DNA of 44,298 nt from a bacterium. Its GTDB lineage: Bacteria > Bacteroidota > Rhodothermia > Balneolales > M1805. A model generated the notes under the pieces. The model ran no database searches and was not told the DNA's origin. It saw only the letters and a list, made by a program, of their open reading frames with translations. Position numbers and translations under genes: made by a program. Positions within the stretch are counted from its first letter, which is position 1. Every line of letters begins with the position of its first letter. Location of the stretch: contig SBGQ01000147.1 in NCBI GenBank assembly GCA_006226965.1, positions 1-44,298 on the forward strand, written 5' to 3'. Shown one piece after another: positions 1 through 44,298 of this stretch.

Positions 1-723
1 TAAATAATACTCTTTTTGTTCTAAATGAACCCTATGCCCGCAATTGGGTACAATTTCATGTCGAAATATTGGATTATAAGCCGAAATTTCCAAGGCCTTA
101 GAAGCAAACTTTTTGTCTTGTTCACCGGCTAAAAAAAGGACAGGCTTGCGCATTGTCGAAAAATACTCCTGTGATAAATAAGGCATCATTCCGGTTCCGA
201 AGTGATGTAAACTCCACGCCAAAAATTGCGGATTCTGTTCGGATTGTATCTCGTTTAATCGCTTTTTTTCATCAATTGATAGTGTTTGAACGGGCTGTAA
301 TGTCGGATGCACATTCCATTGTTTTTGAAACGTATCAACATCAGATAAAATGAATTCAGCTAATTTTGAATCAGATTGAATACGTTCTAATCGCTCCGTC
401 TCATTAGCGATTCCATTAGTTCCGCTTTCGATAATAAAAGCGTCAACTAAATCTTGTAACTCATGCATAGCTTGTAAAAGCAGACGTGCTCCCATGGAGT
501 AGCCAACTACCATAAGGGGAGAACTATTCAATTTAATGATGTTTTTTTTTAGCCACTTAACTTGTGATTCTACCGATAATTCTTGTTCAGAAGAAACTCC
601 ATGACTCCCAAATCCCGGTAAATCCGGCGTAAAAACAGTGAAACCGGATTGCTCTAATTCAGTTGCAAGCGGTTCCCAGATTCGCGAATCCTGATAAAAG
701 CCGTGTAAGAATACAATATTCAT
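1..723 (-). CDS. menH: MenH-like alpha/beta hydrolase (SHCHC synthase), C-terminus cut by window edge
   Basis: Predicted 2-succinyl-6-hydroxy-2,4-cyclohexadiene-1-carboxylate synthase, which removes pyruvate from the MenD product in menaquinone synthesis in the cytoplasm. Reading from 723 the frame stays open for 241 codons to the window edge, so the last residues are missing. Visible alpha/beta-hydrolase marks are the oxyanion strand FLHGF (residues 5-9), PDLPGFG (33-39), the nucleophile elbow GYSMGAR with Ser76, a later GEQD acid and NCGHRVHLEQ with the catalytic His. GYS-x-G-x-R fits MenH better than a generic esterase. The ATG shares its A with the menD stop (TGATG), so the pair is probably translationally coupled. 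Family assignment rests on motif plus operon context. Confidence 0.87.
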   Translation of the reverse strand, partial: MNIVFLHGFYQDSRIWEPLATELEQSGFTVFTPDLPGFGSHGVSSEQELSVESQVKWLKKNIIKLNSSPLMVVGYSMGARLLLQAMHELQDLVDAFIIESGTNGIANETERLERIQSDSKLAEFILSDVDTFQKQWNVHPTLQPVQTLSIDEKKRLNEIQSEQNPQFLAWSLHHFGTGMMPYLSQEYFSTMRKPVLFLAGEQDKKFASKALEISAYNPIFRHEIVPNCGHRVHLEQKEYYL

Positions 724-2363
724 CAGCTTAATAATTGGCGGCGCTGTTCAGCAGATTTTTTTGAATCTGTTAGGCATTCAATCACACGCAAACCGGAGAA
801 AGGAACTTGTAAGCTTGTAAGAAATTCATGGGAATTAGTCACACGAACATGGGAAATCCCAAACGCTGAACAAATGTGTTCCGCCTGATACGGTACAGCA
901 GTTTGATAATATGTTTCCAAAACTTCAGGCGCTGACATAGAAATCGGAAGCATTTCAAAAATGCGCCCGCCTCCATTATTAATCAGCACAATGGTATGAT
1001 TCGAATTATACTGTTGATGATACGCCAGACTGCTCATATCGTGTAAAAAAGCCACATCACCGATTAAGGTGCAAAAGTCTTGAAACGAAATCGAATTCCC
1101 CATTGAGGTTGCTAAAACACCGTCAATCCCGTTCGCACCACGATTACAAAACACGGTTTTACCTGAAAGTTCACCAAACGATTCAATGTCTCGAACAGGG
1201 TAGGAGTTGGACAGATGAATGCCATCAAAAGTATTCCACGTTAAAACGGTTTGAATGACTTTCCCGTCAGTAAATGATTCATCAGAAAGTATTGTATCTC
1301 TTTTCTGAATGGCTTCCTGTTTAACGTTTTTCCAAAGTTCAAGCCAACTTTCATCATACAGAGTCTCTATTGCTGATAATTTTTGAACGTCTATTTTTCC
1401 AAATGAATGAACATCTGTTGTGAATGTAGCATCATGCCAGACATCAAGAAAATCGAAATGGAGATGTGGTACTTCAGCATGTTCACTCAAATACAATTCT
1501 AAGCTTTTAGAAACAGGTTGGCGACCAAAACGAACAATTAAATCAGGCACTAAAAAGGTTCTGAGTTCTTTGTTTCTAAGCATCCCTTCGAATAAACCGG
1601 CATTTACAGGCAATTGGGAAAGGCTTTCAGTTATACAAGGAATTTGATGTTTTTCAGCCCACTCAAAAACGTCTTTAAAGTGCTGTTTTGGAAGAATGCT
1701 CGGACCAAAAATAAAAACGGGTTTGGTTGCAACACTTAACTCTTGAATCAAATCGTTTAAATCGGCTTCGCCCGTTAGGATTTCAAACTCTTCTGAATAG
1801 GTGTTTAACTCTTTAGCTTGATAATTTGTTGGCTCTAAAGGTTTTCTGAACGGAGCATTAACGTGCACTACTTTTGCTTTAGATACTTCAAATAAAACTT
1901 GTTTGGCAAGCACAGAAAGGCGCTTAAAATCTTCCTGATTTGGCTCGCCTAATTCTACATATTTTGCATGTTCACCATAAAGTTTTACTTGGTCTATGGT
2001 TTGCTGAGCACCGATATCACGTAATTTTGGGGGGCGATCGGCGGTAATCACAATCAATGGAACTCGTGATAAATTGGCTTCGGCAATGGCAGGAAAATAG
2101 TTGGCAGCCGCAGTGCCGGAAGTGCAAATCAGTAAAACGGGTTTTGAAGTCGCTTTGGCAATCCCCAAAGCCTGAAATGCTGCTGAACGTTCATCAACAA
2201 TAACACGTTTTTCTAATGTTTTTATTTGATGCGCAGCTAAAACCAGCGGTGTAGAACGAGAGCCCGGAGATATGATAGCGTGTTGTACACCACCTTTTAC
2301 CAACTCGTTTAAAAACTCTGTCGACCAATCTACCGAAAATTGCCCGTAATCTACTTCTGACAT
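723..2363 (-). CDS. menD: MenD, SEPHCHC synthase (ThDP-dependent)
   Basis: 2-succinyl-5-enolpyruvyl-6-hydroxy-3-cyclohexene-1-carboxylate synthase. It joins isochorismate and 2-oxoglutarate using thiamine diphosphate and Mg2+, the first committed step of menaquinone synthesis. The 546 residues match the usual family length. The N-terminal part has the IISPGSRSTPL motif and a typical CTSGTAAANYFPAI stretch. The C-terminal ThDP/Mg domain shows GDVAFLHDMSSL and INNGGGRIFEMLP. The gene lies 66 bases downstream of menF and overlaps menH by one base, giving the order menF-menD-menH. All recognisable motifs are intact. Confidence 0.96.
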   Translation of the reverse strand: MSEVDYGQFSVDWSTEFLNELVKGGVQHAIISPGSRSTPLVLAAHQIKTLEKRVIVDERSAAFQALGIAKATSKPVLLICTSGTAAANYFPAIAEANLSRVPLIVITADRPPKLRDIGAQQTIDQVKLYGEHAKYVELGEPNQEDFKRLSVLAKQVLFEVSKAKVVHVNAPFRKPLEPTNYQAKELNTYSEEFEILTGEADLNDLIQELSVATKPVFIFGPSILPKQHFKDVFEWAEKHQIPCITESLSQLPVNAGLFEGMLRNKELRTFLVPDLIVRFGRQPVSKSLELYLSEHAEVPHLHFDFLDVWHDATFTTDVHSFGKIDVQKLSAIETLYDESWLELWKNVKQEAIQKRDTILSDESFTDGKVIQTVLTWNTFDGIHLSNSYPVRDIESFGELSGKTVFCNRGANGIDGVLATSMGNSISFQDFCTLIGDVAFLHDMSSLAYHQQYNSNHTIVLINNGGGRIFEMLPISMSAPEVLETYYQTAVPYQAEHICSAFGISHVRVTNSHEFLTSLQVPFSGLRVIECLTDSKKSAEQRRQLLS

Positions 2364-2429
2364 ACTTTTATTTTTTGATTTCGGGGTGAAAATACAAAAT
2401 CAATCGAGTAGATTTTTACAGAGATGGAA

Positions 2430-3842
2430 TTATGCGAACTCAAGTGCGGTGAGCATCGGAATAAACTTCACTTTGGTTTCATCCCATTCTTTCAGCGCTT
2501 CTGAATCGGGCACAATGCCACATCCTGCATAAAAGCGAGCTTGATTTTCCCAAATGATTCCACTTCGAATTCCAACTGCAAATTCACCGGAACCGCTTAA
2601 ATTGAACCAACCAACCGGACCCGCATACCAGCCGCGATCAAACCCTTCAATTTTTTGAACGTGTTTTTTTGCAACATCTTTGGGATAACCGCCTACTGCC
2701 GGAGTAGGATGGAGTTCAAAAAACAAATCCAATAATTCAGTTTTATGATTAATCCAAGCTGTTATTGGAGTGTGTAAATGCTGAACATTGGCAACTTTAC
2801 GAATGCCGGGTTGTTCAGCAACCTGAATTTCATTGCTGAAAGGTTTTAACCTCGAAATAATCTCAGAAACAACAATTTGATGTTCTGTTAAATCTTTAGC
2901 TGAATTGAATAAACTTTGCTCTAAAAAAGCATCTTCTTTAGCTGATTTTCCGCGAGGGATACTTCCGGCCAAAGCCTCTGTTAAAATGTAGTTTTTATGA
3001 AATGAAACTAAACGCTCCGGCGAAGACCCCAAGAACGTTGGACCTTCCGGCAAATGAATCATGAAACTGTAACAGGAAGGATAGAGGCCTCTTAACTTAT
3101 TGATAAAACGTGTCGGCTCAATTTTTCGATTGGCGGTTACATTTAATTCACGAGCTAATACAAGTTTTTGAGCCTCGCCTGAATCGAAAACAACTTTAGC
3201 TTGCTTAATTCCTTGCTCCCATTGTTGAAATGGTGTTTCTGATGAAACATAATAGTGTAAACGATCCGGTTCAGGAGAAGCATCTTTTAGCGAATTAATC
3301 GCTTTTTCTAATGTTGAAATGCGCTCTTCAAGAATAGGAATAATATCGATGATAGGCTCACCGACTTTAACCATATAGGCCAGATTCAATAAAGCAAACT
3401 GACCGTTTTTTATGTAAGTCCACTCAGGAATACTTAAGCGCAATTTTTTAAACGGCTTCCATATTTCGGATAATTCGTTCTGGCCAAATGCCATTCCACC
3501 CATAAAAAAAGGAGCAGACAACGAATGGTCGTTAAATCCGAATTGTTTATAAGAAGTGCGCCAATGTGTTACTAATTTGAAAATTTCATCTTTAGAAACG
3601 GTGTCATCTTCAATACTGTAGGTAATTCCGCTTGCAGATAAAGCCATTTCTAAATCAGGGCGTTCCCAGTAAAAAGAAAAACGATTCTCTGTACCGGATT
3701 CTAAAATGGCGAGCGGGTCGTGTACTGAAAATGGGATGGAGACATGAACCAACGTATTTTCCGTAATTGCATGTGTATCAAGAAACTCTCTAAGTTCTTG
3801 TAATGCAGATTCTTGGATTAATAACTGTTCATTTCTTGTCAT
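2430..3842 (-). CDS. menF: Isochorismate synthase (MenF/EntC family)
   Basis: Chorismate-binding enzyme of 470 residues that isomerises chorismate to isochorismate, the entry point of menaquinone synthesis. The C-terminal two thirds carry the family signatures: LARELN, FLGSSPERLVS, ALAGSIPRGK, QHLHTPI, HPTPAVGGYPK and the terminal GWYAGPVGW plus GCGIV region. The N-terminal ~200 residues are less conserved, as usual. It is the first gene of the minus-strand men cluster, so the promoter is expected between 3843 and about 3960. Siderophore-type EntC is the main alternative, but the adjacent menD and menH make the menaquinone role far more likely. Confidence 0.94.
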   Translation of the reverse strand: MTRNEQLLIQESALQELREFLDTHAITENTLVHVSIPFSVHDPLAILESGTENRFSFYWERPDLEMALSASGITYSIEDDTVSKDEIFKLVTHWRTSYKQFGFNDHSLSAPFFMGGMAFGQNELSEIWKPFKKLRLSIPEWTYIKNGQFALLNLAYMVKVGEPIIDIIPILEERISTLEKAINSLKDASPEPDRLHYYVSSETPFQQWEQGIKQAKVVFDSGEAQKLVLARELNVTANRKIEPTRFINKLRGLYPSCYSFMIHLPEGPTFLGSSPERLVSFHKNYILTEALAGSIPRGKSAKEDAFLEQSLFNSAKDLTEHQIVVSEIISRLKPFSNEIQVAEQPGIRKVANVQHLHTPITAWINHKTELLDLFFELHPTPAVGGYPKDVAKKHVQKIEGFDRGWYAGPVGWFNLSGSGEFAVGIRSGIIWENQARFYAGCGIVPDSEALKEWDETKVKFIPMLTALEFA

Positions 3843-4023
3843 GTCTGAAATTACTAACTATTCAAGTCAATTTTCAAAAAAAAATGAAAGTTGAATAATT
3901 TTTCTTAAACATTTTTATGTATTCATGTCAAGTGTAAAAGAATGTAAAAAAGCGCTTTTCTGTGGAACAGGCTATAAAATCAATTTGTATCATCGGTCAA
4001 CCAATTAACATCAACTGTTTTTC

Positions 4024-4587
4024 ATGATCGAATTAAAGCCGCTCAGCATTGCGAATGTGAATATTCACTATCAATGGAACAACGACGAAGAACTTAATTA
4101 CTACGATTCAGATTTTCCTCATAATAATGAGCCTTTTGAATCATTTTTGTCGAGGATGAAGCGGATTGTAGAAACAAAAAATACCTCGAATGTATTGTTT
4201 GAAGTCTATGAAAAACAATCGAATAGAATGATTGGGATAGTTGATATTCATGAAATTGATGTACACAACAAGAAGTGTTCAATTGAGTGTACAATCGGCA
4301 ATAAATCCTATCGTAATCAAGGGTATGGAAAGGCTGCTTTTGTTGCCGGATTAACATACTGTTTTGAAACTTTAGGAATGCATAAAGTGAGTACTTCTGC
4401 ATTTGATTTCAATGAAAATTGGATTGCATTGGCAACCAAACTTGGATTCAAAAAAGAAGGATTATTAAGAGAACATGCCGTTAAAAGAGGCAAGTATTCC
4501 GATAAAATAATTTTTGGAATGCTCGGAAACGAATTTGATGTGTTAAAGAAAGCATTAGTGTCCGAAAAGGAAGCTGTTTTAAATTAG
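4024..4587 (+). CDS. GNAT-family N-acetyltransferase (RimJ/RimL/SpeG-like)
   Basis: Cytoplasmic acetyl-CoA-dependent N-acetyltransferase of 187 residues, the normal length for RimJ/RimL-type GNAT enzymes. The acetyl-CoA binding signature is RNQGYGKAAFVA near residue 100, followed by the beta5 segment HKVSTSAFDFNENWIALATKLGF and then KKEGLLREHAVKRGKYSD. The substrate cannot be told from sequence: a protein N-terminus, a polyamine or an antibiotic are all possible. It stands alone on the plus strand, divergent from menF, and is followed by a strong terminator at about 4624-4650. Confidence 0.85.
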   Translation: MIELKPLSIANVNIHYQWNNDEELNYYDSDFPHNNEPFESFLSRMKRIVETKNTSNVLFEVYEKQSNRMIGIVDIHEIDVHNKKCSIECTIGNKSYRNQGYGKAAFVAGLTYCFETLGMHKVSTSAFDFNENWIALATKLGFKKEGLLREHAVKRGKYSDKIIFGMLGNEFDVLKKALVSEKEAVLN

Positions 4588-4623
4588 TTTTTTTATGGGT
4601 TAAAAAAACATGGTTGATGAAAG

Positions 4624-4650
4624 AGAGCCGATCGCAAGTCGGCTCTTTTT
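4624..4650 (+). terminator. Rho-independent terminator of the GNAT gene
   Basis: Perfect 8-bp stem AGAGCCGA (4624-4631) and TCGGCTCT (4639-4646) with a 7-nt loop, followed by a T run. It lies 37 bases downstream of the acetyltransferase stop codon. Confidence 0.9.
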
Positions 4651-4823
4651 GTTTGTATAAACCAAGCATTTAAAGAATACTTATCAATCAAGAAAAATAG
4701 GCTTCCGAAAATGTTTTGATTCAATCTATTATGAATGGTATTCTGTACCTATAGAATTCCAATTGGAATAACATCAAGCTAAGACTTAGATGAATATTTT
4801 AGTTCTTAGAGTTTACAATTCAT
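4651..4823. other. Intergenic stretch with short palindromes, no gene seen
   Basis: AT-rich region between two convergent terminators. It holds a perfect 14-bp palindrome ATTCCAATTGGAAT (4756-4769) and a short CTAAG-A-CTTAG dyad near 4781. I see no credible ORF, tRNA or promoter. Confidence 0.5.
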
Positions 4824-4850
4824 AAAAAAAGCCGGAGATTTCTCCCCGGC
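4824..4850 (-). terminator. Rho-independent terminator of the nifJ/preA-like operon
   Basis: Read on the minus strand this is GCCGGGGAGAAATCTCCGGC followed by seven T. The stem is GCCGG/CCGGC, extended inward by AGA/TCT after a two-base bulge. It lies 33 bases downstream of the PreA-like stop codon. Confidence 0.88.
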
Positions 4851-4882
4851 CCATCTTCATAGTAACCAACCTAACGAAATTG

Positions 4883-5878
4883 TTAAATTTTATATCCTTG
4901 CAGGATTCTTAAGTAGTTAGCACGTTCATAAGCAGCAGGTTCTGCTACATTTTGGTGACTCATACTACCTTTCATCTGTTCAATGGATTCATATTCATAA
5001 TCAGTCATCCATTGCTCAATACCATCTAAAATATTTTGCAAACGATGCGGACCATGTTTTAAAAGAGTGGAAGCCATCATCGTAACATCTGCGCCGCAAA
5101 GTATCATTTTAATGGCATCATCTGCTGTGTGGACACCGGTTGTTGCAGCAAGACTGGCTTTCACTTGTCCGTACAAAATTGCTAACCAACGCATTGGAAG
5201 ACGTTTTTCGAACTCGGAACTGAATTGCAAACTCGGCTCAACAGTTAAATCAGATAAGTTAATATCCGGCTGATAAAAACGATTGAATAAAACTAAGGCA
5301 TCGGCTCCGGCCGCAGCCATTCGAACCGCCATATTCGCAAAAGCGCTGAAATACGGCCCAACTTTAACGGCTATTGGGAGAGTAGTAGCATGTTTTACGG
5401 CACGAATATCATCCAGATAATTTTCTTCAACTTGCTTGGAATCCATGGCAGGATCAGTGGCTAAATAGTAAACGTTTAACTCTAAGCCATCAGCTCCGGC
5501 TTGTTGAATCAATTTTGCGAAATTCATCCAACCACCAGAAGAAACTCCGTTTAATGAAGCAATAACCGGTATATCAAGAGAGTTTTTAAGTTTGTAAATC
5601 TGCTCGAGATATTCTTCTGCATGAATGTTTGAAAATTCTTCAGGCTCCGGAAAATAATTCAATGCTTCCGCATAGGCTTCACTATACGTTGTTAAGGTAT
5701 GATCTAAGGCTTTTGCTTCGCGTGTAATTTGTTCTTCAAACAAAGAATACATTACAATGGCTGAAGCACCGTTATCTTCCAGTTTTTTTGCCGTTTCAAG
5801 TTTTGTTGAAAGAGGAGAAGCCGAAGGTACCAATGGGTTTTTCAGCTTAAGCCCCATATATGTTGTGGATAAGTCCAT
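4883..5878 (-). CDS. Dihydroorotate dehydrogenase-like (PreA-like) flavoprotein
   Basis: TIM-barrel FMN oxidoreductase of 331 residues related to dihydroorotate and dihydropyrimidine dehydrogenases. Visible barrel elements are MGLKLKNPLVPSASPLS at the N-terminus, IPVIASLNGVSSGGW, GADGLELNVYYLA, LPIAVKVGPYFSAF, GADALVLFNRF and CGADVTMMASTLL. The ELNVYYLA strand replaces the ELN-x-SCPN signature of true dihydroorotate dehydrogenases, and the loop that normally holds the catalytic base lacks a cysteine, so pyrimidine synthesis is unlikely. The gene starts 10 bases after nifJ with an AAGGAG site overlapping the nifJ stop, so it is co-transcribed. A DHOD-like gene next to nifJ is a recurrent arrangement in Bacteroidota-type genomes. 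Its substrate is unknown to me. Confidence 0.85.
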   Translation of the reverse strand: MDLSTTYMGLKLKNPLVPSASPLSTKLETAKKLEDNGASAIVMYSLFEEQITREAKALDHTLTTYSEAYAEALNYFPEPEEFSNIHAEEYLEQIYKLKNSLDIPVIASLNGVSSGGWMNFAKLIQQAGADGLELNVYYLATDPAMDSKQVEENYLDDIRAVKHATTLPIAVKVGPYFSAFANMAVRMAAAGADALVLFNRFYQPDINLSDLTVEPSLQFSSEFEKRLPMRWLAILYGQVKASLAATTGVHTADDAIKMILCGADVTMMASTLLKHGPHRLQNILDGIEQWMTDYEYESIEQMKGSMSHQNVAEPAAYERANYLRILQGYKI

Positions 5879-5888
5879 ACTAATCTCC

Positions 5889-8800
5889 TTAGGCTTCGGT
5901 TGTTTGTGGTTCGTATAACTGAACCATGTTTTCGTAAATCTTCCAATGATCTTTCACTTGCTTTTGAGCTGCTTTCATGAGTTCTTTTGCATGTTGAGGA
6001 TCAAATTTGTGAAGCATCATATAACGTGTTTCACGCAATGCATATTCATCAAACGGAATAGAAGGTCCTTTAGAGTCTAATTGGAACGGGTTTTTTCCTT
6101 CTAATGTCAACGCAGGATTAAATCTGAACAATGGCCAGTAGCCGGAATCCACGGCTAATTTTTGTTGATTGAGTCCGTTTTTCATTTCAATACCGTGTGC
6201 AATACAATGGCTGTAAGCAATTATCAAAGAAGGCCCGTCATAAGCTTCAGCTTCCATTATAGCTTTTAAGGTTTGAGTGTCTTTTGCGCCCATCGCAATT
6301 CTTGCTACATAAACATTTCCGTACTGAACAGCTTGTAAAGCTAGGTCTTTTTTCGCATTGGGTTTACCGCCGGCAGCAAATTTAGCAACAGCACCTAAAG
6401 GAGTTGCTTTCGACATTTGTCCACCTGTGTTTGAATATACTTCGGTATCTAGAACCAAAATATTGACATTTCTGCCTGATGCCATTACGTGATCGAGCCC
6501 ACCGTAACCAATATCATAAGCCCAACCATCACCACCGAGAATCCAAACAGATTTTTTCACGAGGAAATCGGCAAGAGCAACCAAACGTTTTGCATCTGCA
6601 TTTGAATTGCCGTCTAGTTTTTTGCGTAATTCTATAATGCGTTCTCGTTGTTCGTTTATTCCTGTTTCTTCTGTTTGATCAGCACTAAGGATTGCATTTG
6701 CTAAGGTGTCGCCAAGATCTGAAGCTAATTTTTTAACCAGATTTTCAGCTTGAAGTTTTTTCATATCAACGGCAACTCGGTAACCTAAACCAAATTCAGC
6801 GTTGTCTTCGAATAAAGAGTTTGACCATGCCGGACCGCGACCATCTTTGTTCTTTGTCCAAGGCGTAGTTGGTAAGTTCCCTCCGTAAATAGAAGAACAA
6901 CCTGTTGCATTCGCAACAAGCATTCTATCGCCGTACAATTGGGTAACTAATTTGATGTAAGGTGTTTCACCGCAACCTGAACAAGCGCCGGAGAATTCAA
7001 ATAAAGGTTGTAATACTTGTGAACCTTTTATAGTTGATTTTTGAACCAAATCGCGATTGAATTCAGGAATAGATTGGAAGAATTCCCAATTTGCTTTTTC
7101 TGTTTCCAAATGCTCATCAATCGGCTTCATATTAATCGCTTTTTGAGAGACATTGGTTTTGTTTTTAGCAGGGCAAACTTCAACACATAATTCACAACCG
7201 GTACAATCTTCTGGTGAAACCTGAACGGTCATCATGGTTCCTTCTGGGAAGTCTTTACCACGAGCTTTCATAGCGTTGAAAGATTCAGGTGCGCCTTCGA
7301 GAACAGTTCCATCAAATGCTTTTAAGCGGATAACGGCATGAGGACATACAAATGCACATTTTCCGCACTGAATACACACATCAGGGTCTAAAATCGGAAT
7401 ACTGGTTGCGATACAACGTTTTTCGATTTCTGAGGTGCCGGATGGGAACGTTCCGTCTGCATTAAATGCACTTACAGGTAAAGAATCGCCGTTTCCAGAT
7501 AGAATTGGGGAAGTTACTTTGCGAATGAATGCTTCGATTTCAGGGTCGAGAGCTATGCTCGATTGTTTGCCTACCGTAGCTGCCTCACGCATTTTAACAT
7601 CACTGTCAGATGAGCCCGGATAGTTCACCAAATGTAAACCGGAAACAGAAGCATCAACCGCATCAAAGTTTTGTTGTACAACAACATCGCCACGTTTTCC
7701 ATAGGTTTTTTTGATGGCTTTTTTGATGGATTCAATAGCTTGTTCTTGCGGTAAAATTCCTGAAATGGCAAAGAAACATGTTTGCATAACCGTGTTAATA
7801 CGGCGACCCATTCCGGCATTATCTGAAACGGTTTCAGCATCAATTACATAGAATTTGAGCTTTTTAGCAATGATTTCATCCTGTACAAATTTTGGAATCT
7901 TGCTCCATACTTCATCAGCAGAAAAAGGAGAATTCAATAAGAAAACAGCGCCTTCCTCAGCGTATTTGAGCATATCAATCCGTTGCATAAAATTAAATTG
8001 ATGACACGCAACGAAATTCGCTTTTTGGATGAGGTATGTCGATTGAATAGGTTTTGGGCCAAATCGTAAGTGAGATACTGTGGTAGAACCGGATTTTTTT
8101 GAATCGTAAACGAAATAACCTTGGCTGTAAAACTTAGTACTGTCGCCAATAATTTTGATGGAGTTTTTATTCGCACTTACGGTACCATCAGAACCTAAGC
8201 CGAAGAATAAGCCACGGAATACTTCTTTTGCTTCGTTGTATTCTGATTCGTCATAGCTTAAGCTTGAACCGCTAACGTCATCATTAATACCAACTGTAAA
8301 ATGATTTTTGCGTGAATCAGATTTTAAATTGTCGAAAACGGATTTAACCATAGCAGGAGTGAACTCTTTGCTGGATAAACCATAGCGTCCGCCAATTACA
8401 ATCGGATTAAAACTTGTAGGTAGCCATTCTTGATTTCTGGATTCAAAAATTGCAGCCAATACATCTTGATAAAGAGGTTCGCCGGTAGCACCGGGCTCTT
8501 TGGTTCTGTCTAAAACAGCAATACGTTTTACGCTTAAAGGTAGAACTTTAGCAAAAGATTCTATAGAGAATGGGCGGAACAAACGAACGGATAAAACACC
8601 GATATTATAACCGTTTTCCTTTAACCAATCTGCAGCTTCACGAGCGGTTTCAACTCCGGAACCCATCAAAATAATAACATCTTCAGCTGTATCGCTGCCG
8701 AAATAATCGAATAAGTTGTATTGGCGTCCGGTTAACTCAGCAAACTTGTCCATGTATTTTTGAACAATCGCCGGAGTGTTTTCATAATAAGGAGTACCCG

Positions 8801-9488
8801 CTTCTCTTGCCTGGAAGAACACATCAGGGTTTTGAGCGGTACCGCGGATGAATGGTTTATCTGAAGTAAGGGAACGGGAACGATGTTCGTTAATCAAATC
8901 TTCGTTAATCAGCGCTTTTAAAACATCGTCAGAAATGTCTTCTATTTTTTGAATTTCATGCGAAGTTCTGAATCCATCAAAGAAATGAATAAAAGGTAAA
9001 CGTGCTTCTAAGGTTGCAGCATGTGAAATAGCTGCTAAGTCCATAGCTTCCTGAACGGAATTTGAACAGAGCATTGCCATACCAGTTGAGCGTGCTGCCA
9101 TAACATCGCTATGATCTCCGAAAATGGAAAGGGCATGGGTAGCAATAGTTCTTGCCGCTACATGCAATACAGTCGGTGTTAGCTCACCTGCAATTTTAAA
9201 CAGGTTTGGCAACATTAATAACAAACCTTGAGATGCGGTAAACGTAGTTGTTAAAGCACCATTTTGAAGTGAACCGTGAACGGTACCGGCAGCGCCGCCT
9301 TCACTTTGCATTTCAATTACATGCGGTACTTCGCCCCAAATATTTTTTTGTCGTGCATTTGAATACGTATCAGCCCATTCACCCATGGGAGAGGCTGGAG
9401 TAATTGGATAGATGGCAATGACTTCATTTAATTTATGAGCAACTTTTGCAACAGCTTCATTGGCATCTACTGTTAAATATCTCTTCAT
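5889..9488 (-). CDS. nifJ: Pyruvate:ferredoxin (flavodoxin) oxidoreductase, single-chain
   Basis: Oxidatively decarboxylates pyruvate to acetyl-CoA and CO2 while reducing ferredoxin or flavodoxin. The 1199 residues match the homodimeric NifJ type with all domains fused: N-terminal pyrimidine-binding domain (AIYPITPASPMGEWAD), gamma-like domain, a two-cluster ferredoxin domain with CIQCGKCAFVCP (about residue 704) and CTGCELCVEVCP (about 762), and the C-terminal ThDP domain. The last has GACSGCGETPYIK for the proximal cluster, ATGCSSIYGGNLPTTP, GGDGWAYDIGYGGLDH and LDTEVYSNTGGQMSK. All cluster cysteines appear present. ATG has an AGGAG site about 8 bases upstream. It leads a two-gene operon with the PreA-like gene and implies anaerobic or microaerobic central metabolism. 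Confidence 0.97.
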   Translation of the reverse strand: MKRYLTVDANEAVAKVAHKLNEVIAIYPITPASPMGEWADTYSNARQKNIWGEVPHVIEMQSEGGAAGTVHGSLQNGALTTTFTASQGLLLMLPNLFKIAGELTPTVLHVAARTIATHALSIFGDHSDVMAARSTGMAMLCSNSVQEAMDLAAISHAATLEARLPFIHFFDGFRTSHEIQKIEDISDDVLKALINEDLINEHRSRSLTSDKPFIRGTAQNPDVFFQAREAGTPYYENTPAIVQKYMDKFAELTGRQYNLFDYFGSDTAEDVIILMGSGVETAREAADWLKENGYNIGVLSVRLFRPFSIESFAKVLPLSVKRIAVLDRTKEPGATGEPLYQDVLAAIFESRNQEWLPTSFNPIVIGGRYGLSSKEFTPAMVKSVFDNLKSDSRKNHFTVGINDDVSGSSLSYDESEYNEAKEVFRGLFFGLGSDGTVSANKNSIKIIGDSTKFYSQGYFVYDSKKSGSTTVSHLRFGPKPIQSTYLIQKANFVACHQFNFMQRIDMLKYAEEGAVFLLNSPFSADEVWSKIPKFVQDEIIAKKLKFYVIDAETVSDNAGMGRRINTVMQTCFFAISGILPQEQAIESIKKAIKKTYGKRGDVVVQQNFDAVDASVSGLHLVNYPGSSDSDVKMREAATVGKQSSIALDPEIEAFIRKVTSPILSGNGDSLPVSAFNADGTFPSGTSEIEKRCIATSIPILDPDVCIQCGKCAFVCPHAVIRLKAFDGTVLEGAPESFNAMKARGKDFPEGTMMTVQVSPEDCTGCELCVEVCPAKNKTNVSQKAINMKPIDEHLETEKANWEFFQSIPEFNRDLVQKSTIKGSQVLQPLFEFSGACSGCGETPYIKLVTQLYGDRMLVANATGCSSIYGGNLPTTPWTKNKDGRGPAWSNSLFEDNAEFGLGYRVAVDMKKLQAENLVKKLASDLGDTLANAILSADQTEETGINEQRERIIELRKKLDGNSNADAKRLVALADFLVKKSVWILGGDGWAYDIGYGGLDHVMASGRNVNILVLDTEVYSNTGGQMSKATPLGAVAKFAAGGKPNAKKDLALQAVQYGNVYVARIAMGAKDTQTLKAIMEAEAYDGPSLIIAYSHCIAHGIEMKNGLNQQKLAVDSGYWPLFRFNPALTLEGKNPFQLDSKGPSIPFDEYALRETRYMMLHKFDPQHAKELMKAAQKQVKDHWKIYENMVQLYEPQTTEA

Positions 9489-9504
9489 TAAGAACTCCTA
9501 TTAG

Positions 9505-9516
9505 GACAAGTTTGTC
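9505..9516. promoter_or_regulatory. Palindrome in the nifJ leader (possible operator)
   Basis: GACAA-GT-TTGTC is a perfect 5-bp dyad 17-28 bases upstream of the nifJ start codon, within the 207-bp divergent region shared with the amidohydrolase operon. No known regulator is assigned; it does not match the Rex or Fur consensus. Binding-site function is inference. Confidence 0.3.
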
Positions 9517-9695
9517 TGAATATAAAGACATTTAAACATAAGACAAAATACTCTTTTAATTGATTTATTCCGTTTGCAACTGATTACTGATTTTGGTCAA
9601 AAACTTTACATCTTTTCACGCACAAGGCATTTAGATAACGCACTTTTTTTTGTTAATTGCGGGCTTTAACTGAATCTAACGAACAAAGGAGTAGT

Positions 9696-11006
9696 ATGTC
9701 GAAACTAGGTGTCGGGGTTGCAGCTGTATTATTGAGTGTTAGCTCTGTTCAAGCTCAGGAAATCCCCGCTTATGCCTTTAAAAATGTCACTATCCATACG
9801 CACGACGGGAAAACCGTAGAAAAAGCCAGCATTGTATGGCGAAATGGAAGTATTGAAGCTGTTGGTACAAATGTTACTGTACCATTTGATGCTAAAACCG
9901 TTGACGGGGGTGATAGTTTACATATCTATCCTGGTTTCATTGACGGTTACAGCGAAATTGCATCACCTGACATGAAAAGAGATAATAGTAGAGTTGAACG
10001 TCCGGGTGAACCCCCATACGATAAAGCCGGAATTGAACCGCAAAGAAGTCCATTCGCTGAAGTAGATTTCAAAAAGAAAGATGTATCCGATGCTAAAAAA
10101 GCAGGTTTTACCATGGCGGCTATTGGCTTAAAAGGCATGATGCTTCCCGGTAAAATGGACGTGTATTATTTGGCTGGCGATGATGCTCAAGCTAATTTAT
10201 TAGAATCAGATATTGCACAAAAAGGAGCATTTAAAAACTCCAGAAGCGTTTATCCATCTACATTAATGGGTACAATCGTAAAGTTTCGTCAGCTTTGGGC
10301 AGATGCTTCGGCTTTGCAGGTGAAACAAAAGAATTATCAGGCAGAACCATCGAAATTTTCAGATCCGGGAAGAGATGAAGTGTTAGAAGCTCTGTATCCG
10401 GTAATCAATAAAGAACAGCCTTTATTTTTTGAAGTTGATGAGAAAGAAGATGTTGAAAGAGTAATTAAACTTAAAAATGAACTTGGTTTTAATTTGGTGA
10501 TTGTTTCAGCTAAACAAGCTTTTCGTTATGCGGATTTACTCAAAAAAGAAAAAGTTCCTGTATTGGTAAGTTTAGATTTACCGAAAGAACCGGAATGGAA
10601 AGCAGAAAAAGAAAAGGCTAAAAAAGATACTACGAAAGTTGAAAAACCGGTTCCTGCTGATGTTCAGGCGTTCAGAGATAAACAATGGGCTGCTTATGCC
10701 GATTATGTTAAGAATCTTAAGTCCTTGTATGATGCCGGTTTAAATCCAGGTTTTACATCATATGGTTTAAAGTGGAAAGATTTTGCTAAAACTATTGAAA
10801 CTCTTAAGGAAATGGGCTTATCTGAAAGTGACTTGCTTAAATCATTAACAGTAAACACTGCAGCAGTTTTAGGGCTAAATGATAAAGTCGGAAAACTTGA
10901 AAAAGGTTTTTCAGCAAGTTTTACAGTGACCTCAAAACCCATGTTCGAGAAAAAGTCGAAGCAGGTTTATCAGGTTGTAAAAGGCGAATTAAACGATGTT
11001 AACTAA
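9696..11006 (+). CDS. Secreted amidohydrolase-fold protein lacking metal ligands (probable pseudoenzyme)
   Basis: Exported protein of 436 residues resembling imidazolonepropionase-like amidohydrolases. The start is ATG 9696, not the upstream in-frame ATG at 9657, because an AAAGGAG site lies just before it and it opens directly into a signal peptide (SKLGVGVAAVLLSVSSVQAQ). The beta-sandwich strands (FKNVTIHTHDGKTVEKASIVWRNG) and the C-terminal KLEKGFSASFTVTSKP segment are typical of the family. The metal-binding positions are lost: PGFIDGYSE instead of PG-x-ID-x-H-x-H, no histidines on the later strands, and GFTSYG where the final Asp is expected. It is the first of three genes with 10-base gaps. 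It may be structural, substrate-binding or an inactive partner of the next protein. Confidence 0.8.
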   Translation: MSKLGVGVAAVLLSVSSVQAQEIPAYAFKNVTIHTHDGKTVEKASIVWRNGSIEAVGTNVTVPFDAKTVDGGDSLHIYPGFIDGYSEIASPDMKRDNSRVERPGEPPYDKAGIEPQRSPFAEVDFKKKDVSDAKKAGFTMAAIGLKGMMLPGKMDVYYLAGDDAQANLLESDIAQKGAFKNSRSVYPSTLMGTIVKFRQLWADASALQVKQKNYQAEPSKFSDPGRDEVLEALYPVINKEQPLFFEVDEKEDVERVIKLKNELGFNLVIVSAKQAFRYADLLKKEKVPVLVSLDLPKEPEWKAEKEKAKKDTTKVEKPVPADVQAFRDKQWAAYADYVKNLKSLYDAGLNPGFTSYGLKWKDFAKTIETLKEMGLSESDLLKSLTVNTAAVLGLNDKVGKLEKGFSASFTVTSKPMFEKKSKQVYQVVKGELNDVN

Positions 11007-11016
11007 GGAGAAAATC

Positions 11017-12411
11017 ATGTTTAAAAAAATTGTTTTAGGATTATTTGTTTCCTGCATGATGCTCTCTGTGGCACATGCTCAACAAAAGGGTTCTGTATTA
11101 ATTAAGAATGCTACAGTTATTACAGCAGCCGGTGAAGACTTACAAAACACCGATGTTTTGATAAAAGACGGAATCATTTCTGAAATCGGAAAAGACTTAA
11201 AAGCGCCCAAAGGTGTTGAAACCATCGATGCAACGGGTAAATATGTAATGCCGGGAATTATTGATGCACACTCGCATTTAGCAGTAACTCGTGGCATTAA
11301 CGAATGGACAAATCCTGTTTCTGCTGAAGTATCCATGGAAGATGTAATTAACCCGAATGATGAGGGCATGTATGCCGCATTAGCCGGTGGTGTTACAACT
11401 ATTCACGTGATGCATGGTTCAGCGAATGTTATTGGCGGACAAGGCGAAACCATTAAACTTCGTTATGGCATGAATCAAGATGATTTGAAGTTTCAAGGTG
11501 CACCAAGAACCATCAAATTTGCTTTAGGAGAAAACCCTACACGTGTTCACGGACAAGGTTTTGGTGTTCAACCCAGAACAAGAATGGGTGTTGAACAAAT
11601 TGTTCGAACTACGTTCGATGCTGCTAAAGATTATAAAGTAAAACGTGAAGCTTATTTAGACGAATATGCAAAATGGGCAAAACGTAAAAAAGGTTTAGAA
11701 CCGGACCCTGTTGCTAGAAATTATCGCTATGATGTGATAAATGATATTTTAGCAGGAAAGGTACTTGTACATTGCCACAGCTATCGCGCAGACGAAATCT
11801 TAATGTTAATGCGCGTTTTTAACGATTACGGCGTTAAAAACTACACATTCCAACACGTTTTAGAAGGCTTTAAAGTAGCTCCGGAAATGGCAAAAAACGG
11901 TGCACACGGATCAACCTTCTCTGATTGGTGGGCATATAAATTTGAAGTGTATTATGCTTCTGCTTATAACGCAGCAATCATGAACAAATACGGTGTTGTA
12001 ACGTCCATAAATTCTGACAGTGAAGAGTTAATTCGTCACTTAAACCATGAAGCTGCAAAAGTAGTTAAATACGGCGGTACATCGATTGGAGATGCTATCA
12101 AAATGATTACTATTAATCCTGCAAAACAATTGGGAATTGATAAACAAGTTGGGTCCATCGAAAAAGGAAAACAAGCTGATTTAGCTATTTGGAGTGCACA
12201 TCCATTTAGTATTTATGCGATTTGTGAGCAAACTTTTGTTGATGGTGTCAGCTATTTCAACCGTGCTACCGATCCTGATGACATGAGATTAGTGATTAAC
12301 CCTGAGGAAGATTACAAACTCCACGAAACAGCAGGAAGAGAAGTAGATGCTTGTATGAGCGGAGTCTTCGAATTCTTGGGAACAGCAACGGATAGTCATA
12401 GCCACAACTAG
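11017..12411 (+). CDS. Secreted metal-dependent amidohydrolase
   Basis: Predicted exported hydrolase of the amidohydrolase superfamily, 464 residues, acting on C-N bonds of an unknown substrate (perhaps N-acyl amino acids or dipeptides, as in imidazolonepropionase/Xaa-Pro-like relatives). The start is ATG 11017, with AAGGAG overlapping the previous stop; an upstream ATG at 10996 would bury the signal peptide. Mature sequence follows SVAHAQ. Metal ligands are intact: His85 and His87 in DAHSH, His252/His254 in VHCHSY, His280 in FQHVLEG and Asp334 in INSDSEE. The C-terminal strand IEKGKQADLAIW is typical. It is the only member of the trio with a complete active site. Confidence 0.9.
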   Translation: MFKKIVLGLFVSCMMLSVAHAQQKGSVLIKNATVITAAGEDLQNTDVLIKDGIISEIGKDLKAPKGVETIDATGKYVMPGIIDAHSHLAVTRGINEWTNPVSAEVSMEDVINPNDEGMYAALAGGVTTIHVMHGSANVIGGQGETIKLRYGMNQDDLKFQGAPRTIKFALGENPTRVHGQGFGVQPRTRMGVEQIVRTTFDAAKDYKVKREAYLDEYAKWAKRKKGLEPDPVARNYRYDVINDILAGKVLVHCHSYRADEILMLMRVFNDYGVKNYTFQHVLEGFKVAPEMAKNGAHGSTFSDWWAYKFEVYYASAYNAAIMNKYGVVTSINSDSEELIRHLNHEAAKVVKYGGTSIGDAIKMITINPAKQLGIDKQVGSIEKGKQADLAIWSAHPFSIYAICEQTFVDGVSYFNRATDPDDMRLVINPEEDYKLHETAGREVDACMSGVFEFLGTATDSHSHN

Positions 12412-12421
12412 GAGAATCACC

Positions 12422-13732
12422 ATGAAAAAATTAAATCTGTTTTTAGTTTTATGTTTTTGGGCTGTGACAAGTTTGCAAGCTCAAATCACTGAAAAGCCTG
12501 AATACGGCAAATTTGCGATTACAAATGCGAAAATTTATACCGTAACGAATGGTATTATCGAGCAAGGTTTCATTCTAATTGATAATGGAGTGATTACTGA
12601 AGTGACTGCCGGAGTAGCAAAATTACCCGCCGGTTATAAAGTGATAAACGCTCAAGGCAAAAGTGTATATCCCGGTTTTATTGATTCCGGTACACTATTA
12701 GGTTTACGAGAAATCGAGGCTGTTCCGGTTACAAATGACCAAGCCGAAATTGGCGAGTTTACACCAAATATGAGAGCATTTACCGCCATTAATCCGGCAA
12801 GTGTGAATATTCCGGTTACTCGTGTGAATGGTGTAACAACGGTAATTGCCCATCCTGTTAACGGAACTATTGCCGGTAAATCTACGCTGATTAACTTATT
12901 CGGATATTCTCCTGATAGTATGGCTGTTGTAGCTGATGCTGCTCTGCAAATGGAATGGCCGTCTAGTGGAAAGCGTGGTTTTTGGGATCAACGAGATGAA
13001 AAGAAAATCAAAGAAGATTTCGAAAAAACACTTAAAAACATTAACGATTATTGGGAAAAAGCTCGTTTTTACAACGATATGATGTCAGCGTATGAAGCCA
13101 ATCCAAAAGGAAAATCAAAACCTGACAAAAATGTTGAATGGGATGCCATGAGACCTGTTTTTAACGGCTCATTACCAGTTGTTATTGATGTGAATCGTGA
13201 AAATGATATTCTCGAAGCCTTAAAATGGATAAAAGAACATAAAGGAATCAAATTTGTTCTAAGTTCTGCTTCTGAAGGTTGGAGAGTTGCAGATAAAATA
13301 GCAGAAGCTGGTGTTCCTTGTTTAGTTGGTCCGACTTTAAGAACCATTTCAAGAAGTTATGATAACTATCAGGCTCCCTATCAAAATGCCGGTAAATTGC
13401 ACAAAGCCGGTGTAATGGTTGCAATCAGAACAGGAGAAACCGAAAACACACGTAATCTAAATTACAATGCAGGTTATGCCGCGGCTTACGGTCTTGGAAC
13501 TGAAGAAGCATTGAAAGCGGTAACTATCAATCCTGCAAAAATTTTCGGTGCAGATTCTAAAATCGGAAGTCTTGAAAAAGGGAAAATGGCCAATTTGATG
13601 ATTACAAATGGAGACCCGTTTGAACCGTTAACAAACATTGAAACTGTTTTTATTAACGGATACAAAATCCCGATGATTTCCAGACAAACACAATTGTTTG
13701 AAGAATACAAAGACAGAGACTCAACAAACTAA
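12422..13732 (+). CDS. Secreted amidohydrolase-fold protein lacking metal ligands (probable pseudoenzyme)
   Basis: Exported amidohydrolase-like protein of 436 residues with a signal peptide (KKLNLFLVLCFWAVTSLQAQ). The start ATG has AGGAG overlapping the previous stop. The fold markers VYPGFIDSG and SLEKGKMANLMITNGDPFEPL are clear, but the H-x-H after the first strand is replaced by SGTLLG. The second-strand His region reads PVVIDVNREND, the third FVLSSASEG, and the final Asp strand VAIRTGE. It thus seems metal-free, like the first gene of the operon and unlike the middle one. It ends 6 bases before a long bidirectional terminator. A role as a regulatory or binding partner is inference. Confidence 0.8.
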   Translation: MKKLNLFLVLCFWAVTSLQAQITEKPEYGKFAITNAKIYTVTNGIIEQGFILIDNGVITEVTAGVAKLPAGYKVINAQGKSVYPGFIDSGTLLGLREIEAVPVTNDQAEIGEFTPNMRAFTAINPASVNIPVTRVNGVTTVIAHPVNGTIAGKSTLINLFGYSPDSMAVVADAALQMEWPSSGKRGFWDQRDEKKIKEDFEKTLKNINDYWEKARFYNDMMSAYEANPKGKSKPDKNVEWDAMRPVFNGSLPVVIDVNRENDILEALKWIKEHKGIKFVLSSASEGWRVADKIAEAGVPCLVGPTLRTISRSYDNYQAPYQNAGKLHKAGVMVAIRTGETENTRNLNYNAGYAAAYGLGTEEALKAVTINPAKIFGADSKIGSLEKGKMANLMITNGDPFEPLTNIETVFINGYKIPMISRQTQLFEEYKDRDSTN

Positions 13733-13738
13733 TGTTCC

Positions 13739-13777
13739 AGACATAAAAAAAGCGGCTTAGCCGCTTTTTTTATGTCT
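13739..13777. terminator. Bidirectional terminator between convergent operons
   Basis: An 18-bp perfect inverted repeat (13739-13756 and 13760-13777) around a TTA loop. A GCGGC/GCCGC core is flanked by A7 and T7, so it works in both directions: for the amidohydrolase operon (+) and for the fur/merC pair (-). Confidence 0.93.
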
Positions 13778-13778
13778 A

Positions 13779-14204
13779 TCAATGAGCATGATGTGGGTTA
13801 TGACAATGGTGCGTGTGTCTTCGATTTCTATAGGTTGCATATGCTATTAAACTTGTGCCAGCAATCATTAGTAGCATTTCAATAGCGGCAATAAAAGAGC
13901 CGAAAGTATGCGAGCTCCCGTGAATAACCAATTGTGCTATTAAAACAAGAGCAATTCCGGCTAATAACTCGAACAAACGAGTCAGATTTTTATGTTTTAG
14001 CCAAATAGGGATAAATGAAAATAAACTTACCGGAATAACGGCGGCAATAAGTGCGGTTTCTACCCAACCATCAACAAAAGAAGAGACTGATGGTAATAAA
14101 ATGATGATAAAAGGGGTAATTAAGCAGTGAATCAAACATAAGGAAGAAAGCCAAATGCTAAATTTCTGATAAGTTGTAAGCGTACTGATTTCTTTATTGT
14201 ACAT
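13779..14204 (-). CDS. MerC-domain membrane protein with His-rich tail
   Basis: Small inner-membrane protein of the MerC family, about 141 residues. The SLCLIHCLITPF segment in the first membrane helix carries the paired cysteines characteristic of MerC mercury-uptake proteins; three more hydrophobic helices follow. The C-terminus is a histidine-rich tail (HTHHCHNPHHAH) that could bind Zn, Ni, Co or Cu. I place the start at ATG 14204, two bases after the fur stop; an in-frame ATG at 14228 overlapping fur is also possible. There are no mer genes around, so metal handling under the neighbouring Fur-family regulator is more plausible than mercury resistance. Confidence 0.8.
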   Translation of the reverse strand: MYNKEISTLTTYQKFSIWLSSLCLIHCLITPFIIILLPSVSSFVDGWVETALIAAVIPVSLFSFIPIWLKHKNLTRLFELLAGIALVLIAQLVIHGSSHTFGSFIAAIEMLLMIAGTSLIAYATYRNRRHTHHCHNPHHAH

Positions 14205-14206
14205 AA

Positions 14207-14632
14207 TTAGTTTGAGCAATGAGAGCATTTGCCGTGAATGGTAACAGTCACGGAATCAATGTGGTAATCTGGGTGATTTGCTAGCGAATCAGCTTCAATT
14301 TTCATGGGAATATCCACACATTCTACAGCATCGCAACCATCACAAATGAAATGTGCATGTTGAATTCCCGGATGATGCGAATGATGGGATAAAGCAAAGA
14401 ATTGAATAGCTTGTTCGCTACTTACTTTGTGAATTATTCCGTTGCCGACAAAGCAGTCTAAAATTCTATAGATAGTAACTCTATCGATAGATTGATCAGT
14501 TAACGCATGCTCTATATCGCTGTGACTCAATGCTTTTGATGAATTCATGAAAAGTTCGAGTACAGCTAATCTGCCTTGAGTAGCCTTAAGTTGATGAGAT
14601 TTTAGTATTTTTTGTGCGTTTTCAACGGACAT
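14207..14632 (-). CDS. Fur-family metalloregulator (Zur/Fur/PerR type)
   Basis: Metal-responsive transcriptional repressor of 141 residues. The N-terminal winged helix is visible (LKATQGRLAVLELFMNSSKALSHSDIEHAL, then TIYRILD). A His-rich hinge (LSHHSHHPGIQHAHF) and two CXXC motifs (CDGC and CSHC) make the structural zinc site. Which metal it senses cannot be read from sequence. The two-gene unit with the His-tailed MerC-like protein suggests zinc or another transition metal. An 8-bp inverted repeat overlaps its start codon and may be an autoregulatory operator. The gene is divergent from the AtuA-like gene, with 75 bases between. Confidence 0.9.
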   Translation of the reverse strand: MSVENAQKILKSHQLKATQGRLAVLELFMNSSKALSHSDIEHALTDQSIDRVTIYRILDCFVGNGIIHKVSSEQAIQFFALSHHSHHPGIQHAHFICDGCDAVECVDIPMKIEADSLANHPDYHIDSVTVTIHGKCSHCSN

Positions 14633-14668
14633 GATGAAATGATAGGTAAATGCAACAAAGTTTCATCA
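14632..14668. promoter_or_regulatory. Inverted repeat at the fur start, candidate operator
   Basis: TGATGAAA (14632-14639) and TTTCATCA (14661-14668) form a perfect 8-bp dyad separated by 21 bases. It covers the first base of the fur-family gene's start codon and the divergent promoter region. It does not match a textbook Fur or Zur box; autoregulation is inference. Confidence 0.3.
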
Positions 14669-14707
14669 AAGATACGAAGTAAATTTTAAATACAAAGGAA
14701 GTTTGGC

Positions 14708-16066
14708 GTGAAATCATCAATTCGTATTGCATCGGGACAAGGATTTTGGGGAGATTTACCTCAGGCACCAATAAATCAGGTACGTCAGGGGCCGATAGAT
14801 TATTTAGTGATGGATTATTTAGCAGAAGTCACGATGTCCATCATGCAAAAACAGAGAATGAAAAATCCGAAACTCGGTTATGCCAGAGATTTCGTAGATG
14901 TTGTAGATGAGATTTTAACTGACATCAAAGAAAAAGGAATTCGGGTAATTTCTAACGCCGGTGGAGTAAATCCTCAAGCTTGTGTTGAAGCCATTATTGA
15001 AAGGGCAAAAGCCAAGAATATTTCCATAAAAGTTGCTATGGTTCATGGTGATGACATTTTGCCGGATATAGATTCCTTAATAGGTGACGGGCATCAGTTG
15101 CTTAATATGGACGATTCAAATCCAATTTCAACAGTTAAAAATCAACTCTTAAGTGCCAATATTTATTTTGGTGCTAGACCGATTGTTGAGGCTTTGAAAT
15201 CGGGAGCTGATGTGATTGTAACCGGTCGTGTTACTGATACGGGTTTAACTTTAGCACCAATGATTCACGAATTTGGCTGGGATTTCAACAACTTTGATTT
15301 GATGGCTACCGGAACCGTTGCGGGACACATAATAGAATGCGGAGCTCAGTGTACTGGTGGAAATTTTACTGACTGGGAAACAGTGCCTGATATGGCAAAT
15401 ATTGGATTCCCTATTATTGAAGCTTATCCGGATGGTACATTTTATGTAACCAAACATGAAGGAACCGGAGGATTAGTGAGCACAATGACTGTTAAAGAGC
15501 AATTGTTATACGAAATTGGAAACCCGAAAGAATACATTACTCCCGATTGTGTGGCTGACTTTACAAGTATCCGTGTAGAACAAGCCGGAAAAGACAGAGT
15601 CAAAGTTTTCGGAATTACAGGTGAATCTGATACACCTTTTTATAAAGTTTCAGCAAGTTATAATGATGGGTTTAAGCTGAGCTCTACCTTGACTTATTTT
15701 TGGCCTGATGCACTCAAAAAAGCAAGAATTGGCGGCGAAATTTTAAAAGAACGTGCAAAAAATCTCAACCTTGCAATTGATGATTTTAGAATTGAACAAG
15801 TTGGGTTTAATGGCTGTAATGAAATTCCAGAATCAGAAAATAATGCAGAGTTAAACGAAGTTCAGTTGCGCGTTTCAGTAATGGGGCATAATAAAGCTGA
15901 TTTAGATCGATTCGGTATGGAAATAGCTCCGCTCATTTTAACCGGACCAAATGCCGTTACCGGATTTGCAGGAGGCAGACCAAAAGCGAGTGAAGTTGTA
16001 GCTTATTGGCCTGCTTTAATAAAAAAAACAGCATGTAATCCGAAAGTTTCGATATTTTCCGCCTGA
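14708..16066 (+). CDS. AtuA-like protein (DUF1446, acyclic terpene utilisation family)
   Basis: Cytoplasmic protein of 452 residues of the AtuA/DUF1446 family. Characteristic segments are IRIASGQGFWGD at the N-terminus, VISNAGGVNPQACVEAI, VAMVHGDDILP, GADVIVTGRVTDTGLTLAPM, FDLMATGTVAGHIIECGAQCTGGN, HEGTGGLVSTMTV and the C-terminal GPNAVTGFAGGRPKASEV. Family members are linked to acyclic terpene or branched acyl-CoA degradation, but the biochemical role is not settled. No atuC/F-like carboxylase is visible here. The start is GTG, supported by AAGGAA just upstream and by the conserved N-terminus. Next gene begins 34 bases downstream. Confidence 0.88.
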   Translation: MKSSIRIASGQGFWGDLPQAPINQVRQGPIDYLVMDYLAEVTMSIMQKQRMKNPKLGYARDFVDVVDEILTDIKEKGIRVISNAGGVNPQACVEAIIERAKAKNISIKVAMVHGDDILPDIDSLIGDGHQLLNMDDSNPISTVKNQLLSANIYFGARPIVEALKSGADVIVTGRVTDTGLTLAPMIHEFGWDFNNFDLMATGTVAGHIIECGAQCTGGNFTDWETVPDMANIGFPIIEAYPDGTFYVTKHEGTGGLVSTMTVKEQLLYEIGNPKEYITPDCVADFTSIRVEQAGKDRVKVFGITGESDTPFYKVSASYNDGFKLSSTLTYFWPDALKKARIGGEILKERAKNLNLAIDDFRIEQVGFNGCNEIPESENNAELNEVQLRVSVMGHNKADLDRFGMEIAPLILTGPNAVTGFAGGRPKASEVVAYWPALIKKTACNPKVSIFSA

Positions 16067-16100
16067 TTTAATCATCACTAAAAAGAAGAAAAAATTTATC

Positions 16101-17120
16101 ATGGTAATTGGTGTAATTGGAGCAAGTTTAGCCGGATTGGCAGCTGCTCGTATACTTGGTCAACAGGGTCATCAAGTAACTGTTTTCGAAAAATCTGATT
16201 CTTGGTCAGGTCGTTTTACCACATTAGAAGTTGGTGCAGAAAAGACTTTAGTTGATGTAAATGCGCCGTATTTAGTCGCAAATCATGAAGCTGTCGGGAC
16301 TTTTTTCAAAGATTTAGAAGCCAAAGGATTAGTAAAACCGATTGAATCTAAAGTAAAGAGTTATGTTAACGGAGAGTTTGCAAACGCTTCAATGAAAAGT
16401 GATGCTGAGGATTTGTATGCATCAACCAAAGGCATGAAAAGTATAGCTCAATTTCTTGGTCGATATACTGATGTTAAATTTGGCGGTGAAGCTATTGGTA
16501 TTACTTACATCGGAAACGATCGCGGGAAAAAAGCTCCTTGGATGATAAATTTAGCTTCATTTGAAGTATTTGAACTCGATGCTGTTGTTGTAGCATTACC
16601 TGCGCCACAAGCTCGTCAAATTATTGAAAATGCTCAGGATGAATCCATTATTCGCAAAGCTATGGCAGCAATTCACGAAATCGGATATGTATCACGTGCG
16701 AGTGTTGTTGCAACTTATCCGGGTAAATCACTTTCAGATTTCAATTTCTTGGAAATTGCAGGATTAGATGTTGAATTAGTTGTAAATGAGTCGGCTAAAA
16801 GCGGTGCAAAAGACTTAGTGCTAACAATTCACTCAACAGATGAGTTTTATTCTCGCGCTGAAACCATGAAAGATAATTTGGTTATTGACCATTTGTTAAA
16901 ACAAGCAGCTGATGTAATTGGTGACTTTGTTTATAATCCTGAACACTCCGTTCTATCAAAAAGAAAATATGTGAAGCCATATACATCTTTACCAATGGAT
17001 TTCTATGAAGTAAAAGGCTTACAAGGCAAATTAGCTTTGGTTGGGGATTACTTTAACGGAACATCTATCGAAACTTCCATTGTTTCAGGTGAGAAATTGG
17101 CTAAAAGCTGGTTAGTTTAA
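16101..17120 (+). CDS. FAD-dependent oxidoreductase, renalase/amine-oxidase-like
   Basis: Protein of 339 residues with a Rossmann FAD-binding site at the very N-terminus (VIGVIGASLAGLAAARILGQ, then VTVFEKS and the SWSGRFTTLE segment that follows in renalase and amine-oxidase relatives). The middle has AVVVALPAPQARQII and the C-terminus LALVGDYFNGTSIETSIVSG, the typical second FAD motif. Substrate unknown; NAD(P)H-isomer oxidation as in renalase or oxidation of a small amine are options. It sits between the AtuA-like gene and an ABC exporter and begins a tight run: the exporter starts 3 bases after its stop. Confidence 0.82.
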   Translation: MVIGVIGASLAGLAAARILGQQGHQVTVFEKSDSWSGRFTTLEVGAEKTLVDVNAPYLVANHEAVGTFFKDLEAKGLVKPIESKVKSYVNGEFANASMKSDAEDLYASTKGMKSIAQFLGRYTDVKFGGEAIGITYIGNDRGKKAPWMINLASFEVFELDAVVVALPAPQARQIIENAQDESIIRKAMAAIHEIGYVSRASVVATYPGKSLSDFNFLEIAGLDVELVVNESAKSGAKDLVLTIHSTDEFYSRAETMKDNLVIDHLLKQAADVIGDFVYNPEHSVLSKRKYVKPYTSLPMDFYEVKGLQGKLALVGDYFNGTSIETSIVSGEKLAKSWLV

Positions 17121-17123
17121 CTT

Positions 17124-18926
17124 GTGAACGATTTATTATCGCTAAATAAATACTTTTACCGATACAAGGGCACGTTAGCCACAGGAGTAATCTACCTCAC
17201 TGTGGCTAATTTGTTTTTGGTATTCATACCTATGATGATTCGTTTTGCCATGGACGAAGTGAAGCACGTTGTAGAAGGGGCAGATAAAGTTAATTTCAGC
17301 GGATATGCTCAAGTTTTATTTCAATCGTCAGTTGGTTGGGATTTAGCGAAATACGCTTTGTTACTTGTCGGAGCCATAATTTTATATGGGTTTTTATTGT
17401 TTTTGACTCGGCAAACGATAATAGTGGCTTCACGATATATAGAGTTCGACATTCGAAATGAACTGTACGAACATTTACAACGTTTACCGATGGCTTACTT
17501 TGCAACACATAAATCAGGTGATATATATGTACGGGTAACAGAAGACATAAATAGGGTTCGAGAGTATTTTGGCCCGGCTTTTATGTACATGGTTAACACA
17601 TTTACACGTGCTACAATTATCATCGGCATGATGTTTTGGGTAAATGCTGAATTAACGCTTTGGGCTTTGATTCCGCTTCCATTATTGTCTGTAATGGCCT
17701 ATTGGCTGAGTGGTTACATAAACAGAATGTCGAATGAAATTCAACAGCAGTATTCCAATTTAGCGGGAAGAGCACAAGAATCTTTCTCAAGTATACGATT
17801 GATAAAAGCCTATGTGCGTGAGTTGTTTGAAGAAAAACGTTTTGCCGATGAAGCAGAGATTTATCGCAAAAAGAAGATGATTCTCTCGGCGGTTGAAGCA
17901 ATGTTTTTTCCGATGTTGAATTTACTGATTGGTATATCTGTGATTTTGGTAGTTTGGAAAGGCGCTGAAAATATTCAATCGGGTACAGCTACAATTGGAA
18001 ATATTGCTGAATTTATCATTTATGTAGCGTATCTGACGTGGCCTGTGGCATCACTAGGTTACACTTTGAACATGATTCAACGTTCTGCTGCATCGAACAA
18101 GCGAATTCAGGAATTTTTACGTGAAACCACAGATATAGCTGACAATGAACAAACTCAGGCACTTAAATCTCCAATCAAAGGTAAAATAGAGTTCAAAAAT
18201 GTAAGTTTTACCTACCCAAATACTGAAGTAGCCGCACTTGAAAATTTAAATTTTGTAATTGAACCCGGTGAAAAGATTGGGATTGTAGGAAAAACAGGTT
18301 CCGGAAAAACATCTTTAGTTCAGTTAATCCCAAGATTATTTGAGCCAACAAGCGGAGAGATTTTAGTTGATGACATTCCATATAAACGATTGCCTATCAA
18401 CGAATTGAGAAAATCTATCGGATTTGTACCACAAGAGAATTTTTTATTTTCTGATACGATAAAAGAAAACATTGCATTCGGCGTTGAACAGGCTGATTTT
18501 ACAGAAATTGAACTCGCTGCAAAAAAAGCTCAAGTGTTAGAAAATATTTTGGAATTTGATAAAAAATTCGAGACTATTCTCGGAGAACGAGGAATCACTT
18601 TATCAGGTGGTCAAAAACAAAGAACGAGCATAGCACGGGCATTAATAAAAAAACCATGTATATTAGTTTTTGATGACTCGTTAAGTGCAGTTGATACAAA
18701 AACAGAAGATGAAATTCTGTCGTATTTAAAGAATGAATTAACCGAAAAAACAACCTTAATGATTAGCCATCGCATTTCTACTATTCAAGATTGCGATAGA
18801 ATATTTGTAATGGATAACGGAAGCATAGTTGAAACGGGAACACATGAAGAATTATTAACTCGTAAAGGTGTATATTTCCGAATCTATAGCAAGCAAATTT
18901 TAGAAAAAGAACTTTTGACTATATAG
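17124..18926 (+). CDS. ABC exporter half-transporter with degenerate Walker B (TM287/BmrC-like)
   Basis: Inner-membrane exporter subunit of 600 residues: an N-terminal six-helix transmembrane domain (about 15-320) and a C-terminal ATPase. Walker A is GKTGSGKTS (Lys395), the signature is the standard LSGGQ (493-497) and the switch His is in SHRIST. After the Walker B Asp517 there is Asp518 instead of the catalytic Glu, the hallmark of the degenerate subunit in heterodimeric exporters such as TM287/288. The second half-transporter at 20605 has the complementary pattern. GTG start 3 bases after the previous stop, hence co-translated. Lipid or drug export is the usual family role; substrate unknown. 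Confidence 0.92.
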   Translation: MNDLLSLNKYFYRYKGTLATGVIYLTVANLFLVFIPMMIRFAMDEVKHVVEGADKVNFSGYAQVLFQSSVGWDLAKYALLLVGAIILYGFLLFLTRQTIIVASRYIEFDIRNELYEHLQRLPMAYFATHKSGDIYVRVTEDINRVREYFGPAFMYMVNTFTRATIIIGMMFWVNAELTLWALIPLPLLSVMAYWLSGYINRMSNEIQQQYSNLAGRAQESFSSIRLIKAYVRELFEEKRFADEAEIYRKKKMILSAVEAMFFPMLNLLIGISVILVVWKGAENIQSGTATIGNIAEFIIYVAYLTWPVASLGYTLNMIQRSAASNKRIQEFLRETTDIADNEQTQALKSPIKGKIEFKNVSFTYPNTEVAALENLNFVIEPGEKIGIVGKTGSGKTSLVQLIPRLFEPTSGEILVDDIPYKRLPINELRKSIGFVPQENFLFSDTIKENIAFGVEQADFTEIELAAKKAQVLENILEFDKKFETILGERGITLSGGQKQRTSIARALIKKPCILVFDDSLSAVDTKTEDEILSYLKNELTEKTTLMISHRISTIQDCDRIFVMDNGSIVETGTHEELLTRKGVYFRIYSKQILEKELLTI

Positions 18927-18951
18927 CAAAAAGTAACATACATGTGCATAA

Positions 18952-18987
18952 CCAAGGGCTATATCACCGGGAGGTGGTCAACCTTGG
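18952..18987 (+). other. Structured leader between ABC gene and rnz
   Basis: Nested inverted repeats in the 112-base gap: outer CCAAGG (18952-18957) with CCTTGG (18982-18987), inner CACC-GGGA-GGTG hairpin. There is no T run after it, so it is not a standard terminator. It could be an mRNA processing site or a leader element of rnz. I match it to no known riboswitch. Confidence 0.4.
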
Positions 18988-19038
18988 GAAAAATCAACAT
19001 AAAAAACATACAGATAAGACATAAATAGAGGAAAAAAC

Positions 19039-20595
19039 ATGATCGTAGTACCATTAGGCGTATCGTCAGCAACCCCAACAGCAAACCGACATTTACCTGC
19101 AGTAGCACTTTGGAGAGAAGGTAGAATCTTTTTATTCGATTGTGGTGAAAACGCACAAATGCAAATGCTTAAAATCGGAATGAAGCGTTCCAAAATCGAT
19201 TACATTTTTATAACGCATTTAGACGGCGACCATTTCTTTGGCTTGCCGGGCTTGTTATCAACCTTGCATATTCAGCGCAGAGAAAAAGACCTTACAATAG
19301 TTGGTCCCGTTGGAATTAAAGAATATGTTGATTTCCATTTAAGATTTACAAACATTGATTTAACCTTTGATATTCATTATATCGAATTAGAAGAAGGTTT
19401 TGAAGGCGGAATCGTTGTTGATGAGGATGAATTTCAAGTTGAAGCTCGCCCGTTAGTTCACAATATTTTTTGTTTAGGTTATCGTTTCCAGGAAAAAGAC
19501 AAACCCGGTAAAGTTGATGCTGCAAAAGCTGCTGAATTTGGTATCGTAGAAGATCAGCAATTCAAAGATTTAAAAGCCGGTTTAGATGTGACTTTAGAAG
19601 ACGGTACAAAAGTACAGGCTTCTGATATTGTTGGTGAACTCAGAAAAGGTAAATCAGTTACTTATATCACTGATACTCGTGTTTGCCCAAATGCAGTAGA
19701 ACTTGCAAAAGAAACAACATTCTTATTCCACGAAGCTACTTTCGGAACTGCAATAGCTGATAAAGCCGTAGAAACTATGCACTCAACAGCTGAAGAAGCA
19801 GCAATGGTTGCAAAAGAAGCAAATGCAGAACGTTTAATTTTAACTCACTATTCTGCTCGCTACACCAACGAGTACGTGCTTTATAAAGAAGCAAAAGCTC
19901 AATTCGAAAACGTTTGGGTGGCTAATGAGTTAAGACCAATTATGACTGACCCGGCTACCGAATCTGGAATTTTCAGAGTTCCTAGAGAAGCAATGGCTCA
20001 AAGACGTCCACAAAGCACTGGTGGATTTAGAAGAGGCGGATTCTCACGTCCAAGCGGCGGTGGTTTTGGCGGAAGAAGACCATACAACTCCGGCGGTGGC
20101 GGCGGATTTAACCGTGGCGGCAGCGGAGGCGGCCAAAGAAGACCATACAACTCCGGCGGCGGCGGTGGCCAAAGAAGACCATACAATTCCGGTGGCGGCG
20201 ATTATTATCGTAACGACAGAAACAACGAAAGAAGTAATGATAGAGGCGGATTTGCCGGAAGTTCACGTCGTTTTGATAATAACAATCGTGGACCTGCAGG
20301 AAGCAGTAGCGGTGGATTTGAGCGTCGTTCTTACGATAATAACAACAATCGTGGTTTTGATAACCGCAACTATGATTCTCGTGACAGAAGCTTTAACCGC
20401 GATAGAAATTTCGGAGATCGTCAGGATTACAGACCAAGAAATGACGACCGTTTCGACAACCGCAGAAGTTTTAATAATGACAGACCGGAACAACGTAGTG
20501 GAAACACCGATTACAACAACGATCGCCGCTATTTTGGTGAGAAAAAAGATGTAATTAAACCACGTAACAACTTTGACGATTACGATCGTTTCTAG
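19039..20595 (+). CDS. rnz: Ribonuclease Z with RGG/Asn-rich C-terminal tail
   Basis: tRNA 3'-end processing endonuclease of the metallo-beta-lactamase fold. Residues 1 to about 318 are a full-length RNase Z: PLGVSSATPTANRHLPA, LFDCGENAQMQM, THLDGDHFFGLPGLL, LVHNIFCLGYRF with the following E-x-KPGK loop, YITDTR, FLFHEATFG and LILTHYSARY. Two things are odd. The metal motif reads H60-L-D62-G-D64-H65, with Asp where the family has the second His. And residues 326-518 are a low-complexity tail: an RGG/Gly-rich part with three RRPYNSGGG copies, then an Asn/Asp/Arg-rich part. Typical RNase Z proteins end near 305-320 residues. The ATG follows GAGGAAAAAAC. It lies between two halves of a probable heterodimeric exporter. 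Confidence 0.93.
   Translation: MIVVPLGVSSATPTANRHLPAVALWREGRIFLFDCGENAQMQMLKIGMKRSKIDYIFITHLDGDHFFGLPGLLSTLHIQRREKDLTIVGPVGIKEYVDFHLRFTNIDLTFDIHYIELEEGFEGGIVVDEDEFQVEARPLVHNIFCLGYRFQEKDKPGKVDAAKAAEFGIVEDQQFKDLKAGLDVTLEDGTKVQASDIVGELRKGKSVTYITDTRVCPNAVELAKETTFLFHEATFGTAIADKAVETMHSTAEEAAMVAKEANAERLILTHYSARYTNEYVLYKEAKAQFENVWVANELRPIMTDPATESGIFRVPREAMAQRRPQSTGGFRRGGFSRPSGGGFGGRRPYNSGGGGGFNRGGSGGGQRRPYNSGGGGGQRRPYNSGGGDYYRNDRNNERSNDRGGFAGSSRRFDNNNRGPAGSSSGGFERRSYDNNNNRGFDNRNYDSRDRSFNRDRNFGDRQDYRPRNDDRFDNRRSFNNDRPEQRSGNTDYNNDRRYFGEKKDVIKPRNNFDDYDRF
20074..20199 (+). repeat. Three copies of a 27-bp repeat encoding RRPYNSGGG
   Basis: Near-identical 27-base units at 20074-20100, 20137-20163 and 20173-20199 within the rnz tail. 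They differ only at wobble positions, so they arose by recent duplication or are under protein-level selection. Intervening codons are Gly/Arg-rich. Confidence 0.85.
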
Positions 20596-20604
20596 TCACA
20601 TTCT

Positions 20605-22380
20605 ATGACAGAGAAAAACTCTAAAAAAGCCGTCGATTCTAATTTGATTCGGCGGCTTTATTTCTTTATTAAACCGTATCGCTTTTTAGTATTACTAGCA
20701 CTTGCATTAACGATTAGTATTGCATTTTTAGGTCCTTACAGACCTTTGCTTATTCAAAGAGCTATTGACGATTATGTAGTTGTTGGGGACATGGAAGGTT
20801 TAAAATCCATTATCCTGTTAATTACAGCTGTATTGCTTGGAGAATCATTGTTTACAGTCGCGAATTTGTATTTAATGAATTGGATTGGGCAAGGAACTTT
20901 ATTTCGAATCCGAACATCTGTATTCAATAAAATCCAATCACTACATGTTCAATATTTTGATAAGAATCCGCTTGGACGATTAGTTACAAGAACAACAAAC
21001 GATATTGAAGCCATTGATGAATTAGTATCAACCGGAATCGTAAATATGATGGGTGATATGCTTCGAATCGTATTTATCATGTATTTCATGTTTACAATGG
21101 ATTGGAAGCTTACATTGTTATCGCTTTCAATGATTCCAATCTTATTTTGGGCAACATCAGTATTTAAAGATAAAATGCGAGTAACCTATCTAGAAGTAAG
21201 AGATCAGGTCGCAAGGTTGAATTCGTTCATTCAGGAGCATATAAATGGTATGCACATTGTGCAGTTATTTAATCGCCAAAAAGTAGAATTCAATCGCTAT
21301 CAAGGTATTAACGAAGATCATAAAAAAGCGCACATAAAGACTATTTATTACTTCTCAATCTTTTGGCCGCTAGTTGAAATTTTATCAACCATTGGAATGG
21401 CTTTAGTGATTTGGTTTGGCGGCGCTTCTGTTTTGATTGAAGGATTATCGTTTGGTGTTTTAGTGGCGTTTATCCAATATGTAAGGCAATTTTTTCAACC
21501 AATTCGTGATATATCTGAGAAGTTTAATACCCTGCAAAGTGCGATGGCAGCTACTGAGCGAATTGTAAGTGTGTTAGATACCGAATCTAAAATGAGCGAC
21601 GGTAACACGGAATTGCCGGAACACGTGAAGGGAGAAGTTGAGTTTCAGCAAGTTTCATTCAGATATCTGGCTGACGGTCAAGACATTCTGAAAGATGTAA
21701 GTTTTCGATTGAATCCCGGAAAAATGATGGCGATTGTAGGGGCAACTGGCGCCGGAAAAACCACAATCATTAATTTAATGACTCGTTTTTACGATAATCA
21801 GTCAGGAACGATTTTATTAGATGGAATTCCGATAAAAGACTTATCTATTAATAACCTTCGTTCGCAAATTGCTTTGGTTTTACAAGATAATGCCTTGTTT
21901 TCAGGCTCTATATTGAACAATATTACATTAGGCAGGGAAGATATTTCATTAGAAAAAGTGATTGAAGCATCAAAACTTGTTGGTGCACATGAATTCATTT
22001 CGAAGCTGCCAAACGCGTATCATCATGAAATACATGAGCGCGGGGCAAGTTTATCAATGGGGCAGCGTCAGTTGATTTGTTTTATCAGAGCATTGGTTTT
22101 TGACCCCAAGATTATCATTTTGGATGAAGCTACATCAAATATTGACTCTGAAACAGAAGCCTTGGTAACCAATGCTTTACAGGTTTTAATGAAGGATCGT
22201 ACATCTATTGTAATTGCACATCGATTGAGTACAATATTACACGCAGATACTATTCTAGTTATGCACAAAGGCGAAGTTCGTGAACAAGGTAATCACAAAG
22301 AACTCATTACTAAAGATGACGGTTTATATCGAAAATTGTACGAATTGCAATACAAAGACGAGTTAAAAAGCACCGGTTGA
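20605..22380 (+). CDS. ABC exporter half-transporter with canonical Walker B (TM288/BmrD-like)
   Basis: Six-helix transmembrane domain plus ATPase, 591 residues. Walker A is GATGAGKTT (Lys385), Walker B ends ILDEATSNID with the catalytic Glu508 intact and the switch His is in AHRLST. The signature motif is LSMGQ (483-487) instead of LSGGQ. This complements the degenerate partner at 17124 as in TM288 of TM287/288: one hydrolytic site (this Walker B with the partner's LSGGQ) and one degenerate site. It starts 9 bases after rnz and ends directly against the stop of the convergent gene at 22381. Probable substrate class: lipids or hydrophobic drugs. Confidence 0.93.
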   Translation: MTEKNSKKAVDSNLIRRLYFFIKPYRFLVLLALALTISIAFLGPYRPLLIQRAIDDYVVVGDMEGLKSIILLITAVLLGESLFTVANLYLMNWIGQGTLFRIRTSVFNKIQSLHVQYFDKNPLGRLVTRTTNDIEAIDELVSTGIVNMMGDMLRIVFIMYFMFTMDWKLTLLSLSMIPILFWATSVFKDKMRVTYLEVRDQVARLNSFIQEHINGMHIVQLFNRQKVEFNRYQGINEDHKKAHIKTIYYFSIFWPLVEILSTIGMALVIWFGGASVLIEGLSFGVLVAFIQYVRQFFQPIRDISEKFNTLQSAMAATERIVSVLDTESKMSDGNTELPEHVKGEVEFQQVSFRYLADGQDILKDVSFRLNPGKMMAIVGATGAGKTTIINLMTRFYDNQSGTILLDGIPIKDLSINNLRSQIALVLQDNALFSGSILNNITLGREDISLEKVIEASKLVGAHEFISKLPNAYHHEIHERGASLSMGQRQLICFIRALVFDPKIIILDEATSNIDSETEALVTNALQVLMKDRTSIVIAHRLSTILHADTILVMHKGEVREQGNHKELITKDDGLYRKLYELQYKDELKSTG

Positions 22381-23217
22381 TTAATCGTTGGAAATATCCA
22401 ATTTGGAAGCTTCTTTTTCGAACCACTCTTTGAGTTCATCAGGAGTATCTTGAGGTAAGGAATAATACGATCTGCATTTCACACTTTTGTCATTCATCAA
22501 AGCTTTTGCTCCAAATGCATGATAAAACTCGTGTGAAAATCCCAGTTTACTCATGATGGCAGCCGGCGCACAAATATCCCAATAATAGGAGCGTCTGAAT
22601 CCGATATAACCATTCGACTTATTAAATATCGGCCCTAATTGAGATACCATATCAAAAATATAGGGTTCCTTTTTTTGATGAAATTCAAGTTCTAAATAGG
22701 CTTTTTGTTCGGGTGTTACGTGCTTTTGAACCAGACTTCCAACCGGATTCCAAACTATGTAAGGAATAGGTTTAGCGATATTGTTTTGCGTAAAAACAAT
22801 ATCATTTTCTTGTGTAAAAATCAGTAGTTCTTCGGAAGGTTTATAACAGAATCCTAGAGTTGGAATTCCATTTACCGCTAGTCCGATTAATACAAAAAAG
22901 TGTGGGTTTCCGGCAACAAAATTATTGGTTCCGTCTATGGGGTCGATATACCAAACTCTTTCAGAACCGATTGGGTAAGATTTGTCTTCAGATTCTTCAC
23001 CGACAAAACTATCATCTGGAAATAACAATTGCATTCTAGAGATGATAAATTCATTTGCCCAAATATCAACATTGGTTACTTGAGATTGATCCGGTTTTTG
23101 AAATACTTCAAAATCACGTTGTTGCCTTTTTTGTATGATTTCTTGGCCAACTTGATTTAGAAGTGCAAGTATTTCACTGTATTTTTGCTGAGGTATAATT
23201 GAATTCATGAACTTCAT
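22381..23217 (-). CDS. Inositol monophosphatase/CysQ-family phosphatase
   Basis: Mg2+-dependent sugar or nucleotide phosphatase, about 278 residues. Catalytic motifs are FVGEES (metal-binding Glu), VWYIDPIDGTNNF (the DP-x-DGT signature) and YYWDICAPAAIMSKLG (the WD-x-xA motif). Substrates could be inositol-1-phosphate, fructose-1,6-bisphosphate, histidinol phosphate or PAP; sequence alone does not decide. ATG 23217 and ATG 23208 are both reasonable starts; the frame further upstream begins with TTG. The gene is divergent from the next small gene and its stop abuts that of the ABC exporter with no space for a terminator. Confidence 0.87.
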   Translation of the reverse strand: MKFMNSIIPQQKYSEILALLNQVGQEIIQKRQQRDFEVFQKPDQSQVTNVDIWANEFIISRMQLLFPDDSFVGEESEDKSYPIGSERVWYIDPIDGTNNFVAGNPHFFVLIGLAVNGIPTLGFCYKPSEELLIFTQENDIVFTQNNIAKPIPYIVWNPVGSLVQKHVTPEQKAYLELEFHQKKEPYIFDMVSQLGPIFNKSNGYIGFRRSYYWDICAPAAIMSKLGFSHEFYHAFGAKALMNDKSVKCRSYYSLPQDTPDELKEWFEKEASKLDISND

Positions 23218-23262
23218 AGCCGATAAGGACTTAAAGGTAATCAATTCATAATTGAAAGTCGC

Positions 23263-23454
23263 ATGAAACCTACGTTAGATACACTAAAGAACGAACTTCT
23301 GCTGAGTCGGAAAGAGCTTAAAAAAAGTTTAAAGCACTCTTATAGAGCGGTGAGAAAAGATGTACGAGAGCACCCGGAAAAGGGACTGTTGATTGCTTTA
23401 GCAAGCGGCTTATTTTTGGGTTATCTTGCTCATAAAGTAGTATCAGATAAGTAA
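23263..23454 (+). CDS. Small membrane protein, YqjD/DUF883-like C-terminus
   Basis: 63 residues: a charged amphipathic N-terminal helix (LKNELLLSRKELKKSLKHSYRAV) and one C-terminal membrane helix (GLLIALASGLFLGYLAHKV). The DVREHPEKG lead-in followed by a Gly-patterned helix resembles YqjD/ElaB/DUF883 proteins, which anchor by the C-terminal helix and in E. coli bind ribosomes. It lies 5 bases upstream of the penicillin-acylase-like gene and is probably co-transcribed. Family placement is tentative. Confidence 0.65.
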   Translation: MKPTLDTLKNELLLSRKELKKSLKHSYRAVRKDVREHPEKGLLIALASGLFLGYLAHKVVSDK

Positions 23455-23459
23455 ATATT

Positions 23460-25826
23460 TTGAAACATATTGTACTTGCACTCTTAAGTGCATTAGCATT
23501 TATCAGCGGAATTTACAGCTTATATAAGCCTTTAGGAAGAGAGCTGATACCACAAATTGCACCTTTTTTTGTTGGGGATAAAGGAATCTGGGGTACAATA
23601 AAAAAGGCTTCCGAACCGGAGGAAGGTATGTACGAGTTTGCGAACTTAAAGAACGATGTAAAAATTGCCAGAGACGAGTTCGGGATACCGCATATTTATG
23701 CGTCAACTTACAACGATGCGCTTTTTGCACTTGGTTATATTACGGCAAGAGATCGGTTATTTCAGATAGAAATGCAATCAAGACTTATATCAGGAGAAAC
23801 ATCTGAATGGTTCGGTAAAAATAATGTCGAGCTGGATAAGTTTATGTTAAATACCGGACTTGAAAAGCTTTCAAGTAATTTGATATCAGCAACTTATAGT
23901 TCAAATGAATATTCGTTATTAAAAGAATACAGTACAGGTATAAATGCATATATAAATGCTGAAGCCGAACAGATCAGACCTTTTGAATATGCACTTTTAG
24001 GATTAAATATTAGATACAGTCGTCCGGTCGACGGAATCAGATCTCTGCTTTGGTTTCATTTTTTGATGAACTTTAATTTAGATGATTTTTATGCACAGGA
24101 GCTTGTCAATAAATTGGGTAACCAAGCATTTAATGAGCTTTTTTATTCACAGTTGGATTACATCTCAACAACCGGAGGAGATAAGGCGCCTAAAATAACA
24201 AAACCGCTTATCCCAGAGTTGTCGAATAGTTCGTATAAAAACACATTCGATTTACTGGTAAAACAACTGGAATTACTCGAAAGAATTACAGGTTGGAAAC
24301 CCAATTCGTTCAATTCAAATACAATTGCGTATAAAAGTTCTCCTAAACAACAAGCCTTAGCCTATTCCATGATTGGTCCGCTTACCAAACCTAATTTGTT
24401 TTACGAGGTTTATATTCATTTAAATGGGCAGGAAATTCATGGATTTACAATACCGGGAATACCGGGAATTATATTTGGAAATAATGACTCCGTTTCTTGG
24501 ACAATCAATCCAGCACCGCTGAATGTGATCGATTTCTCAGAAGTGAGTGATTCAGTTCAAGTAGGAAATGAGGAAGGTTATTCAATAGATGTACGTGAAT
24601 CTTCTGGCTATACACATTCAATAAAATATTCGGCAAACGGTGTGTTATTGTCGTCCGGTACAGAAATAATTGAAATGAGTTGGCCCGGGATTCGAACATG
24701 TGATGTGGCAACAGGGCTCATGAAAGCTGCTTTTTCCGGTAATCTGGAAGATTTACAACAAGCATTAATTGGTTCAGGTTTACCCGTAGCCCAAATAGTA
24801 GGTTTTGATTCAGATGGATTGGGTTATTTTTTGAGTGCGTCAGTTCCGATAAGAAATCAATATTTAGGTGTTGTTTCAGGAAGAAATTATGAAAAGCAAA
24901 ATCTGAAATATTTAACAACTGATTTAATTCGAGTAGAAGAAAAAAACTCGCTCATTTATACCAATCAATTCCCTCTAAATAAAGAGGAATCAAACTTGCC
25001 TTATTTTACAAAACAAGGATTTTGGCGAGATGCCCGTTTAAGAAGTTTAGTTCAAAAACTGGAAAAACCAGTTGATGAGAAAATGCTTGTCAAACTGTTG
25101 AATGATAGGTTTATGGTTGAAAATAAATTGCAGCCCTTGTTTACAGAGATGTTTAAAGGGAAAATAAACAGTCCATTAAACGCCTTGGGGAATGAGTTGA
25201 GAGTATGGGATTATATTGCTGATAAAGACGCAAGCTATCCAAAATTTTTCAGCAATTTTGAAAAAATACTTCCAAATCTGACATATGATGAATTCCCTTT
25301 TAGATTTTATCCTGATCATGATATCACATTAATTAACTTAATTAAAAATCCAAAATCAAAGTGGTTTGATCAACAAAAAACGGAGAATATTGAAACAGGG
25401 TTAGATATCTTATCAAAAGCATTTAACGAAGCTTATGATTTAACCGTTCTTGAAAGCGGAGCACCGGAAAACTGGACTTGGGCAGTAACCAATAGAGGTA
25501 AGGTTAAGCATATTAGTAATAATGATTTATTGAATCAGTTGAATGAAAATTTTGTTATTAGAGAAGGAACCACAAATACGATAAATCAAAATTCGGACGG
25601 TATTTTTTCATACGCTCCGATAGTGAAGTATTCTTCGGAATTGAAGAACAAAAAAATGCATTCCAGAGCGTTGGTTTTTTCAGGAAATTCTGCAAATCGA
25701 TACAGTGTGTTTTATGATAACCAAATGTCAACATGGGTTGGTACTGATTTAAGGCCGCAACTTGCGTTTTCAAGCTACGATTCGCTGTATAAAAACGGGT
25801 ATTTAATTTTAAAGTCAGAACGATGA
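23460..25826 (+). CDS. Penicillin acylase-family Ntn-hydrolase
   Basis: Predicted exported or membrane-anchored amide hydrolase of 788 residues, near the usual 750-850 for the family. Start TTG 23460 gives an N-terminal hydrophobic segment (KHIVLALLSALAFISGIYSLY). The alpha-chain has VKIARDEFGIPHIYA and ALGYITARDRLFQIEM. The expected autocatalytic site is before Ser286 (FN-SNTIAY), which would be the new N-terminal nucleophile; canonical members have GSNNW, so the surrounding residues are divergent. The oxyanion region IPGIPGIIFGNNDSVSWTINPA follows normally. Physiological role unknown; relatives act on acyl-homoserine lactones or beta-lactams. It overlaps the next gene by 4 bases (ATGA). Confidence 0.85.
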   Translation: MKHIVLALLSALAFISGIYSLYKPLGRELIPQIAPFFVGDKGIWGTIKKASEPEEGMYEFANLKNDVKIARDEFGIPHIYASTYNDALFALGYITARDRLFQIEMQSRLISGETSEWFGKNNVELDKFMLNTGLEKLSSNLISATYSSNEYSLLKEYSTGINAYINAEAEQIRPFEYALLGLNIRYSRPVDGIRSLLWFHFLMNFNLDDFYAQELVNKLGNQAFNELFYSQLDYISTTGGDKAPKITKPLIPELSNSSYKNTFDLLVKQLELLERITGWKPNSFNSNTIAYKSSPKQQALAYSMIGPLTKPNLFYEVYIHLNGQEIHGFTIPGIPGIIFGNNDSVSWTINPAPLNVIDFSEVSDSVQVGNEEGYSIDVRESSGYTHSIKYSANGVLLSSGTEIIEMSWPGIRTCDVATGLMKAAFSGNLEDLQQALIGSGLPVAQIVGFDSDGLGYFLSASVPIRNQYLGVVSGRNYEKQNLKYLTTDLIRVEEKNSLIYTNQFPLNKEESNLPYFTKQGFWRDARLRSLVQKLEKPVDEKMLVKLLNDRFMVENKLQPLFTEMFKGKINSPLNALGNELRVWDYIADKDASYPKFFSNFEKILPNLTYDEFPFRFYPDHDITLINLIKNPKSKWFDQQKTENIETGLDILSKAFNEAYDLTVLESGAPENWTWAVTNRGKVKHISNNDLLNQLNENFVIREGTTNTINQNSDGIFSYAPIVKYSSELKNKKMHSRALVFSGNSANRYSVFYDNQMSTWVGTDLRPQLAFSSYDSLYKNGYLILKSER

Positions 25827-26182
25827 TTCAAATTCTTAAAATTGCTGCCGTTGTTATCTCCATTACTTTTTTGCACCTTGCATTCGAGTGGTTGGTACCC
25901 TTGGTCGCCGCATTTTTGTTCGTTGGTTTAATACTTGATGAATACATTGTTTTAACTGTTACAATTACAGGAACACTTGTAAATGGTATCCCAACCTTGA
26001 TTTCTTACTTCATGTATGCTAATTCGGCGACAAAAATCACAGAAGATTTATCCATTATCTTAGGCAACATAGACGCAACTATCGTTTTACTTATTTCACT
26101 CCTGATTCCAACTATTATGTATGCTATCGCAGGAGTTTTTGCATGGCAGATTTCTGAAATCAGACGCAAACTAACGGCTTGA
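25823..26182 (+). CDS. Small multi-spanning membrane protein, unknown function
   Basis: 119 residues with about three to four hydrophobic helices (IAAVVISITFLHLAFEWLV, LVAAFLFVGLILDEYIVLTV, IVLLISLLIPTIMYAIAGVF) and a short basic C-terminal end. I recognise no family. The start overlaps the stop of the acylase-family gene in an ATGA arrangement, so translation is probably coupled and the product may serve with it. The next gene, prfB, starts 45 bases later. Confidence 0.65.
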   Translation: MIQILKIAAVVISITFLHLAFEWLVPLVAAFLFVGLILDEYIVLTVTITGTLVNGIPTLISYFMYANSATKITEDLSIILGNIDATIVLLISLLIPTIMYAIAGVFAWQISEIRRKLTA

Positions 26183-26227
26183 GTTTTTTGTATATTCCCG
26201 CCCTGAATTTAAAGCACAAATCACTAA

Positions 26228-27341
26228 ATGGCAGATATTAAAGTTTATACGGCTGATCACATTACAGAACTTTTTAAGCGTTTGGATGCGCTTAGGAGGT
26301 ATCTTTGACTACGATGCACGTAAAATTAAAATCATCGAATTAGAAGAGTTAACGCATACTCCTGATTTCTGGGATAACCCCAAAAGAGCTCAGTCTTTAA
26401 TGAAAGAATTAGACGGGCATAAAAGTTGGATTCAAGGCTGGGATGGATTAAATGAGCACAGAAACAGTATAGAATTATACCGAGAGTTTGCTCGAGAAGG
26501 CGAAAATGTTGAGCAAGAAATTCAAAACCACGCTCGATTACTTAATGCTGAGTTAGAAGATTTAGAGCTTAAAAATATGCTTCGTGATGATGACGACAAA
26601 CGCGATGCTATTTTGACAATAAACTCAGGTGCCGGCGGAACGGAAAGCCAGGATTGGGCACAGATGATTTTCAGAATGTATTCACGCTGGGCCAACAAAA
26701 TGGGATTTCAGGTTTCAACAGTTGAATATCAGGACGGTGATGTTGCCGGAATTAAAAGTGCGACAATTGAAGTAAAAGGCGAATACGCGTTTGGTTATTT
26801 AAAAGCTGAATCCGGCGTACATCGTTTGGTTAGAGTTTCTCCTTTTGATAGTAATGCTCGCCGTCATACCTCATTTTGTTCAGTTTTCATTTATCCTTTG
26901 ATTGATGATGAAATCGAAATTAACCTAAATCCTGACGACATCGAATTACAACGATTTCACGCAGGTGGAAAAGGCGGACAGAATGTAAACAAAGTAGAAA
27001 CAGGTGTACGTTTAATCTGGACCGGAAAACTATCTGACGGAAGTTCTGAAAAAGTTATGGTTGAGTGTCAGCAAGAGCGTTCGCAACTTCAAAACCGTGA
27101 AAAGGCCTTAGCTTTGTTGAAATCACGTGTTTACGAAATAGAAAAACGTATTCAGGAAGCTGCAAAAGACAAAATTGAAAGCACGAAAAAAGCTAATGAG
27201 TGGGGTTCACAAATCCGTTCTTATGTATTTGATGATCGCCGAGTAAAAGACGTTCGTACCGGATATGAGACTTCCAATGTGGATGCGGTTATGGATGGTG
27301 AAATTGATGAATTTATTAAAGCTTATTTGATGATGCAGTAA
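26228..27341 (+). CDS. prfB: Peptide chain release factor 2, with programmed +1 frameshift
   Basis: RF2 reads UGA and UAA stop codons and triggers peptide release. Translation starts at ATG 26228 (MADIKVYTADHITELFKRLD...), runs 26 codons to CTT (26303-26305), meets an in-frame TGA (26306-26308), and resumes in the +1 frame at GAC 26307. An AGGAGG internal Shine-Dalgarno (26295-26300), three bases before CTT TGA C, is the classical stimulator. The complete product is 370 residues. The codon-recognition tripeptide SPF is in RVSPFDSNARRH and the catalytic GGQ is residues 249-251 in HAGGKGGQNVNKVETGV. The frameshift autoregulates RF2 level: low RF2 slows termination at TGA and raises shifting. 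Confidence 0.96.
26295..26309 (+). promoter_or_regulatory. prfB programmed frameshift signal
   Basis: AGGAGGTATCTTTGAC: internal SD-like AGGAGG, slippery CTT in the ribosomal P site, in-frame TGA stop and following C. Spacing of SD to CTT matches the known bacterial RF2 element. Confidence 0.95.
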
Positions 27342-27342
27342 A

Positions 27343-28929
27343 ATGAAGCATTCTTTCGATTTTCTGGTTTTAGGAAGTGGCGCAGCCGGACTTTCATACG
27401 CCTTACAAGTTTCTGAATTTGGCAGTGTTGCCATCATCACAAAAAAACAAAAAGCAGAATCGAATACGAACTATGCGCAAGGCGGAATAGCGGCGGTAGT
27501 AGATCAATATGATTCGTTTGAAAAGCATATTGAAGATACCTTGGATGCCGGAGCCGGTTTGTGCAAATTAGATTCCGTAGAGCTCATCGTTAAAGAAGGC
27601 CCGGTTGCAGTAGGTAAATTGCTAGAATTTGGCGCCAGATTTACAAAAGACGATGGAGAACTTCATTTAGGTAAAGAAGGCGGACACTCGCACAATCGCA
27701 TCGTTCATGCTGCAGATATGACGGGTAAAGAAATCGAGCGGGTGTTGCTAAAAGAGATTGCAAAGCGCCCCAATATTCATATTTATGAGCATCATTATGC
27801 ACTAGAGTTAATTACTCAGCACCATTTAGGAAAACGTGTAACCCGTTACGATAACGATACACAATGCTTTGGTGCGTATGTGCTTAACACAAAATCCAAT
27901 CAAGTTGAAACGTTTTTAGCTAAAGTAACTTTATTGGCAACTGGCGGCGCAGGGCAAGTGTATCGACATACAACCAACCCTGAAATTGCTACAGGTGACG
28001 GAATAGCGATGGCGTATCGTGCAAAAGCACGTGTAGCTAATATGGAGTTTGTTCAATTTCACCCCACAAGTCTTTTTTTACCGGAAGCAAATTCATTTTT
28101 AATTAGTGAAGCTGTTCGAGGTCATGGTGGAATTCTGAGAAACCACAAAGGTGAAGCGTTCATGGCTAAATATGATGAACGTAAAGACTTGGCGCCTCGT
28201 GATATTGTAGCACGGGCTATTGACGATCAAATCAAGAAATCAGGTGAAGATTTTGTCTATTTAGATGTAACTCATCTTCCCGAACATGATGTAATTGAAC
28301 ATTTCCCGAATATCTATAAAACCTGTCTTAAATACGGTTTAGACATCACCAAAAACATGATTCCTGTTGTACCGGCAGCGCATTATTTATGTGGTGGTGT
28401 TGTTACCGATTTGGATGGAAGAACAAGTATAAGCGCCTTATTTGCTTGTGGTGAAGTGGCTTGTACGGGAGTTCATGGTGCAAACAGGCTGGCATCAAAC
28501 AGTTTACTCGAAGCCATTGTTTTTGCAAACAAAGCAGCGGCATCAGCTGCAAAAATGGTACAATCTATTTCACTGAATACAGAAATTCCGGATTGGGATG
28601 ATTCAGGTACAACGGATACAAAAGAGTGGATTGAAGTTTCTCACAACAAAAAAGAACTTCAACAAATTATGTCTGATTATGTCGGTATTGTGCGCAGTAA
28701 TTTGCGTTTAGAGCGCGCATTTAGAAGAACATTCCTTTTGTATGAAGAAGTGGAATCCTATTATCAAAGAAATAAGGTCAGTGTTCCTTTATGTCAGCTG
28801 CGAAATATGATTTCTGTAGCTTACATGATTATTCGTTCCGCTCAGATGAGAAAAGAAAGTCGTGGCTTGCATTACAATGTAGATTATCCCAAATTGAATA
28901 GTGCGGAATTACACGATACGATTATTTAG
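27343..28929 (+). CDS. nadB: L-aspartate oxidase
   Basis: FAD enzyme that oxidises L-aspartate to iminoaspartate, first step of de novo NAD synthesis. The 528 residues match NadB. Motifs are FLVLGSGAAGLSYALQ (dinucleotide-binding), SNTNYAQGGIAAV, VQFHPTSLF, RDIVARAIDDQI, PAAHYLCGGVVTDLDGRTS and GANRLASNSLLEA. Fumarate reductase/succinate dehydrogenase flavoproteins are the main relatives, but length, C-terminal domain and the missing SDH partners favour NadB. It starts one base after the prfB stop (TAA-A-ATG). nadA and nadC are not in the window. Confidence 0.94.
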   Translation: MKHSFDFLVLGSGAAGLSYALQVSEFGSVAIITKKQKAESNTNYAQGGIAAVVDQYDSFEKHIEDTLDAGAGLCKLDSVELIVKEGPVAVGKLLEFGARFTKDDGELHLGKEGGHSHNRIVHAADMTGKEIERVLLKEIAKRPNIHIYEHHYALELITQHHLGKRVTRYDNDTQCFGAYVLNTKSNQVETFLAKVTLLATGGAGQVYRHTTNPEIATGDGIAMAYRAKARVANMEFVQFHPTSLFLPEANSFLISEAVRGHGGILRNHKGEAFMAKYDERKDLAPRDIVARAIDDQIKKSGEDFVYLDVTHLPEHDVIEHFPNIYKTCLKYGLDITKNMIPVVPAAHYLCGGVVTDLDGRTSISALFACGEVACTGVHGANRLASNSLLEAIVFANKAAASAAKMVQSISLNTEIPDWDDSGTTDTKEWIEVSHNKKELQQIMSDYVGIVRSNLRLERAFRRTFLLYEEVESYYQRNKVSVPLCQLRNMISVAYMIIRSAQMRKESRGLHYNVDYPKLNSAELHDTII

Positions 28930-31900
28930 CTTTTTTTGGATTCTGTTGATTCCAATTCTAGGATTAGCACAAGAAAACAGACGTGCTTACATCCCGGAAA
29001 AAATCTTGCTTAGCAACAAACCAACTCAAGAAGAGGCTAATCGGTTTGTTGCTTTTTTGTTTAGTGATGATAGCTTGTTTACTCTTCGAAAATCAGTATC
29101 AACAAATCCTGTAATCGCAGAAGAAATCACAAAAACAATTCGAATTGATGAATCCATATCAACCGGATTCTACGATTCTACTTGGTATGCAACGCTTATG
29201 AATTTGCCTGAAGCGCATCAAATAGCTCCCCAAGACTCAAGCATCGTTCTTGCTATTATTGATACAGGAATTTTCTTCGAGCATTCAAATTTAACGGGTG
29301 CTCAATGGATTAATGGAGATGAACTCATAAACGGGATTGATGATGACCAAGACGGTTTTGTCGACAATGTGTATGGCTATGATTTTGTGTACGATAGAGG
29401 CTTAACAACGCTTTCCGGTGATTGGAACGGGCATGGTACGGCAATGGCATCAATTGCAGGAGCGAGAAAAACGGATTTAAATTCACTTGTAGGCATAGCT
29501 CCGAATGTGAGCATAATGGCTGTTCGTAGTTTTGATCCTTTCGGATACTCGACGAGCTTAGAAATTGCGCGTTCTATTGTCTATGCCACGATTATGGGCG
29601 CGGATGTAATCAATATGAGTTTTGGTGATTCTTTTAAAAGCAGTTTGATTGAATCTGCTATTCGATTCGCCTATTCAAAAGATGTTATTTTGGTTTCAAG
29701 TGCCGGTAACGTAGGAGGCAGTAAACCGCGTTATCCTGCCGCTTTTCCTGAAGTATTAGCCATTAGTTGGATTTCAGAGAAATTTCAAATTGCACCGACA
29801 GGTAATTATGGAACACATGTAGCTTTTGGCGCTCCTGGTTCATCAATTCCTCATGCAGCATGGAAATGGAACGGTTACACAAATGAAATTGCTGCCAGTT
29901 CGGGTTCGTCTGCTTCTTCTGCAATTGTAAGCGGAGTTGTTTCTTGGTATAAAATGATGAACCCAGATTTAACGAATGCAGAATTGATTCACAGAATTCA
30001 ACGTGATGCATTGGATATTGAATCGGAAGGGTACGATTGGTTTTCAGGAGCGGGTTTACCGCGACTTATTACATCAAATAAAGATGTTAATAAGAATTAT
30101 TCGATTCAGTTGAGCATTAAAATCATAAAATCGGATTCTTTGGAAGTAGATTTGGAAATACTAGGGAGCGGTATTAAATCGTGGCAGCTTGAAATTGTAA
30201 ATGGCACAAATCCTGAAAACTCAGCAGAAACCTTACTTCCAGAACAATCTGAATTAATGGCAGGAACTATAACAGTTCCGTTTAATTCATCAGGTTATTA
30301 TGATTCAGGTTTTACCATTTCCGTTTGGGCAGATTTATGGAATGGAGAACGTGTTCGAAAAAGTGTGTATAAACAAGCAGGTTTTTCAACGACTCCGCCT
30401 GTGTTTCAGGGTTTGTATTATTCAATCGATAATTTCGGTTTGAATGCTGTAACTGTTTGGGAAAGTGGAGATTATGGTACTCTTTGTCAAAAAATACTAG
30501 ATAAAAATAATCAGGTTTTAGATGAAGTTAGTTCCAATCGTGATGGATATGTTCATCTGTTAGCAATTAAACCTGAAACGCTGAATAATGCTCAATCTGT
30601 TCAGGTTATTCAGAATGAATGGGGAGAAGAAACCATTGCAACTTTCCCAATCGAACGAAAACAGGTTCCTGTACAGATTCATCAGGAAACGATTTACGAA
30701 ACCCATTTGGATGATATTGACGCCAATCAAATGTGGAGTCTAGCTGTAAATGATTCGTTGCGATGGTATGTTCTACTGCAGAGAATATATGATTCAACTT
30801 ATGAGACGATTATCAGTTTACAACCAGATACACTTTCTAAGAATCGAATTGCTCGATTAAATGGTCGTTTTATACCTCAAGTGATTTATCTTGATAAGCT
30901 GTCGCAGGAACCGCATTATTTAGGTGCTTATGGCGGAGGAAATGCTTTTGTATTTGATATTCAAAACGATTTTGAACTCATAGATGTCTCAGTCTTAGGC
31001 GATTTTACTTATTTAGGAACGATAACAGATACTGACAATGACGGAAATATTGAGATTTGGGCACATAATCGAGAAAAATGGGCTGTTTTTGAGTTTGTAA
31101 ATGGAATTATTCAAAAACAAGCAGAATTTGAAAATACTACTGAAGCGAACATAAGTTTGTTTAATAACGAATTTCAAGTGCCGAAACTAACGGTTATTGA
31201 TGGGTTAAATGGCAACAAAAACGTAGTGTTTGCAGATTATGACGGAGATTTATTTTTAATAAAAACCATGGGTGATAATCAGTGGGAAATGCAAACATAT
31301 GTAGGTTCGTTTTATGGAGCCTCCAATCTGATAACTTCTGTCAAAACTGATTCAGATGAATATGTGTTAAGCATACGGCATAGTTTCCCTGGTTTAGACG
31401 AAAAGCAAACTCAACAACCTGAGTTCGCCATTTTGGAATGGTGGAAAGCTGATGCAGATACTTTAATCAAGTTTGCGGATGTCCTTTTTACGGATGTTGA
31501 TTTGGCTGATATCAAACTGTTAAATGGATTAAAAAACAGCTTTTATGTCGGCTTAGGAAGTTCCGTTTATCAATTTTTTGAGGAAAACTCGAAGTGGAAT
31601 TCACAACTTCTCATAAGCGAACGAGTGTTGATTTCGCCTTTTGAATTCGAAAAGGGTTTAGGATTTTATTCTGTGAAAGATCAAACTTGGAAACGTGTTC
31701 AAAAAGAACAAGATATTACCGAGAAATCTGGATTTAAATCAGAACCTGTGCGATTTTATTCTTCTGAAAAGCAGCAAGAAGGAATTGTAACGCATACTTG
31801 GGGAATCGATTCTATTCAGGTGATTTATCTTGGTGAAGTCGTAAAAAATGCCACTATTTACCAGCCCGTTTCAAAAATTAATCTTCCTTTTTTAGATAGT

Positions 31901-32821
31901 GATACCGTTGCGTATCAACTAAGGTATTGGTCGAACGGAGAATCGGTACAATTGGCAGAAAAGAAATTGGCTAGAAATCTCGTAAAACCTTTGATTTTCA
32001 ATCAAATAGCAGAAAATACATATTGGGTTGAAAGTTCAGTTCCAATATTGGAATCATCCATTAAAACAGAGAATGTTGAAGGAGTTTCAATTCGCTCAGT
32101 TGTTAAAAATGATGCGTTTTCATTTGTGTTGAGAACGAGCGAAAGCATAGTTAATCTGCAAGGATTAGAACATTCCGTTTCGTCGGTTTTATCGCATGAT
32201 TTGGTTCCGTTTGAATACCATCAGTTTAATGATGATGCTTCCAAATCAGGCACACTTGCCTATCTAAAAAGTGCCGACATTCGTAATAAAAGTACTTTGG
32301 AAGTTTTGGTATTTAGTTCGACAGACATTTCACAAAATCTGACATTTTCGTTGAATCCGGTCGGCACAGTCAATTCTGTTCAGTTAATCTCACATTCTGA
32401 TGCAGAATATACCTTTGAAATTAGAGTGGAAGACCTGAATTTAATCAACTGGAATAATGAACTGATAGTTAAAGTAGAATCCGGTAGAGAGCTATTTTCC
32501 CTCGCAGGAAGTTCTATTTCGCTAGTATCACAACCTGAAGATTCCGATTCTATTGAAGATGCCTTGGTATTTCCAAGTCCTTGGGTGATGGAAAATTCAG
32601 AATACATTCATTTTTCAAAAATTCCTTATCAAGCCAAAATTATCATTCTCAACACCAATGGGAGTCCGGTTATTGAACTGGAACAAGTAGCGTTTACCGG
32701 TGGAATTGATTGGAACGGAAAAGATACATTTGGTAAAAAAATTGGCTCTGGAGTTTACTTTTATCAGGTTATATTGCACGATAAACGAAGCGGATTAAAA
32801 AAAATAGCTGTTATAAAATGA
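28901..32821 (+). CDS. Secreted subtilisin-like serine protease with T9SS-type sorting domain
   Basis: Large S8-family peptidase, 1306 residues. The GTG start lies inside nadB (29-base overlap) and opens into a signal peptide (IRLFSFFWILLIPILGLAQ). The catalytic triad is Asp121 in AIIDTGIF, His178 in WNGHGTAMAS and Ser337 in SSGSSASSAIVSG, with a Ca-loop-like region NGIDDDQDGFVDN between. Residues ~390-1220 are repeated beta-rich segments of unknown role. The last ~85 residues (VFPSPWVMEN..., IDWNGKDTFGKKIGSGVYFYQV, IAVIK) match the FlgD-like Ig/type A T9SS C-terminal sorting domain, predicting outer-membrane export and surface attachment or release. Stop overlaps coaE (ATGA). Confidence 0.88.
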   Translation: MRNYTIRLFSFFWILLIPILGLAQENRRAYIPEKILLSNKPTQEEANRFVAFLFSDDSLFTLRKSVSTNPVIAEEITKTIRIDESISTGFYDSTWYATLMNLPEAHQIAPQDSSIVLAIIDTGIFFEHSNLTGAQWINGDELINGIDDDQDGFVDNVYGYDFVYDRGLTTLSGDWNGHGTAMASIAGARKTDLNSLVGIAPNVSIMAVRSFDPFGYSTSLEIARSIVYATIMGADVINMSFGDSFKSSLIESAIRFAYSKDVILVSSAGNVGGSKPRYPAAFPEVLAISWISEKFQIAPTGNYGTHVAFGAPGSSIPHAAWKWNGYTNEIAASSGSSASSAIVSGVVSWYKMMNPDLTNAELIHRIQRDALDIESEGYDWFSGAGLPRLITSNKDVNKNYSIQLSIKIIKSDSLEVDLEILGSGIKSWQLEIVNGTNPENSAETLLPEQSELMAGTITVPFNSSGYYDSGFTISVWADLWNGERVRKSVYKQAGFSTTPPVFQGLYYSIDNFGLNAVTVWESGDYGTLCQKILDKNNQVLDEVSSNRDGYVHLLAIKPETLNNAQSVQVIQNEWGEETIATFPIERKQVPVQIHQETIYETHLDDIDANQMWSLAVNDSLRWYVLLQRIYDSTYETIISLQPDTLSKNRIARLNGRFIPQVIYLDKLSQEPHYLGAYGGGNAFVFDIQNDFELIDVSVLGDFTYLGTITDTDNDGNIEIWAHNREKWAVFEFVNGIIQKQAEFENTTEANISLFNNEFQVPKLTVIDGLNGNKNVVFADYDGDLFLIKTMGDNQWEMQTYVGSFYGASNLITSVKTDSDEYVLSIRHSFPGLDEKQTQQPEFAILEWWKADADTLIKFADVLFTDVDLADIKLLNGLKNSFYVGLGSSVYQFFEENSKWNSQLLISERVLISPFEFEKGLGFYSVKDQTWKRVQKEQDITEKSGFKSEPVRFYSSEKQQEGIVTHTWGIDSIQVIYLGEVVKNATIYQPVSKINLPFLDSDTVAYQLRYWSNGESVQLAEKKLARNLVKPLIFNQIAENTYWVESSVPILESSIKTENVEGVSIRSVVKNDAFSFVLRTSESIVNLQGLEHSVSSVLSHDLVPFEYHQFNDDASKSGTLAYLKSADIRNKSTLEVLVFSSTDISQNLTFSLNPVGTVNSVQLISHSDAEYTFEIRVEDLNLINWNNELIVKVESGRELFSLAGSSISLVSQPEDSDSIEDALVFPSPWVMENSEYIHFSKIPYQAKIIILNTNGSPVIELEQVAFTGGIDWNGKDTFGKKIGSGVYFYQVILHDKRSGLKKIAVIK

Positions 32822-33417
32822 TTGTAGTCGGTTTAACAGGCGGAATTGGAAGTGGTAAATCTACCATTACTAAAATCTGGGAAGATTTAGGTGCAACGGT
32901 TATAAAAGCCGATGATTTAGCAAAACAACTCATGGTTTCCGATACAGTTTTGATACAATCCATAAAAGCTACGTTTGGCTCGGGTGCGTATCTTGAAAAT
33001 GGCGAACTAAATAAACCGTTTTTAGCAAAAGAAGCATTCGAAAATGGTAGAGTGGATGAATTAAATAAACTTGTTCATCCGGCAGTTTACAGATGGTTTC
33101 AGGAACAAAAACAACTTGAAGAACAGAAGGGAACTCGAGTGTTGGTTCGAGAAGCTGCATTGTTACTTGATAAAGGTCGCCCGAATGATTTCGATGTAAT
33201 TGTTGTTGTTTCGGCTGATGACGATGTAAGGGTTAAACGTGTTGTTAATCGGGATCGAATGGATGAAAAAGAAATTCAGGCAAGAATGTCTAAACAATTG
33301 AGTCAGAATAAAATGCGAGAATTAGCAGATATAGTTATTGAAAATAATGGTGATCTTACTAAGTTAGAATCAACTGCCAAACATGTATTTCAAGAACTTC
33401 TGAAATGGCCCCGATAA
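32818..33417 (+). CDS. coaE: Dephospho-CoA kinase
   Basis: Catalyses the last step of coenzyme A synthesis, phosphorylating the 3'-OH of dephospho-CoA with ATP. 199 residues, the normal length. The P-loop is GLTGGIGSGKST (5-16), followed by GATVIKADDLAKQLM, LVHPAVYRWFQ and the lid region RVVNRDRMDEKEIQARMSKQ, ending DIVIENNGDLTKLE. The ATG overlaps the protease stop by 4 bases, and the next gene starts 13 bases before this stop. This looks like a coupled housekeeping cluster into which the protease was placed. Confidence 0.96.
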   Translation: MIVVGLTGGIGSGKSTITKIWEDLGATVIKADDLAKQLMVSDTVLIQSIKATFGSGAYLENGELNKPFLAKEAFENGRVDELNKLVHPAVYRWFQEQKQLEEQKGTRVLVREAALLLDKGRPNDFDVIVVVSADDDVRVKRVVNRDRMDEKEIQARMSKQLSQNKMRELADIVIENNGDLTKLESTAKHVFQELLKWPR

Positions 33418-33983
33418 TTACATTACTCAATGGTTTTTCTGTTCGCGTTTTTAATCGAAATGATGTGATTTCGTTATACAATTCTATTCAAAAGAACAAA
33501 GAACATTTGTTTGAATGGAAAGCTTGGTATGAACATTTAGATACAAAAAGAAACGTTCAACTTTTCGTTGATGAAAATGAAAATCAGTGCGCCAGATTAT
33601 TAGAGGATAATGGATTTTTGGTAACACATCCCGGTTTTCAGTTTGGCATCTTTAATACTGAAAACGAAGTAGTTGGAATGATCGGCTTTCAGGCGTTTAA
33701 TTTGCGGAATAAGATAAGTTCGCTTGGTTATTGGCTGGATAGTGATGAACAGGGGAAAGGAATTATTACACAAGCTGCAAAACGGGTTATTGAATTCGGC
33801 TGGGATGTGATTGGAATTCATCGATTTGAAATACAAGCTTGGGTTGGCAATGAGAGAAGTGTAAAAGTGGCCGAGCGACTGGGATTTGTACACGAAACTA
33901 TTTTAAAAGAAGTGGAGTATCGCGACGGCAAATTTTTAGATCATCATTTGTTTCGATTAATTCCAAGTGATGTGAATAGATGA
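33405..33983 (+). CDS. GNAT-family N-acetyltransferase (RimL/YdaF-like)
   Basis: 192-residue acetyl-CoA N-acetyltransferase of the ribosomal-protein-serine type. Marks are LGYWLDSDEQGKGIITQAAKRVIEFGW (acetyl-CoA loop), HRFEIQAWVGNERSVKVAERLGF and ETILKEVEYRDGKFLDHHLF at the C-terminus. Similar YdaF/YnaD proteins acetylate protein N-termini or small molecules; substrate unknown. It overlaps coaE by 13 bases, the last gene of the prfB-nadB-protease-coaE run. Confidence 0.88.
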   Translation: MAPIITLLNGFSVRVFNRNDVISLYNSIQKNKEHLFEWKAWYEHLDTKRNVQLFVDENENQCARLLEDNGFLVTHPGFQFGIFNTENEVVGMIGFQAFNLRNKISSLGYWLDSDEQGKGIITQAAKRVIEFGWDVIGIHRFEIQAWVGNERSVKVAERLGFVHETILKEVEYRDGKFLDHHLFRLIPSDVNR

Positions 33984-34117
33984 TTTATGTGAAGAGAAAG
34001 CCTATTTCTAAGCTTCTTAAGAAAAAACTAACATAAAAGTGTTTGATAATCATTTTAGATTGATTACACTGATTTAGTACATTTTTCTGGACAAGAGAAT
34101 GATGTTTAGGATTGAAT

Positions 34118-36892
34118 ATGAGGTCGATATATTTAGTAAGCGGAAATGAAGATATTTCAGTTGACTTAATGCAATATCAAGAAGTTGTACAACTGATAAA
34201 TCTGACTTTAAAAACTTCAAAACTATCATATGCGGGAGTCGTTTTACAAAATGACTCAAATATCCATTTGTTGGGTCAATTTCCAATTTCAATGGAGCAA
34301 AAGGATGAATTAACCGAGTTCATTACTGAGCACAATTTGGCTGATAGTACATCTTACAGTTATCAACTTGAAAATAATGAGGTAGGTGTTTTATCTCGAA
34401 TCATCGATTCTAACCGGCATGGACTAAGTTGCGCGTGCGGATTTCAAATGTTGGATCATGAGTTTAAAAGCCACGGATTTTGTTTTTTTCTTGGAACAAA
34501 CAGTATTCAAAAATCAAGAGAGTCTTTAGAGATTCTTCAACAGTTTTCAGTTCAAATCACGAATACAATTTCGTTGTGCAAATCGTATGCAAAGCTGAAA
34601 AAAGAGTATCAAAAACAAGATCAACTTATTGAGCTGTATAGTATTAGCCAACATATGAATATGATTGGCTCTTGGACGTTCGATTACATAAAAGATAAAA
34701 TTACATGGTCTAAAGATTGTATTTCCATATTTGAAGTTCCTGAGAATTTTAAAATTAATGCTAGAGCAACCTTGGCATTTTTTCGTCCTGCTGATGGTGG
34801 ATTATTTGCAGAACAGGTTAAGGTGGCTATTAAAGAGAACGGAAATATTGATTTTGTAGGTCAAATAAAAACATTTAACGGAACTGAAAAATGGGTAAGA
34901 ATTACTGGTACCACTGTAAAAAATGATGATGAGCGGAATATTTTTGGAAATATTCAGGATATCACACAATACAAAGAGAGAGAAAAAAAGCTAAAACATG
35001 AGCGGTTTAAAGCGCTAAGCGTTTTAGAGGGAACAAATGTCGGTACTTGGGAATGGAATGTTCAAACCGGAGAAATGGACGTTAGTGAAAGATGGGCAGA
35101 AATAGTTGGCTATAGTAAAGATGATTTAAAACCGCTGAATATCGTTTCTTGGATTAAAAGAGTGCATTCTGATGATTTAGTTTTATCAAATGAACTCCTA
35201 GAAAAATGCTTTAACGGTGAAAGTGAATATTATGAATTGGAAACCCGAATTTTGCATAAAAGCGGAAGTTGGATTTGGGTTTTAAATAAAGGGAAAGTAT
35301 TTAGCAGAACCGATGAAAATAAGCCTGCGATGATGTATGGAACCTTGCAGGACATCACTGAAAGAAAAACAAAAGAAGAGTTGCTAAGAATTAGCGAGGA
35401 AACGTTTCGGGGAAGTTTTGAATTTGCCATGAATGGTATGGCATTGGTTGGCGCTGACGGGAAATGGCTAAAAGTAAATACAAAGTTATGTGAGATACTC
35501 GGTTACACTGAAGAAGAGTTAATGCAACTGGATTTCAATAAAATAACTCACCCTGATGATTATAAACAATCTCAAGTCTACTATAAAGCCATGTTAGAAG
35601 GCGAAACGAATAGTGTTTCGTATGAGAAAAGATATATTCATAAAAATGGTACTTCGGTTTATATCATTCTCTCGGTTTCGGTAATCAGAAATGATTTTAA
35701 TGAGATTTTGTATTTCGTTTCGCAAATGGTTGACATTACTTCAATGAAACTGATGGAATTGAAGTTGGAAGACTCCCTTGCTTATAACAAGGCTATATTG
35801 GAAGCGAGTACACAAGTTGCAATTATCGGTGCAGATATAAATGGCAGAATTACCACATTTAATGATGGCGCTGAAAGAATGTTGGGGTATTCCGGTAAAG
35901 AAATGATTGGTCGCCCGAATTTGGTAAACCTTTTTTCACACGAACAGGAAAGTTATTCAAAATCAGCGGACGGAGGCATAGCTCATGGGTTTGATGACTA
36001 TAATTCCATTCTTGATAAAGCTGTTCAAAATCCGCCGGATATCATTGAATATCAATTAAAAAGAGAAGATGGAAGTACTGTTCCTGCTTTAGTATCACTT
36101 TCCGCAATAAAACAGAATAAAAAAGTGGTAGGGGTACTAGCGGTTGCGATTGATATTTCTGCAATGAAACAAGTTGAACATGAAATGACCTCACTGTTAG
36201 AGTTAACACAATCTCAAAATGATAGGCTAAAGAACTTTGCTCACATCGTTTCACATAATTTAAGATCGTATTCCGGTGCTTTAGTTTCAATAATTGATTT
36301 AATTCGAATTCAAAATCCGGATTTATATCAAAACGAGTTTATTAAGTATATCGCAAACGCTTCAGAAAATTTATCAGAAACAATTCGGCACTTAACAGAT
36401 GTTGTACATATCAATTTTTTACCTGTAGATAACCAGGCAACTATACATTTAAAGTCAGCTATACAGCGTAATTTTAAAGGCTTACTCCATGTGGCACATA
36501 AAGAAAACATTTTAATTATTGATAATGTTGATAAAAATGTTCACATTAAAGGCATCAATGCATATGTGGATAGTATCATAAATAATCTATTAACAAATGC
36601 AATTAAGTATAGAGCTGTCGGGAGAGATAGTTATATACGTATAGAAACAGAGCTTGTTGAAAAATATGTAATCCTTAAGTTTATTGATAATGGCTTAGGT
36701 ATAGATCTAAAGTACAATGGACATAAACTTTTTGGTATGTATAAAACCTTTCATAGTCATAAAGATGCGAGAGGTATAGGATTGTTCTTAACAAAAAACC
36801 AAGTAGAAGCAATGCAAGGAAAAATTGAAGTGGAAAGCATGGTTGGTGTTGGAACAACTTTTAAAGTTTCTTTACTAAAGGCTGATGAATAA
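34118..36892 (+). CDS. Multi-PAS sensor histidine kinase
   Basis: Sensor kinase of 924 residues from ATG 34118 (an in-frame TTG two codons upstream is less likely). No membrane helix is evident, so it is probably cytosolic. N-terminal ~190 residues unassigned, then four PAS/PAC units (about 185-290, 300-415, 425-545 and 555-690), several ending in DIT-x-xK/R-type linkers. The DHp H-box is FAHIVSHNLRSY with His713 as phosphoacceptor. The ATPase has NNLLTNAIKYR, FIDNGLGID and RGIGLFLTKNQVEAMQGKIEVES. It overlaps the next response regulator by 8 bases, so the two make a pair. Signal unknown; PAS units may bind heme, flavin or small ligands. Confidence 0.9.
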   Translation: MRSIYLVSGNEDISVDLMQYQEVVQLINLTLKTSKLSYAGVVLQNDSNIHLLGQFPISMEQKDELTEFITEHNLADSTSYSYQLENNEVGVLSRIIDSNRHGLSCACGFQMLDHEFKSHGFCFFLGTNSIQKSRESLEILQQFSVQITNTISLCKSYAKLKKEYQKQDQLIELYSISQHMNMIGSWTFDYIKDKITWSKDCISIFEVPENFKINARATLAFFRPADGGLFAEQVKVAIKENGNIDFVGQIKTFNGTEKWVRITGTTVKNDDERNIFGNIQDITQYKEREKKLKHERFKALSVLEGTNVGTWEWNVQTGEMDVSERWAEIVGYSKDDLKPLNIVSWIKRVHSDDLVLSNELLEKCFNGESEYYELETRILHKSGSWIWVLNKGKVFSRTDENKPAMMYGTLQDITERKTKEELLRISEETFRGSFEFAMNGMALVGADGKWLKVNTKLCEILGYTEEELMQLDFNKITHPDDYKQSQVYYKAMLEGETNSVSYEKRYIHKNGTSVYIILSVSVIRNDFNEILYFVSQMVDITSMKLMELKLEDSLAYNKAILEASTQVAIIGADINGRITTFNDGAERMLGYSGKEMIGRPNLVNLFSHEQESYSKSADGGIAHGFDDYNSILDKAVQNPPDIIEYQLKREDGSTVPALVSLSAIKQNKKVVGVLAVAIDISAMKQVEHEMTSLLELTQSQNDRLKNFAHIVSHNLRSYSGALVSIIDLIRIQNPDLYQNEFIKYIANASENLSETIRHLTDVVHINFLPVDNQATIHLKSAIQRNFKGLLHVAHKENILIIDNVDKNVHIKGINAYVDSIINNLLTNAIKYRAVGRDSYIRIETELVEKYVILKFIDNGLGIDLKYNGHKLFGMYKTFHSHKDARGIGLFLTKNQVEAMQGKIEVESMVGVGTTFKVSLLKADE

Positions 36893-37268
36893 AATATTCT
36901 GTGTAATAGAAGACGATCCGATTCATCTTTTTGTAACCAAGAGATATCTGGAGTTAACGGGTTTAGCTGATGAAATCGTAGTATATAATAACGGTAAAGA
37001 GGCCTATGATAAGCTTTCAGCTACGATTCATTCCGGTCTGAGATTACCTGATTTCATTTTTCTTGATATAAATATGCCCATATGGGACGGATGGCAATTT
37101 TTAACTGAATTCTTGAAAATACCCGAAAGTAATCAAGTTAAGATTTACATAATGAGCAGCTCCAATAGTGAGGATGATTATATAAAAGCTGAAAAGTTTA
37201 ACTTGAGAGATAACTACATGCCCAAACCTATAAACTTTGAAGATTTAATAGAAATCGTGAATAAGTAA
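36885..37268 (+). CDS. Single-domain response regulator (CheY/Rcp1-like)
   Basis: Receiver-only protein of 127 residues. Acidic pocket CVIEDD, phosphoacceptor Asp61 in FIFLDINMP, Thr/Ser switch in IYIMSSSNSEDD and Lys in YMPKPINFEDL. Lack of an output domain and length resemble Rcp1-type regulators paired with PAS/phytochrome kinases. Its ATG is inside the last codons of the kinase gene, so it is translationally coupled to it. It faces a convergent glycosyltransferase 8 bases downstream. Confidence 0.92.
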   Translation: MNKIFCVIEDDPIHLFVTKRYLELTGLADEIVVYNNGKEAYDKLSATIHSGLRLPDFIFLDINMPIWDGWQFLTEFLKIPESNQVKIYIMSSSNSEDDYIKAEKFNLRDNYMPKPINFEDLIEIVNK

Positions 37269-37276
37269 GCACAGTA

Positions 37277-38269
37277 TTATAGTTCGTCAAACGTTTTTTT
37301 GTTTTCAATAAAATACTTCTTAACAATGGAGTAAGGATATATTTTATCAGATACATCGTTATTTAATTCTAGATAACTTTTAGGTTTAGTGAATGCATCA
37401 TATAAACCTTGTAAAATAGCATTTGCATGAGTAAACCTGAGCTTAAACAGCTCATATGCTGCCGCAATTACATCTAATAGCAATCTCCTCCAAAGTATGG
37501 TGTAAAACCGATTAGGTTGGATGTTTTTCATCAACATCCACCAGTTGTTTCTGAAGTTGTAATACGTTTTTCTTGGCGATAGTGCATTTAATGAACCGCC
37601 TCCCAAGTGGTAAACAACGGAATCAGGCACATACACGATTCTCTTTCCAGTTCTTAATAAACGCCAGCATAAATCAATTTCTTCCATATGAAATTCAAAG
37701 CTTTCATCAAATCCTCCTAATTCAAGAAACACATCTTTTCGAATGGCTAAAGCGGCGCCGGAAGCCCAAATAATTTCATCGGGAGTATCGTATTGGCCAT
37801 AATCTGTTTCTAGTGTATCGAAGACGCGCCCCTTACAAAATGGGTATCCTAAATAGTCTATGTACCCACCTGCAGCGCCTGCGTATTCAAATTTTTCTTT
37901 TTGTAAATAGGCTCTCAGTTTTGGTTGCGCTGCTCCAACTGTTTCATCAGAAAATATAGAGCTTAATGCATTTAGCCAGTTTTCATCGACTTCTACATCA
38001 TTGTTCAGGAAAAGGAGAATGTCACCATTTGCAACATCTGCAGCTTTATTGTTTCCTCCGCAATACCCATAATTTTTATCTAAAGTGTGAACAAGTACAG
38101 TAGGGAAGTTTGTTTTAACCCATTCAGCAGATTCATCTGTTGATGCGTTATCAGCTAATATGATTTCAAAACGGCGATATTCTGTTGCTACTACAGAAGG
38201 CAGAAAGCGTTTTAAATGATGAATAGCGTTCCAACTAACAATTATGATACTGATAAATGGCTCGTTCAT
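37277..38269 (-). CDS. Glycosyltransferase family 2 (rhamnosyl/GT-A type)
   Basis: About 330 residues, start ATG 38269. The frame stays open upstream to a TTG at 38326, but the GT-A fold begins at FISIIIVSWNA, just after this ATG. Other motifs are ILADNASTDESAEWV, LDKNYGYCGGNNKAAD, LLFLNNDVEVDENWL (the D-x-D-type metal site), ASGAALAIRKDVF and FEFHMEEIDLCWRL. It transfers a sugar to a lipid- or saccharide-linked acceptor at the inner membrane; acceptor and donor unknown. Single gene, not in a polysaccharide cluster. Confidence 0.88.
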   Translation of the reverse strand: MNEPFISIIIVSWNAIHHLKRFLPSVVATEYRRFEIILADNASTDESAEWVKTNFPTVLVHTLDKNYGYCGGNNKAADVANGDILLFLNNDVEVDENWLNALSSIFSDETVGAAQPKLRAYLQKEKFEYAGAAGGYIDYLGYPFCKGRVFDTLETDYGQYDTPDEIIWASGAALAIRKDVFLELGGFDESFEFHMEEIDLCWRLLRTGKRIVYVPDSVVYHLGGGSLNALSPRKTYYNFRNNWWMLMKNIQPNRFYTILWRRLLLDVIAAAYELFKLRFTHANAILQGLYDAFTKPKSYLELNNDVSDKIYPYSIVKKYFIENKKTFDEL

Positions 38270-38333
38270 GCCGAAATTTTCACTTGTTATGCTTATTTTT
38301 GAGAAACGGCTAAAATAAGAAATCAACCAATAT

Positions 38334-38849
38334 ATGTTACGAGTCGGATTGATAGCTGATACACATAATTACCTTGATCCACAGGTAAAGGATTTTTTTA
38401 AAGAATGCGATGAAATATGGCATGCCGGCGACTTTGGTAATCTGGAAATTGCTGAGGAATTAAAAGAAATTGCTCCTGTAATTGGTGTATATGGCAACAT
38501 CGACGGTCAAGATATTCGACAAGAATATCCTTGCCATTTAAGAATGAATAAAGAAGGTGTTGATGTTTGGATGACTCATATCGGTGGAAATCCGGGTAGA
38601 TACGCCATTCCGTGTAAAATCGAAATGGAAAATAATCCGCCTGATTTATTTATTTGCGGCCACTCACATATTCTGAAAATTTCTCGCGACCCCGACCACA
38701 AAAAAACAATATTCATGAATCCCGGTGCGGCTGGAAGACAAGGCTTCCACTACGAAAGAACAATCGTTCGTTTCACTCTCAATGAAGGTAAAATTGAAGA
38801 TGTTGAAGTGATAAATTTAGGTCCAAGAACCGAATTCGAAGAAGAATAG
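38334..38849 (+). CDS. YfcE-like metallophosphoesterase
   Basis: 171-residue calcineurin-like phosphodiesterase. Dinuclear-metal motifs are present in order: LIADTHN (D-x-H), HAGDFGN (GD-x-x), YGNIDG (GN-x-D), MTHIGG (H) and CGHSHI (GH-x-H). Length and motif spacing match YfcE/MJ0936-type enzymes with broad phosphodiesterase activity. Physiological substrate unknown. It is divergent from the glycosyltransferase, with 64 bases between starts. Confidence 0.9.
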   Translation: MLRVGLIADTHNYLDPQVKDFFKECDEIWHAGDFGNLEIAEELKEIAPVIGVYGNIDGQDIRQEYPCHLRMNKEGVDVWMTHIGGNPGRYAIPCKIEMENNPPDLFICGHSHILKISRDPDHKKTIFMNPGAAGRQGFHYERTIVRFTLNEGKIEDVEVINLGPRTEFEEE

Positions 38850-38912
38850 ATTAAACCCGTTTCTTGCAAAACCTTTTAAAAAAGCATCCGTAGGGGACTT
38901 TCAGATTAAAAA

Positions 38913-39779
38913 TTGACTGAAAATATCTATATGGATTCTACAAGAAGATTTAACAATGAGTTAGCCGCCTTCAAAGAAGGGAAAACTATTCAGCACGATG
39001 AGGGTGAAGTTGTTAAAATTCCGGAAAACCAAAAGAAATCGTTTATCAAGCTAAGTTTGATTTTAGTCGTATTAACTGTAATTGGTTATTACCTGATTAA
39101 ATTGCCGTTATCGAAGCAAAGTATCAGCACAAACGGTAAGAATATTGAACAGGCCTTAAATTTTGATTCATATGCCTTGCTTATACAAGAGCGATTTCCT
39201 GATTGGATGAAAAACGAGGAATTAATCAGCCAACTATACACAAACTCTGTTTCGATAAGAACTATTTCTTTAATAAATCAAGCAAAAAAACTTGATTCGA
39301 CTTCTTTAAATGAATTTATAGCGATTGAACGTTTTATTGATCACGCTCCGGAATCTAACGATCAAACGATTGTCGAGTTCTTGAATCATTTTGCGCCCAA
39401 TGATTTAACCATTGCTCATGAAGCAGGTGTCGATATTTCTAACTGTAATGCTATAAACACAAATACTCTATTTGAAACATTGTCTTTTGATGATATAACG
39501 TTACTTGCATCAATTGACACGCAAGGTTTACTAAAATCGTTCAAAAAAAACAGCTATACGGAGAAGTTAACGCAATCTGATTGGTTGTTAATTGCTGAAA
39601 AGGGTGTTAATTCTAATTTTATTGATTCGATTTACAATGCAGTAGGCGATTTTTCAAGTGAATTATCCGTAAATGATGTGGTTCAGTTATCAAGCAAAAA
39701 TATTCAACCAGATATAGTTATAAAAGCTTTACAATCGTCTGATAAAAAGCAGATTGATGAATTATTAGTAAACAATTAA
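38913..39779 (+). CDS. Membrane-anchored helical-repeat protein A (unknown function)
   Basis: 288 residues from TTG 38913. I prefer this to ATG 38931 because it aligns MTENIY with MKNNLY of the next gene. Layout: cytosolic N-tail with a conserved AFKE (19-22), one membrane helix 44-62 (FIKLSLILVVLTVIGYYLI), then a mostly helical, acidic extracytoplasmic part. The C-terminal ~125 residues are four degenerate 30-residue units beginning LSFDD, LTQSD, LSVND and similar, each with a (D/E)-x-x-x-L pattern followed by G/N-I and a hydrophobic cluster. The last unit (VVQLSSKNIQPDIVIKAL) resembles units of the next gene (LVNLKKNKITPDVINPWI). Both genes share an FIK-x-(S/T)LI membrane entry, so they are paralogues. 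No enzymatic motif. Confidence 0.6.
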   Translation: MTENIYMDSTRRFNNELAAFKEGKTIQHDEGEVVKIPENQKKSFIKLSLILVVLTVIGYYLIKLPLSKQSISTNGKNIEQALNFDSYALLIQERFPDWMKNEELISQLYTNSVSIRTISLINQAKKLDSTSLNEFIAIERFIDHAPESNDQTIVEFLNHFAPNDLTIAHEAGVDISNCNAINTNTLFETLSFDDITLLASIDTQGLLKSFKKNSYTEKLTQSDWLLIAEKGVNSNFIDSIYNAVGDFSSELSVNDVVQLSSKNIQPDIVIKALQSSDKKQIDELLVNN

Positions 39780-39813
39780 TAGATTGAATTGAGATTTAAC
39801 AGAAGAATAGCAT

Positions 39814-41025
39814 ATGAAAAATAATCTCTACGAAAAAAAAGAGTTCCGGGCTTTTAAAGAACAACCATCCAATCAGTCGTTAAATCCAAAAGAACCTGAA
39901 TATGATGTTGATGAGCCAAAAGGTCCGGTTCGCACTTTTATTAAATACACGTTAATTATAAGTGCATTTATAATGGTTCCAATGTTTATTAGTACACAAG
40001 GCATCGTAAAAGATGTGTTATCTAATTTGCATATCACAATCGGCGACTCTGATGAAAAAACACCGGAAGTTGCAGCTCCAAGTGCGCCAATTCCTCCGCC
40101 TCTGGTTCTTAATAAGAAACAATTATCTGAAGATATAAACCGAAAGGTTCAGGAGGCTTTAGAAAAGGCACAATTATCTCAATCTATTTCACAACAAGTT
40201 CAGGAAGAAATTGCAAAAGGTTTAGCTGAAGCATCTGTAGAAATTGATGGAGAACAATTGTCAGAAGAAATTGAAGTTGCATTGGGTGAAGCGTTCTCTG
40301 CATTAGATGAGGCTCAATTGGACGAAAATGTCAGGTTAGAAGTAGAAAATGCGTTAAAATCTTTGGAAGGCCTTAAAGGATTAGATCAACTTGAGAATTT
40401 AGCGGCTTTAGAAGGATTAAGATCGCTCGAAGGTTTGGCGGTAACAATAGACGGTAATAATGAGACAAAGCCAATCGATATGCCCAAGCTAGACTATCTG
40501 CAAGCTGTTAAAAATGCAGGGTTGTCAGAAGATTTTGAAATGCACGAAATTGATAGTTTTTATAAAAACGGCATCACTGTTGACGATTTAAAGCAGATGG
40601 ATAAAAACGGATGGTTAGATGAATTCGAGTTCTATGAATTGGTAAACCTGAAGAAAAACAAAATTACACCCGATGTGATTAATCCATGGATAAAAAACGG
40701 ATACACACAGGATTATGAATTACATGAAATTCTAAGTTTTATCAAAAATGGTGTGGATTTTAATTATTTGAAGGAATTAGATAAAGCGGGTTTAACTTCA
40801 AATTTGGAGTTTTGGGAAATATCCAATCTGAAGAAAAAAGGATACTCTGCTAAAGACTTAGCTCCGTGGGCAAAATCTGGTTATTTGGGAAAGTTTGACG
40901 GACATGAAATCATCAATTTTATGGATAACAAAGTACCGCCAAGTTTTTTGGATGATTTAGCTAAGCGTGGTTTGTTGGATGATCTCGAATTTTGGGAAAT
41001 ATCAAAATTGTATAAAGACCAATAG
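39814..41025 (+). CDS. Membrane-anchored protein B with coiled and six 30-residue repeats (unknown function)
   Basis: 403 residues. N-tail MKNNLY...AFKE, membrane helix 42-60 (FIKYTLIISAFIMVPMFI) and a Pro-rich spacer (PSAPIPPPLVL). Residues ~97-190 hold about four amphipathic ~20-residue copies beginning QLSEDI, QLSQSI, QLSEEI and QLDENV, likely coiled-coil or self-associating helices. Residues 228-403 are exactly six 30-residue repeats (last one 26): 228, 258, 288, 318, 348 and 378 are starts. Odd units contain HEI-x-(S/N)F, or its DSF form, and even units contain EF(W/Y)E(I/L)-x-(N/K)L, giving a 60-residue super-period. No enzyme motif. The gene starts 34 bases after its paralogue and ends before a terminator. 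Confidence 0.7.
   Translation: MKNNLYEKKEFRAFKEQPSNQSLNPKEPEYDVDEPKGPVRTFIKYTLIISAFIMVPMFISTQGIVKDVLSNLHITIGDSDEKTPEVAAPSAPIPPPLVLNKKQLSEDINRKVQEALEKAQLSQSISQQVQEEIAKGLAEASVEIDGEQLSEEIEVALGEAFSALDEAQLDENVRLEVENALKSLEGLKGLDQLENLAALEGLRSLEGLAVTIDGNNETKPIDMPKLDYLQAVKNAGLSEDFEMHEIDSFYKNGITVDDLKQMDKNGWLDEFEFYELVNLKKNKITPDVINPWIKNGYTQDYELHEILSFIKNGVDFNYLKELDKAGLTSNLEFWEISNLKKKGYSAKDLAPWAKSGYLGKFDGHEIINFMDNKVPPSFLDDLAKRGLLDDLEFWEISKLYKDQ
40495..41022 (+). repeat. Six tandem 30-residue (90-bp) protein repeats
   Basis: Units of the form (L)-x-x-(L/W)-x-K-x-G-(L/W/Y)-x-x-x-(F/L)-(E/D)-x-x-EI-x-x-(F/L)-x-K-(N)-x-I/V, alternating two types. At the DNA level they have diverged, so they are old repeats kept by protein selection. 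Confidence 0.85.
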
Positions 41026-41050
41026 TACACCAACGTTATCTTATCTATTT

Positions 41051-41090
41051 AAAGCGGTTTTTACTGAAAAAGTGAAAACCGCTTTCTTAT
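41051..41090 (+). terminator. Rho-independent terminator after the repeat-protein pair
   Basis: AAAGCGGTTTT pairs with AAAACCGCTTT around an ACT-GAAAA-AGT inner hairpin, followed by a T-rich stretch (TCTTATTTT). Confidence 0.85.
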
Positions 41091-41170
41091 TTTAAAGACA
41101 CAAAGTTTACGTAAAATCTTCTTTTATCTGCTTAAAAACATTAAAATTAAGCTTCAAGATACCTTCTGCT

Positions 41171-42754
41171 ATGAGTCCAAAATCAACCAGTTTTACGCAA
41201 ACCCATTACCAACTTCTGCTCGATTCGGTTACTGATTATATATATACCGTATCAATCGTAAATGAACAAGTTTCCGATACCAAACATGGACCGGCTTGTT
41301 TCAATGTAACCGGATATACTCAACATGAACTTGAAGAAGATGAAGATTTGTGGTTCACCATGGTTCATGACGATGACAGAAAGCTGGTTTTGGAACAAGC
41401 AGCTTTAGCAAAATTGGGAAAAACAGTAAAAGAAATTGAGCATAGAATAACACACAAAGACGGCTCCATTCGCTGGGTTCGAAACACCATTGTTGTTAGA
41501 TTCGATGATAAAGACGATTCAAAAGTTGTTGGTTATGATGGACTTATTCAAAACATTACTGACAAAAAGCTGGCAGAAGAAGCATTAAGAAGTTCAGAGC
41601 AGAGATATAGAAATCTGTTAAATTCGATAACCGATTATATCTATACTGTTACCGTTGACAAGGGCAAAGTCGTAAAAACGGAACATGGACCGGCTTGTGT
41701 AAAAGTAACAGGCTACACGTCTGAGGAATATGTTGAGGATGAAGAGCTTTGGTATCGGATGATTGTAGAAGAAGACAGAAAAGAAGTTGTACGATTTGCT
41801 AATAAAGCCGTAAAAGGGGAGTCTATTCAACCATTTGAACACCGAATTATTCATAAAGACGGTACAATTCGATGGGTTCGAAATACCATTGTAGCCAGAA
41901 AAGATTCAACCGGTTCTGTTTTAGCATATGATGGACTCATAAGCGATATCACCGATAGAAAAAAAGCAGAGCAGTTAGCAACTTTGCAAAAAGAACAGCT
42001 CATTCAAGCAGAAAAAATGGTGACTTTAGGCATTCTGGTTTCAGGCGTTGCACATGAGATTAATAACCCTAATAATTTCATCATGTTAAATGCCAGAATG
42101 TTGCAAAAGATTTGGCTCGATGTTGAGCAACATTTAGATTGTATGACTAAAGAAAAAGGTTCTGTTGAATTGGCAGGGATTCATTATCCGGCTGAAAAAG
42201 AGCAAATACATCGATTACTGCAAGCTGTAACTGACGGCGGAAAACGAATCCAAAAAATTGTTACCGGTCTAAAAGATTTTGCCCGACAAGATACCGGCGA
42301 GATGAAAGCCGGAGTATCGATAAATGAAATCGTAAATCAAGCGGTTTTAATCGTAAATAATCTCATTCAGAAAGCTACCAATCGTTTCGAACTGGATCTT
42401 AATACACAAATTCCCGTCATAAAAGGTAATTTTCAAAAGTTAGAGCAAGTGCTTATTAATTTAATTACAAATTCTTGTCAGGCTTTAACCGATAAAAATC
42501 AACGTTTAACGATTCAAACAGGACTTACATCAAGCAATAAAGAAGTTTTTATTAGGGTGATTGATGAAGGAAAAGGAATTGATGACGATGTAATGAAACA
42601 TATGTTCGACCCGTTTTTTACAACAAAACGAGATACAGGCGGAACTGGTTTAGGTCTGTCGATTTCGTATACTATTGTTAAAGACCATGGCGGTGAATTG
42701 TATTTTAAACGAGATCAGCAAAAGACCATTGCAACTATAAAACTCCCGGTTTAG
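41171..42754 (+). CDS. PAS-PAS sensor histidine kinase
   Basis: Cytosolic sensor kinase of 527 residues. Two PAS/PAC units (about 13-137 and 146-262) are clearly duplicated copies of each other: both contain DYIYTV, HGPAC-x-x-VTGYT, an acidic E-x-LW step, EHRI-x-HKDG-(S/T)-IRWVRNTIV and GLI-x-(N/D)ITD-(K/R)-K. The H-box is GVAHEINNPNNF, His295 as phosphoacceptor, and the ATPase has NLITNSCQAL, IDEGKGI, FFTTKRDTGGTGLGLSI. Lack of membrane helices suggests a soluble signal. The NtrC-type regulator starts 4 bases after its stop, so they form a two-component pair. Confidence 0.93.
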   Translation: MSPKSTSFTQTHYQLLLDSVTDYIYTVSIVNEQVSDTKHGPACFNVTGYTQHELEEDEDLWFTMVHDDDRKLVLEQAALAKLGKTVKEIEHRITHKDGSIRWVRNTIVVRFDDKDDSKVVGYDGLIQNITDKKLAEEALRSSEQRYRNLLNSITDYIYTVTVDKGKVVKTEHGPACVKVTGYTSEEYVEDEELWYRMIVEEDRKEVVRFANKAVKGESIQPFEHRIIHKDGTIRWVRNTIVARKDSTGSVLAYDGLISDITDRKKAEQLATLQKEQLIQAEKMVTLGILVSGVAHEINNPNNFIMLNARMLQKIWLDVEQHLDCMTKEKGSVELAGIHYPAEKEQIHRLLQAVTDGGKRIQKIVTGLKDFARQDTGEMKAGVSINEIVNQAVLIVNNLIQKATNRFELDLNTQIPVIKGNFQKLEQVLINLITNSCQALTDKNQRLTIQTGLTSSNKEVFIRVIDEGKGIDDDVMKHMFDPFFTTKRDTGGTGLGLSISYTIVKDHGGELYFKRDQQKTIATIKLPV

Positions 42755-42758
42755 TGTT

Positions 42759-44150
42759 ATGAAGTTTCCCGAAGTACCCATTTTATTAGTTGATGATGAA
42801 ACCGAGTTTCTATTCAGCGCTGAGTTAATTTTAAAATCGGAGCGCATCACTAACGTTCAGACTTGTTCAGACAGCAGAAAAGTGAAAGATTTAATGGAAA
42901 AACACGATTTTTCCGTTGTATTGTTTGATATGTCTATGCCTTACGTTTCGGGTTTTGAATTGCTTGAATATGTAACAGAACGCTTTCCGCATATTCCGGT
43001 AATCATTTTAACCGCATTGCAAGATGTTGAATTGGCTGTTAACAGTATGAAGTTGGGTGCCTTTGAATACATTTTAAAGCCCATACAGGAATCGGCGCTT
43101 GTTGGCAGTATAAAACGCGCAATTGAACATGCTGAAATCAAAAATGAAAACCTTCGCCTGAAAGAAAAACTGCTGGTTGGCGGAGTTCAACATCCTGAGA
43201 ATTTTGTAGAAATTGTAACAACCGATGAAAAAATGCATTCCTTGTTTAGTTACATCGAAGCCATTGCAAAAACTCATTTACCGGTGTTGGTGCAAGGAGA
43301 TACCGGAGTCGGGAAAGAATTATTTGCTCAAGCCATCCATAAATCAAGTGAACGAAAAGGAGAGTTGGTTGCAGTAAATGTGGCAGGTGTTGATGACAAT
43401 ATGTTTTCAGATACCTTGTTCGGTCACGTTAAAGGAGCTTTTACCGGTGCTGATACAAACAGAAAAGGCTTGATCGAGCAGGCGCAAAACGGAACCTTGT
43501 TTTTGGACGAAATCGGTGATTTAAGCAATGAATCGCAAGTGAAGTTATTACGCCTAATTCAAGAGAATAAATATTATCCAGTTGGTTCCGATGAACCTAA
43601 AGTGTCGAATGCCAGAATAATTGTAGCAACTCATAAAGACCTGAATGAGATGCAAAAAAGCAAAAGCTTTCGATCTGATTTATATTACCGATTGCAAAGC
43701 CATAAAATTTTAATACCTGCATTGCGAGAGCGCAAAGCAGATTTAGAGAAACTGACTGAATTTCTGCTCGAAAAGGCTTCAAATGCGCTAGGAAAGAAGA
43801 AGCCAACCGTCCCCAAGGCTTTGTACACATTGCTCAAGAACTACAGTTTTCCCGGAAATATCAGAGAATTAGAGGGTATTATTGTTGATGCTGTAAGCAG
43901 ACACCAAGGCGGTGTTTTATCTATGGATACATTCCGTGAAAAAATCGATTTTGTCGGTGAAGATGTTGTAGTAAGTGAAGATGTTCAACACAATGAAAAA
44001 GTTAAATTTGGGGATGTTTTACCCACTTTAAAAGAAGTTGAAGAACAATTAATTGATGAAGCACTCAAAAGAAGTGAAGGAAATCAAAGTATCGCCGCAA
44101 ATTTAATCGGACTATCTAGGCGAGCACTAAACAATCGATTGAATCGATAA
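42759..44150 (+). CDS. NtrC-family sigma-54-dependent response regulator
   Basis: 463 residues. Receiver domain with LLVDDE, phosphoacceptor Asp57 in VVLFDMSMP and Lys in ILKPIQES. The AAA+ domain has Walker A GDTGVGKELFAQAIH, the sigma-54 contact loop GAFTGAD, Walker B LFLDEIGDL and an arginine-finger region FRSDLYYRL. The C-terminal Fis-type helix-turn-helix is QSIAANLIGLSRRALNNRL. It activates sigma-54 promoters when phosphorylated, presumably by the PAS-PAS kinase just upstream. Candidate binding repeats lie directly downstream (44155-44260), so a target may lie beyond the window edge. Confidence 0.95.
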   Translation: MKFPEVPILLVDDETEFLFSAELILKSERITNVQTCSDSRKVKDLMEKHDFSVVLFDMSMPYVSGFELLEYVTERFPHIPVIILTALQDVELAVNSMKLGAFEYILKPIQESALVGSIKRAIEHAEIKNENLRLKEKLLVGGVQHPENFVEIVTTDEKMHSLFSYIEAIAKTHLPVLVQGDTGVGKELFAQAIHKSSERKGELVAVNVAGVDDNMFSDTLFGHVKGAFTGADTNRKGLIEQAQNGTLFLDEIGDLSNESQVKLLRLIQENKYYPVGSDEPKVSNARIIVATHKDLNEMQKSKSFRSDLYYRLQSHKILIPALRERKADLEKLTEFLLEKASNALGKKKPTVPKALYTLLKNYSFPGNIRELEGIIVDAVSRHQGGVLSMDTFREKIDFVGEDVVVSEDVQHNEKVKFGDVLPTLKEVEEQLIDEALKRSEGNQSIAANLIGLSRRALNNRLNR

Positions 44151-44154
44151 AAGG

Positions 44155-44298
44155 GGTGCCACAAAAGTGTAAGGTGCCACATTTTGTTGCACGGCTAAGT
44201 CTATTGAATAATAATGAGATACGAAGAATAGTTGCTTAAATCATGCAAATTTGTGGCATGTGTTTGATTTTTTTCAAAAATAAAAAATATTATAATAA
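44155..44298. promoter_or_regulatory. Downstream intergenic region with TGCCACA repeats (possible activator sites)
   Basis: GGTGCCACA occurs twice as direct repeat (44155-44163 and 44173-44181), and a reverse copy TGTGGCA occurs near 44252. The second copy forms a near-dyad TGCCAC-N5-GTTGCA. The remainder to the window end is AT-rich with no ORF. It could be an upstream activating region for the NtrC-type protein and a gene beyond the edge; this is inference. Confidence 0.35.

Follow-up and report, generated by a model that had tools for sequence, protein, structure and literature searches.

What do two adjacent genes of a Balneolales bacterium contribute to its cell envelope, and to which protein family, if any, do they belong? 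The window analysed here, i.e. the whole stretch of DNA under study, comprises 44,298 nucleotides, and the two genes, referred to as A and B, were described in the sequence-only reading as paralogues encoding membrane-anchored repeat proteins. The following features were located.

38913 or 38931-39779, plus strand: gene A, 288 amino acids if started at TTG 38913 and 282 if started at ATG 38931; N-terminal tail, one transmembrane (TM) helix and a degenerate helical-repeat solenoid.
39042-39098, plus strand: predicted TM helix of A (FIKLSLILVVLTVIGYYLI), from hydropathy and an AlphaFold2 helix at residues 38-57.
39814-41025, plus strand: gene B, 403 amino acids; N-terminal tail, TM helix, a Pro-rich and then helical, LEGL-rich linker and six repeats of ~30 residues.
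39934-40008, plus strand: predicted TM region of B, from hydropathy and an AlphaFold2 helix at residues 40-71.
40114-40452, plus strand: linker of B, helical and rich in LEGL, which marks the third gene of the Balneolales arrays (see below), from linker alignment and the type III profile.
40474-41022, plus strand: predicted periplasmic solenoid of B, six two-helix repeats of 30 residues alternating as a 60-residue unit, from AlphaFold2 and self-comparison.
41051-41085, plus strand: Rho-independent terminator hairpin (-20.3 kcal/mol, z -6.1 versus shuffles), followed by T-rich sequence.

Both reading frames are open at these coordinates and, as noted earlier, lie 34 bases apart on the plus strand; A and B are presumably co-transcribed. 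The terminator that had been proposed to bound the pair was also recovered, as the strong hairpin closes the A-B unit ahead of a histidine kinase gene. GC3 is 0.30 in each gene and equals that of the neighbours in the window, which argues only against a recent transfer. Read from ATG 38931, A begins with MDSTRRFNNEL..., and relatives begin with MSSQRFKNEL... or MANQRFKNEL..., so that this codon appears to fit the relatives' starts better than TTG 38913. The common start M-x-x-N-(I/L)-Y that had been attributed to both proteins is present in A only if translation begins at TTG 38913, and is therefore doubtful given the likelier in-frame ATG.

Hydropathy analysis revealed one clear TM segment near the N-terminus of each protein, at residues 38-56 of A counted from the ATG (KD 2.32) and at residues ~41-65 of B (KD 2.01), in line with the membrane anchoring suggested before. 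AFKE and FIK-x-(S/T)LI likewise occur in both proteins. Tail and TM segment of A (from the ATG) and B taken together resemble each other more than shuffled sequences do (p about 0.001); for the N-terminal tails on their own the likeness is not significant (p 0.15). K/R residues ahead of each TM segment and the acidic C-terminal parts (net charge -13 and -30) suggest an N-in/C-out topology. For A, this topology is supported mainly by analogy, because the positive charge after its TM segment equals that before it. The cytoplasmic tails would comprise about 37-46 residues. Relatives carry the acidic motif DPDFDLDxY(I/L)xE in this tail, and at this position B reads PEYDVDE, whereas A has no counterpart; scored with family profiles, both tails are at chance level.

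The repeats of B extend from about residue 223 to the end and are evident from self-comparison, with a self-match of 1.97 at lag 60 and 0.85 at lag 30 compared to 0.10 for the best of 500 shuffles. An AlphaFold2 model based on the family alignment predicts paired short helices in this part, with pLDDT values of 94-98 for about residues 221-403. The corresponding model of A (mean pLDDT 80.8) predicts a solenoid of the same kind at pLDDT values of about 76-95, and self-comparison of A gave no significant repeats. The helical repeats of about 30 residues claimed for both proteins are hence clear in B, while in A they emerge from profile and model but not from self-comparison. A's repeats are degenerate, and A and B could therefore have unlike jobs. 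Foldseek retrieved no convincing solved fold for either model (best E 0.09 for A and 3.9 for B), and B matched no sequence in the PDB. The same database searched with the family profile returned DotF at 0.009 over tail, TM segment and linker, which we consider unconvincing. An assignment of B to BTB/POZ (PF02214, 2.2e-5) was dismissed, since it covers only 35 residues of one repeat, where AlphaFold2 predicts a two-helix solenoid.

A profile of 39 relatives that excluded A and B was searched against the six-frame translation of the whole genome and retrieved B at 1.3e-34 and A at 5.1e-4, with no third match even at E 10. With the all-family profile, the repeats of B scored 124.6 bits compared to 8.8 in 1000 shuffles, and A scored 19.8-20.9 bits compared to 13.0 in as many. 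Similarly, a phmmer search against all ORFs of ten relative loci ranked the same kind of protein first for A (2.1e-7) and B (8.4e-31). The A/B-free profile and the shuffle controls therefore detect just two family members in the genome, of which B is secure, whereas the support for A is good though weaker. A as lone query weakly matched some of B's relative loci, a first scan of the genome contigs with B gave no match, and direct BLASTP of A versus B reached only E 0.05. The proposed paralogy consequently rests on the match of both proteins to one repeat family.

No Pfam or NCBIfam model describes the A/B repeat. Matches of single repeats to Pfam, NCBIfam and PHROGs entries (COX6C, DUF2481, LED_rpt, MreC and others) were below cut-off or due to chance, PADLOC gave no match for A, B or an array protein of a relative (L042), and the literature searched, to which most subscription papers did not belong, contained no description of the arrays. 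The earlier statement that the pair belongs to no described family or characterised system is consistent with these results, but the pair is not isolated: it is part of a family specific to the lineage, and M56/BlaR1 receptors contain the repeat of this family as well. The plan of this family, a single TM segment near the N-terminus followed by a linker and a C-terminal solenoid, was found in A and B by hydropathy and AlphaFold2. Judged by sequence, A and B are divergent members of a Balneolales family that forms two- to four-gene arrays, with a function that is predicted only.

Within the order Balneolales, B matched one family, f3, which is probably Balneolaceae, at up to six places per genome, and had no match at E ≤ 0.001 in families f2, f4 and f5 (60 relatives searched). 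The array proteins are single-pass, carry the acidic tail motif and several repeats, and are encoded in tandem; their linkers are often Pro/Ala- or IPD-rich and extended. Tandem groups of two to four genes are present in 20 of the 28 genomes with strong matches, a count from merged matches in which G040 and G056 were scored as single, their two places being one split gene and one open gene. The co-occurrence in relatives that the sequence-only reading had put forward as a check is thus found in a general sense, A and B themselves being represented by the one genome available. In L048, a repeat gene is split into two ORFs of 132 and 114 amino acids (6831-7603) and is probably a disrupted copy.

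The surroundings of the arrays recur and comprise threonine dehydratase, DUF2911, one or two YfbK-like vWA genes, the array, an ABC exporter, NfeD-like, two SPFH-like, M23-like peptidase and ECF-sigma-like genes, where the vWA protein and DUF2911 were checked with Pfam and the others were named by eye from sequence. A YfbK-like vWA gene adjoins five of seven array loci inspected; we regard it as a trait of the neighbourhood rather than one that defines the protein family. Arrays of 2-4 genes at this conserved locus were seen in L041, L042, L043, L045, L046, L049, L050 and L094, and their proteins have no convincing Pfam family. The window contains no YfbK-type vWA gene, and none was detected in the whole genome, in which the query matched large ORFs only via its N-terminal carboxypeptidase-regulatory-like region; an array-type SPFH query found one remote homologue only. 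The role of A and B does not seem to need the usual array neighbours.

Other members of the family are encoded outside the arrays. An extra single-copy relative often adjoins a glycosyltransferase gene elsewhere in the genome, and others stand beside DUF4350/MoxR-like genes. In two related genomes, copies of the repeat protein lie beside FliG-like and MotA/MotB-like genes (L088:4330-5538 and L092:4869-5909). A further single-copy relative of ~230-290 amino acids has BlaR1-like repeats and adjoins a stand-alone receiver protein, a possible signalling partner (L081:4957-5664, L082:4583-5293, L084:4029-4721, L085:3985-4845, L086:4984-5793 and L087:4477-5178); the L081 copy is from a genome without arrays.

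The linker of B indicates which array member it corresponds to. Over its ~150 residues, the ten best matches are all third-gene proteins, ahead of any other type. The best score was 151; the linker scored 151 against the third gene of L094, compared to a maximum of 79 in 500 shuffles, and the type III profile gave 20.1 bits compared to 11.1 for the best shuffle. B is therefore the counterpart of the third array gene. The best scores of A are scattered over the array types. In a MenD tree, the A/B genome is placed outside f3 on a long branch, a position compatible with ancient retention with losses as well as with an old transfer.

In samples of the class and the phylum, the repeat occurs mainly in long ORFs, and those inspected encode peptidases of the M56/BlaR1 type, in most cases adjoined by a BlaI-type gene, as well as companion proteins that start with a signal-like stretch. 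The M56 assignment was verified with Pfam in three cases and the penicillinase repressor in one; the others were assigned by eye. In these receptors, the repeat of the A/B family forms a C-terminal extension (2e-32 for an M56 protein), a link between the two repeat sets that is based on HMM scores. One such protein of 1440 amino acids has about thirty or more nearly identical repeats of ~29 residues and is encoded beside a BlaI-type gene (L097:2527-6849). Among 245 class and 395 phylum genomes, no short single-pass form came to light outside the Balneolales, as far as the matches, the weak ones in part, were read. Judged from the profiles, M56-type proteins already contain homologous repeats. 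Their occurrence beside BlaI-type genes suggests a module for interaction or sensing.

Could A and B then feed a signalling pathway from the periplasm? The gene downstream of the pair encodes a PAS-PAS-HisKA-HATPase kinase, with a sigma-54 activator, an NtrC-type regulator, encoded next (together 41171-44150), and another kinase gene lies upstream at 34112. Input to one of these kinases would agree with the use of the repeat in BlaR1-type receptors and with the receiver protein that adjoins one kind of single-gene relative. However, the strong terminator lies between B and the kinase gene, PAS, HisKA and HATPase are the sole domains matched by the kinase, and the arrays of relatives are not adjacent to histidine kinases. 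Terminator and neighbourhoods speak against a single operon with the downstream kinase; a link is possible, and overall we regard such an input function as unlikely. The neighbours of A and B in the window (phosphoesterase, glycosyltransferase, PAS kinase) differ from those of relatives, and no BlaI-like gene was recognised among the window ORFs. The window also encodes an RNase Z-like metallo-beta-lactamase protein of 518 amino acids (19039-20595), in which two Lactamase_B_2 stretches leave the remainder unexplained. RNase Z-like proteins usually have a length of about 300 amino acids, so that this one is longer.

A sigma factor or anti-sigma factor had been suggested earlier as a third partner. 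The N-in single-pass layout would suit an anti-sigma factor, and relatives have an ECF sigma-like gene in the wider array neighbourhood (L043, L045, L046 and L050). That gene does not adjoin the array: ABC, NfeD, two SPFH and M23 genes in mixed orientation lie in between, and up to four array paralogues accompany each sigma gene. No sigma factor was recognised among the window ORFs, part of which were profile-scanned, and the short tails of A and B match no anti-sigma domain. A sigma/anti-sigma system, or A or B as an anti-sigma factor, has little support, with no sigma gene recognised in the window and a distant one in relatives, and we consider it very improbable.

The reading that we put forward, with confidence evenly divided for and against, is that A and B are two subunits of a periplasmic scaffold or receptor anchored in the inner membrane. 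Each protein would cross the inner membrane once, leave a short tail in the cytoplasm and display in the periplasm an alpha-solenoid built from ~30-residue repeats, in B beyond an extended and helical spacer of ~150 residues. The solenoids may bind a partner in the envelope, either a protein or a peptide, and differing repeat surfaces could confer different specificities. A and B probably act together, conceivably as a hetero-assembly, as probably do the arrays of 2-4 subunits in relatives. Supported by computation are the architecture, the repeat family, the tandem organisation in relatives and the correspondence of B to the third array gene. The single-gene relatives in other contexts, i.e. 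beside FliG/MotA/MotB-like genes or a stand-alone receiver protein, were counted in favour of a scaffold or receptor, whereas the lack of a partner gene conserved with A and B counts against it.

It may further be speculated that the family constitutes a Balneolales-specific envelope machine, in which two to four diversified anchored solenoid subunits stand side by side across the periplasm and sense or transmit the state of the envelope, the BlaR1-type repeat having been uncoupled from protease and repressor; we consider this version decidedly unlikely. More simply, A and B could be structural tethers similar to TolA that do no more than hold the inner membrane at a distance from peptidoglycan or the outer membrane, or attach it to them, and that involve neither signal nor ligand. 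The succession of TM segment, Pro-rich stretch, long helical linker and terminal domain in B fits such a tether, as does the proximity of M23 peptidase, NfeD and SPFH genes to arrays. Neither protein matches TolA, TonB (including the respective Pfam models) or peptidoglycan-binding domains, and the diversified paralogues suggest binding specificity beyond spacing alone, so that we judge a purely structural role rather unlikely.

The scaffold or receptor reading would imply that this lineage has its own way to sense or organise the periplasm. Independent of function, the analysis defines a repeat family that lacks a Pfam or NCBIfam model, relates orphan membrane proteins to BlaR1-type receptors through their repeats and points out conserved loci for functional work, namely the arrays beside vWA and ABC/NfeD/SPFH/M23 genes and the flagellar-type clusters.

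Among known systems, TAL-effector and MTERF alpha-solenoids (PDB 6jw4 and 4fp9), which also have short two-helix repeats, ranked with the best natural structures that Foldseek returned for the A model, but with E 0.1-0.2 and a TM-score below 0.3 the match was rejected. TolA/TonB-type inner-membrane proteins have an N-in TM segment, a long extended or helical linker and a C-terminal periplasmic domain. A and B resemble them in layout only; the C-terminal domain of A and B is predicted to be a helical solenoid. M56/BlaR1 antirepressors with BlaI (PF05569, PF03965; L096-L098, L100, L131-L134) contain, by profile, the homologous repeat YxxLSxDxLIxLxxxGVxxxYIxxLxxxG; A and B differ from them in having no M56 domain (no PF05569 match in either), multi-span membrane domain or BlaI partner. 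Closest are the f3 array proteins (e.g. JAKSCW010000292.1 of Balneolales bacterium MAG.339, L094). They differ in numbering up to four genes rather than two, in their neighbourhood, in identity to A and B (only about 14-25%) and, with regard to A, in the FDLDxY tail motif that A lacks, but share with the pair the short tail, TM segment, linker, ~30-residue repeats and tandem order, as well as a similar last repeat, VPxSFLxxLxxRGLLDDM.
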